The notes beneath the pieces were generated by a model. That model had not been told where the DNA came from. It worked only from the letters and a program-made list of their open reading frames with translations, and searched no databases. Source: Apostichopus japonicus (Eukaryota; Echinodermata; Holothuroidea; Aspidochirotida; Stichopodidae). From it: a DNA stretch of 64,000 bases. The stretch is taken from positions 19,257,321 to 19,321,320 of the forward strand of contig NC_092578.1 of assembly GCF_037975245.1 (NCBI RefSeq), given 5' to 3'. Each line of letters starts with the position of its first letter. Position 1 is the stretch's first letter. A program made the translations under genes and the position numbers. Shown here in pieces: positions 1 through 64,000 of this stretch.

Positions 1-2774
1 TCAAACTGCCAGTTTATTGGAATTCAACTTGGTAAACAATAAAATGTCCACAGGCTTTTACCATGGACTAATACACAATCTACATGTGTATTACACTGGC
101 AGAAAACTTCCAGTGCTTTTATTTCCACTAGCAAATGACGAAATCTTCTGGCATATAATCAGTAAATTATGCCTGAATTTCGAGGTTTGGTAACCAAAGC
201 TTCCAGCCTGCCAGTAAAAAGTTTTAACATTTATTTGATTGAGCTTTCTGTGTTCACAATATAATATTAATCTGCATGAAATGGAATTGTTTTTGAAGCT
301 TGGATGATTCCTACTTTTATGCTGGTATGTGTCGGTTGCAGCTCTTATCTCTTTCATAGATATTTAGTTAAGCCAAGAATGTGATAAACACTGTCTCTTT
401 CGCTGCTTGACTGATTTATATCAAAATAGCGTTCGTCATCTCTGCCATTGTAAACAAGATTTTACGAAAAATGCTGGTTGTCCCCTCAGTTAAGCTGGAA
501 TTTTCTGACAGCAAACAAGGTCGTGCTACAACGTTCATGTAAAATACATAACTGATCGTTTTTCTGTCTGTGATAAAGCTGGTTGGTTGTCAGAAAAATA
601 ACCCTCAAATGTGATTTTGGTTGTCAGACAGAAAACTTCAGTCACTTTCAGACAGTGGGATGAAACCATTAGAAATTAATCTTTTCAAATTTGACAATTT
701 GTTGGAAGATAAGTGCACAGTGAAAGAGAGATAAAAATGGGTGTTGCAACGAGGTGGGGGGGGGGTAAAGGGTGGGAAGGGGTGGGAGACAGATTTAGAT
801 GTGTATGTTGGTTGTCACAGGAAAAATTCTACGTAGTGGTGCTGGATTTTCTGTTGGCTTGGGGGAGGGGGTGGGGTGGTAGATTGTTCAGAATTTGTCA
901 ACACTCATTTATTTACAATGTGGTAATGTGAAACACCTAGTACAGAAATCATCTTTTTTATGTCATTTTGAAATTAAATTACAGAGTCACAAAATGCTTC
1001 TTTTATACACTCAATTGCTAAATTTTCCAAATATTTCATACACATCCGTCCAAATCTTCCCTGAATGTTTAATACAATTTTGTTCAATATCTCAAAAAAT
1101 TTCATAGAGAATTTTACCAATAAATAATTAAACTTATAGAAAATTTCTTTGTTGTTTCATTTTTAATGAAAATTCATCTTGATTAGAGTCTAAAATATTC
1201 ATCTCAATATTTTTTTGGAGTTCATAGAACTAGGTTCTCCATAGTTTAATTTTAATGTTTTAATATGAAAAACTTACATTCATGTTGATAACAAAGACTG
1301 TTGGTAGAGTTATCAGATTGTTCCCCATCCACACTTACCCACTAGACAGTGGCAGTACCAGAATTTCCATAGTTGGGAGAGGGGACAAGTGGATGGCAAG
1401 CAAACCTTTTTGTTGGTGGTGGTGGTGGTGGGAGGGAGTTTAAAAATGGAAACCTGGTCTCATAAGGTACACAACACAGGTAAAATTTAGGAGGCAGAGG
1501 GCTTGGAGACCCAGGGATGGGAAAAGTTCCACCTCCCCACGTCCGTGATCTTTAGTTGAGAACAATTTTCTTCCCCTTATTGTAAATTTCCTTGCTGATG
1601 AGGAATTCTGACTATTTCTCTGTGTGTACGGAAGACTTAAATCTTTGCGTTTTATTTTACTGGTGATGGCAGCATTCTTGAACAACACTTGTTCCCTTTT
1701 GCGTTGGACACATAACCATCTAACTATTGTTGGTTTCAAGATCCGTTTCAACAGACTCTCAGAATGGTTGTCCTCTGTTCAATAAGTCAGATCGCATCCA
1801 TGAAAGCTCAAGTCAATGGCAAACACATGAAGTACTATTACGGACACGCCCCCTAATTATAGACACGCCCCCGACGGAAAGACCGATTCAGTGTACTGTT
1901 TACTATATGATTTATTGCACAAACTGGACAATGACATTATACGCCATTAACAACACAACACATAAAATACAATCAACGATGAAATTTCAAAAGGTATCAT
2001 GGAGCAGGGAAAGGGCGATTTGGGTTAATTAGTTTGAGGTTTTTAAACAAAATAATATTATCTCGCTTATAGTTTGGAATCTTATATTCATATAATACAA
2101 CTTGCAAAAGCTGTCACCCTTGCAACTGAGCGAGGCTGTATCAAAACATCTGTTTGTCTAGCCAAGGAAAGGGATGGGTGGGGGGGGGGGAGATATACAT
2201 CAACTCTTCCTCTCCATGGTGTGTCTTAGCTAATGCCACTTTAACTTATTGGCTGTGTGCCCCACGCCCTATGTACCTGTCACGTACCCCCCCACCCCCC
2301 TCCCCAATCAAACGAGCGCAAAACTTAAATTTTACCTTCTGAAGGTTACTTACTAGTTTATACACCAAATATATATAGCCTTATGTGAAATATCTTAGAT
2401 TAAAACAAAGCTTTTAACATAAGAACGAATTAATTAATAAAATAAATGTGACGGATTTTAAAATTTCTCCACTAATTCTGACGGAGACTGCTGTAAAAAG
2501 TGTATCCAGTATTTTGAAAAGGAAGAGGTGTGCCGTAGGTCACGTAGGGACCCTTCCCCCAGGAAAATAAATGTTTTTTGGACGTGAATTGGTACATTCT
2601 TAGGCATATTTAGGCTATAAATTAGAACTACAATAAGATAGACGCGCACATTTGTGCGGAAAGCTACTTAATTTAATTTTAATTGTGGGTTTGATAAGGG
2701 TAAAGTCATTTATAGAAAGCAAACCTTATTATTTTTCACTAGGCGCCTAAGCCCACGTACATATTTTAATCAGC
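1..2774. other. Intergenic DNA, no gene recognised
   Basis: I see no conserved protein or RNA in this stretch. Open frames are short, and several run through homopolymer G or C tracts (around 754-763, 858-874, 2174-2190 and 2287-2303), which makes them unreliable. Two adjacent CACGCCCC boxes sit at about 1845-1873, a KLF-like sequence in a short tandem duplication. An unseen 3' UTR or distant exon cannot be excluded. Confidence 0.5.
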
Positions 2775-3503
2775 TCAATCGTTTAATTCACTGCTCATAA
2801 ATTCGATGTATTTTATCGCTAATTTTAAAGTTTCGATTCTCGATAACTTATTTTCGTTGTCAAAGGTGGGAACTTTCTTTCGTAGCTGATCAAAAGCATC
2901 GTTCAGACTAAACATTCTCCTCCGTTCTCTTACATTGGCAGCTTTTCTCTGTGCTGGAGTTGTTCGTCTTCTTCGCTTTTTAGGAGTTGGAATTTTTGCT
3001 TTCCGTAAATTATGAGCAAAGTTCTCGTCGATCTGTCCTTCCAAATGCACATTAAATGGATTATTTATTCTTGGATGTATTTCAGTTGAAAACTGACAGG
3101 TTGTTAGAGTCGTCTGGTTCAAAGATGGATTTTGATGATCATTCGTATTAGTTTGCGCGGGAAATGAAAAACTTGGATCCGTTGCGATTGCAGAGTGCGA
3201 TAAATCGACCGAATAAAGAGAATAATTGACCGGATTAGAAAAAGACGTTCCACAAGCTGCAGAGTCATTCGCCATTTCATGTTCTTCTAAAATGATATCA
3301 TTTGATATTCCTGAAATCGTCATATCTAAGTTTTCTTTGAAATGTTTGAGTTCTTGACAACCGGAAGTTACCTCTGGTTCCCATCCATTCAACGAATCCA
3401 ACAAGGAGGATGGAATATCTGGAACTAATTGAGATAAATTGTCATATTCCTTCTGAATCCATTTCTGAATCTCTGGATTTTCCAAGATATCAGCACTTTC
3501 CAT
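2775..3503 (-). CDS. bHLH transcription factor, Fer3/FERD3L (Nato3)-like
   Basis: Single-exon frame of 242 residues. The last ~57 residues are a canonical bHLH domain (about 186-239): a basic region containing [13 protein letters not shown], helix 1 with [15 protein letters not shown], and helix 2 with [17 protein letters not shown]. The MF after the basic region, the KVPTF loop start and the RIETLKLAI helix match FERD3L/Fer3 better than PTF1A, which reads differently at these sites. A Lys/Arg run just before the basic region may be a nuclear signal. The first ~175 residues are acidic and Ser/Asn-rich and probably disordered; FERD3L of vertebrates is shorter (around 165 residues). The start is decided by an in-frame TAG nine bases upstream of the ATG. 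Family members bind E-boxes as heterodimers with E proteins in neural and endodermal cells; that role is inferred from the family. A relation to the Fer2 subgroup is the main alternative. Confidence 0.88.
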
Positions 3504-6500
3504 TCCTTTCTAGCTTGATTGCAACTTACGTTACTTAATATTTCTAATCGAAGATACGCAGGGAGCGTTAATAAAATGTAGGATATTCCTGGGTGTCTCT
3601 TCTCGTTCAAGTTGTACGGTAGTAAGAAGTTGATTTAGTTTCTGTTGCCTACCGTTCGTATAGGCGTACTACAACACTGATATTAACTTGACGCCTAGCT
3701 GAACCCACCGTACCTGAATCGAACCTTCAAATATGGAAATATCGCAAAACCTTTGTATTTACGAGGCAGGATATGAAACAGCCTTGTGGTTTATAGACGA
3801 AACGGTTTCTGTTACGTCCAGTGCGTCCGACAAATCATTAAGGTCCACTATAGGCCTATGAGTATGATACACGCATTATCAGTTAATAGTTTATCTGTAG
3901 ATAATTTTCCAGTAATGTAAATTACTTTATTAAGAAAAAAGAGGAACATTTCGCAGAAACAAAATCAAAATTTGAATAGTGCTTTTGAATAAAAAGACTC
4001 CAAAATATGTGTTTCCAAAGGTTTCAGATGACTTGTTTGATTCGGTTGATATTGAAAGAAACTTAAGGAAGAGTTTCAACCTAAAGATTCCGTAGAGAGT
4101 GCGATGGTTCCGTCCTTCTGTCTAGACTGTTGACGTGTAACTGAAAAATCTAATTTAAAAGAGCTACCTGTTTTGTTGACATGATCATTTAATCATGCAG
4201 GGATCTGGCAACTCCCTCCCTGATATAATGAAGATAATTCGTGTTCCTTGTTCGACACCACATGTTACCAATGTTGGTCAACTTTTACTGATCACGGCAC
4301 GCGTATATATTACGTAAGACTTGATTGCTCGCATCATATTGTCATTTTTGTTTCACTGTTGTATTTCTTCATCTGGGAATTTCGCTAAGTATATAAAGCA
4401 CCAACTGTTACACTGCTAAATAAACAGACCCACACGAGCCGTCCACGCGAATCAGACCTACCGTTAGGAGAGAATGTTACTCACCTGCGGATTTGAGCCT
4501 GGTCGGGATTAAATTCGAAACACTGCTCTCTCTGAATCAACAAAACAGGAAAATAACAGCAAAACAGTGAAAGAGCAAGCGAGTAATGCATGAACGCTTA
4601 CTTCTTCCTATGTAAGCGCATTCAATTTCAATAGGCACGAACGATTTATGGGGAGAGAAGGTGGAAGGCGAGGGGGGGGGGGTGGGGATGAGCAGTCCCT
4701 TCATGTGGTGAAGATCAGTTGTATACGGTATATACATGTTTAAGCAAATCCTCTCGCTGCCTAATCCCACACTGGTTTGAGTAAATGACTCTTACTTCAG
4801 AGTTGCAATATGGTAGGCCTATACACTTGTCACTTATCAGCCCCTCCGGCACCAAAAGTTCGTTCTTGTTATATCTTTCTTGGTCAAAGTAGGGAGAAAA
4901 TATTGACGAACTCGAACTCAAACAAGATGGCGGTTTAAAATAACATAGAAGCAGTAGGATTTGGCGGCAGGGGAATATTACGTATGAAAAAGGTACGTTT
5001 CAACTGGTACAGTGGTTTATACTTGTACAACAAGTCGCCTCTGGCAACATAAAAAGTAACTGTCGAGCTAAAGTTAACCCTGCAGAACACTAGACACAGG
5101 AGCATGCATTTGATATACAATCATTTGCCGAAAACATGACTTCAGTGGATTTCCTCCATGTTCCTTACACAGGTATTGGTAAAAACTACGCGTGACTCAT
5201 TTCTGATCGCAATTTGGAAGGAAAGATAGTTGAGAATTATTTCCTTTCAATTTTTGTTCGAAGATAAGTATACAATGTGTATTCTAATACCCCCCCTCCC
5301 CCCATCCCCACCTCTCTTCAGATGTATTAGTGGTAGGGTTGAAATAAGCTACTCTGTGGCTTCTCAATCCGGGTCACCCGGCCTTGTGTTTTCCAACAAA
5401 AGAGCGTCAAACTCTACAAGAGAAATGTTCATTTGGTCCGGTAGCAAACACTGGAGTTATCTCCAGAACGGAAGCTTAACAATTTTGATACGGACTTAAC
5501 AGTTAAGTGTTAGTGTTAACTGCTTGATTGTGTTCAAACTAGAGAAAGAATTTCCAGCTTAAAGCAAATAGATCAGTGGTGACTTTTAAACAAGGTGTGA
5601 TTTCGTACTCTCCTTTTCACGCCAAATATCCAATCGCGTGCCTTGTGATTTAGTTAGCCGCACTGATAATACGTTTATTTGTAAATATACCGTAAAAGGG
5701 ATTGACAGTGATTGAAATGGTAAAGAACGTAGACAAAAGCCATACTAGTATTTATTAACGAAACCGTATATTCTTCCCCGGCTGAATGTAAAAAAGAAAA
5801 CCCGACTTAACCCTTTCAGACTGACGATGGCACGTGCATGGGTGGTGGGGGGGGGGGGGAGTCGATTTCCAGTGCGCACGCAACTGTCTCGCTATTCTCT
5901 TGCGAACTAGGAAAGTGGCAAATTTAGTGTGTAAGTCAATGAAGCAAATGAACGTGGTATACAACACAAGATTTTCGGGTTTGATTATTTTAAAAAAATC
6001 ATAGAAAAAAGTAAGCATAAAATAATGTAAGGATATGGCAGGTAGAATACTGTGATAATAAACAAGTGTATGGTTCCATTGCGCAAGCGCAGAATTGTAA
6101 TCGTGGATTATTTGTCACTAGCGCGAAACACTTACCGATAACTATCGGCGTTGTGTTGTTGAGTTAGAATCTCGTTATCTTTGATAATCGGAGAGAGTTA
6201 AAATATGACATGAAGGCCTTGTCGGTTCCTTGACAAATGTCGGGTTTGGTGTAAATAATGTCCATCGCCGAATACGTGAATTTTACAGCTACTTTGTATA
6301 TTTCGATCACCAAATTTCTTGCAGTTTTACCAACCATATACTGACGGGTGAATGATCTACTGTCCTGTTTACACATGATCACATGATCTTAGCAAAAATG
6401 GCCGAGACACATCACGACATCACATCGACGAATAGTTATGTGTAATTAATGAAGAAATTAAGTCGAGTGTGTTAGCATGAATGGTGCTTGTGTAACAGTA

Positions 6501-7600
6501 CGTTTAGTACAACTACAGTAACTTGAATATTCATGATCTGTTTTGAAATGGAATTTAAGTTATGCTATGTTGCTCCTCAGTATGGATTATAGAAGTCTCA
6601 TAGAGCGGATCGTTAGTTTTAATTATTTATCTCTGTTGGTCCATGGAGGTTTTACCTCCATGGTACAAATAAGTTCTTTGAGAGTGAATCAATGTGTTTG
6701 GTTTTCGTGCACAGGCTCTACCTTGGGTTGCTTTTATCGTCAAGTGTAAAAAGAAATAATTTCTAGGTTCTAATCCATCGACTATCTGTTTGATATGGTT
6801 ATGTCCTCGGATCAGTGTTACACGGGTGAACGTTTACCATAACTTGAGCTGATGAATGACGTAAGGTAAGTAACTGAATGGAACAAGTCTCTCTTAGTTT
6901 AATCATGGAACTACAACCACATGTATTGTATTGTCTGGTCTTCTCTTGTCTGGTCTGGCAAAATCTGATCTGGTTGTCTTGTCTTGCGTTGTATTTACTC
7001 ATGCCATTCCTTGCATCACCAAAGACAAGACAAGACAGAAACAGAAATTCATAATTAAAATTCTGTTTAATATTTTCCAATATACAAACATTCATAGTAA
7101 TTTCGCTCTATTATATTAAACTTTTTGAACAGGTTTTTATCGTCCTGTGAAACATAAAAATACAATTGAATGAAATACATCTCTATTGTTTGCATTGAGT
7201 GTGATTTTGAGATGCTCTTTTCATACTTTCAGTGAAATTCGGTGAAATTTCACTTGGGGGGTCACAGCCATTACACCCCCCCCCCTTCCACCTCATTCGC
7301 CACTGAATTGACATATATTCTCTGTACTGTTAGTAAATATAGGGTCCTGTCGATACACTCCTAAAATATCTCAATTATAAATGAAAGAGTATATTTAGCG
7401 ATTATTAAGCAGAGTTCTACACAAATAATTATCGGTACCTCCTCGGAGACACTACTGATATTTAAAATGATTTTCAACCTAAATTACGCACAACTCTGAA
7501 CGCGAGCATGCCAGTGTACGTTCGCTATTCAAAAACAGCAATTTACATTGAAATTTAGAGTAGCATTCATTTCTAACGCTTGCAAATTTGACTCACAATG
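3504..7600. other. Intergenic DNA between bHLH gene and the 8 kb gene
   Basis: No coding exon is supported. The first few hundred bases should hold the 5' UTR and promoter of the minus-strand bHLH gene; a TATAAA on the minus strand lies at 3788-3793, but its use is unproven. A plus-strand TATATAAAG at about 4387 has no recognisable coding sequence after it. Long G or C tracts occur near 4671-4685, 5289-5310, 5847-5860 and 7274-7286. Confidence 0.4.
6641..6663. repeat. Short perfect hairpin
   Basis: CCATGGAGGT is followed by a three-base loop and its exact reverse complement. It does not match the histone mRNA stem-loop. It is most likely a piece of a dispersed inverted repeat; a related sequence with one arm only occurs near 24,493. 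Confidence 0.6.
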
Positions 7601-7689
7601 CGTTACCCTTCAGAAGTTTCTATTGCACTTTGTAGCTCATTAGAGCCCGCCCTCTTTTCTTTCCTGTAACGCGCGTAACAGTCCGTATA

Positions 7690-7880
7690 CGATGACGTAG
7701 TATATTTTTTCCCAAGAAAATAGCCCGTGTGCGTAATTGCGTCAATGTGAGCTAATCTACGTCGTGGAAAACTGTACATCGTAAAGACGTCACGCACATG
7801 GAAATGTACACACCATGCGCGCGTTGTAGTAACATAAAAGAAAGCGCGATACCGGCAGGACATAACGTCACAATGGAAAA
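7690..7880 (+). promoter_or_regulatory. CRE/ATF-like cluster, candidate promoter
   Basis: Within 200 bases lie TGACGTA (7693-7699), a TGCGTCAA sequence (about 7738), GACGTCAC (7786-7793) and AACGTCAC (7864-7871). The stretch is locally CpG-rich compared with its surroundings. It ends about 140 bases before the ATG of the gene starting at 8012. The sequence motifs are seen; use as a cAMP- or stress-responsive promoter is inference. Confidence 0.4.
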
Positions 7881-8011
7881 CATCAAGTGAAGATATTTCG
7901 TAGCGACGAACCTTAGTTTGTATCAACAAGCACTACTTAGCAGATCTCTATAGAGTTTACGCAAAGTTTTTCGGAAAGTTTTTCCAAAGTTATCGAAAGT
8001 TAGTTCACGAA

Positions 8012-11000
8012 ATGAACGCTGAATCCAGTCTTAACGGAAGGTGAGTTGTTTTCTAACTCTTTGCTGTCAATTTGAACATATAGGAAGCATGCATATGTTA
8101 ATCTGAAAGATTTAAAGAATCGTACTTTCGTTTGCATGATGCGCAGTTGTTTAGCAACCTGGTATTCAGATTGTGTACGTATTGATTGTGCAAAGGACAA
8201 CGTACATTATAACCCAAATTGTATTGGGCTGTATTTTAAGTGAAACTGAAAATATTTCTCTCATAGTTTAAATTATTTCGTATTTTATCTTAATCAAACA
8301 TACAGTTAGTTATTTTGGTCAGGAGGTCAATGTTTTCCTCTCTACTGCTATTTATTTTAATATATTAGAGATTGCAAACGTACTACAGTTTAAGTAGATG
8401 CTTCGTGTCAGGTTTTGCCAGATTCGGCTTCAAACAAAGTTTATTAAGGTACAGCAATGTGAACCCTAATGAACAGAATCGGCGGAAAGGGTTGGATGGG
8501 CGCAGGCTTCAAAGGGCAGTGTGATATGTGATTTTGATTTGAGGGTGCAAACCACTCAGTTTCTTCAAAACTTTCCGACGAAATTCATTCTCTGTGCAAT
8601 CCATACCATAAATTCCAGTATTTGTTTCTTTGTTATAACAAAAAGTGCACAGTTTGATTATTTTGATCACTTTAGTTTGAAAAAAGGGGTACTCTCAGCT
8701 TAGAAAATTGGAAACTTGTCCTTTTTTATTATCAAAGAGGGGCACTTTTACTTCATTAAATTTTAAGGCTTTGAGGTTTTCACAACACTGGGAGGACACG
8801 TGCCCCTGGCTCCGCCGCCCTTCTTAGACATGCTTCAACAGTTTACGAGAATGTCATCAGCCCAGATTCTTATATGCAAAGTAGGCTAGGCTGTGAATAA
8901 CTGCCGTGAAATTGTGGTAGGTGTCGTGTTAGGGTAGAGTTTTTTTAAGATGTGCTCAGATATAAGCAACAAAGTCAATTTAAATTGTACTTTACCCAGT
9001 AAATAGCCTATACATACAAATGTCGGTGTAAATATTGAAAGAAAGGGAAGGGTCATTGGAGGGTTATGTTCGCAAGTAACTGTAACGTGGGACATATTTT
9101 CTTGTGTTTTCAGATCCCTTCCTTTTGATTTGGATGACCTCACTGGTGGTCCCAAACATCTGCAGGATCACATCTCGGCCGCCATTCGTCACTCATTGAC
9201 GACAAACGGCACCGACACCATCGAGGACGAACAACAACAACAGTTACCTCGACCTACGGAGGCCTCTAACCACCATGTCTCCTACTGGAACAAGGGTTGT
9301 AACCACCACAACTACCCCCAGCAACAGCTCGTTGTTCCAGCACTATTAACGCTTAACGCCATCGACGATTACAACTATGACGACATCGATGACGTGTCTG
9401 ATGACGAAAGCGACACCGACTCCGTGATAGATATGTCAGAACATCATGACATCATCGGAGTAGCAGCCAGAAACACCGGCAAAATTATTACATTAACAGC
9501 TACGAATGATTCGTTGGCAAACAAGAACCGCCAGCGAAGTCTTCCTGAAAATAACCAAAAGGAAGAGACACCAAAGGGCGCATTTGCTGATAATGATGAA
9601 ACATTTGCGATAGTAAATAAAACCGCCGAACAATCGGGTTATATGATTTTTTTCAGTCTAGCCGAAGAGGGTATACTGCCGGGTGAATCGTACAAGGATG
9701 CTCACCCAAAGAACCTCGCACGCGCAACGGTTAATGTAGAGTGTGAAGTTGAACCCAAAGACCCTTACGACCACCGAAGGAGGTTCATCTTTGAAAGATA
9801 TCTTGAAGATAGACGATTAGAGAGGCTCTGGATAAAAGAGAGACGTCAAGAATTGAGGATGCATCAAAGATTATCTAATGAAGTACTTTGTCCATATCGG
9901 CCTCCCATGAATCCTGCTGCGAGACAAATACAGTCAATGGACTACAGAGGATTTACTCCAGAATACCATACTTCAATTAATGGCGGGCAGTATCAACCAC
10001 CTGTATGTAGGCCTCCACCTTACCATTCACCAATGACACCTCACAAATATCTAAGCGAGGAAAAGGTTTCAACACAGATAACAAATAAATCAGTCGTTGG
10101 AGAGAAAGCGAGAAAACGGGTTCGATTTGACTTGAGCAGAAATCAAGTAAAGACCGTTAGTCGGTACCTGATTGGTGGAAAGTGTGCAATATCTAAACCA
10201 ATGGGTACAAATAATAGCTTACCAGCTGAACTAGGAAAAGAAGATGAACAGATGATCAAAGATGATCTAAAGAAAGCCAGAGAGACAACGAATGAAGTTA
10301 AACAGGAAATGACGTCACTTGCTTCTAACATTCCAGATAATATTCATTCGAAAGCCAATTTGCTTGCTCTGAAGAAAAAGTTTTTGGCAAAGTGTAGGAA
10401 GCAGAAAAAGAACCAGGCTGTTGTTAGAAGCAGTGAGAATGTTGTGGTTGAGAAAGATACTGCACAAGACAACCATCTTGCTTCTAGTGCAAATGACATA
10501 GAGAGCAGTGTAACAACACGCTGTGAGGCAAAATGTACAACAAAGCAGCACGCAGAAAAATACAGAAATTGCCAAATGTTTCACATTCATTTGAAAAAAG
10601 ATAACACTGTCCAGATAAAGTGTCATGAGGGTGCCAGTAAACTGAATGACAGACTTAAACCAGGGTCTGACAACGTCATTAGTAGAGCAGTGAATCCATA
10701 TGGCGATTTGAGTTCAAGCAAAGACCAATCGAAGACTAAAAGCCACAAAACCTATTTGCTGGCTCAGAAGAGAAAGTATTTGGCAAAGTGTAGGAAGCAG
10801 AAAAAGAATCAGGCTGTTATAATAAGCAGTGAAGAGGGTGCGGCTGAGAATGATAAAAGTACACAAAGTGGCTGCTCAAACCATCTTGCTTCTTGTGCAA
10901 AGGACACAGAGAGCAGTGTAACAACACGCTATGAGACAATATGTACAAAGCAGAACGCAGAGAAAGACAGAAATTGTCAAGTGTTTCAAGTCAACGAGGG

Positions 11001-12849
11001 GAGAGAGAACACTGTCCAGATAAAGTGTCATGCGGGAGCCGATAGACTGAATAACAGACTTAAATCAGGGTCTGACAACGTTATCAGTGTAACAGTGAAT
11101 TTAAACAGCGATTTGAGTTCAAGCAAAGGCCAATTGAAGGCTAAAAGCAAGGAAGCATATTTGCTTGCTCAGAAGGAAAAGTTTTTGGCAAAGTGTAGGA
11201 AGCAGAAAAGGAATCAGGGTGTTGTTAGAAGCAGTGAGAAGAGCGTGGTTCAGAATGAAACAACTGCACAAGGTGGCTGCTCAAACCATCCTGCTTCTTG
11301 TGTAAAGGATAGAGAGGGCAGTGTAACAACACGCTGGTACGCAAAATGTTCAACAAACCAGAACGCAGAGAAAGGCAAAAATGACAAAGTGTTTCACGTT
11401 CATGAGAGGAGAGAGAACACTGTCCAGATAAAGTGTCATAAGGGTGCCAGTAAACTGAATGACAGATTTAAATCAGGGTCTGAAAATGTCATCAGCGGAA
11501 CAGTGAATCTAAAGAGCGATTTGAGTTCAAGCAAAGACCAATCAAAAGCAAAAAGCAAGGAAGCATATTTGCTTGCTCAGAAGAAAAAGTTTTTGGCGAA
11601 GTGTAAGAGAAAGAAAATTAACCATGGTGCTGTTAAATGTAGTGATAATGAAGCGGTTAAGAAAGATACAACTGCGCAGGACTGTAATCCAAGTCATGTC
11701 AATGCTTTATGTACAGAGAACAGTTTAACACCACGCAGTGACGCAAATTGTACAACAAAACAGAATGTAGAGAAAAACAGAAACGAGAAAGCTGCGCAGA
11801 TTGGTATCGATAATTCGGCAGCCAACCTCACCAAAGGAACAGTGACTTCAAATAGCTCTTTCGTTGTCGATTTGAGTTCCAGCAAAGACCAATCGAAAGC
11901 AAACAGCAAGGAATTATATTTCCGATCTCAGAAGGAAAATGTTTTAGCAACGTGTAAGACGCAAAAGAAGAATCAGAGTGTACGAAGCAGTGAGAAGGAC
12001 ATAATTGCAAAAGTTGCAACCACGCGCGACCTCTGTTCAGCACATCTCATTGACGCATGCGCACAGAATAGAGAGGGCAGTATAACGTCAACCATCGAAA
12101 CAAAGTGTACGACATACCAGACTGCAGAAAAAGAAAGAAATTGCAAAATGTTGGGCATGAATGAGAGTAAAGAGAGCCTTATCCGGAAAGAGTATCAGAT
12201 GGCTGCCAATGATTGGGATAAAAGACGCACATCAGCCTCTGATATAATAACTGTTAATCGAGCAGCTTTGAATAACCATGCCGTCGGCCGGTTTCAATCG
12301 AAAGGACAAAGTGAGAGGTCATACTATCTTGCTCAGCAGAGAAAGTTCGTAGCTAAAAGTAAGACGCAAGAAACTAATCAAAATGTAACAAAAAGTCGGA
12401 AGGAGGTATGTGAGAACGCTGCGGCTATGAGCAATAACTATTCGATGCCTTTAAAGGATTCGTATACAAAGAAAAAAGAGAGCAGTAAAATGTTGTGTAG
12501 TGAACTAAAATATACAGCAAGCAATAACGTGGAGATAGAACCAAATGACAGAATGGTACAGGTCTATAAAATGAAAGAGGGCGCTAATCAAATAACATCC
12601 CAGCTGTGTAGCAGCATGTTGGATGAACACCTGTCACCAGTTTCTGACAGAACCTCTCCTTCGCGAGATGAGACTTTGGGTGGAGATAATGATGTTCCAT
12701 TGTGTCCATCCAAACAACCACTGGAAGCTCAAATCAGGGACTGCCACAAATCAGTCACAGCCAGAGCCTTATATAGAGAGAGTTGCGACAACTCGGGTCC
12801 CGGAATTTTCGATCACGTGACCTCATGGCACCATTTTGGGGCCAACTAA
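8012..12849 (+). CDS. Unrecognised large Lys-rich repeat protein, 5' part of a transposon-split gene
   Basis: Exon 1 is 8012-8040 (ATG, nine codons plus two bases, then GTGAGT). Exon 2 starts at 9114 after TTTTCAG. The phases fit, giving a protein that begins MNAESSLNGRSLPFDLDD. The frame then stays open to TAA at 12849 (1,254 aa), but the codons from 12762 on are transposon sequence; the native gene resumes at 16035. Visible parts: acidic stretch around residues 93-113; basic Arg/Glu-rich helix-like segment around 220-260; KRVRF at 344-348, matching the RVxF pattern for docking protein phosphatase 1; six tandem units of about 135 residues from ~424 to ~1210. Each unit has a core like YLLAQKKKFLAKCRKQKKNQ, and units 5 and 6 are the most diverged. 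I recognise no known family. Function is unknown; PP1 binding is only suggested by the motif. The small first exon rests on splice-site and phase logic. Confidence 0.75.
8041..9113 (+). other. Intron 1 of the repeat-protein gene
   Basis: It is bounded by GTGAGT and a pyrimidine-rich TTTTCAG acceptor. No repeat or coding element stands out inside. Confidence 0.6.
10354..12500 (+). repeat. Six tandem ~400-bp coding repeats
   Basis: Copies of the core motif begin near 10354, 10750, 11155, 11566, 11920 and 12320, giving a period of about 400-410 bases (one interval about 350). Conserved landmarks in each unit are the LAQK..FLAKC.KQKKNQ core, a Cys-rich middle with TTR..AKCT, an NTVQIKCH segment and a DLSSSKDQSK spacer. 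Units 1-4 are close; units 5-6 have lost several landmarks, so divergence rises toward the 3' end. Confidence 0.85.
12754..12761 (+). repeat. Left target-site duplication (GTCACAGC)
   Basis: This 8-bp sequence directly precedes the left end of the transposon. It is repeated exactly at 16027-16034 right after the other end. Both copies are read in the same codon phase (GTC ACA GC). Confidence 0.9.
12762..12793 (+). repeat. Left terminal inverted repeat of the transposon
   Basis: It begins CAGAGCCTTATATAGAGAGA and is the exact reverse complement of 15995-16026. It contributes extra codons and, further in, the stop codon to the interrupted frame. Confidence 0.88.
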
Positions 12850-12900
12850 TTCTGCAACAACGTACGTTCGAGCAGTCAGCATATGCGCTGCCATCACAAA

Positions 12901-13053
12901 ATGCCTGGCTGTTCAGCGTGGGGCTGTTCAAATCGTCCCGAAAACGGTTCAAAACTTTTCAGATTCCCAACAAACCTAGATAGGAGGAAAACATGGGAGG
13001 CAAAAGTAAACAGGCTTCACTGGAAGGCGAACTCCAATCACAAACTTTGTGAT
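12901..13053 (+). CDS. THAP-type zinc-finger exon
   Basis: It starts MPGCSAWGCSNRPENGSKLF and continues to HKLCD, followed by GTGAGT. The MPxCSAxGCxNR start with a C-x4-C pair, the FRFP motif, RRKTW and a second Trp before a LC pair are the diagnostic order of the THAP C2CH domain. The final His, normally in a C-x2-HF context, would lie in a following exon that I cannot find before the transposon ends. A second ATG lies six codons upstream in frame (12883). THAP domains bind DNA and occur in host regulators and in P-element transposases. Its place about 140 bases inside the transposon end suggests it is the first exon of the element's transposase or a relic of it. Confidence 0.75.
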
Positions 13054-13125
13054 GTGAGTACTTCACCTAGGCCTAGTACAATGAACTAAGATTCGTAACA
13101 CTAGGCCTAGCCTAGTCCATAACCA

Positions 13126-13784
13126 CAGGGATGTAAGTCTTCCGTATTTTTACGGAAATCCGTTTTTTTTTTTAATTCCAATAAAGTTCCACAAAATTGT
13201 ACAAATATCAAATACACAACGCGGCAAAAATGCCTGGCCCGTTGCAGCAAGCTAACTTCAATTTTCACTCATCGATCAACCAAAATACCATTTCCTGTTA
13301 CACATCGCATTGCACTGTACAACATTGTGTGTGCCATGTGAACATCGTTGCGTACGTGCGAACTTCAAATCGCCATAGCTCATTTCTGTCGTTGAAAAAC
13401 CTTGCCTAATTCACGTTGATTCGTAACTGCTGGTGCTCGACATAAGTTTCGGAAATAACGCTTGTGATATTTGTGAGCGGGTAAATCTACGGGATACGCA
13501 TATGAGAGTCGATATTCGTGATCGCTTTCAAATGTGAGACTGTTTTTTATTCCGGATTTCGCTGCGACGTATTCGTTACTTGGAGCTAGCCTAACATAAC
13601 GATAGTGTGTAAGTAGTCAGAACTAGGGGTATGATGTGTTAGAGCCCTAATATACTTTTGAGCTAGCCTAACATGACGATAGTGCGTAAGTATTCAGAGC
13701 TAGGAGTAGGATGCGTTAGGACGACATTTCCCCGGTTTCTCCGAATAGTTTTCCGGGTTTTTTTTGGCTGCACTTACATCCCTG
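13126..13784. mobile_element. Nested MITE-like insertion (659 bp)
   Basis: It has terminal inverted repeats of 13 bp (CAGGGATGTAAGT) at both ends. ATAACCA occurs directly outside on each side (13119-13125 and 13785-13791), a 7-bp target duplication. No coding sequence is seen. It contains a T-rich tract, an AATAAA (13180-13185) and a 60-bp direct duplication. The CAG-G ends resemble hAT-type MITEs; the 7-bp rather than 8-bp duplication leaves the class open. Confidence 0.7.
13583..13719 (+). repeat. 60-bp direct duplication
   Basis: 13583-13642 and 13660-13719 are near-identical copies beginning GAGCTAGCCTAACAT, separated by 17 bases, inside the nested element. Confidence 0.8.
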
Positions 13785-15296
13785 ATAACCAGGACTGTGG
13801 GTTACACCACACAGTCCTTACAGCTATGTATGGTGCACTGTGCAGTGTACATACACGCATAGTTAACATCACAGAAAACAGCATAAATTTCAGGCATGAA
13901 AATGGTCTATTTTTAACAAGTTCTGATCAAGAAAGTTGCGATGTTGGGATGAGATCTGTTATAAGGTGCATAAAAATATCTCTGCAAAGTTTAGTGGGTA
14001 TATTCCTTAAATTGAAGGCTCCAGCGTGGCAAGACAAATCGGGGATCTACGAAGCACAGTGTGCAATACAAATCACCAAGGGCTAGCCTAGCCCCCTAAT
14101 GAAAAACTGCTTGGCTCCATTGAGTCATGAGCTTGTTCGGATTACTATTTATGAAAATTTGGGTGGCGATCTGGCAGACCATTGAAATGATTAATCATTC
14201 TGCTTTGCACTTGATGATTTGAATTGAACTGGTCCAGAACTCCACTATCTTTTATGAAATAATATTGAAAAATTAGGTTACTAAAATATCACTGTAGGCT
14301 AGGTAAAAATATTTCCTAGAACATTGTGTCCTGTTAGAGGATAGCAGGTAAAACTAACAGAGTCAACTGAAAACCATAGGCCAAATTAGGCTCAGGAATC
14401 ATGTTTGTCCATGTCATACATAGGTACGGTATACAGATCCTAATTCACATTCTTACAACCGGGCAGTTCCAAGCAAAAGAGGACATAACCCAGGAAATTC
14501 AATTTGACTGAGCCTAGGCCTAGCATTTTACCATGGTTGGCGGGCAACTCACCCCCCCCCCCAGCAATCCCCCCCAAAAGAAAACTTCTCTAATTTTCGA
14601 CTTCTGACAACATATTTATGCTTCTGTTGGGGGAGGGGTTGTCCGGGGGGTGTTGTCTGGTCACGATTACCTTATCCATTAATAATAGAAGCCCATGCCT
14701 AGTAATAGAGGCTCAATTGGTATTTTGAAGAATTTCTGACTTTTTGGATCCTATAGTATATAGATGCAGCTTTTTCAAGTTATTAGACATAAAATTCGTA
14801 GATAAAAGCCTGACTCTCATACAAAAATATTCTGAAGTAGATCTTTTCAAATTCCAGCAGCAGCTTAGTTCTCATAACGCTGAAATATCCTACTCACATA
14901 TACCATATATTTGCGATGTGAGTTCCAGATTAGTGTAAATTCCTTACAGCACCCAGTTTGGATCATATTATGGTGGTAAAGTCCTGTCAGCTGCAATTTA
15001 TTATTCGTATTTCATACATTTGAAATAAAGTGTTGCATGAAAATCTTCATTTGTTTTACTTTAGTATTTGTCTGTTTACTCTTTGTCTGTTTAAATTGTA
15101 TTTTTTACTGGACTTATGGGTTACACATCTTAAACGTGTTAAGGCATAAATGTGTAATGCCTGGTAGGAATTCTAGATATACTTCCACAATTTTGTCCGT
15201 ATATACTGTAAATGCCCTTCCCTTGCCCTATTTCATTGCCCTATTTCCCGGCAGAGAGTTATATTAAACAGATATGCAGAGGATTGTGCAAGTAAC

Positions 15297-15434
15297 CACA
15301 ATGTAATCATGATTGTAATCACGATTACATTACAATGTAATCGTAATCGATTACTTCAACTTTAGGCTGTAATCGTAATCGTAATCATACATTCTCAAGT
15401 AATCGTAATCGATTACATTCAGATGTAATCGCCC
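15297..15434. repeat. TAATC/GATTA-rich palindromic array
   Basis: Repeated GTAATCGTAATCGATTAC-like blocks occur on both strands, including the self-complementary core AATCGATT. It looks like an internal repeat of a transposable element. No coding potential. Confidence 0.75.
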
Positions 15435-15445
15435 CAAACCTGATG

Positions 15446-15624
15446 TGATTGGTCCATTTAGTTACCATAGCAACCAATTTTCAAAGACCTAGCTTCATGA
15501 TTCTGTGCACCATGTCAGTTCCAGTCACATGTCCAAATATCAACTTCATCAGCCATTGCTAGCTCAAGTTACAGTTAATCCCAATTTTGACCAATCACAG
15601 GCTTTGTTTGGTTACCATGGCAAC
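15446..15624. promoter_or_regulatory. Two CCAAT plus X-box-like motif pairs
   Basis: GTTACCATAGCAAC (15461-15474) and GTTACCATGGCAAC (15611-15624) match the RFX-family X-box consensus GTTNCCATGGNAAC; the second is exact. ATTGG lies about ten bases before the first and CCAAT about twenty before the second. The arrangement lies inside the transposon. Activity is inferred from motif match only. Confidence 0.4.
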
Positions 15625-15994
15625 AATGGAAGAATGTACATTATTCCGCAACTGTGCAATATGTGTTACAATATGATATATAACCAGTCATAATACAATT
15701 TTACCGTACCAGAATATCAACTGTTGAATTTGGACTTCCAAATGTGCCAACCTCATCCCCTTGAACTTGAGCGCAGCCAATCCCTCCCCCCCCCCCCTCC
15801 CGTTCAACACTCGACGCCCTACTTACACAGCCTCGGCGCCCAAAAGCACCACAACATTATCAGGCCAAAAATAAAACCCAGAATCCCGCTCACACTTCTA
15901 CAATGCCATCGAAAAATTCCCCTATCCACCTGAACGTCCATTCCCACACATACTGTATGTTGCCCATTTGGCCCCAAAATGGCGCCCAAATTTC

Positions 15995-16026
15995 AGTTGT
16001 CGCAACTCTCTCTATATAAGGCTCTG
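15995..16026 (-). repeat. Right terminal inverted repeat of the transposon
   Basis: Exact reverse complement of 12762-12793. It is followed by the second GTCACAGC copy at 16027-16034. An ATG at 15979 lies in element sequence just inside this end, so the apparent start of the downstream frame is not native. Confidence 0.88.
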
Positions 16027-16034
16027 GTCACAGC

Positions 16035-16539
16035 TACTGAACAGCGCCACCCACGCACAAAATGGACCCTCTCAATGACGTCAAATCCTATTAACAAAAA
16101 GTCTAAAAAGTACCAGTTACGGGAGAGAACGGAACGCCAAGAATGTCAAAATGTTGATGAAACTAGCTACAAAATGAACCAAAGGAAATGCCCTAAATCT
16201 ACTGTTATCCGCAGACGCAATTGTCGTACCCATAGTAACCGCGAAGAAGAACATCTTGAAAAGAAAAGTGATGTTGGGAAGTTTAACGATCTCGCCGATT
16301 ACTGGAATCAAAAACCACGTCGTAGGAACAGACTACGCGACTTAAACCAGCTTGATCAAAACAATCATAATATTGGATTGGCAACACAAAAGAGTATGTC
16401 GCCCTCTATTAGTTATAGAATGTCGTCTGCCAATGGACACGCTACAGTTTGCAACGTCACAAGTCTGAGTTTGTTTGTCGCCATCGTTTGTATTCTTTAT
16501 TCATTTGTCTTTTACTTCGGAGACGAAGATTTGCAATAA
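16035..16539 (+). CDS. 3' part of the transposon-split gene, with C-terminal membrane tail
   Basis: The frame is open from 15979, but 15979-16026 is transposon and 16027-16034 is the duplicated target. Native coding therefore resumes at 16035, completing the codon GC|T. Joined across the insertion, the protein would be 1,393 residues. This part is basic and Asn/Arg-rich, then ends in a hydrophobic segment, SLSLFVAIVCILYSFVFYF (about 1369-1387), followed by only GDEDLQ and TAA. That is the layout of a tail-anchored membrane protein with the bulk facing the cytosol or nucleoplasm (inference). AATAAA sites follow at 16679 and 16764. Alternatively, if the element is fixed and not spliced, this is an orphan 3' fragment. 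Confidence 0.7.
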
Positions 16540-16763
16540 TTCTTCATAGTACTTTTACATATTTGGATTTTATTGAAGACGAAAAACTATCAGATGCGAA
16601 CAGCCCGGTATCCCGTGGTGCGACACTTGGAACGAAAACATTGAGACCAGCTTTATTATATCTACAGACTTTTATAAAAATAAAATTTACAAAGAATGTT
16701 GATCCATGCATCTAACATATAAGATTAATGAGAAAAAAAAACCTGTTTGTCTTTGTGCCGTCA

Positions 16764-16769
16764 AATAAA
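16764..16769 (+). terminator. Candidate polyadenylation signal
   Basis: AATAAA about 225 bases after the TAA at 16539, followed by T-rich sequence. A weaker-context AATAAA also lies at 16679-16684. Confidence 0.45.
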
Positions 16770-19705
16770 GTTTGTTTATATGTAAACGTTTTGCATTGCC
16801 ATTGTGATTTGTATGAGCTAGATTCTTTTAACAGATGTAAAAACTGTTGGTGTTACTTTGAGAAAAGGTTAGTTATTTTCATATCTACATGCATATGGTA
16901 AATTTTGTATATATGTGGTATGTGTGCAGCTGCCGACAAATTCACGTGAACCCCAAGACTCGTCGACTCTGGAACATAAGTAACATCTTACCATCGTAAC
17001 CGTTGCTATGGCCACAGCCACAATAGATTCCAACCAACGAACCGATTATAATACCTTATCGATGAGATCGATGAAACCGGAGTTCACCTGCCCAGCTTAG
17101 TTGCTTTTTAGTTTCTTGAATGACCAAGTTTCACCATCTACTATGAAATCAGGGTGTCAAAATCACAGACATTAAAAACAAAAGAGATGTACTTTATTAT
17201 GGAAATTATAATTAGCACGTTTTCATCATTCATTTATAAGAGATTTTAACAAAATTATAAGTATATATTTTTGCATACAGTACTTACTACATTGTGTTAT
17301 AGGGTTGACCTATATATACTGGCCGATTTCTTTTATACAGAAAGTTTTACAAAAACAGCTTTGGTGACTGACAATAAAAAGTTGGCAGAAACTGCATAAA
17401 AATACTATCGTATAAAACAATTGGAAATTATATGTAACCAAGTCAAATGTCCATGAGACTGATTTATACATGACGAAACAACCGACCATTTTTCTAAATG
17501 AAAAGTGGGACAAATTCGAAGTTGAAAGACAACACAGTGGGCCTAAATACTTGGAAGGAGTGGGTTGTGGGGAATAGGGATGGGGAGGGAAGAAAGACCA
17601 GAAATTATCTTCTCAAAATGCTAGCAATGCCACATCAAGTGGAAATGCCCACTTCACAAGTTGGCTTTCATTAAGCCACGAAATATCCATCTGACTCGAC
17701 ATCATTTAACATCGTTTACACCTTCAGAGTACGGCAGTTCAAAGTGCCATCACGATAAGAATATCTAACCCCTTACAAGTGGACATTTTTGCACAAGATT
17801 GCTGCAATGATATAAGAAAATGTTGTATCAACAGTTTCAGGAATAAGTAGGCAATTCATCAGTTTCAATCATTGTTCTTTTTATCTTCCTATTCTTAACA
17901 TTTTTCTGACAAATATCCAGTTATTGAGGGAAAGATGTTCTTATCATGATGGTTCTTTTAAACTGCTGTAACCCCGGAGTAAAAGAGAGTATTTATTTAA
18001 AAATTTAGAAGTGTATTTGTTACTACCAAAAAACGAATGTTTATCAAAAAAAATATGATCTCAAAATAGCAAACTTTAGGTACCCATGTAGCGCATCAAG
18101 AAGAATCTTTGTTACAAACACCTATTTTTGGAAAATTAGGAAGGAACCTTTTCTGGCTTATGTACCCTGTCAACTTCCCCTTTTATGGCACTGGTTAATG
18201 ATACAATAAGATGAGGTTGGACCAACATAAGCTCCCTCATAAATTACAGAAAAAGTATTGCCACTGTATCATGGTCAGAACTTGTACAAAATGTACTTAC
18301 CTTCCAAAAATTTGCCACCAGCTATTACCACGGTAACTTAACTTAAAATTACTTATCAACTTATGGAGTTAGTTTATATACCTTGTTATAACTAATACAG
18401 AACTAGATCCTTAAATAATATCTTCCCAGTAATAATGTACAAACATACTTTTTAGACAAATGGCCATTTTTATCACCTTGTAGATTTAACATTTTGACAA
18501 CCACTATGATGTAGGCTAAAGCAAAGAAGCTCTAAATATTGTTTTTCTGAACACAGATAATTGTTAATATTGGCATATCCTACCATATTAAAGTAACATC
18601 TTCATCTGTTACCATTGTACTACAAGTGATAGGACACTCATATCTTTCATTACTTATAATGTATTATACAACACCTAATTGTACTCTGGTCATTTGATTG
18701 GTCAATTGCTCTTTGATTGCATGCAAAATCAGCTCTATTCCACTCTATGAAATAGAACCATGGGTTCTACTTTTTTGGTAGCACTTTTTTTCAATGGTAA
18801 GAGAGCAGAGAAACCGGTCTGTTCAAAACAATCTGTTGCATGAGTGCATTTTACCCATCTTAATATAATATGTTGTATAAAACAAATAATGAATGGTTTC
18901 CATTCGTGCAATAGTGCAAATATTTCATTCGCTGAAAGATGTAATATGTTCCATTCAACTGGGCTGCGCCTCGTTGAATGGAACATTCCATCTTTCAACT
19001 CATGAAATATTTGCACTATTGCACTCATAACCATTCATTATTTGTATACTATGACCCCAAACGACCAAAATACATTTTTTTCTTGTGTGTTCAATAAGAA
19101 ATTTGAAACTGCAGATATATATTGCTACTCATAGTAACACACTGGATACTAAACTCTTGTGAAGTTTTTTTTTTTAACTAGAAAAGTTTGGGCAAACTTA
19201 AAATACTTTTTTTACATTACAAAACAAACATAAAGATTAATATTGACTGACTGACATTTTCTCAAATTACTGACCACCACAACCCCCTAAAATTTCAAAT
19301 TCAAGATTCAGTACATACTTGCTCAGAGTTTTGTTTCAATATTCTAACCACGGATGTTGTAGGAAAGTGTTAACTTCAATGAAACAAAACCTCTACAAAC
19401 GGCATGCCATAATAAACTTAGCTTTCATTGCCATTCAAGCATTTTCAGCACCATGCACCCCTTTGGACAAAAAAAAAGTACTGTTCCGTTTTTTTTCTCT
19501 TAAAATCAGTACTTGGCATATTTGGGCAAACTAAAATTTCAAAGGTGTTCATGGAAAAATATGGCAAGATTTATACAAAGGTTAAAATGTAAACTTTGGC
19601 TGTGAATAATGATTACCAGAATTTGTGGCAAGAATCACTGGTTGCCATGGTAGCAGAGTGTATGGGGATAGTTACTGTTTATATCATTCCCAGCATGCCA
19701 CACAC
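16770..19705. other. Non-coding: probable 3' UTR and intergenic DNA
   Basis: This stretch lies between two convergent genes (plus-strand repeat-protein gene, minus-strand reductase). It contains no supported exon. It probably includes the reductase 3' UTR on its right side. The main recognisable element is the foldback repeat near 18.9-19.0 kb. Confidence 0.4.
18883..19044. repeat. Foldback (inverted) repeat, ~75-bp arms
   Basis: The left arm from CAAATAATGAATGGTT and the right arm ending AACCATTCATTATTTG pair along nearly their whole length, including TGCAATAGTGCAAATATTTCA against its complement. A short centre (GGGCTGCGCCTC) separates them. A minus-strand open frame across it is a chance by-product. 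It looks like a foldback MITE. Confidence 0.75.
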
Positions 19706-22700
19706 CTACGACGTCTGACTCTGTGCTGCTTTTAATTTTCTCCAATACTTTTCAACTTCTACAACTTCCCAAGATTTCTGTTTTGCATGACGGAAAAATC
19801 TGTACAAAAAGTAAAAAAGGATGAAATCATTATTTACAAAAAGGAGATTTATATTGTGCAGTTCTGGCATTTTTTGTACTTACTCGAGAAACTTATCTTA
19901 TTTCTAACATTACCAGATTGTTCAAAATTCCACGATTTTTGTTTCAAACTTACTTTTCCAAGATGAATTCTCGTACTTCCTTTTCTTTGTCTGTGAGGTC
20001 TCCATGGAGGACATCCAAGTTCCGATGAACCTCGGAAATGCTGTGAGCATTAAGAATGCAAATGCAATACAATAATACGTCTGTGCTTCTTTTTGTTATC
20101 TTTGTAAATAATCTTAATGTCCCAATAATTACTGAGAATTTAGACGATATTTTTCAAATGAAGCATATTCTTTGAAATTATGAGAATATATTGTATAGAA
20201 ATAAACACTATTCAGTAAAACATTTCTACATTTCTAACTAAGGTGGACTCAAACACAATGTGTAAAGTTCATCCAACCTATCCTCGCTGGAGTCATTTGA
20301 ATATACATCGTTTTAATCTCTTATCTGTCATCTGGGAATGACCTTTCACCTTCATGAAAAGGTTTCTTTCTCATTCATTACACTGGATCCACACACCAAG
20401 TTGAAATTCATCTATGACCAGCATTTGGATTTATGGTTTTTACAAGGTTCCCATTCTTTGAACTCTGTTTACCTCAAATGACCTTGAACCTCTAAAACAA
20501 AAATACAAAAGGTTTCTTGTACTCATTATGCTGGATCCCCATGCAAGGTATGAAGTCAACCCAAGCTTGACTTTTAAATTCATCTTGTTTACAAGGTGTT
20601 CAAAATTTGACCTCTGGTGACTTTATGTCAGAGCAGTTTCTATCCACTCTTTGCTTCAAGTGACAAACATGAAAACTACTATTTAGGCTACTGAGGTGTA
20701 TTCACACACATGTATGTACTGTGTATGTACTGAGGTGTATTCAAACATGAAAACTACTATGTACTGAGGTGAATTAAAAAAACTGCATATCAAGTTAAAT
20801 CACTGTCCTTTGTTGGGTTGTAATTTTTACTTGATTTCAGACTTCATCAACTGGTAAACTCACATGACCTTTGACCTCTACCAAAAAGGTTCTTGTACTG
20901 TCTAAGGTAGGCTCACATGCTACATAAAGTTCATGCCAGCTTTGCATTTGGGACTTGATGTGTTTTTGTGGTCTTCAAACTTTGACCTCTGTTGACCTCA
21001 AAATGACTTTTCACCTCACCAAAGCGTTACTTTGTGAGCCACTAGAGAGGACACATAATCTTCGTTCTGGTTGGAAAGTTAGTCTTCATAAATGTATCAC
21101 ATGATGGGTGGAGAAATGAATTTTTATAAAATGCAAATCAACAAAGCAGATATGAGTTAATACTGACCTTGACATGCCCAGCAATGTGATGGGAATATTT
21201 TTCTGGGATAGAGTATAGTCCACCGCCAGCTTTGGTAGATTAATACCTTGTTCCTGGCAATAGAGGGCAGCATTTGCAGCAACCTGCCGAGCCTCCTGCG
21301 GCAGAGGATGCCATACTGGAGGTCCTCCATGGGTGAGTAATCCCATGGCAAGGGGGGAGGCATTAATCAATCCAACACCTTTGTCCTAAGCAAAACGAAA
21401 TAAGAAAACAAAGCAGAAATGCAGATCGCTGTAAAATAGGTTACTTGCAATGAGTACATAGGTTACTTGCAATGAGTACATAGGTTACTTGCGATGAGTA
21501 CATAGGTTACTTGCAATGAGTACATAGATAATACTTGCAATGAGTACATCGGTTACTTGCAATGAGTACATAGGTTACTTGCAATGAGTACATAGGTTAC
21601 TTGCAATGAGTAAATAGGTTACTTGCAAGGAGTACATAGGTTACTTGCAATGAGTACATAGGTTACTTGCAATGAGTACATCGGTTACTTGCAATGAGTA
21701 CATAGGTTACTTGCGATGAGTACATAGGTTACTTGCAATGAGTACATAGATAATACTTGCAATGAGTACATCGGTTACTTGCAATGAGTACAGATGCAAT
21801 GCTTTGGTAAGTTTGTCAATGGCTAAAAACAAACGCAAGGGGAACATAATGGTACACATGATCATAGCCAAAAGGCCGAGAAGCTCTGTATGAATGCTAT
21901 AATATGAACATAATGCTACCCACGAACATAGTCAAAGGCCGAGAAGCTCTGTAAGAAAGCTATAATATGGACATAATGCTACATATGATCTCAGCCAAAA
22001 TGCCGAGAAGCTCTGTAAGAATGATATAATATGAACATAATGCTACCCACGATCATAGTCAAAGGCTGAGAAGCTCTGTAAGAATGCTATAATATGAACA
22101 TAATTCTACCCATTATAATAGCCAAAAGGCCGAATAGCTCTGTTAGAAAGCTATAATTTGAAACACAGAGCAGTGTTTTGACCCTGGTCTTGAAGGTCAC
22201 TAAATTAATCTCTGAATATTAGAGACGTTAGATGCGACAAGTTCAACAAACTACAAAATACTAATTTTGTGGTCATATTCTTGGCGGTCTAAATCGCCAA
22301 AAATAAGTCACTGTTTGAAATCTACGACTGGAGAACAGCAAACAGACCTTCATGTAGTCCACGTGGTCGAGTAAGGAGGAATCGTTCAGGGTAAGATGAC
22401 AATAACTGAGAATCGTGTCTATTTTAACAGTACTTCTTTCGTAAATATTCCTACAACAAAAAGAAGAAAAATTATACTTTGTATCAGGAAAAACTGTATT
22501 CTAAAAGTTGTAAGAAACTCCAACAAGTGCCCAAACAACTCGTTTCTTAAGTTTACAAATTCAACTTTAATCAATTGATCACACATTAAAATTTTCACCC
22601 AGTATTTTAGTCATAGAATTAAGACTGCCAAGAATACAATGCAACCATTACTTCAATAATTGTTATTAATGAATGAGATGTCTACATGACATTGTTTATA

Positions 22701-25466
22701 CACTGTAAAATATTGCACAACTTACTGCCAAAGTCATCTAGTATAAATCATAGAGAAAATGGCAAATTTTTAGAGCATTTGAGATAACCTGTTATCCCCT
22801 TGAACTAATATTCTTCCCTACCACTTGTGACCCCTTGCAGCTCAGAGGGTGATACTGATAACAGAATTAGAATTAGAGAAATGTGAAATTACTTCAGTTC
22901 ATCAACAGGATAGCCAGTTATGCCAATAAACTTTGCCTTTCCAGATTCCTTGATTTTTTGGACAGCTGGAAGAGTCTCTGTCAGAATTAACTCAGGACTA
23001 GGTGCAAACTCTAAGTCATGGACCTGTAAATTGAAACAAAAATATAAACAGAATTGGTATTGGAATGAGACTGTTTCATTTGAAACATTGGTCTTAATTT
23101 ACCGGAAGAATTGTGATTACACAGGAAAGGGAGCAAATTTATCCAATTCAGGAAGTCAGTTTTAACAATCTAAACCCTGTTATCTTTCCTCCCCCTCCCC
23201 TCCCCCTCCCCTCCCCCTCCCCAAAATGCCTTCATCCATTACTCCCAAAGCTTCATTAATCTGATAGTTATGTTACTATCTCCACTTATCTTTCCTCCTA
23301 CCCCCCACCCCCCACCCCCCTCCCAACCCCCTTCATCCATTCCTCTCAAAGCTTGATCCCTTTGCCAGTCATTTTACTAACCTGTATCAGATCAACATAC
23401 GACAGGCCTAACTTTTCCAGGCTCTCTTCGAATCCCTTCAGTACCTTTTCTTCGGAAAAATCAAACATCTTTGTTATTTCTTGTTGGTAGCGCCCAACCT
23501 TAGTGGCTATGTAATAGGCTTCTCTGGGAATATCTTTCAGTGCCTGTCAAAGACGAAAAAAGAAGGGAAAAACAAAACAATAACAGTCATGCTGGGTCAG
23601 TCAGGACATACCTTTCCCTCCTATACCCCCCCCCCCCACCTCAGACCAAACTCATACACATGACCATTGTAAGCAAGTCTTGTATGTATGCAATCCGCAT
23701 GCAATAGTTACATATTACATTTGTTTATTTCTTTTATAACTTTTTTATTGAGGATGTTTTTGCTTCCCTCTTTGGGGGAAGGAGGGGAGGAAGGGGGGGG
23801 GGAGGGTTGGGACATTCCCCTTCATCATAACATCTCTCTGCATAACCCTGTCACACTACCCCTCCTCCTCTCCAAAGCATCCACTGAGAACCTAATGTAA
23901 ACCAGGAAGGGTGATATTTTGGTCTCCTAAAATATTATCATACACTATTCCACTTTTGTTCAAAGTAAAACAAATTATTCAGGACTTGTTGACCCTGGAC
24001 TGTTCCATACTAAGGTATGTTCTAACTACTGTATGCCACTGATACTAATGTTTACCTTTCCTAACATTTCTTCAGACTTGCCATTTCCATACCACGGTGC
24101 TGTGTCAATGTAATTAATGCCTTTGGTTAAAGCTGTTCTGATACTTCCAATGGCATCTTCCTCAGAAATTGGATGATATCCACCACCAAATGGAGAGGCT
24201 CCTGTGAAAATAATTCCAAACAAAAATTCAGACCAACATGAGAAATACTTTATTGATACAGTACTGATAGTCACACACTCGAGGGAAGTAAAACATCTAC
24301 TTTTTAATTATTTCCTGTTATGTAACTTATCCCATGAATACTGACCAACTCATCAGTTGTTGACTAGTTTATGAACAGTGCATGCTTTCAATATAGTTCC
24401 CCCCCCCAAAAAAAAATCAACTGAAAAATACATAGATGAAATATTTGAAATCCAATGTATGGTTCGTTTTTGAACCAATATCAAGTTTCTTCATGGAGGT
24501 TTAAACCTGAATTTTCCCCCTGGTGTATCTGCAAATGCCTTTCACTTATTTAGAAGATTTAGGTGAACTGTAACTGAAAAATTGACAAAATTAAAACAAT
24601 CTGTCCAAAATATGAATGCAAAGACAGTGAAAGTCAAATGTAAGGAAAGTGCTGTTTCCTTTCTTGTGTTTGTTTCAGGTAATTTGTAATAAGTCCCCAG
24701 TTTTGAAGAACTTAACTAAGACTTACCAAATCCCAATATTGATACCTGCATTCCGGTGTTGCCAAGGTTACTGTATTTCATCTTTTTCACAGCTTCGTCG
24801 TCATGGAATCCTTTGACGTATGTCTTGGGAAATGCTTGACTAAAAGAAAGGGAAATGTAAGAAGAAGAAGTGTTGTCTAAAAACTGTTCTATTTCTGGTT
24901 GGTGATGTAATTCATTGTATTCCAAGAGATCTTAAGTTTCCATACAAATTTTTAGTGACAATGTGGTTGCATTTTTTAAAATAATAGTTGCATAGATCTA
25001 TTGTCTTCGTTTTGAAAAGTTGACTAAAGTCATTAAAACCTTTATGAAGTTTTAGGTACTTTACACTCCAACATACCGAAACTATTTCTTGTCCTGGTAA
25101 TTATGTCACTGTCCAACTCCAGAGCAAATATGGGCGAGAGCAGCGCATCCTTTATTTCATTTAATGGTTTGTTTCATACCAGCTTGTAAAGATTCATATT
25201 TTGTAATTCTGAAGTTTTCTGTTCAAATTCACAAGTGTAGCTAACATTCAGTCAATTTACTGGCTTTTTTTACACACATGACACATCACACATACTAAAC
25301 ACTGCAGTTAAAGAAGAGTGGAGACCTTGTTCTCTGTTCTTTAAATGTTTAATTAATATCAAAATAAACAGAACTGTTAACCTCAAACCATGAAATTACA
25401 CAAATACCAACTATGAATAATGTATGAAATGGATACATACTCAGTTGGTTCACTGGGCTGATCCAT
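19706..25466 (-). CDS. Aldo-keto reductase, L-galactose-dehydrogenase-like
   Basis: Coding exons, 5' to 3': 25441-25466, 24727-24839, 24056-24201, 23382-23543, 22893-23023, 22348-22450, 21168-21385, 19954-20040, 19706-19799. Phases agree at every junction, giving 359 residues. The family order is clear: YSNLGNTGMQVSILGFGASP at the N-terminus, YIDTAPWYGNGKSEEMLG (Asp and Tyr of the tetrad), IATKVGRY (Lys), VHDLEF (His), LSYCHLTLNDSSLLD, and GLINASPLAMGLL. This matches the plant L-galactose dehydrogenase / bacterial aldose dehydrogenase branch of NAD(P)-dependent aldo-keto reductases. The substrate in animals is not established, so it should be called an AKR. The start ATG is at 25466; the same exon is open further upstream, but a TGA in the candidate preceding 5' UTR exon (donor at 25879) closes that frame. 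The first residues before the barrel are poorly conserved. Introns hold three repeat families. Confidence 0.9.
20300..21050. repeat. Diverged tandem repeat rich in TGACCT
   Basis: Four or five units of roughly 150-170 bases share landmarks such as CTCATTATGCTGGATCC, GTTTACAAGGT and TTTGACCTCTGTTGACCTC. Related copies lie at 54.56-54.79 and 56.89-57.09 kb. One unit contains ATGACCTTTGACCTC (near 20,870), a DR1 arrangement of nuclear-receptor half-sites. Confidence 0.65.
21437..21795. repeat. 22-bp minisatellite, 16 copies, with higher-order order
   Basis: The unit is GGTTACTTGCAATGAGTACATA. Variant units (GCGATGAG, AGATAATAC and TCGGTT forms) recur in the same order about 222 bases apart (for example 21491 and 21713), so about ten monomers were duplicated as a block. 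It lies in an intron of the reductase gene. Confidence 0.9.
21841..22160. repeat. ~64-bp minisatellite, five copies
   Basis: Units begin GAACATAATGCTACC near 21841, 21905, 21969, 22033 and 22096 and share GCCGAGAAGCTCTGTAAGAA. They lie in the same intron as the 22-bp array but are unrelated in sequence. Confidence 0.85.
23180..23365. repeat. Duplicated C-rich intronic segment
   Basis: Two copies of TTATCTTTCCTCC, a long CCCCTCCCC or CCCCCACCC tract, and CTTCATCCATT...CAAAGCTT lie in tandem at about 23180-23262 and 23286-23365. The second copy ends just outside a reductase exon donor. Confidence 0.65.
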
Positions 25467-26099
25467 GTTTTTGCCTTTGTCACTTTCAAAACTGGTCTCA
25501 AATCTAGGGTAGGAATAACAACAAGCTGATGTAAAAAACAGTCAATTGTAGCAAAACAGTAGGAGACAGCCCAACAGTTTGTCATATACTGGCTGATTTG
25601 CTTCAAGTAAGCAATAGTCTAGATGAATTTTGGCTAATATCAAATATATGGATAAAAGATCATCAATGGTCGATGGAGTACACGTTAGATTGCTTGGAAT
25701 GAAGTCATAAACATGACTAAACGACACATTTGACTATCAAAACAGTATATTAATACTTGGGTCAAGCAAGGTATGCTTGATACAAAATGGCCATTTGGGC
25801 CGATCTTAACTTGACAGGGAAGGTACGTTAGGCTGTCTTGAAGCGGTAAACGAGAGAAATAAATTACTGTTCACTTACCTATAATATTTACCACTTTTTC
25901 AAAACATTTGATCGACGACCAAGGAAGTAAAATCTTGGACGAAACTTGAATCCAGGCCAGATACACGAAGGCCTGGAACAATACAATGAGTGTCACTCCC
26001 GGGTCACAAAAGGGAGTAATATTGACAATAACAGTAGACAGCTGATTTACCGAGAAAACGATTCTACCAGTGTGTACTATATAAATCATACTATCATGT

Positions 26100-27086
26100 A
26101 AAAGGGGACATTAAATCACTGTAAAATGACCATTTGTACGATAAAAAGGCTAGCAAATAACTCTCAGCCTACATAAAATGTTATACAAAGACAAAAAGAA
26201 ACTGTTTTCTAATAAACTTAAGGATTGTGGTAAAACTTTTGCAACATAGTAGTGGAATTATGTCACAAGCAAGTTGCACGTGATTGCAGGTAGCACATAA
26301 GTAAACTAACCTTCGAACAACAAGCAATTCGGAAGGAAGTATAAAGGAAGCCATGAAGCCTGTAGGATACATTATCTTCATTTGTAATGAGATAATGTGC
26401 CAAAATGTCAAGGTTTAGAGTAATTATCAACTATTTTGAATAACTCAAACGAAAAGACATGATTAATTACCTTGCTACACATGATGCATTACACAAGATC
26501 AAGAAAAAAATATAAAATTGAGACTTCACGGCACTATATGTACGCTGCCAATTTTCATGTAATTTCCGAATTCCTAAATATTTGAAACGACTACATCAGT
26601 CGCACGATATTCGTCGGCAGACAAGATATCTAGCGAGGACCTTAAGTCATCTGGTAAGTCAAGGTTACAATACATGATCTTGAAACCCAGGAAAGGATCA
26701 AGTATTTCCTTAGACTGCTGAACTGATGCAAACTTGTACGAGCCTACTCAGTCCTCACGCCAATAACTTTCCGCTAGTCTTTACAGACTTATTACTACTT
26801 TCAGAAACACTTAATACATTAGTAGGAGGGGAGTTGAGATGGGGCCTGGAGCGGTTTACCGGAAGACTGTTTTACTGTTAGAACTTGCTATTAAAGCTAA
26901 TCATAGGCGTAGTTTATATATAATGTATAGGCATAAATTTATTTTGCCCAAACAGATTTTGCAAGGTAAAATATGCTTTCATAGTTGAACATCGTCTCAA
27001 TTGATTACCTCATCTGTTATCTGATTTACGTCTACATATTTTGTCACAAAGAAACGATATTTTGGTGGTGATAGTAAAAGTCAACC
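26100..27086. other. Intergenic, upstream of the reductase gene
   Basis: This should contain the reductase promoter and any 5' UTR exon (a good GTAAGT donor on the minus strand closes a likely non-coding exon at 25879). No coding feature or repeat is clear. Confidence 0.4.
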
Positions 27087-27545
27087 ATGTGCTCAAAGCC
27101 TCAAATTAACAAGACACTCTCAACTATATACGAAGAGAGTCTGTTAAAGAAACTAAAAAATATAAAAGAAGATCACACACACCCTTTTCATAGTCATATC
27201 ATTTTCAACAGATCCGGGATACGATTACAGGTGCCCAATACTAAAACGTCCAGGTTCCGTAATTCTTTCTTACCTGAGGCAACACACTTATTTAACTCAC
27301 GTGTAAAGCGATCTGGCCACAGTGTGTGATCTATCACTTGCAGCCCTCCGTGCTGCCCCTGTTACTGTTCTGGTTCTGCTTATTTAGTTTTATTCTCGTA
27401 GCTGTTCACTTATAGTTTACTTATTGTATGTTTATGTTTGTATTCACTATTGTTTTATGTTTACTGTCGACGGGAAATAATTTCCGTTTTCTGTTTTTCT
27501 GAAATGGACAATAAATTTTCTATCATCATCAATCATCTATCATCT
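27087..27545 (+). mobile_element. Non-LTR retrotransposon (LINE) 3' remnant
   Basis: Translation gives HPFHSHIIFNRSGIRLQVP then TKTSRFRNSFLPEATHLFNS, the typical C-terminal tail of LINE ORF2 proteins. After the stop comes a ~200-base UTR ending in an ATCATCAATCATCTATC simple-repeat tail, as seen in LINEs with microsatellite 3' ends. No RT catalytic core remains: a 5'-truncated dead copy. Confidence 0.8.
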
Positions 27546-28104
27546 TTGTCCACTGCTAGTTTATAAAAAAAATGTTTTGGCGGTAACACTATTTCTGCCA
27601 TATAAGCTACTTCATGAGAGAGATTTGACTCTGGGCAAAGCAATATGTTTTTAAGATAAAAGGGTTTTAAAGTTATATTGTTACTTTTAAACGTGCTTAA
27701 TTTGCTATAAAAAATTAATAATGTGTAATTAAAATAAATACTGTGTAATAACGAATTTATAAGTTTTAAAAAAGGCTTTCGAACTCCAGAAACCTGACGG
27801 AGCCCACAAAAGTGCTTGGTAGCTAGAATCATGCGCTTAGTATACAAGCAATGAAAATACAGCGTTGACTCCGCCCAAGACGATGTAAACAGGCTCTGAC
27901 TCCGCCCATAGTTTCTGGAAGAAAATGATGTGAGCAGAGAAAGAACAAAAATATCATAATAAAGATTTGAGCGGTATTTGTCTTATGTTTTGCTAAAATG
28001 TAGCTTTATTTGTAATGTAAGATAAACTAATAGTTATATATAAGTTATTTTATTGCCAACTTTGTCAAATTTATGAAAACAAATACATATATGTCGAACG
28101 AGCT

Positions 28105-28283
28105 TGCTGCTTGGCGCGTCCAAACATGTTTGAACCGCGGGAAATAGCATGTATAGACAAGCAACACAAATCTCAAAATTGCCACTTGCCTTTACATCAG
28201 CTGAAGCATATAGTACACGTACATTGCACACTATAGAGCCGGAGTTGCAATAGGTTGCGTAGTACTAGGGTACTAGTATCAAC
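28105..28283 (+). promoter_or_regulatory. Candidate RIF1 promoter and 5' UTR exon
   Basis: TTGGCGCG (28111-28118) and GCGGGAAA (28137-28144) both match E2F-type sites. About 140 bases later AAC|GTAAGT (28283/28284) is a strong donor that could close a non-coding first exon, to be joined to the acceptor at 29273/29274. Sequence matches are seen; the promoter role is inference, but E2F control would fit an S-phase gene. Confidence 0.35.
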
Positions 28284-29309
28284 GTAAGTAGCCTAGTCTC
28301 AGTAAAGTGTGTTGGAAATAGGCTAGTAGTCATAAGTAGACCTAATGTTGCTCATATTGTTCGGCTATGGTGGTGTTATACTAGGGCCTAAGTTAAGAGT
28401 GACGAAGTATTTTGAGGTTCGTACATTTCTTCACTTTGACAGCTGTTGTTGTGAAAGTTAGGCATGGCTCCAGTTAAGCCTAAGTTAGCCTAGGACCTAT
28501 GCCAAAAGGAAATGCCAGTTCTAGTTTTAGGTCTAGGTCGAACCAGGATCATAAAATAGAAAGAAAAAACTCTTTAATGGTACAGCCTAACTTTTAAATA
28601 TGCATCAGTAAGCTGAATGTTAACCCTAACCACAGTAACCTAAATCAATAGCGTGAATTAGAACAATGACCAGCAAATGTGATAAGGAAATGGACCATTG
28701 CCATTGGGTCTTTTTCTACAATTCTCGTCTTAGACACCAGCTCAGTGATGCCATGTGTTACACTTAAAATGTCACAATATTTACAGTTTTGAATGCTTAA
28801 TGCCATCCCTATTAATTTCATTCTAGGCCTATCCATAACTTCTTTTGCATCTGAGGAAAACACATTTAATCAATATTTTGCTTCTTTAGCAGATATTAAC
28901 TGCCACCTCTGACCATTGCCCATTTTTGTGAATGCATACTTTACAGAGATTTGATGAGGAACACTTGTATCATCCTCCATGATTGTATATGAGGCTATAT
29001 GGGTAAATACAGGCTCATGATCAATAAGATTGCCACTTGGAACTACAAAGCATAGGTGTCATTCTCCCCTTCCACCTCTCCCCCCCCAATTTTCCCATCT
29101 GATATCCTGTGTGTCTATTTCAAGCTCATTCCATTGAAACTAATATGATATTTTGTCATACGTCGCTAAATCATCTATAGATTATACTGGCGGGTAAGTG
29201 ATGGTATTTGTTTATGTACTTTGTTGTGAATTATGATTGGATTACGTTTGTCTGCGACATTTTGTTTTTGCAGCCTTCGTTGCTAACTTGATTTGAAAAG
29301 AATCAGGTC

Positions 29310-32300
29310 ATGATGGTGACATCTTGCGATGAACTAACTGCTTCTGGGGGTTCCATTCTTCCTTCTTTGACAAAGCTGAAAAACAAAGCAATTCCACTTG
29401 ATGAAAGGGTTCATCTGTATAGTTCATTAGCAGAGTAAGTGCAATCATATTCATTGAAGGTGAAGCCAGGGACAACACTATGTAGAATAGTGCTTTAATC
29501 GTAATAAAGACTGATACAGCCAAGTGTCCTTACATCAACGCTATCATCGTGAAGATTTATTTTATGTCTTTAATTGTCATTAAAATTGTAACATACAAAT
29601 ACAAGTTTTGTGTTGATTTTGAAAATCAGTTTGATGATTTTCAATACAAATCCACAAGTGAAATATATATAATTAGTATTAGTTTGAAAGACTGTGTTAC
29701 TGACATTGGATACTGTTACCTGTAGTTTTGAGGTCTTTTTGGACTGGGATCCAGTAGGAAAGATTGGGACAGATAACAGGCTAGGCTTTGTTTACTAACA
29801 GTGAAGTCTTCTTGAATCATACTGTGGGTGTGGATGGTCGTTGTGGATTTGATGTGTACATGCTTTTCTCATTAAATGGCAATATTAATAATATGCATGA
29901 CATTGTCTTGATACGGTTGTGGGATTCCCATCAGTATTATGAAAGTGTTGATCCAAGCAGACTGGAATCATGATACAGTTTGGCTGTGTATAATGGAAGC
30001 CATATTACCTGAATAAAAATGGTAAATTTATATTTCTGTGATATTTGACCGAGTGTTCAAGTTAAGTGTTGTCCCTCTGTCGTTTTTACCTTCAGAGAAT
30101 TCCAGAAGGATGACATTTCTAGCCTGCTGCATGACCTAGGTCAGCAGGGGTCGGCACTGGTCAATCATTTCTGCCAGGACATCCAGAGTGACCGGAAAGA
30201 TTTGAATCAAGCTTCTCTAAGAATACTCGGATTGTGCCTTCACTACGAAGAAATAGCAAAGTGAGTTGCAAGATTTAAAAGGGTAGAATAATCAACAAGA
30301 ATTTAGCATTCAGTCATACCTGAAAATTTGTTTTTGTTTTGGAATTAGGACAAATCAAGAACCAGTGGATATTTTGCAAAAAAGTGTTAATACTGTTACA
30401 ATAGCTACAGTAGTGCAAGGAATAATTTGAACTGGCAAAGCACAGCTACATGACATGGTAACTAGGCCAAGTGAATAAAACCTTCTTTCACGGTTGATAA
30501 GAGAGTAACAAAAAGCCTTGTAGTCATGGTAACATATCCCATGTTAACATTTTCTTTAAATTTATAAAATGTATGTATAGTGCATGATCCTTTAATTCTC
30601 TGCCTTTATATTGTACAGATCCTTCACAGACAGTAACTCCAGTGCAATCTTAACTGGTAGGTGTCTTATTATCTAATATGAAGTAGCCAAACTGTGGGAT
30701 TATAACAGTTTGTTACCTTGTTATGTTTAATAATTTACTTCACATTGGTCCGTTGAAAGGATGAGTTTGGTTTTACTCATGTTGAGAGCAATACGGTGAG
30801 AGAGCGAGGAGAGGGTGGGTGGTTGGATGAATAGGTACAGTAACCAGTGATCTGTGCAGGCATTGGGCAAGTTAACATATGGAAGGTACAATTTATCCTC
30901 TTAAAACAGGAAGATGGGTGATTGGGAAGATGGCTGGGGGGGGGGGGGTGGAGGGGAGGGTGGAGGGGAGGGATGCTGTTTAATGGGTATCCTTCTTTGA
31001 TGCCATGTCTTATCATTTGTGCAGGGCTTCAATTTAATTCAAAGCCTGGAATGCCTTGTTTCAGTAATATGGTTTATGTTGGCTTAAAAAAATGACTTTC
31101 CTGACCCAAAAGGCAAATTTCAAATAATTTGATTCTTAGTGGTCTCAATTTCCATTGTGTCCTTTATGAACATTCGTATGGTTCCAAGATGCCATTTTCA
31201 TGTTAATGGTTATTTTTTTCCTTCTTATTATGGACAGATCTTTGCAGTACTATTTTGAAAACTGAAGACAAAAGCACATGTACGAGAGCACTATGGTGTC
31301 TCTCACGGCAACAGTTGCCAGGCAGTGTAATTCAAAAGGAGGTAAGTTTTATATCTTTGTATGATTTGCATTAATATATCATAAGAATAATCAGCATGTA
31401 GCAAACATGTATAGCATGTAACTGGTTTGATTCTGAAATTTTTAGAGGAATATTGCTTGCTTTTTGAGTTAATCCCAGGCATTTAAATATTCATAGTAAG
31501 TGTTTGCAGTTCAAGCGAATTACGTCAGTTATTTCTACTGTGCATTTCTTTGAAAATTCAAAGCATAAAATGAAAGAAAGGGCAACAAAACAAGTCCTTT
31601 GCTCCATTCTTGATACTATAATAATAACCATTAAAAAAGGAACCAAATAAGACCATAGCCTTATTCTTCATTCTGGAAACCTATCTTCTCTTTCACAGCT
31701 TCACAACATTCTGTGTGCAACAGAGCACGTATTGCAAAAGAACAAGTTTCAGTCCATGACCTCAGAGTACGAAGCTGTCAATTTGCTCATAAGGTGAGAA
31801 AACAGTTATTTATTCCCACCGATGGAATGGATTCAACCATGGCTTTTGGTTCTACTTTCAAATACCACATGCATGGAATAATTAAGTGTTCAAAGTTTGT
31901 GTCTCTTATTAAATTCTATGGTTCCTTTGTCAAACTAAACATACTGCTATACATGTTTATACTTGTATTGCAACATGACCAGTTTGCAGAACAGTTTGTG
32001 ATTCGCCATAAATTATGCGCCAATTTTTCATCGACGTCAGTTTGGGGGCTAAGATAATTTTTGCTACGAATATATTAGTCACCCACAGAATACTCAAGTC
32101 TTTTATAAATTATATATGAAGCAATCATCTCTGAATTTTATTTTCAGAGTAATTGTGTCTATATTTGAACACCAATGAGGTTACAGCTTCACTTTACCCT
32201 AGACTTGATAAGATAATATAATCTTTTGTGATGTTTTGACACCCAGTAGATCTATGTGTGATTTTGATTTAGCAGTTGCTGAACGATTTTCTCTCTTCAG

Positions 32301-35300
32301 TAAATAATACATTAGACCTTAAAAGTATATTCTGGTAACTCAAGTTTAACATTATTTGCCGCCAGAAAATCCAAATTCCATTTTGTAGCATTATTTCATA
32401 GCTTTCCTCTTTGCTCTGTCATATTTGCCAGATGCATAATTTACCTTACATTTTAATTTAATCTGCTACAAGACATCTGTCCCGAGATTCCCTGGATATT
32501 TATTAAAATTTAGTAATGTTTATTTCGTAACAATGACTTTTAAATCCACATAATTGGACAAACAACTTTCATGTTTGGAATTTAGGATAACCACAAATGC
32601 AAAATCAGTTATCCAAAGTCAGGAGAGTATACAAGACATCCAAAAATCATGTTTTTCAAGTCATTATTGTTAATCAGCATTTTTGTTTGTTTTTCATTTT
32701 AATTACAGACTTTTAGAACAATTACCAGATGTTATGAGTTGCCACACTACCAGATGGGCTCCACTTCTCTTCCCACTAACAGTCCACTCGGCGCACAAGA
32801 TCAGGGAAAAGGCTCACCAAGCGATTCAACTCGCTATGCCCTCACTAAGGAAGCACCAATCAGAACTGGCGCCCTCTTTGGTCAGTTCTCTCAAGTCGAC
32901 TATGTTAGTCGATATGGCGGAGTTGTTCTCGAACAAACAGGAGAGATACGTCCTACAAATGTGGAAACTTTGTGTAGAGTTACTTGAAAAGGTAGGTCAC
33001 CTCTGGCAAAGGAACGAGGGTCAATTCATATAACTGATCAGCTATATTTACAGGGATGCAGTTTTGAAAAAAAAACTGGTGAAGTAAAGTTACTTGACAG
33101 CATTGTTATGAATTTTTTTATTTAAATCATTTTGTTTTGATCCTTATTTTCAGGCGCTTCACAAAGGTGGAAGTCTCATCAATTTGATGCTAAGGATTGT
33201 TGAGCAAGGATTCAAACATGGCTACCCGGAGATTAAAAGAGATTCTTTCGAGGCTTGGAAGGTTTTGATTGACAACTTCACGCTTGATTTAGGTGATTAT
33301 TAGACCTCTACTAAAACCTTTGTTGCCATTTGATGAGATTTTACTTGCAAAGCAGTAAAATTTCACCAGTTGCTAATATTGCTAGACTAGTAGTTAGGCA
33401 CAATTCTAGCCCAAAGTAATAAGCTTACAAAACACTTCTGACTTCGGCCCATGCGAGGAACCTCGTAAAAATGATTTTTGTAGGCTTCAAGGAGAAGATA
33501 GTGGAAAAGGGAAGGCATAGGACAGAATCACTACCATGGTCAACTATTTGGTCTCGAACAATATAAAATGGGCATCAACATGGCTGCCTCTGTTATAGCT
33601 AAGAACCTAGCTGGGTTTATGTAACATGACTGTAGTAACAGCCTAGGCCAAATTCATCATGAAACTGAGTAACGATCAACACACAAATTGGACAAGGAAT
33701 TGATAGATAAGGGTTAGTTATAAACTCTGAATATTGCAATGTAAAGAAACTTTGCATGTAGTCATTTACATAGTTATTTTCAAGCAGTGGTATCGTACTG
33801 TAGTTATGTATTACACTGTCACTTTGCAAGTATTACGATAACATTAGGCTTCATAGCTGTCTGGCTGTAATGCATAGGCACACTTTAATCAAACAATAAC
33901 CGCCTAAGATCTTAAGTTTCTAATGTTTTTGTCTTTATTCTGATGTTTACAGATGTTCTCAGTAATGCCAAGAGATTGAAGCTTCTCATGCAGCCGTTCT
34001 TAGCCACAAGTACGAAGCAAGAATCGGTCGCTCTCGCTAAATTCGATGCTTGGTGGTATTTGTGTACTGCCTTGGGTCCAAGGTTATCTTCAAACTTTGA
34101 AGTGGTAAGTTAACTGTTTTTTTCTTCTTCAAATGACCGATATTTCTGCTCTCCCTTTGTCCCAAAACTGTTTTGTTTTGTGTTGAATGTTGTCTGGCAG
34201 CCACCGCATTCATGATTGGAAACATATTGTCTACTTCAGTTCCTCATTGGCTTGGTTTTAGGTGTTATGCAAATAATGACCATTGGATCTAGGTTGCATA
34301 ACATTTGACTAAATGGTTTGTTTACCTTCCATGGCAAGTAGATTGAAGCATCTGGCTTATGAATATGTACGTTGGATACTGAATATGTACGTTGGATACT
34401 GAATATGTACGTTGGATACTGAATATGCAAGTTCAATATATAATGTTTATTCTTTTGTTACAGGTTGTAGTACCATTGCTACAATTTTCTCTCGGTTTGA
34501 CGAAACCTTCTGGTTATCCCTCTGCTGCTTCAACACCCTCTGGCTCTCACAGACATCAAATGCAATCCATTCACTCAGGTAATATGAATATTCATAGCCT
34601 GCAACTACTAGTCTCAAAGTAGGATTAATATTCTGCATAACTTTTTTTCTATTAGGGTTGTGAATGAGTGGAACAGTTTGCCTGAGGAAGTTGTACTTGC
34701 AAGTGGTGTGAATGGGTTTAAGAATGCTTTGGACAAGCACTTGAAGCATTGTAATCGGGTCTGAGTGTTTGTGTCTTCAGTTTTTTTCTCTCCTATAGGG
34801 TCCTTGATGGGGACTTGAGTGTCCCTCCTGATCCTTTTTTTCTACTAAACTAAACTAAACTTATTTAGTTGAAAGGTCACCATTGTTAGTACATTTTAGA
34901 CATAAGCAAACTGAATGCTGAATTGGTAACAAGAAACATTAGTGTCTTGTCTAGTCAAGTAATGGATATTGAGGTTATGTTATATTTGAATGTGTATTAA
35001 ACATGGTTGTTCAAAATAAAGAAGCAAAATTGTGCGTAAATGGGTTAAATGCCTAAATTTGCCAAGTAGTCCATGAGCTTGGAATAAAATTCGGGGAGTT
35101 CAGATAGTAGCGTGGTTACAAGTCAAGGATTGGGGGAGGTTCAATACGAGGAGGGTGGTTACTTTCCAGAGTGTAAATATGTGGCAACTTTAAACTTTTC
35201 AAGTCTGCCTTCTTCTTCCATCAAATCTTGTGAAGCCTTCAACTCTTTCATAAACATATTTCCTTTTCATATAATTAATATCTTTGCACATTTTACAAGA

Positions 35301-38300
35301 ATATGGTAAACTGTATCTTGCATCTTTTGGTATTCTGCTACTTTTACTTCTAAGGAAAACATTTGATTCTAACGAATTTGAAACTCTTGGTTTCCCTTCA
35401 GGAGGTTTCAAAGCCTTAGTGATGTCGAGCCCAGCGACGACACCACGCATAAACTTGTCGTCGCCATGCATGAGTTCTGATCCTTACAACTCACTCGTTC
35501 TAAGAGGCATCATAGTTCTTTGTAAGATGTTGACCAATCAGGATGTGTCAGTCAGTGACGACAGACTACACTGCAAGATAAGTAGTGAGTATAAAAGGCT
35601 TGTCTCTCTTTCCATTAGGGATCATGTCTCAAATGCAGGGCTGCAGATGAAGGGGAGGGGGGAGGGGAGAAGTTGGGTGTGGTTTCCCGTCCTTATGTGA
35701 AGAAAACAATGAAATGAATGAATTTCTGGAAGGGTCACAATTTCAAAATCAGCTTCTTCATTTCTTACAACTCAGATGTTGTAAGTTGAAGTTATTTGAT
35801 CAGCTTCTCAATTCAAATGTTTATTACTCCGATCTAATATTTCATTACAAAATGGTGGTTTCTGTAAACTGAGAACTTTTCTCGTTGGATTTGATTATCG
35901 TTATGAAAACTGTTACTGGTGAGGATGCCAGGAGGGTGTGTGGTGGTGGAGCGGGTGGGGGAGGGGGTGAAGGGTGATTCATGAGGTAGTAAATAAAGAT
36001 GCCAGGAGGGGTTGGGGAGGGGGCGAAGGGTGATTCATGAGGAGGTAAATAAAGATGCTAGTAGGGGGTGGGGAAGGGGATGAAGAGTGATTCATGAAAG
36101 GGTAATTAAAGGTGACAGCAGATGTGAAACCACTTCTTTTACTTCACAGATTTGCTGCCAGCCTTGTCAATCCCTGTTTTATCAAAGGTTGCCATGGCGT
36201 TCATCAAGATAATTTCAAGCTTAATTCCCATAGTTTGCGATACTGTACAAGAGCATGGAAAACTCATGGAAGGTGAGGATAGTTTACTATTATGTTAATC
36301 ATTTATTTGAGGAAACCCAGTTAATTACGTTTAAGCGAATGTCTTAAAAGTTGTTTCCATCAGGCTTTTGAATTACGTCTCGTTCAAGAGGATTTTGTAA
36401 AAGGTGGACATTTTGCTACCGTCACTTTACAATTTGGTATGAAGGACAATTTCCCAGGATTCATTGTGGAGTCCTAGCAAGCATAAATATATTGACAAAC
36501 TAAGAAAGACTCGTTTAAAACTTTAATATAACCAAGGAGTATTTTCCACTTAGCTGGAGAAGTCTTCTCTGCTTATGACTTAAACTCTTTTGGGTTTTTT
36601 TTCCCACCTGATGTAGATGAAATGTGCATCGAAATGTTTAGCGCCCTCACTCAGCATGTGAAGAATGTGTTGGAGAACAGCAAAAAGCAGGACAATGCAG
36701 AGATGTTTGGCTCCTTCCTTCACCACCTTCAGACTCTCATCAACGAGGTCGACATGGAACCCACATCCCTCGTGGTGAGCACTTATTAATTTGTGCCGCA
36801 TCAACCAATATTCAAAGCTTAAATTTATTAGAAGACTAAATTCTATGCTATTATGCATTGTTGTGTAATGCATCAATAATTGTTTTTGGTGACCATTTTC
36901 CTGCCCCAATCAAAATAATATCAAAATAAATTTCTCAATATAATTCCAATGCTAAATCATGTGTAGTTACTTAATTGCTTCATATATATTAATACAAGTA
37001 TTTGCCTTTGGTCACCAACTTCTGGCCAATGTTGACCAAAGTTAATACAGAGAAAAACTGATAACAAGATAGCAATAGATCAAACTATGACACACTTACC
37101 ATGAAACATGAAACAAACATTTCTTGAACGAGTAAGAAATGATTTTATTTTGTTTTTTGTTCTCATTGCAGAAATTCATGTCCAGTTTGAAGTGTTTGCC
37201 TGTAAAGGTACTCAGCTCATCAGCATATCTCTCTGGAAACGTCGGTTGTGTGCTGCATGTAAGTAAAAACATCTCCAATACTCTTCCAAGTTATTGGGTT
37301 TTGACTGACAACGGGGCTTTCCAGCACTTTAGCAGAGGGCATTCTCATATCTGTCCTAATGTGGGTCATCTTTACTGTTTAACAATCTCTGAATTGAAGT
37401 AACTTTACCTTGTGAAAGTGCTCACAAACTGCAAACATTTCTTGATGAACTTGCCGAGACAGACACCCGGAGAATTGACTGAGTTCAAGGTTCCACTCTT
37501 GCAGTTACACCGATCGAAGAAACATGCGATAGACAACACAAGTTAGGGTGCTTTAGAACAATTAGCATGCATGTATGTATGTATTGTAGATCCTCCTGCA
37601 AGCAGGAACTCGCGAAGAAGCCTCATTGGCTTATCAAAGCCGCAAACTGACCAAAGTCAGTCTCTTAGATTCATATTTAACGTCCATGATTATGAATTGT
37701 CAATTGTCAACAACTCTGTAACTGGACGACATGCATTAATCTTGGATCGACTCGAACTGGGGTGACTTGAGCTTGACTTGGAAAGTTCAAAAATATGTTT
37801 CTAAACATTTCAATAGATCTCTTCTTCAATAATTACAAACAAAATACTTCCAGAGATGAATTGATGTCACTGATCTGCACTCAAAGAGTGCAACTTGCAG
37901 TTCTTCTGTGGCATCGTAAGACGGTTTATTTGATCATATTTGTGTTTCGGTATTTTTGCATCACAGGGAACTCCAACATTATTTCTTCTTGAGTTACTCC
38001 TTGGTCCTAAACTTGTCAAGTCATCCACAGAAGAAAGGTAAACTATCTAGGGAATCAATACATTGTGCTCTTGTGAGACTGAATAGTGTCTTGGTGGTTG
38101 TGACTTGTATGAATAAATGTATTGATTAATACTGATATTTCAATATTGATTTACTATTGCACATATTCTTTATTGGGATATTAGCTGCATTGATTATGAA
38201 TGATATATGTATTGTGAGTGTTATTGATTGATTGTAACCAGGCATAGATATATTGATTAATAATGATATTTCTATATTGATTACTATTGCACATATTCTT

Positions 38301-41300
38301 TATTGGGTTAATAGCCACATTGATTATGAATGATATCTGTAAAGTGTTATTGATTGATTGTTTGATTGTAACCAGGCATAGATATATTGATTATCTCTGA
38401 TATTTCAATATTGCTTACTATTGCACATATGCTATTTAGGTTTATAGCTACACTGATTATCATTGATATTCCTATGAGTGTTTGATTGATTGATTGTAAC
38501 CATGTATAGATAAATTGACTAAAAATGATATTTTATTATTGAATATTGTATTTCTTTATCAATCACTATTGATTATTGTATTTTTATTATTCTCAATCAC
38601 TATTGATTATGAAATATAGTGCCCAGCAGTAATAGTCACAAAGTATTGTTTTATCTACATTAACAATTGTATCGATATATCATTAATTCTGTCAACAGGT
38701 ACTTCATTCTTCTTGAGTACCTAATAGAATGTGGTGTTTCTAACCAGAGTTCTGTGTTAGGATTCACCAATTCTTACCTGGTACTCCTCGATAAAGTAGC
38801 AGCAGACCTTAGCAACAAGGAAATCGTCTGGAGAATGTGGAGTGCCTTAGCAACACCTCTTCTGGAGCACATCCTTCAAGTAATTCTTTTTCTACATCTT
38901 GTTTTTCAAATTTACTTTGACTTGAAGTGTGTTGGGAGGGGGGGGGGGGTGGGGAGGGAGATTCCATTTAAGAACATAATGAAAGTAATTGTAGGAAATT
39001 AGAGGGAAAAAAATTATTTGGTATAAACAAATCAGGTTAAACCCATTTGAGTACAGAAATATAATCTGTGACATGTAGTTGGTTTCAGTAGTACTCTAAA
39101 TTATGGCAACCTGTTTTTATTAAAATCAACAATTTTTAAACTGCAGCTATTCAGATTTTTTGAGTCACACCTTTGGATGTAGATATATAAGATATATATG
39201 ATTTTAATTTTCAACATGCATCTTTTGGAAGAAAAGTGGAACACAGTATAGCAATAGAATGATTTAAAGTGACAAAAAAACTAGCCATCATCAAACAGCT
39301 GAGAAATATTTGTTTCCATTTGGACAAATGTCAGAATTTTGATGTTTCTCCATCTGTGAGAATGGCAAGTCTAAACCTGGCTGCTAAATCCTTGTATTAT
39401 TCTGTTCCTTTTACTATTATTTTAATTTGAAAGAGGAGTTTTTTGTGAAGTTTCTTTTGACCCTAGCTTATACTGGACATGTACCCTGTACATGCACTGT
39501 AATCTATGCCATATAAACATGCTAGCAGTTATCAAAATCAAAAGTTAATGTTTTGCAGACCTGAAAAGAAGTTTATTCAGTTAAAATTAACTTAGATTTT
39601 AACATGTGTTGTTTGTTGCAGACAAATGAAGTTAACCAGGGCGATTCCTTTGAACATGACTTCAGCGCCTTGATTGCCTGTTTGCTCTTCCCTGTACAGA
39701 AGATTCTCCCGTTTGCTTTTCCTCTGGTATGTATAGCTCTCTCTCTCTTTAGTTTGAAAGCAATAAATTGAGATATATTGAAGATCTGAACCTTTTCACC
39801 TTTCCTCAGCCTTTTATTTATCACAACTATACTTTTTTATTTGATTAAAAATAGATAAGCTGTTATTTTCTAATTTATTTTCAATAATCTTCCCTCTGTG
39901 TTAGACATGTGATGGATGGATTGGATGTTTCTTACAAAGCCAGTTTTGAAAATTCCTAATGCTAATACCACTCTATACTGTCCTCGCAGATGATGCTTTT
40001 AAGCACTCGTACTGACAGTATGAACAGTTCCTAACCTTGCTCCGTTAGAAACATGAGCTTCATTCTTACTGCTCATTCTTTCGGTAGGAATGCTCTGAAG
40101 CAGGCATGAAGTACAGTATAGATATAATTTTCACAACCACGGGGGTATGCAAAAAAAGCCATTGAATAAGTAATCTTTGTTTCTTTACTCATCAGCAAAC
40201 TACAAAAGCATTGTTGAAGACATGGACAGACCTGTATCAAGCTTTCTCGAGATGTGCTGCTATGGTAACGACGGCTGAAGATAACCAATGCTGCCAAGAT
40301 CTTTGCACCAAAATATGCTCTTTTGTCATTGATGGGCACTTAACTATGGTATGCAAAAAATGCTTTCCTTTTGCTCACTTGGGTTTGATTTTTCCCTTCT
40401 TTTGAAACTTCTTTAGATTTGATGTTGCTTGCTGGTTTTGCTTCTTTTTGTTTTGATGTGTCATCTTTCCATTTCAGAATCTACCTTTTATGGAGGTCGT
40501 TTTTCACCTGTGTAAGGTGATGGTGGACAGTGTCGACTACTCATCGTACACCAATCAAAACACAGGAATGCAATGTGAGTAGTAATGGTTAGGACATCTA
40601 GGCTTCATTATTAATGTCTACTGCCTAATATTACATTCTCATCTGCATCTTAGGACATCTGGGCTGGGTTTGAAGGAATGCAGGAGGGTTTTCCACTTTT
40701 TACCTTAGCTGCAGCTAAAATCCTTTTAGCAGAATTGGCATTAAGCAGTAATAACATTTGAGTTACGATATTATACAAATAAATTTGGTCTATTTACTGG
40801 CTAAGCGCAAGTTGATTTTGCCATGTGCCAGATGGAAAAGAAAAGGCACTTGCAATTTTCTGCCAGTAGACAGTTAAAGAATGAGCATGAAATAAACTTT
40901 GGGGTCTGATTGCTCAGAATTTTAACAGTAAGGTAACAGATCCTTGCATCTGACTTTATTAAAAGTCCTTTTCATTTAGTAGAGGGTAAAGGCCCACAAT
41001 ATTATATGAAAATTTGTTTATATTCTCATTAAAATGCTTCACAGGATTTTCGATATTGCCCAAAATATTCTTTCATTCTTTTGGTTTTTGTTTACTTTCA
41101 CAGCTCCCATTACTACTGTCAAGTGGAACAAAAGAAAACATAAGCCACTCAGAAATTTATCTTCTCTTGTAAAATTGCTGAGTCACGTCATCATTGCTTT
41201 CCATAAGCACAGAAGCGATGAAACCACATCATTTCTTGGTAAATCTGATCAGGTAAGATCCGTACATTTTCGCAGGATATTCCAGAATTACTAATTGTCT

Positions 41301-44300
41301 ACCTTTCTTACAGATGTAGACTATATATCAGAAAGGAGTAAACAAGTCTGTTTAGTTCTAAAATCAATCCTAAAGTTAATAAAATAATTAATTGCCCTAT
41401 TTCAGTTAGTACTAATACATTCCATATCCATGCTGCTTACAAGTATTTCTTTGTTCCATTATTTCCAAATCTGCTTTACCTACAAATATTATGATCCCCA
41501 AACTCATCCAAAGTTGTAATGTTGTCTGCTATATGCAATTGGTTGATCAAATAATGGAATCTTCTGCATTTAGCTCTGGTGCATCCACATGCCTTGGAAA
41601 CCAGTTTGCTTTAATTTGGAATAACAACATACGGTTTGAAATATCTTTTGTGTTAATTTAACAGACATATCTGGCATCATGGACTTCTATTGTTACCAAC
41701 TGCTGTCACACCATCACAGCACTCTTCTCCCACATCAGTAGGATGTCCCTTCTTCAGCAACTTATTGGAAAGCTAGCAAAGCCTCTGAGTGGTTTCTATG
41801 GCAACAACAATGGGTAGGTAGTACTTTCCAATCAACCTTTGGCATCCTAGAGCACCAAACTAAAAAAAAAAAAAAAAATTAATACTGATGTACCTCCTGA
41901 AACAGGTGGACTTTTATCAAGCTGCTTGAATATTTCATACCTTTATATATTCTGGCATGTCATACGGTGGTTACCAAATATTCAGTTTAAGAGGTGAACT
42001 AATGTTTAGTTATGTAATGAAGATTTAGACATGACATCAAATTAATTGACAGCCCCTCAAAAAAAAACATTCACCAACTATGACCACTGATATTAAAGTT
42101 AGTATGTTTCATAAAGAAAATAGGTTCAAAAACAACTTGCATTTATTGGACACCTCTTAGCTGGCCTAGTCCACCAAAGTTATTCATTTGTTAAACAATA
42201 GTGGCTTCTTTCCTTCCAGCTTCCCTACAACCGATGTTTACAAAAACAACCTTCTGCCGAAACTGGATAAACTTTGGCAGGAGGTATTGATGGCGATCCA
42301 GTCTCGATACCCAGGACCTTACGACTCCGAGGCTCTGGAATTCTTTGAGCCGATTTTAGAAGCCACCTTAACCACTCCACACAGGTCCATCAGAAATCAC
42401 ACGTTACTCTTCTGGAATGCAACGTTTGCCAAAGCGACTTTGTTAAATTATTCCGATGGAATGAAGTAAGTTGATAATTGTAAAGAATGTGCGAGGGTTA
42501 CAAAAGACGACAATTGAAAAGTCAAACGTAGCCGGTTTGGAATGTTTTAATGAAATGTATAAAATTTGAAAGGTCATAAACAAAATGGATGACACCATGG
42601 ATGCTTCTTTGATTATGTGATAGAAAATTACTTGATATCATCCAAGTTTGAAATATCGCAATCAGTGTCGATAAATAAGTTTTTTGGTTTTTCTTGTGTG
42701 TTGATATGTCATACATAAATAGCTTGCTTTGGCCAACATTTTGTCTTTGTTTTGGATGCTTTGGTTTCAATGGAAACAGGAAAGTAGTTGTAGCCTAAGT
42801 AACATTTGGTGCCATGCTGTTTAACGTTTGTTTTTCTCTTTCCAATTGTTAGGATTTGTTTACAAAGAGTGAAAGAGAAAAGTGACATGACTCTACCTGA
42901 TTGGACGGATATTGACATCACAGAAGATGAATCTTGTTTGCCTGTGTCAGAGGTACATAGTTTAGCTTCCACAACTACTTTTAGTTAGTTTCTTGTTAAC
43001 GTTACGAGAGTGCTATCATTTTCATCAAGTTTTGTGGGTTCCATGGAGAACTCTATAATTGAGGCATCATGAACTATAGTTGTTTTCAAAATTTTCAAAT
43101 TATACTTGACTGGCCACTGGAGAACTGATCAATGTTGTTAATAATGTATAATTGTTTAATAAAAGACAAAAGAATATTTAAGATATGTAACTTGTTGGTC
43201 ACAGTCCTGTTTTTGATCGTTAATTTGGTATAACTGTCTTGCACCTTTTGAGCTCTCTATATCCATTGCACAACTCATGAATGTAAGCCATTAACAGAAA
43301 TAGAATGCTACCCTATACTAAGCATAAATGTGAATGTACTTCAATCTACATAAATATTATGTGCATCACACATTGTAAGGATTTTAACCACATAACTATG
43401 GGGCTGCTTTCCCAATGTCAACAAACAATTTTCTTGTCCACTTGTCATATTATAACATTCGCAGAAGTATCGGTCTGGAATATTTTAAATGTTAATCCTT
43501 TTAGAAATGATTCCAACATTCCTGCAAGCAAAGGCTTTGCCCTGAACTAAAATAATATCCTTAAAATCTTTACTGGTCTTTAGTGATGCTGTTCGAATTT
43601 TGATAAGTTGTGATTTTTGAATTCTATTCATTTAAGTCTTGAAGTCTTCCAAAGTTCAATCAAATGGACATTGTTAGCTAGAAGGAGAATTTGAACGATA
43701 GTATTGTGTAACAGTGTCCATTGTTTCTTCATGTTAATAGTGGTGCTGTTTCAATCTTTGACAAGATTACCAAATGATATTGATTTTTGAAGATTGCTCA
43801 GAGGTTGTCGGTCGTTTAGGTCGTAGCAAGTCTCCAAAAGTATCGGAAGCCATGGTAATGGCAACAACAAAAAATGGTAAATGAAATTGAATATTATTCT
43901 GCAACAGTATCCACATGTCATCTTGTTTCTTGTTTCTTTATTTGAATGTGATTTTGTTTGCCCTGGTAGATTGGCTCTCAATCACATCTATTGCCATCAT
44001 CCATGAGTCCCTCACCTCGAAAGATCCACGGCAGTTTCCTGCAACGTCCCGCCGAGGCCAGACAGCTGTTTGTGTCTTCTTCACCATTCAAATCACCGAC
44101 AAGGCCCGCAGCGCAGCAGGTCAACAATAAACCATCTCCTGCTAAGGCAAAGATACCTGCTCGGAGAAAACTCAATATTGAAGAGGAGAGCACCCAGGTA
44201 AAGATTAAAAACAACTCATTGATTTACATATCTATGGGGTGACAAGTTTGCTCCTAATATGCATATCAATAGCATGAAAGAAAAATTGTCATATCTTGTT

Positions 44301-47300
44301 CACCAATTTACTGTTTTAACCAATTTCCTTTGTTTTACTTTTTAATTTTCTTTGAAGTTTAACCAATTTAATGTTCTAACCAATCTTAACAAAATTTCTC
44401 GTATACATTTTCAGCCCATAATTTTCCATTGGCTTTAAATTTATTGTTCAGTTATCACAAATAAACCGGGCAAGGTGTGCTGAGTATCCTGTTGGGGATG
44501 GGGGGAGATAAGGGTATGTAAGGGTGAAGAGGTGGGTACTAAGACAGTGGGTTCTGTTACTTCTGGGATGGGGGAGAGGAGGGAGGCAGTACAGCAAAGT
44601 TTCATGGACAATTGCTGGATTATTATGTCATGTGACAAGGTATTAAACATGGCCGATAAATTTGGGTCACTATCATTTTTTAGTGTGGGAGAGAAAAGGG
44701 CACAACTAAGACCAGCCACCACTGTGATTGAACCTTTGGTGGCAACCACTGGAAATAAAAGACTAGAAATCATGGCAAAAAGGAATCATAATGAATTCCC
44801 TAGACGACAGTAAGGTTGCCTGATTCATGAAGAAAAAAGAGGTATGCCTGAAGTGGCCCTGTTATTGTAAAATAGGGAAAGATTAGAAATAAACTAGAAA
44901 GTAGAAACATGATAGTAGGGATATTTAGTTAATTTTATCTTGTATTCTTGATTTTACAGGATTTTGTATTCATCTCTCCATCACCAAAGAAGAAGCAAAT
45001 ACTCACAGAACACCAAAAAGAAATACGTCAATCTAAACGAGTAATTCCTGCTCTCTATAACGACTTGGAGCAGTCACAAGACACTCAGACATTCTCTGAA
45101 CTGACTTCCACTGAAAGCCAGTTACCTGAAAGGTAATTTCTTTTTGGAGAAGTTTCATGTTTTAGAATTTGAACCAAAGTATGAAAAGGGGTACAAGGGG
45201 GGCAAAAGACTCTTGGCTGACTTTCTAAGTTCTGTTTAAGGAAGAAAGAAAACTCCAAAGTTTATTCAAAATGGTGAGACTTTGTTGTCTGAAGACACTC
45301 AGACATTCTCTGAACAACTGCAACTATGTTGTCTGAAGTTGTTTGTCGGTAAGAGATGTCATGTTCCATATACCCTTTGTTAAACTTAAAGGAAATCTAC
45401 CCCTCTCCCCATTTCCACCTTACATCCCCTTCCACCCTCTCCCCCTTCCCCCCTTTGCATACAGTCTTTGCATACAGTCTTTTGTTTTCTGAATCCTTCA
45501 TTATGTGCTTTTGTAGAATTTTCCAGAGTTTAATTTGTTCCTTTTTGTTTCTTTCTTTAAGATCATCTTTGAGCATAGCGGATGTAACCAAGGAAACCAC
45601 TTCTTTAACGGATGCATTCGCTGCACTTAAAAGATCAGAGGTCACTTCAGACGAAGATGTACCCACTTATAAGATCCCAAGCAGGGACTCGGTGGAGGTC
45701 GTCGGGAAAAAGAAAGTCAAATTTGCAGATAACGTCCAGGAAAAGGAGAAACAACATATTACGGATAGAAGCACGGATGACTTTGTGGCTAAAATGAACG
45801 AGAAGATCAAATCACTCAAGAGTACCATCAGAACCAATCAGAAGGAACCTTCCCAGATGTCAGTCACGGTTGTAGGTGAGACTCAGATTGATGGTCAAGA
45901 AGAGAAGGTAGAGGAGAGGGCAGAAAGCAATCTAAATATCGTTGAGTCTAACGAAGAGAAAATAGATCCGGATACTACCGCAAACGGTGAACAGATATTA
46001 GAAAAATACGATGACTTAGAAGAAGGAATAAATGCAGAGGAAGTAGAGAATGCTGACGTTATTCCCGAAACACAGTTTGATCAGGAAATGCCACTGACTG
46101 CCGAAATGTCAGAGATAACATTGAAGGACCCCTTAGAGGCAACCCCAGAGATGACCTCTGACCTCACGGGAGTAGCGACAAATGAATCGTTAGAGACATC
46201 GCAAACGACGCCGACGGGAAACTCTTTTCCTTTCCAAGTAGCAGACGATTTAGATCTCAGCGATGTAACTTGTTGCGACAACAAAGTGTCTCCCGATATC
46301 AAAATCTCTACTCCGCTGATCAAGGTTCACAAACTGGACTTGTCGAAATTGGAAACGGAGCCCAAAGGAGAGACAGATTACCTGAGAAAAGCTGGACAGA
46401 ACACACCCGTTATCACTCTCAGTCCGACAGGGAGTCAGACCCCGAATGAAACCCCAAGATTCAGAAGGTACAAGTCGGAGGAAATCCAAAGTAGGAGCTT
46501 ACGTTCCGGAGGAAAAGTGCGGAAGTGGCATTCATTTGAGGATCCCAGTGGTGATTCGCCCGAGACGGAGTCTTTCTCTCCGATGGACGTCAATGTGAAA
46601 GCTCTTTTGGTTAGTCCCTTGCCATTCGATCCTATTTCCGATAAAGCAGATTTGGACGGTATTCAGCCACTAGACTGCAGTTTTGATGCAGAGGATTCTG
46701 AGAAAGCTGTCGTCACTCAGGAACCAGCAACAAGACTGGAGGAAAATTCAGAACGAGTTGACAAGGAGAAAAATAAGACCCCGTTGAGGCGAGGTAAACG
46801 GCAAAGAAAGAGAAAAGAGTTCTCTGATTTTGTGACACCAAAGAAACTACTGTCTGTGCTTCATCAAGATGAGGAGCAAATGACAGAAGATGGTAAGGTG
46901 TTGGGAGATGGGGAAACATCAGAGATGGGGAGTGAAGAAAATGTGGAGGAGGAGAAGAGGCCAGTGGATGAAGAGGAGATGCAACTGGAAGAGAAAGAGA
47001 AGAATAAAGATGATGAAAGGGAGACTCAGACAGACGGAGGGACGAAGGAAATGAAAGAATGCGAACCAGAACAGGATGAAGTGCCGGTCAGCAAAGTTTG
47101 GGAACCAACCCAAGAGCTATTTCCTATGGACGCAGCTGAAGACATTGAAGTTTCAGAGAGAGGTTTAGGCGATGAGGAGAGAGAGGGACTGAGCAAAGTC
47201 CAGGGGGGTGAAAGTGAATCTCAGGAAGCAGTAGAGAAGATCAACGATAGACCTGAAAGTGAGAAAGATGTTGATATAGAAAAAGAGGTTGATATTGAAA

Positions 47301-50300
47301 AAGAGGAACGTGGGATCGGGAAAGGGAATCAAGTGGGAGCGGTGGAAGAAGTAGAGCCAGATGTTTCAAAGGAGGCTCCTCTCGCAGATGAGAAGAAAGG
47401 GAGGAAAATGCTGGGCAGGAGAGGAAGAAAGAAGAAGAATCAAGTCACAGAGGTGATTGATTTATGCGACACACAGTCTCAAGAAACCGGAGGGAACGCT
47501 GAAGGCAATCTTACCAGTGATCAGGGTGTGGAGGATAACGGCAATGAAGGTCAAAGGTCAGAGGATCTCGCAGACGGGGAGATGAAAGAACAGCCTGTCA
47601 CTGACAAAGCAGAAATGAAAAAACAGGATTCAGGAAACTCTGGAATGAAAATATCCAAGCAGGGTACGATACAAGGTCTCCGAAATAAAAAGAAAAGAGG
47701 ACACAAACCTAAGCAAGAGGCAGGAAGACTAGAGAAAGAGATGAATGTAGAAGATGGAGAAAATAATACTTCCAGGAATGTGAAAGAAGTTGTAGATGAG
47801 AAAGAAGTGGAGAGTTTGCCAAAGAATAAAAACAACAGTGTCAATTGGAAAGAAGAAATGGTTGCCGAAGAGAGAAGTTCCGATTCTGAAGATGACATAC
47901 CACTCACACATCTGCGAAAGAATGCCGTTGATGTTAATACGGAGCAAGAGATTATCAATAACGAGGCTTCTGTAGACTCTGAGAGAAAGAGTCATAGCCA
48001 GGAATCCCTACCGGCTGTCCAAACTCGAGTTTCGACAAGTAGGTCAGTAGACAGGAATTCTCAAAAGGAAAGTAATTCAAGAAGGCGTAGGAGGTTAAAT
48101 CGAAGTGTGTCGCCCAAAATTAGGAGAAATCTATGCGAAAAGTTCTTGAAGGCAAAGCAAGTGTCTCCAAAATCGACTTCATTCCATGGATTTGTCACGA
48201 GGAGGAGATCACCCAAACGTAGCCCCAAGTTGCTAAGGAGTAAAGGGTTACTAGGACCCATACACACAAGACTGAGGTCCAAGGCTGGTCATCTGAAAAG
48301 AATCTCGCCAAAACAGAGGAAATCCATAAGGAGGAAAAACTCTAGCCAAAATAAGAGTGTAACGTCGGCGGTTGCGACACTCAACGATTCCTTTGATGAT
48401 CTGGTTAAACTCAGTTATGACGGTGAGCCTATGGATAATGTTACCTTGGAGAGCGGAGAGTTGGAAGAAGCCAAATCGATTGATGCAGACTGTAGTCTTA
48501 CAAGAGAAGATTGCAATGCTGTCACTATTCAGGGAGAGGATGTTGTGGTTACCATGGAAACTAACAGTGCTCAAGAACACGTTCCTACTAGTAACAGTAC
48601 GACTACTTCAGAAGCAGGGGTACAGGATTCCGGTTCTAGTGTGGATCTCTTTCAAAGTGATAGCGCGGAAGATTCCGAGGAAAATGAGAAAACAGCTGAA
48701 GTTAATGCAGAACCTGAATCACTGCCAATAGTGTCTGAAGAAAATATCCCCAAAAGTGAAAAAGTTATTGAAAATGTTATCGTAAAAACGGGGTTGACCA
48801 ATGAAGAAGATTGTGGCGAAGAGATAATTCATAGTAGTTATAGTCCTACAAGCTTAAAGTCAAACGTTGACGACTTGGATAGTGGTAGTCAAGGAAGTAC
48901 AAGGCATGCTGGGATGCAGCAGTACCTAACAGGGGAAGATACCGATGCTGCAAAGTCGCAACCTGCCTCACCAGTAATACCGGTGAAATTTGCCCCCATA
49001 CTTTACAGTTCACCAGTAGCAACTGCCAAGGTCACATCATCCAGTCATGGTTCCCCTGAGGTGCTTGGTATTCCAGGAGTTTACTCACCCACCGCATCAC
49101 CGAGTGGAGGAATTCTCAAGAAGAGGGAGGATGGTGGAAGCAATTCGCCGTCACCAACCAATAAGGTTAGTAAGGTGTTACAGTACTCCCTCAGAATGCC
49201 AGCAGATGAGATTATTCAGACAAATTTTGGAGGGATACTCTGGTGGCGGGCAATCCTACATGGAACTCCTACAATCCTACAAGTAATCTCAAACTATAAA
49301 TTAGAAAATACGTAGAAATATAGATGTGCTTGTCCTTAAGACAGTCCAGAAATAGATATCTATGTATTAGAAAAAGTTCTGTGGCTGGAAAATCCAATCA
49401 ACAGCATCGATGGAAGCCAACGGTAAATGTAACCAAGGAAAAATATCTTTCCAGGATTTTACAACATTGGTCACAAATCATTTAGCGATTGAAACTATTA
49501 ACTGTACCAAGTCAGACATTTATTGCTGCCACCTCTTCAAATTTTTGTAAAACTAGAAAAAAACAAGTTACTTAGTGTTAACAGGCATGAGCTTTTTCCG
49601 CGAATTCGCGGAATATCCGTGATTTCTTTTCTACCTCGGGGACAAAAACTATTATCCTAACACACTGTAGCATACGCAAACTGGAGCCTATACCGCAATT
49701 TTTTCAAAGTTCTGTGATTTTTTTTTTACCCCAGGCTCATCACTGTGTTAATGATAGCATGTATTTCTTTATCATTTACTCTAGAATCCTCGGGTCATAT
49801 TTTCTGTATTTCTTTATCATTTATTCTAGAATCGTCGGGTCAAATTTTCGGAGAAGGTCAGTACGAAGGAGATTGAGAACTGTACTCCAAGCCGTTCAGA
49901 GAAGAGGAGACACTCAAGCGATTCATCCTGTTCCTCAAGGACAAGCTCCAAATTAATGCCATCGCCCCTGGTTACCACCACCCCTTCAAGAGTACTAAAT
50001 GTTCACTCTAAAGTAAGTAATCATAAACAGATTTGCCACGCAATATCACAAAATGTGGAAGAGGTATCACCAATCTTATAGATTCACAAGAGCCAGTTTA
50101 AGCCATTCTTAGGAAACTATACAAAAAGTTGACAACATTCTGTTAGAATTTGCAAAAAGAAATTCAGATCATCAAGACATTTTTGCCCCTTCCAAGCTTC
50201 AGATAATGTAACAGAAATGCATTCATCCTAGAAGAAAGAGATGTCATGTTTTAAATGATCTAATTGCTTTTAGTTTAACTTTAAATGTTTTTTTTTTCTT

Positions 50301-51990
50301 GGTTTTACAGTTTATAACAACTCCTTCCAAAGCAGCTGATGATAATATTGTAAAGACCACTGGCAGCTCCAGACACTTGGTTGGGAGAAAGTCTAGATCG
50401 CCAAGACCGAAGCATGCGGTAAGCATCACAGCATTACTAATGTAATATATATTGGTGTGAGCCGTGCCCCTCCCCAATGCCCCCACTCTCAGTTGGGAGA
50501 AAATGGTTCAGTCTGAGGATTTTTAAATTCAGCTGAGGAAGAATTTGACAACCCCTCCAGATGTATACCACTTTTTCAACAAAAATATTTGTGATCACAA
50601 CCTTGCATTTGGTCCTAATTTATAGTCTCTCAGAAAACACCATTTGACATCTAAACATCTATTTTTTTTCGGGGGGGGGGAGGAGGGGAGGAGGGGGGAG
50701 GACTGGTGTTTCCCTTGTTACTGCAGGCTGAAAGGGACTTCTTTTATTCCTAATCTGTGTACTTTTACAGAAATCATTACTTTTTAACCATTCACAGTCG
50801 AAATTTCATCATCGTCTCCAGTCGCATACTTCAACGCCACCAACTCAGGGTAACTCCTGTAGCCAATTGGACAGTTCTTTAGACGAAGAAGACAGCGAAT
50901 CACAGGAGAGTGTTTTCCCAAAGCTGCAAGACTGCCAAGCGCCCGTTGAAGAGATTCTACCTCAGCTGACGTCTTCGATGTGGTCCAGAGGTCTGGGCCA
51001 ATTGGTCCGCGCCAGGAATATATTTACCATCGGCCAGTTGTCTGCTCTCACCCCATCGGAGGTTCAGTCATTGCCGATCAGATCGCCTAAAGTGAGTCAC
51101 CTCAAGTGGGTCCTCGGTCAATACTTACAGAGGCTTCAGTCCAAGAACCAAACAGACAATACTGCTGACAAGGGAAGCAAGGAAGCAGAGAACCAACCCA
51201 GTACATCAGGTATACAGAAGATAAAAAGATATTATCATCTTTACTTCTTTTGAATTGGTATCTTCTCTTAACCTGCTAAGTTTGGATAATGTTTTTACAC
51301 TTCTCATAATCTCATATGTCATAAATTATAAAATCTCATAGAAAAGTACAGTTCATTAGGAAGGTATTGTTTGATATAACAAAGAACAGCTGGAAATATT
51401 GAACTCTCAATAAAATCCAAGTTTTAACATAAGTGACCATTATTTGAATTTCTAGCATGAAAATTTGGGTGTGAATCTGATATAACCCTTAAAGTAGGCT
51501 CGGTAGGTTTTTCATCATCACTCTGAAATGATTCCAGAATTGCTGAGCTTTTACAATAAAGATATGTTCAACACAGATACCAGTTATTGGAAAAAGGCAG
51601 TAAGGTTGATGCCGTTACTTTAAGCGTTTTACTTTACATTGTCTGGTAGAGGCTTTATTCATAACTTGGTTGTATATCATAGATGTATATCACAGGTATA
51701 CTTCAGGTTCATTTTATTTTCTCTTTTCAGCAGGAAAGGAAGATGGTGAGTCCTCCAGCTTAAGTTTGAAGAGGAAACGCCATGACGATGATACAGCGCC
51801 GGAATCTTCCGAACCAAAGAAAGTGAAATTAGTCGAACAGCTTGAGAAGCTCAGCAATGGCTTAAGTGACGAGCTGAGATCTGTGTCCCCAAATGAACTG
51901 TTTAAAGCTCACGAGCATATCAATGCCATGATGGATGCGATAATGAACGTATTGAAAACCAAATATCAACCCTCTTCAAAGCCGTCGTAA
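29310..51990 (+). CDS. RIF1: RIF1, replication-timing and DNA-repair scaffold
   Basis: 29 coding exons with matching phases: 29310-29434, 30096-30260, 30619-30656, 31238-31341, 31699-31793, 32709-32991, 33154-33292, 33953-34104, 34464-34578, 35402-35584, 36150-36272, 36617-36774, 37172-37258, 37967-38037, 38699-38879, 39622-39726, 40196-40348, 40478-40574, 41104-41252, 41665-41813, 42220-42465, 42853-42952, 43970-44197, 44960-45132, 45562-49165, 49830-50012, 50311-50418, 50771-51209, 51731-51990. Product 2,670 aa (human 2,472). Residues ~1-1000 form the HEAT-type region, with hallmark stretches such as TRALWCLSRQ, SAKRLKLLMQP, WWYLCTALGP and RNHTLLFWNATF. ILTEHQKE and IPALYNDLEQSQDT match the conserved post-HEAT motif. 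The 3.6-kb exon codes a charged, SQ/TQ-bearing disordered region. GILK (2323-2326) and RVKF (2344-2347) form the SILK/RVxF pair that docks PP1. RGLGQLVRARNIFTIGQLSAL then SPKVSHLKW marks the C-terminal domain. RIF1 with PP1 opposes DDK at late origins and steers break repair in the nucleus (family knowledge). The second ATG at 29313 could also start it. Confidence 0.95.
34361..34430. repeat. 20-bp tandem repeat in a RIF1 intron
   Basis: GAATATGTACGTTGGATACT occurs three times exactly, followed by a partial fourth copy, just before the exon at 34464. Confidence 0.9.
34640..34860 (+). mobile_element. LINE 3' remnant in a RIF1 intron
   Basis: 34654-34764 translates to RVVNEWNSLPEEVVLA then NGFKNALDKHLKH and a stop, the well-known C-terminal end of CR1-like LINE reverse transcriptases (family pattern: VVNxWNxLPxxVV...NxFKxxLDK). 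After a short UTR it ends in an ACTAAACTAAACTAAAC simple tail. It is inserted in the sense orientation and is too short to be functional. Confidence 0.8.
35925..36115. repeat. ~63-bp G-rich minisatellite in a RIF1 intron
   Basis: Three diverging units run GATGCCAGGAGGG...GGGGAGGGGG...GAAGGGTGATTCATGAGG. The plus (coding) strand carries many runs of three or more G. Confidence 0.8.
38110..38530. repeat. ~120-bp AT-rich tandem repeat in a RIF1 intron
   Basis: About three and a half units share ATATATTGATTA..GATATTTC, TACTATTGCACATAT, and TTATTGATTGATTGTAACCA. It lies between the exons at 37967 and 38699. Confidence 0.8.
49582..49640 (+). repeat. CAGGCATGAG repeat end with 16-bp palindrome
   Basis: TCCGCGAATTCGCGGA (49597-49612) is a perfect palindrome. 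The context CAGGCATGAG...TCCG...CGGAATATCCGTGATTTCTTTT resembles the left end of the nested element at 13126 (CAGGGATGTAAGT...TCCG...CGGAAATCCGT then T-run), so both may be ends of related MITE families. Confidence 0.45.
49760..49849 (+). repeat. RIF1: 45-bp tandem duplication covering a RIF1 splice acceptor
   Basis: 49760-49804 and 49805-49849 are near-identical and each carries TTTATCATTTAYTCTAG|AATC. The downstream acceptor (exon start 49830) gives the frame encoding RVKF. The upstream copy (start 49785) is in the same frame but reads RVIF and then hits TAG at the duplicate acceptor. Confidence 0.85.
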
Positions 51991-53290
51991 CAAAGTTTGT
52001 TTTTTACGTCGTCTGAGATGCAACAAGACACATGGATGCAAACAATGTGCAGTTGCTATGGTAACTAAGAAATACTTTACTTACATATATATGATTATAT
52101 TTCAGGGTTGCAAATACTTCATGCTCGAAGTTTTAATTACATGTGCAAAATATAAACAAGTTTTATGCCGTGTTTCAATCCGAAATGAGCTAAAAGTGTC
52201 AAATGGATTGTCATCCAAAGTGGAGAGTTTAGCCTCGATGGATTTGCACTTTCCAACCTGAATATTTTGCAACATTGGCACTGAAGGATAACTTCATGTT
52301 ATTTTATATATGGAAAGGAATTTATATCGTTCACTTGCAATCATTGTTACATGGTTTTTATAAAAGTTTTACATTTAACCCTGCATCTGATAAACAAAGA
52401 TAGTCAATTTATTTCATCATGTGCAGAGTAACCTTAGAGAGATGTGTTATAAACTGAATGGGATGGAACTGCTTTTCATGCAAAATTTATTATAATTAAG
52501 TAAATTAAGTATTATTTTCATGTTATCCATCTTTTTAAATATCTAAAGTTTTAATATTCTTAGTGGGCATTTGTTCACTACTATTTTAACTGCAAACAAA
52601 AGATAAATTCCTATGAATCGCCTAAGAGTGACGATTAACCCTGGTGTGTAACATTTCTTTTACAATATCCGAGACATGCAACCCACATGCGTATCCTTTC
52701 TATATATCATATTACAGTTGTTTAATAGAAAACAACAATTGTAACCCAAAGTGGATTTAAAAAGATGTAGTTTGGAGTATTTTGCCAATCATCTACCCGG
52801 AAAGAAAAGGTGAAATGTTTTATTTTCCTTCATTGATCAAGGAACTTGCAATCCTTCTCACAGAAAGATGGTTATTGCCAAGTTTGTTCCTTTAAGGATT
52901 TCTTTATATGCCAGGTTGGTGTAGCTTCTTAAGATTGGTTGACAAGTTTTGGTCAATTTGCCAATGACCATTGAGGATTCTCAAGGATTTTTAATCAGTT
53001 TTATATTTGTTAGGGAATAACTCATTCATTGGTAAATAATTAATGATTCCACTGGATTCTAACAGTTCTGTCTTTTTTTTTTTTTTTTTAGTTTGCAAAA
53101 TTGTTTGATTTTTTCAAGAATTGACGTGAAATTGGTTCAAAAAGTCCAGTCGTTGTCATCAGCCAAGAGGATGATATGGGCAAGGGATGTTACCTCTTAG
53201 GCCCTCTATATGCCCCCCATGGGCAAGGGAGGTACCTTATATCATTGAAGTTGTGCTTCCAATGAGAAACAAAATAAATGCCCCCCCAAA
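51991..53290 (+). other. Probable RIF1 3' UTR
   Basis: AT-rich sequence after the RIF1 stop, with no supported coding frame. An AATAAA at 53273-53278 is the first canonical poly(A) signal I noticed and could end the transcript. Confidence 0.4.
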
Positions 53291-54559
53291 AAAGCTGGTT
53301 TATTAGCCTGTTGATTCATCAATATTAACTCTAGAAGTTAATTTTTTTGGGGTGGGGGGGGGGCCTGGAGCCGGGGAGATTATTTGTTACTGTTTCACTA
53401 CTGCATTCATCATTTTAATTGCTGCTGTTCAATTTTGGACAACAATTGTTAAGATTTTTGTACATGTTAGTCTAGATTTTGTTTGGAAATTATGTAAATA
53501 CCTTTGGGTGAGGAGAATTGATAATATAAATTTTTATCACATTATTTAATTGTTTCTGTCATCATTGGGGAGGAAGATGGAATGGGGAAGGGTAGGCTAT
53601 GTAATGGTAATGGAAATGGAAGGGGGCAGGAAGGGTGAAAATTGTCATGTAGAAAGAACACAAAAATCCAGGTCTTGTTTTACAATTTCACAACTTTACT
53701 TAAAAGCACTAAAATTTAAATACAGACTTCTAAATATAATACCTGTTTATCTTGTTACTATACGAAAAGTCTACAAACTGATTGCATAAAGCTCACATAA
53801 TGCATCTATAATATTCACTGCTTGGTGAATACAAACAACACAACCCTATAAATAAGAAAGGAATGCTTATGATATAAAATAAAATACAATCAAAGAATCA
53901 AATTTCAAATGGTTGCAGCAAACATTTCATTTTGGGCTATTGAGGCTATGATAACGATCGGTTTATGAAAATGTTACTAAAGGACTGCAAACGGCCTACA
54001 ATTTTGAACTTGACCTACATTTGTTAACTTGCCCTGATAGAATATAACTGATACATTTTGGTACAGCAATACTTTTTGGGGCTGCAAGGAAAGAGTAACC
54101 ATGGAAATATCATAGGAAGATAGCAAATACATTTTGACCTTCTGAATGTAGGGCTGTCTGTCTGTGATGTTTCGTTTAACATCCATATTCTGAGAAACCA
54201 ACAAGGAAGCAAACAAACATCACATTTTTTTTGGCTGGTAACTTAACGATCAAGGAGTATTGAAGAGAACCTTCAAGGCAACATGCACAATATGTATACA
54301 TGCACTACTTGTAAGTGGCATACTAGAATGCAAATATTCCCACTCTGTAAATGAGATAAACAGGAGAAAGCTTTCAAAAGTTACCTCTTATCACTTCATA
54401 TATTATAACTTCAGGGAATCATTTAATTTACACCTTAATTTACCCCTTATTCCCCTTAAACAAGAGGCCTAGCGATGCTTTACTCTATATGCAAACAATT
54501 GAATGTAAACTGTCCACACAAGGTTCTAGTACTTAATAAGGTGCACAATTCCAAGTAAG
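53291..54559. other. Intergenic, nothing recognised
   Basis: Contains a G-run (53350-53361) and AT-rich unique-looking sequence. Open frames are short and show no family resemblance. Confidence 0.4.
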
Positions 54560-54790
54560 AAGTTATAAAGTCAGAATTTGACCAATGGTGACCTCCTATG
54601 ACCTTTGAACTCAATGAAAATCAACAGGATTGCTTTTACTTATGAAGTTGGATCCACATTAATTAGCATGAAATTCATCCAAATTTGCTTTTGAATTTAT
54701 TGGGTTTTCTTTCAGAATTTGAACTCAAATGATCTTTCCCTCCATGAAAAACAGAAGATTTCTTGTACTCATTAAGCTTGTAACTGAAAG
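54560..54790. repeat. TGACCT-rich dispersed repeat
   Basis: Shares GACCTCCTATGACCTTTGAACTC, GTTGGATCCACATTAATTAGCATGAAATTCAT-like landmarks and TTCTTGTACTCATTAAGC with the intronic repeat at 20.3-21.05 kb. ATGACCTTTGAACTC is a near-DR1 arrangement. Confidence 0.6.
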
Positions 54791-55935
54791 AATACAACAA
54801 ACTCCTTGTCTAAGGTGCAAACCTGAGGCGGCATTATGCTAATTTCCTCCTTCCATTCTGAAGTTGAAATATTAGAAACAAGCAATATTTCTCAACAGTT
54901 ACTGTGGCGCAGTTGGTAGTGCTCTGGACTGGAGAGAGTCAGACAAACTCCATGTCTAGGGTTCAAACACCAGAGAGATCATTTTTTATTTTCTGCTCTT
55001 TTCCTCCTTCCATTCTGAAGTTTAAATATTAGAAACAAGCAATATTTCTCAACAGTTACTGTGGCGCAGTTGGTAGTGCTCTGTAACTGAGAGAGTTAGA
55101 CAAACTCCATGTCTAGGGTTCAAACACCAGTGAGATCATTTTTTAATTTTCTGCTCTTTTCCTCCTTCCATTCTGAAGTTTAAATATTAGAAACGAGCAA
55201 TATTTCTCAACAGTTACTGTGGCGCAGTTGGTAGTGCTCTGGACTGGAGAGAGTCAGACAAACTCCATGTCTAGGGTTCAAACACCAGAGAGAGCATTTT
55301 TAATTTTCTGCTCTTTTCCTTCTTCCATTCTGAAGTTGAAATATTAAAAACAAGCTTTATTTCTCTACAGTTACTGTGGCGCAGTTGGTAGTGCTCTGGA
55401 CTGGAGAGAGTCAGACAAACTCCATGTCTAGGGTTCAAACACCAGTGAGATCATTTTTAATTTTCTGCTCTTTTCCTCCTTCCATTCTGAAGTTTAAATA
55501 TTAGAAACGAGCATTATTTCTCAACAGTTACTGTGGCGCAGTTGGTAGTGCTCTGTTACCAAGAGAGTCAGATAAACTCCATTTCTAGGGTTCAAACACA
55601 AGAGAGACCCATTTTTTATTTTCTGCTCCTTTCCTCCTTCCATTCTGAAGTTGAAATATTAGAAACGAGCAATATTTCTCAACAGTTACTGTGGCTCAGT
55701 TGGTAGTGCTCTGGACTGGAGAGAGTCAGACAAACTCCATGTCTAGGGTTCAAACACCAGAGAGATCATTTTTTATTTTCTGCTCTTTTTCTCCTCCATT
55801 CTGAGGTTGAAATATTAGAAACGAGCAGTATTGCTTAACAGTTACTGTGGCGCAGTTGGTAGTGCTCTGGACTGGAGAGAGTCAGACAAACTCTATGTCT
55901 GCGGTTCAAGTCCAGCTGGAGCCTTTTAATTTTCT
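54780..55935 (+). repeat. Tandem array of tRNA-like (SINE-like) monomers, 157-158 bp period
   Basis: GTTACTGTGGCGCAGTTGG begins at 54898, 55055, 55213, 55370, 55527, 55685 and 55841. The tail of an eighth, degenerate unit precedes the first. Each monomer has a Pol III A-box (TGGCGCAGTTGG) and, about 50 bases later, a B-box-like GGTTCAAACACC. The last monomer has the better B-box GGTTCAAGTCC. The spacer between tRNA-like parts (TTTTCTGCTCTTTTCCTCC...TTAGAAAC) is conserved too. I cannot draw a canonical anticodon arm or acceptor stem, so these are not called as tRNA genes. Confidence 0.8.
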
Positions 55936-55988
55936 GTTCTTTGGAGCAGGTGGAAGTATAAAGGTAAGAAACAAAGTTTATTTCATTG

Positions 55989-56062
55989 GGAACCAAAATG
56001 GTGTAATGGGTAGTTCTGTTGATTAGAAGTTTCTGATCAGTGGTTCAAGCCCTGGCTTGGTT
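55989..56062 (+). repeat. Isolated tRNA-like unit
   Basis: TGGTGTAATGGGTAG followed by GTGGTTCAAGCCC resembles A- and B-boxes of a tRNA-derived SINE head, different in sequence from the array monomers next to it. Confidence 0.45.
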
Positions 56063-56103
56063 TTGATCTTGGGTGAATAATCACTGTAAAAGGATATACC
56101 CCT

Positions 56104-56370
56104 TCCTGACAAGGTTTCCAAGTGGTCAGGGTAGGTGCCGATGTCCCCTTCCCCTGATGTAAAGTGGACAGGGTGGCAAGCGGACTAGGTAGGTTTTGCG
56201 GCACCCCTCCCCCTGACAAGGTTCCCAAGCAGACAAGGTGAGTATCGCAGAACCCCCCCCCCAGACAAGGTTCCAAGCAGACAAGGTGAGCTCCGCGGCA
56301 CCCCTCTCCCTGACAAGGTTCCCAAGTGGACTAGATGAGTCTGCACCTCCCCCCCCCCCCGACAAGGATC
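56104..56370. repeat. ~57-bp GC-rich minisatellite
   Basis: Four to five units share CCCTGACAAGGTTCCCAAG, then CAGACAAGGTGAG, then GCGGCACCCC or a C-run. The open frames across it are repeat artefacts. Confidence 0.8.
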
Positions 56371-56439
56371 AGGGGAGGAAATGTTTTAAAAAAACACAAG
56401 TCCAAACAATTGGATCTTTAAATATTTAAAAAGCAGCCT

Positions 56440-56530
56440 ACATCAGAGTCTCACCTAATGGTCTAGTGGTAAAAAAAAAATTTTTTTTGCATCACAAGGT
56501 CCCAGGTTCAATTCCAACTTCTGCTTTCCT
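56440..56530 (+). repeat. tRNA-like pseudogene or SINE head with A/T-run insertion
   Basis: CACCTAATGGTCTAGTGGT looks like the D-arm/A-box of a Glu- or Val-type tRNA, and AAGGTCCCAGGTTCAATTCC like the variable and T-arm with a perfect B-box. Between them an A-run and T-run replace part of the anticodon arm, so it is not a working tRNA gene. Confidence 0.55.
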
Positions 56531-56889
56531 TGTTCTAGTCCTCCAGTAAAAGACAGGAAACATCCATACAAAAAATTCAATATATTATGCATATACACAA
56601 AATACATCCAATTAGAACTGCAAAAATATCAACTCCATTTAGATCCACTGAATCAGAGAGATGAGTTTAGTACCCCTTGTAAGGGAGGGGGGGGCAAAGA
56701 CTTGTTAGAGAAGGATAACAACAGTTGCTTCAAATATGCTTTACTGGTTAATGTATACTTTAATACAGCTTATACTTAATCATGCAAAATCAGTTCATTG
56801 ACAGGACTTTTGTCCCCTCCCCACCCTCCCCACACCTGCCCCCCATACCAATTATCAAATAAATTCGAGTTTTCCTGTTTGGTGTTAAC

Positions 56890-57090
56890 AAGGTTTTCAG
56901 TTTGACCTCTGGTTGACCTAAAATGACCATTAACCTCCACAGAAAACATCCGGGTACTTCTACTCAATGAGGTTGATCCATGTAGCACATATCAATTAAG
57001 GTAAAAGCTTTAGTTCTGTACTTACAGTGTTTACAAGGCTTCAGATTTTGACCTCTGTTGACCTAAAATGACCTTAGCTGGCTATGGTCA
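56890..57090. repeat. TGACCT-rich dispersed repeat
   Basis: TTTGACCTCTGGTTGACCTAAAATGACC and, 155 bases later, TTTGACCTCTGTTGACCTAAAATGACC, with GTTTACAAGGCTTCA between: two units of the family also seen at 20.3-21.05 kb. Confidence 0.65.
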
Positions 57091-58802
57091 ATTGAGGGTT
57101 CTGACCAGCCTTGATACCATAACTCCTATACATTGTTTCTACAGTATTTGAGAACTCACATCAACATGTGATACAGTACTAAGTATGCAAACTAAATCAT
57201 TAAATAACAATTAAAAAATGGTAAGAACAACAATCATGACATGATACTAAGGTACTGTTGTCTTTCCTTTAAACCTTATGAATATGCAAATAATAAACAA
57301 ATAAATAACTTGTTATGAAACAACTATGCAATCACAACGATAAATATCTTGCAAACAAATATAAATTATAACTTTGACACACAATGACAAATGGCAGTTA
57401 ATGCTATTGCACACAACAGGAAAGGAACTATTTTTGTTGTTGGAATGTTTCATTTTGCTAACTTTACACATGATTAACGTTGCTAAATTCAGTGAATCTC
57501 TCCAGATTTTATGTACTGTCACAGCAATATCCCCAAATTTGTTTACTATAAAGCCCTGGATAATTTCAATATCCCTGTTTAGCCTTCTGTTTGTTGAAAA
57601 CAGCTTGAACCTAAGCTGAGATTAATTGCAGCTATATATATGTAAAGTCAACACAGATCATTTACTAATTTCATAGCCCATATTGAATTTCCATAAATCT
57701 CTCTTTACTTACGGATGAATAATGAGACTTCATTTATCTTCAAGATATCATTGTCTCTAGATGAGTCATTTGACCATCTGAGCATCATCCTGAAACATAG
57801 AACCATCAAACCACTGTAATACCCTCAAATGTCCACCGCCTCCGGTTATTGGTGAAAAGAAGGTAATTTTAAATTTGTAGCATAGCTGTAAAACATTTGG
57901 GAATTGGTTTCAATGTATTCACCAGAGGTTTTACATATTGGATATATTAATTACAAATTAATATTCTTCATCATCTATATATATCTATAATGCTCCTGCA
58001 CTCTTGGACACTCTCCTCCACTTTACTCAATCTCTCTATAAATATATTTATCTCTTTATAAATCCTCTCTTTATCTGTTACTTTCAAAAGCCAATAAACT
58101 AATTATTTAGATTGGCAAATATGTTTTCCCTCACAAGCTGCATGGTCTCATCACCCCTCCCCCTCCACTCCCCTCCCACTTCCCCCTCTCTCTCTCTCTG
58201 CAAAAAAGTTTTTATCTTGTTTTGTTGTAAGACCAGATTAAAGTAATACTTCCATTTTTGGATAAACTTTTGTCAACTTAACCTCTGTCTGTTGAACACT
58301 GTATGCTGTGTATTGATTGTTACCATACCAAATCAATCTACTACCAAAACCATCTTTATTTGTTTGTTCAACTGATAAACACAGATTGGGACTTATAAAA
58401 ATGTTAAAATCTCTGCTAAAATCATCAAAGTGTGTCCTGTTGGTTCTGAACCTCCACCATACTATTCTTCCCAGACTGAGTAAATCAGACAGATATACTG
58501 CATCAATTAATACCAATTAATATAAATGCTTTTATTGGATGCAAAAAACCTACTTGATGAAGCAGCAGTATAAGTGTGACCATTATTTAACATTCTAGCA
58601 TATTTGCCTACAATTTTGATGACCTTTTAATTCAAGCTGATTATGACATGACAGTTTGACCATTGCTCTCTTAAAAACAAATTAAATTTAATTTCTACGA
58701 CCTCAGCAGTATGGTCCGTCTAAGGTGTAACATGAGGAAGGGGGAGAGTGGGGGGGAGGTGGATCCTCTACACTGGGGTTCCTGGTGACGATTAAGTACC
58801 AT
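57091..58802. other. Intergenic and probable SLC38 3' UTR
   Basis: No coding sequence recognised. On the minus strand an AATAAA (TTTATT at 58531-58536) lies about 270 bases after the transporter stop and is a good poly(A) candidate. A CT-rich tract lies at 58153-58200. Confidence 0.4.
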
Positions 58803-61800
58803 TCATGAAGACAGTTGCCTGTCTAGTTGGATGTTAGTCTCATTACAGTAATCAAAGGCCTCTCCGGTCTTGCATTCTGCCACCGTGTGGTCCACAAAGA
58901 TTGTTATGATACCGGATATGACTACTGCAATGCCAACCACCAGGAGGCAGATGGCTGGAAGCTTCTGCCAACCGTACCATTTCCCTCCTTCCCATCGGAT
59001 GTAGCACGCAGCCGGTAGGATCATGATGAGAGGGATCGCACCAAAGATACCCTAATTATACCAAAAGAAAAATATTATTAACTCTAAGCAGAAAAGTGAT
59101 TCACAAGATTTCAGTTAGTTTATCTGATTCTCCACAATGCCGGTCATTAATGACACTATGTCAAGAAGGACTCTGCAGCATCCTGCAGCCTGACTGCATA
59201 GGACATAACCTTTCATGCACGTGTTGGTCATTAAAGACACGATGTCAAGAAGGACTCTGATGTGGCTGCAGCATCCTGCAGCCTGCATGGCTCCATAGGA
59301 CATTACCTTTCATGCACGTGTGGTTCCAAACCATATGCACTGCACACAATATAGACACAATAAGCAAGCAAATTCAGCTAGTTGCTGAGATAGTCATCTC
59401 TGTAGGTTTTATATTAATCATTCCAGCATGAATGCAGCATGGGATTTTTCAGTCTTTAGTTTGGACACCATGCCGTCATCGAATTTACCTAACAAACAAA
59501 AATATGTCATACACCAAGGTTGCTAAAGTAACTATTTACAGATCTTAGGATTGAACGATTGTAAATGTTTACTAGAGCAATGCTTAAGGCCAAGAAAATA
59601 AATGACATACTTACATTCAGGATTAACACCAGTCCTAGACACTCCGTACTCATGGAAACACCGAGTGCTATACCAACAATTATTAATGTATTGATCAGGT
59701 GGCGTTCTAACGTGGGCTCGGAACCTACCCATCCATGGCGGACAATGAAATTTTCCACTACCTGCGAAAAAAAACAGTAAAATGGGTCGCTGCTATTGAA
59801 AATCATCTAAAATAGAGCAATTCACATTTTAATTAAAATTAATCTTTTGTAGATAAGATAAGAATAACTACAAACAAGTTTGCTATCAGCATTGATCTAT
59901 TTACTTTGGTTGCTGTTTGATAAAATCATAAGTTGACACAATTCATTCAAACATTCATACTTTTCTATTAGGTTATTTGTCAACTGGGTTAAGATACAAT
60001 TGATGGTGGTGATGGAAAACCCAAGCCTGATATGACACGGTGAAGGGGGGGGGGGGATGTGAATACCCAATGAGGGAATCCTTCAGTGAAAAAAACATAT
60101 ATATAACAGTAGATGTGGTGAGCAATTGTTGTTTTGGATAAATTTCAAGGAGGGGGTAACAATTGCCCAGGGGTCTTAAGCTTTAGTCGACTGGTATTTA
60201 CTGAAACCTTTTGTGGGTCATATTAACTATGGGAGGAAAGAGGGTGTTTATAAGAAATGAGAAGTAGAAGGGCGGTAAAGTGGGTGGGATAAACTTAAAA
60301 GTGATCATTTGTGACCTAGAAGAGAAGAAGGATATCTTTGACTGAAAATCTAGGACTTAGAACACTCTGACCCCCACCCCTGTCTCCCCTCCTCCGTTTC
60401 CCTAAAACCCACCCCTGCCTCCCCCTCATATTATCTTCTACAATTGTGTGAATGTTTCACTCCAACAGATGTCAGATACATACCTCCCTACAGACCAAAC
60501 ATTCCAATGGGTATGTGCACATGATTGTAATAGCAAACGCTACTCTTGCAATGTTCACGAGATCATCAGTGTAGCAGTAATTTTGTAGCAAGTCACCTGG
60601 ATATGAAGAAGAAGAAGACACAGATGACACTATGTAAAGAAGCACTGAATATGTAAACCAACACTGAATATGTATTGAATTTATGTAAAGCAACACTGCA
60701 TATGTATCAAATTTATGTAAAGCAACACTGATTATGTATTGAATTTATGTAAAGCAACACTAAATAGGTATTGAATTTATGTTCAGCAACACTAAATATG
60801 TATTGAATTTATGTAAAGAAGACACTGAATATGTATTGAATTAATGTCAAGCAACACTAAAAGAGTATTGAATTTTATGTAAAGAAGAAACAGAATATGT
60901 ATTGAATTTATGTTAAGCAACACTAAATATGTATTGAATTTATGTAAAGCAACACTGAATATGTACTTAATTTATGTTAAGCAACACTGCATATGTATCG
61001 AATTTATGCAAAGCAACACTAAATATGTATTGAATTTATGTTAAGCAGCACTAAAAAATGTATTGAATTTTATGTAAAGAAGACACTGAATATGTATTGA
61101 ATTCATGTAAAGCAACACTAAATATGTATTTGACAATTGAAGGGTACCTGCATGACAATGGAACTGCCAAGCTCAATGTTAAAGTAAGATCAGAATGGTT
61201 GAAGTCACTATCTGGACAATCTATGCTTCTGTGCTAGATGGCCAAACAACCATGAAGACAGTATTTCCATCAAATCTATTACCAATTTATCTGGACTATA
61301 TCTAACAATCCAGATATATTATTATTAGACGTTTTATAAAATCCACACCGTTGCCCAGGAAAGACAAAAACACTTCAAAATTCAGCTTAATTAAGGGTTT
61401 TAACATGGATATAAAATTAAATGATTCAATCACCCAAACTGAAATCAAGTTTACCTGACCTAATTTTTAAAATTACCTTGAGTGAAATGCTTGAAAGTGA
61501 TGTAACCGGTAACACCTACAATCAGCAGGAATATTGTTGCCATGACAACAGCATAGTGGGTCACTTTTTTCCACATGGTTTGAGTAGGAGTCTCCAAAGA
61601 TGCAAAGATTAGAAATGCATTGTGATGACAAACAAATGCTGTCAAAAAGAACAAACAGATAAAAAACAATGCCCATCATTTCTTCCAAAAGAAGTAGAAG
61701 TTAATCTCTAAACTTGTGCAAGGTATTTGATATACGCGTTCAAAAATGAACAATTACGTGCCTTGATCCAAATCCTGAATAATGTGTAATGATGCATATA

Positions 61801-63028
61801 CTGTACAGTTTTACAAGAAAAGCAACTTTCAACTGGTAGCAAGATATTGATGATCATCATTCATTCCTGTGATGAGGCTTACGACACTAACTATACCATC
61901 AAAAAAATCATTGAAATTTCGTCTCCAATGAACAAACGCACTCTTGCATGACTCTGACATAGAGAATGCATCCATGCATGCCTATCTTTTAGACATCTGT
62001 ATATATACAGGTATTGTAAGAATTAAGCTAGAAAATTACAAGGAGTTCAAAATTGCCTAAGATCCCATTTCCTTCTCATACTAGTGAATAGCAAGTGTGG
62101 TGACATCTTGTTCACATATCTTACTTAGTATTCTCGGACATATGATGTAAATGTTTGCTTTAATTTGTTTAACTGCCGTATAGAAGAGCTCCTGAATATG
62201 AACTTACCAAATGTTAGAATACTGACAGATTCAATGGCGTTAATATTTGCAAAATTCCAGTCCCCTGGTTCGACTTCTCTGTAAACAAAGAAATTTTGAA
62301 GGAGGCTTAAATATGAAGATTTTATCTTAAGTTTTTAAAGGCCATCTGATATTCTTCCTCAAACACCTTTCTATAATTATCACAGGAACAGAGAGAAACA
62401 GCTAAAGACCATTCATGAAGATAAATGTTCTGTGACTTCTAGTTCTGTTGTCAAGAATTTTGAAATCGGATGATAACTCATCTCATGAGTTTTTCAAGCA
62501 CAGTCGGTGACTGTCCCGAACAGCCTTATGAAATAGTAGGACAAACATAAAAATTTAACTTTAGAAAAAATTAGACAAAAGTAGGTAAAATTGAAGGAAA
62601 AAGTAGAACAAAATTAGGACTGAAACACAATTTCTACTATTTTGAGCTTTCTTCTTACAACGATAATGTATAAATGATTAAGATTGACAAAGACTTCTTG
62701 AGAGCTATATGTCATTGTGATGTCACTCAATCACTTTGCTGTTGCCAGGTGCATAATAGTACATCAGACTTGGAAATATCAGATCATGTGATTTTCGATA
62801 CATTGTTGCAGTATATTTGAACAATTCAAGTCATTTCATCACAGAATATATCTCTTCTTCTTTTTTTATTAAATGCAAATTTCTGATCTAGTCTGTCTGC
62901 AATATCTACTGTGAATTTTTATATTAGAGAGGTTTAGCCCACACAAATACTTACATATCAATTGTTCCAATACGTATAATGATGACAACACACAACAAGA
63001 TGAGCAACACCATCGATAGAAAAGCAAC
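58803..63028 (-). CDS. Sodium-coupled amino-acid transporter, SLC38A11-like (3' part)
   Basis: Six exons with matching phases: 62955-63028, 62208-62278, 61477-61638, 60484-60596, 59615-59761, 58803-59051 (stop TGA at 58803). They encode the last 271 residues; the N-terminal half must lie beyond 64000 or in exons I could not identify. Diagnostic stretches: AFVCHHNAFLIFASLETPT, HFTQGDLLQNYCYTDDLVN, and MCTYPLECLVCREV. These match SLC38A11-type members of the amino-acid/auxin permease fold (family patterns CHHNxFLxYxSLExPT and NYCxxDDLV..TYPxECxVxRE). Four hydrophobic segments precede the last pair, which flanks ILPAACYIRWEG. SLC38 proteins are multi-pass plasma- or endo-membrane carriers for neutral amino acids; SLC38A11 itself is poorly characterised, so substrate is not assigned. 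SLC38A7/A8 are less likely. Confidence 0.88.
59146..59325. repeat. ~90-bp direct duplication in an SLC38 intron
   Basis: GTCATTAATGACACTATGTCAAGAAGGACTC-like sequence through CTTTCATGCACGTGT occurs twice in tandem (about 59143-59222 and 59224-59322). Each copy contains GCAGCATCCTGCAGCCTG. Confidence 0.8.
60640..61135. repeat. ~36-bp AT-rich minisatellite, about 13 copies
   Basis: The unit is TATGTATTGAATTTATG then TAAAGCAACACTAAA with small indels. It lies between the SLC38 exons at 60484-60596 and 61477-61638. Confidence 0.9.
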
Positions 63029-64000
63029 CTGTGAAAGTGAAAATAAATATGAAACAGGAAGGAATTAGTTGGCAAAATTCCAGAAAACGGGAACCTGATA
63101 TGACAATATCAGGAATAGATGGTAAATGGCAAACCATATACAAGAGTTTTTCTTCACCTATCAAATTGTAATTAGTGAAAAATCATGATTATTTTATCAT
63201 TAGTTACCACTCAGGTTAAAGAAACTATTTTGAAGTTGAACAGGCCTGACTTTTTCATTCTGGCAGGATCTTCTTCACAGACAGACTAATAGGAAACCCA
63301 AAATAACAGTTTAGATATCTGTCAAATTAAAACTAAAAATGTGTCTATTTTAACCAGTTCCTACTGAAGACCCAGTCCTTCAGGATGTAGATACCTTGAC
63401 TGCCTCTGGAGAAGATATTGCTTGGATTAACACCTCAGAACATTTAATTTTGATGCATTAGAAATATTTGCACTAGCAGCTAGTGTTGTTGCAGTAGAAA
63501 CAAACTAGTCAAATTAACACACTAATTATGCCAACACATACTGTATATAGCGGCTGTTTCGTGACTCTAAGCACGATTGAAGATTGCTTAAACCTTGGAT
63601 AGTAGTCGCTATATAAATTATTTTGATTGATTGGTATCCAAAGCCAGGGTTTTATGGTTTGTTAGGTGTCTTACCAGCAGTCTTGACAACTAGGCAGAAT
63701 GGACAATTCTGTGATTTCTCTGCACTGGATGGTTAAAGTTATCGATGCGTTAAACAGATTACACGTTGATCTGAACCCTCAACCATCTGTGTTAGAGTGT
63801 CACCTTTTCATTTCCCAGCTTTACTCATGTTTTTGTTTGATTCTGACAATAATTTATATGCTTTTTCTGATTAGGAAAACTGAAGTTGCATTCAATAAAA
63901 CCTTTATACTGCTTTAAATCTCAATGACAATGAAAACAGATAATTTCTCAACCATGCATTGAGTTTGTAAGTCTCCCCAAAAAGTCGATAGCAAACTTTT
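63029..64000. other. Upstream intron of the SLC38 gene
   Basis: No further exon is convincingly recognised. A 15-base segment at 63675-63689 is flanked by minus-strand AG and GTAAGA and keeps phase, but is too short to trust. Confidence 0.35.

Follow-up and report, generated by a model that had tools for sequence, protein, structure and literature searches.

A non-autonomous P-superfamily transposon interrupts a protein-coding exon in the 64,000-nucleotide stretch of the Apostichopus japonicus genome analysed here (the window; positions are counted from its first base). Taken as a whole, the following scenario is very probable. A recently mobile, internally deleted element of family A, mobilised in trans, would have moved by cut-and-paste into one of four paralogous genes and landed in its last exon. 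What probably led it to this site is an off-centre motif in the exon, AGCGCCACCC, which begins 9 nt beyond the 8-bp staggered cut; because this motif lies within a coding exon, a gene was hit. The chromosome represented in the assembly would now encode a protein that ends 28 element residues past the insertion and has no membrane anchor. The insertion has the following parts.

12762..16026, + strand: non-autonomous P-superfamily transposon, 3,265 bp, delimited by its terminal inverted repeats and target-site duplication
12762..12793, + strand: left terminal inverted repeat, 32 bp, from the sequence
15995..16026, - strand: right terminal inverted repeat, 32 bp, from the sequence
12754..12761, + strand: left copy of the target-site duplication, GTCACAGC
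16027..16034, + strand: right copy of the target-site duplication, GTCACAGC
12827..12845, + strand: left subterminal inverted repeat, starting 66 bp from the element end
15968..15986, - strand: right subterminal inverted repeat, starting 41 bp from the element end
12901..13053, + strand: THAP-domain coding exon (Pfam PF05485), with donor GTGAGT at 13054
13126..13784, no strand assigned: probable small nested insertion within the element, with inverted CAGGGATGTAAGT ends and the 7-bp repeat ATAACCA

The perfect 32-bp inverted termini and the perfect 8-bp direct repeat reported in a preliminary description were both found at these positions, and the match of the termini extends to 33 bp when one duplication base is counted. 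Taking out the element and one repeat (3,273 bp) rejoins the host frame. The same description had offered the shared codon phase and the multiple-of-three length as evidence; both are uninformative, because the frame always comes back when an element is excised along with one target duplicate, however long the element is. Judged by comparison within the genome, a chance origin of the insertion pattern is excluded, because three paralogues lack an insert at this site and 30 other copies of the element carry a perfect 8-bp duplication.

On its sequence features the element is an internally deleted, non-autonomous member of the P superfamily (family A). The THAP exon and the P-type ends point to this assignment, as do a longer copy that contains a P-transposase-like exon and a sister family in which a P-transposase open reading frame is present. 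The THAP match (PF05485, E 1.4e-6, 29.4 bits against a cut-off of 23.9) concerns the first exon only, which keeps the same frame in copies L011 and L012. The terminal inverted repeats measure 32 bp, where about 30 bp is usual for the superfamily, and the subterminal inverted repeats stand at unequal distances (66 and 41 bp). Genome-wide there were 121 family-A ends with two mismatches or fewer (control, 0), about 100 of which were listed. A perfect 8-bp duplication flanked all 31 paired copies, the window's included, and 11 of 14 additional pairs. The longer copy L012 contains a pre-catalytic P-transposase-like exon with a weak match to PDB 6p5a (E 0.0016). The open reading frame lists of the long family-A copies L004, L011 and L012 held no catalytic exon, and a transposase homology scan, with 61 of 614 candidates scored, gave no match in these three copies. 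It is because they show no catalytic exon that we infer a separate mobilising enzyme.

A P-type RNase H/GTP-binding transposase is carried by sister family B and by further relatives. The family-B terminal repeat is identical to that of family A at 28 of 32 positions and has 354 ends in the genome at one mismatch or fewer (100 of the 354 places listed). Copy L129 possesses both terminal repeats, a matching target-site duplication and a 571-aa transposase reading frame, in which the Pfam and homology matches fall. Four of five family-B pairs have an 8-bp duplication, and the fifth is explained by an 18-nt remnant of terminal repeat preceding the duplication. In the relative L014, 6p5a was matched at E 6.4e-32, with Pfam RNaseH_N and GBD above cut-off.

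Most insertions of families A and B lie at one set distance from the motif RSYGCCMYCT, which begins 9 nt beyond the 8-bp duplication. The window has it in this form.

16043..16052, + strand: target motif AGCGCCACCC, matching RSYGCCMYCT at 9 of 10 positions and spanning bases 9 to 18 beyond the duplication

The first sign was AGCG at +9 in 21 of 31 copies (8 of the 18 outside repeat C), followed by 9 of 14 further copies (3 of the 7 outside repeat C). The CTCF-derived consensus was picked after those sites had been seen. Of 50 paired sites, 20 within repeat C were set aside; the 30 counted include four that adjoin another element end and two without a perfect duplication (L093 and L121), and single ends (12 + 9) were left out. 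At a score of at least 9/10, 14 of these 30 sites had the motif at the expected offset, whereas 77 other offsets together gave 2. When the score was relaxed to at least 8/10, 18 lay at the offset, 6 lay two bases nearer and 28 in total lay at the 77 other offsets. Free-gap genome scans, done last and allowing 30 gap values, found 29 of 29, 45 of 52 and 84 of the 100 listed (of 141) matches at the expected gap, although sites already used in the earlier motif counts are among them. On the other hand, no motif of at least 9/10 stood at the expected offset in 16 of the 30 sites outside repeat C; in L033 and L083 there was nothing of note in that position. On these counts the motif is therefore a preference and not a requirement.

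A palindromic motif centred on the duplication is not the pattern here, the strongest signal being asymmetric and outside the duplication. Such a palindrome is a habit of the described P members and not a classification criterion. It is likely that a lineage of the P superfamily reads a non-palindromic motif (approximately AGCGCCCTCTATT) through a tethered protein, and that the motif survives while copies stack. The tethered reader may be a host zinc-finger factor or a free THAP domain. The motif would survive insertion because it lies outside the duplicated 8 bp; the site would therefore stay live and copies would stack side by side, with one shared 8-bp duplication per junction. Survival of the motif may thus explain the stacked copies.

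One candidate reader of the motif, which we regard as quite possible if somewhat doubtful, is the transposase itself, for instance through a free THAP domain. The family-A subterminal repeats contain AAATGGCGCC on the right (9/10) and TCATGGCACC on the left (8/10), and the THAP domains of P and Galileo bind subterminal sites, according to excerpts of PMC7776569 and PMC3688188. However, family B shares the target motif, yet the subterminal repeat of L129, AAAATAGGTCCA, lacks it, and a single 9/10 match beside that repeat occurs at one end only.

It is unlikely that CTCF of the host binds the motif and tethers the insertion. The published CTCF consensus is CCASYAGRKGGCRS (excerpt of PMC6746451). 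Reverse-complemented, the core of this consensus gives RSYGCCMYCT, with one letter (a Y) added, and site L125 fits the entire extended 15-mer. In contrast, 40 distinct extensions scored 1.95 of 5 to RSTGG, where equal base frequencies predict 1.75; the consensus outwards is closer to ATT, and the complete outer half occurs in 1 of the 40, judged by the vertebrate consensus. Since the outer half showed next to no enrichment, CTCF was dropped as a proven reader.

The gene that received the element was modelled by homology alone, and its exon 2 is apparently the last.

8012..8040, + strand: coding part of host exon 1 (ATG...GGAAG), with donor GTGAGT at 8041, by homology
9114..12761, + strand: coding part of host exon 2 located 5' of the insertion, including the first GTCACAGC, an open frame
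16035..16539, + strand: coding part of host exon 2 located 3' of the insertion, open to its stop
16456..16512, + strand: predicted C-terminal membrane segment VTSLSLFVAIVCILYSFVF, aa 1367-1385 of 1393, by hydropathy

The ATG and donor of exon 1 are conserved across three paralogues, and the exon joins in frame to an acceptor at 9112-9113. Once rejoined (8012-8040, 9114-12761 and 16035-16539), the coding sequence comprises 4,182 nt and 1,393 aa with zero internal stops; this agrees with the initial proposal that the two halves, neither with a stop, form one open frame when the element is removed. The membrane tail proposed for the 3' part corresponds to the predicted segment, which has the highest 19-residue hydropathy of the protein (2.39) and would be missing if the assembly shows the true allele. 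In the assembly, the frame stops at 12849, giving 1,254 aa of which the final 28 are element-derived.

The host gene is one of four paralogues in this genome, two of them frame-broken (L002 and L003), and L001, L002 and L003 are all without an insert at the window's insertion site. L001 is intact, with one uninterrupted frame of 1,403 aa including exon 1, and it carries both parts in that frame, so the two flanks do belong to one gene as had been supposed. The last 354 bp of exon 2 located 5' of the duplication are 84-91% identical to the three paralogues (the remainder aligns too), and positions 16035-16700 are 90-93% identical. GTCACAGC is single and uninterrupted in L002 and L003, while the L001 peptide at this point is DTDTEQ, with nucleotide letters that differ from GTCACAGC. 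A Pfam search of the host gene gave no family above its cut-off. An APOBEC4-like match of the 3' half (E 0.0096) was below cut-off and was discarded.

Four full-length sister copies of the element have 99.6-99.8% identity, and because of this near-identity the insertion is recent, in line with the preliminary description. We consider it improbable that the insertion is old and fixed, in a gene copy on the same path to decay as two of its paralogues. The broken frames of L002 and L003 would fit such a history; however, the sister copies are nearly identical, neither half has a stop, and dN/dS between the window copy and L001 is 0.66 (bootstrap 0.54-0.82), a value that indicates constraint but averages over pre-insertion time.

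It had also been suggested that the element is removed from the transcript, in which case it would serve as an intron and the full membrane-anchored protein would be made. This is most improbable. The frame is open through both element ends, and 37 frame-keeping GT-AG pairs were found with donors in 12600-12849 and acceptors in 15900-16129. However, the best donor agrees with the consensus at only 6 of 9 positions, the best acceptor tract among the 12 of 37 pairs listed has 13 pyrimidines in 20, and four sense-strand AATAAA/ATTAAA signals lie inside the element. Introners habitually insert into long exons. Here, only the window's site of 31 was open across the joined flanks of about 990 bp, and therefore insertion into long exons is not a habit of the family; at the other 30 the longest site-crossing frame was 41-145 aa, in a test that would miss short exons. 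Intron or introner use was dropped on the weak splice sites and this 1 in 31.

Membership of hAT, whose duplications are also 8 bp and whose ends resemble the CAGAG found here, is scarcely credible and was dropped given the THAP domain and P-transposase kin, which, like the long terminal and the subterminal repeats, speak against it.

The favoured reading, a P-superfamily element guided by an off-centre motif, can be set beside described systems, as excerpts of the cited papers present them. The Drosophila P element is similar in its 8-bp duplication, 31-bp terminal inverted repeats, THAP domain and internally deleted non-autonomous copies (PMC7776569), and its subterminal transposase sites, likewise at unequal distances (53-63 and 41-51 bp; PMC3688188), compare with repeats starting at 66 and 41 bp here. 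Its transposition is described as not site-specific (PMC7776569), and its target is given as a 14-bp palindrome centred on the duplication (cited in PMC4168063); the motif here is asymmetric and wholly outside the duplication, at fixed spacing. Anopheles P elements and P-MITEs share 27-31 bp terminal repeats, perfect 8-bp duplications and non-autonomous derivatives, but the excerpt describes their insertion sites by base composition, with no offset motif (PMC1562414). Zebrafish Pdre2 and THAP9 are likewise non-insect P-like elements with 8-bp duplications and multiple internally deleted copies, but the terminal repeats are 13 bp and the excerpt describes no such target motif (PMC10983969). Galileo, a THAP-bearing P relative, has a target-site motif too, but it is a 15-bp palindrome around a mostly 7-bp duplication, and the terminal repeats are very long (PMC4168063, PMC3688188). 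Dada comprises DNA transposons with strict target specificity and a transposase distantly similar to that of P; its site, however, is inside small-RNA genes, with 6-7 bp duplications that the target words overlap (PMC3706591). Among the matches listed from titles and abstract openings of open-licence literature, none describes a P element whose target motif is off-centre. PMC4168063 presents the target motifs of DNA transposons as palindromes that enclose the duplication. If our reading is true, a base-exact off-centre motif in P relatives would represent a different mode of site choice; it would also offer a natural model of how P/THAP9-type transposases can be directed, and it could explain stacked copies, with the window insertion as a worked example of a motif-guided hit on a gene.

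The transposon described in the preliminary account interrupts a coding exon of the host gene, and its perfect 32-bp inverted termini and perfect 8-bp repeat were both borne out in the window:

Positions 8012-8040: host exon 1, coding, with donor GTGAGT
Positions 9112-9113: acceptor of host exon 2; the frame continues from exon 1
Positions 12762-16026: transposon, 3,265 bp; its inverted ends match perfectly over 32 bp, and GTCACAGC flanks it on either side

The exon structure is a homology model whose ATG, donor and acceptor are conserved in three paralogues. With exon 1 joined to exon 2 and the element removed, the host frame comprises 1,393 aa with 0 internal stops, and both halves are thus open and free of disabling mutations, as had been proposed. 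The shared register and the multiple-of-three length, previously taken as a signal, proved uninformative: excision of the element plus one duplicate always restores the frame, and by chance alone a third of all lengths would be divisible by three. A degenerate array of internal repeats, its units measuring roughly 400 bp, occupies about 10350-12000 of the host exon and recurs in all three paralogues, among which it cross-aligns. Within the element, 13126-13784 is probably a nested insertion: CAGGGATGTAAGT stands inverted at its two ends, and ATAACCA forms a 7-bp repeat.

Each exon half was searched against the genome (671.6 Mb, 35 contigs) and returned four matches, the window counted among them. 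At the other three places (L001, L002 and L003) the halves are contiguous at the insertion site and the insert is absent; the two parts therefore belong to one gene, as first suggested. L001, on the same contig at a distance of 2 Mb, has a single open frame of 1,403 aa including exon 1; its site letters differ from GTCACAGC. L002 and L003 each carry one GTCACAGC and have broken frames. The window gene and L001 share 78% amino-acid identity, with a dN/dS of 0.66 (0.54-0.82) over 1,378 codons.

For the chromosome as assembled, the predicted protein is 1,254 aa long and lacks the hydrophobic segment at aa 1367-1385. The anticipated anchor loss is therefore upheld as a prediction, while the element-derived tail is 28 residues rather than about 29. 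The element contains four AATAAA/ATTAAA signals, through which the transcript may end early. Nonsense-mediated decay may not act, because in the gene model the stop falls within the final exon. L001 could cover for the lost function.

The genome holds 121 ends of this family (family A) at up to 2 mismatches in the terminal inverted repeat (TIR), against 0 for the control. Each element end is 92-100% identical to the best 40 of 96 and 103 candidate places, and four sister copies of full length show 99.6-99.8% identity. Aligned to the 3.2-kb form, the longer copies L011 and L012 show a junction with a 7-bp overlap, as would be expected of an internal deletion. Another long copy, L004 (C20:10441350-10449150), has about 4.4 kb of additional internal DNA, and the copy contains no ORF over 139 aa. 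On homology, the window element is classed as a non-autonomous member of the P superfamily because there is a THAP domain exon in its left part, L012 has a P-transposase-like exon, a sister family (family B) encodes a transposase, and a relative, L014, matches the solved Drosophila P transposase (E 6.4e-32). Family B has 354 TIR ends when one mismatch is allowed, and its TIR is identical to that of family A at 28/32 positions; one copy, L129, has a TIR at each end, is flanked by a matching duplication and contains a transposase ORF of 571 aa, with homology matches at the same place. The long family-A copies that were read showed no catalytic exon, and the mobilising transposase is presumably supplied from elsewhere.

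Many of the insertion sites share a motif at a fixed spacing. Of 31 aligned sites, 21 have AGCG (CGCT on the other side) at the 9th base beyond the duplication, 12 at the 4th and 1 at the 5th; the remaining 26 offsets scanned have none. Repeat C, a genomic repeat housing many sites, is the main source of the 4th-base signal. Further pairs had the word at the 9th base in 9 of 14 cases. In 30 paired sites outside repeat C we scored RSYGCCMYCT, a CTCF-derived consensus chosen after the sites had been seen. Matches of at least 9/10 numbered 14 at the expected offset and 2 at the other 77 offsets together; perfect matches numbered 6 and 0, respectively. The binomial probability is about 3e-36 at the window's background rate, for sites that are not fully independent.

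Genome scans for short motif words beside the TIR, with 30 gap values allowed, gave similar spacing. AGAGGGC upstream had a gap of 19 in 29 of 29 hits, and GCCMYCT downstream (52 hits) had gaps of 19 in 45, 17 in 5 and 7 in 2. GGCGCT gave 141 hits, representing fewer independent events because many resemble repeat C and some others copy one shared repeat; among the 100 matches listed, 84 were at gap 16, 9 at 11, 4 at 17 and one each at 18, 15 and 9. The window site conforms (GTCACAGC, 8 nt, AGCGCCACCC). In repeat C (members include L019, L031, L047, L055, L059, L063 and L067), which houses 20 of 50 paired sites, CTAAGCGGAGCGCCACCA or a close variant adjoins the duplication.

The motif core is the core of a published vertebrate CTCF consensus (PMC6746451); the outer half of that consensus is hardly enriched at the target sites. 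The subterminal repeats are motif-like in family A but not in family B, for which one copy was examined. CTCF and the transposase THAP domain are both possible readers.

At least nine element pairs (one A-A, six B-B, two A-B) have exactly 8 bp between them, counted from about 100 of 121 TIR places in family A and 100 of 354 in family B:

Contigs C2-C5: C2:24174629/24174638; C3:9800744/9800753; C5:19702288/19702297
Contig C7: C7:11645823/11645832; C7:20689564/20689573; C7:2283075/2283084
Contigs C11-C12: C11:19671522/19671531; C11:27029888/27029897; C12:26060589/26060598

The motif is present in the outer flank of the C5 array (L104) and of a C11 array (L127), one outer flank having been read in each of these two arrays. 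We infer that sites are re-used because the motif survives insertion. In the left flank of L069, beside a new insertion, 20 nt left over from two TIR ends lie between duplication copies, and L122 has an 18-nt TIR remnant next to its duplication. At L076, a TIR-end remnant of about 25 nt next to the duplication likewise resembles an excision footprint.

The insertion event by itself is ordinary, and target-specific DNA transposons are already known from Dada (PMC3706591). The L069 and L122 remnants fit the 17-nt staggered cut of P elements given in a P review (PMC7776569). The same review calls P transposition not site-specific, whereas families A and B mostly insert at a fixed offset from a motif. 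According to a Galileo paper (PMC4168063), target motifs are always palindromes reaching past the duplication; here, in contrast, the motif lies outside it.
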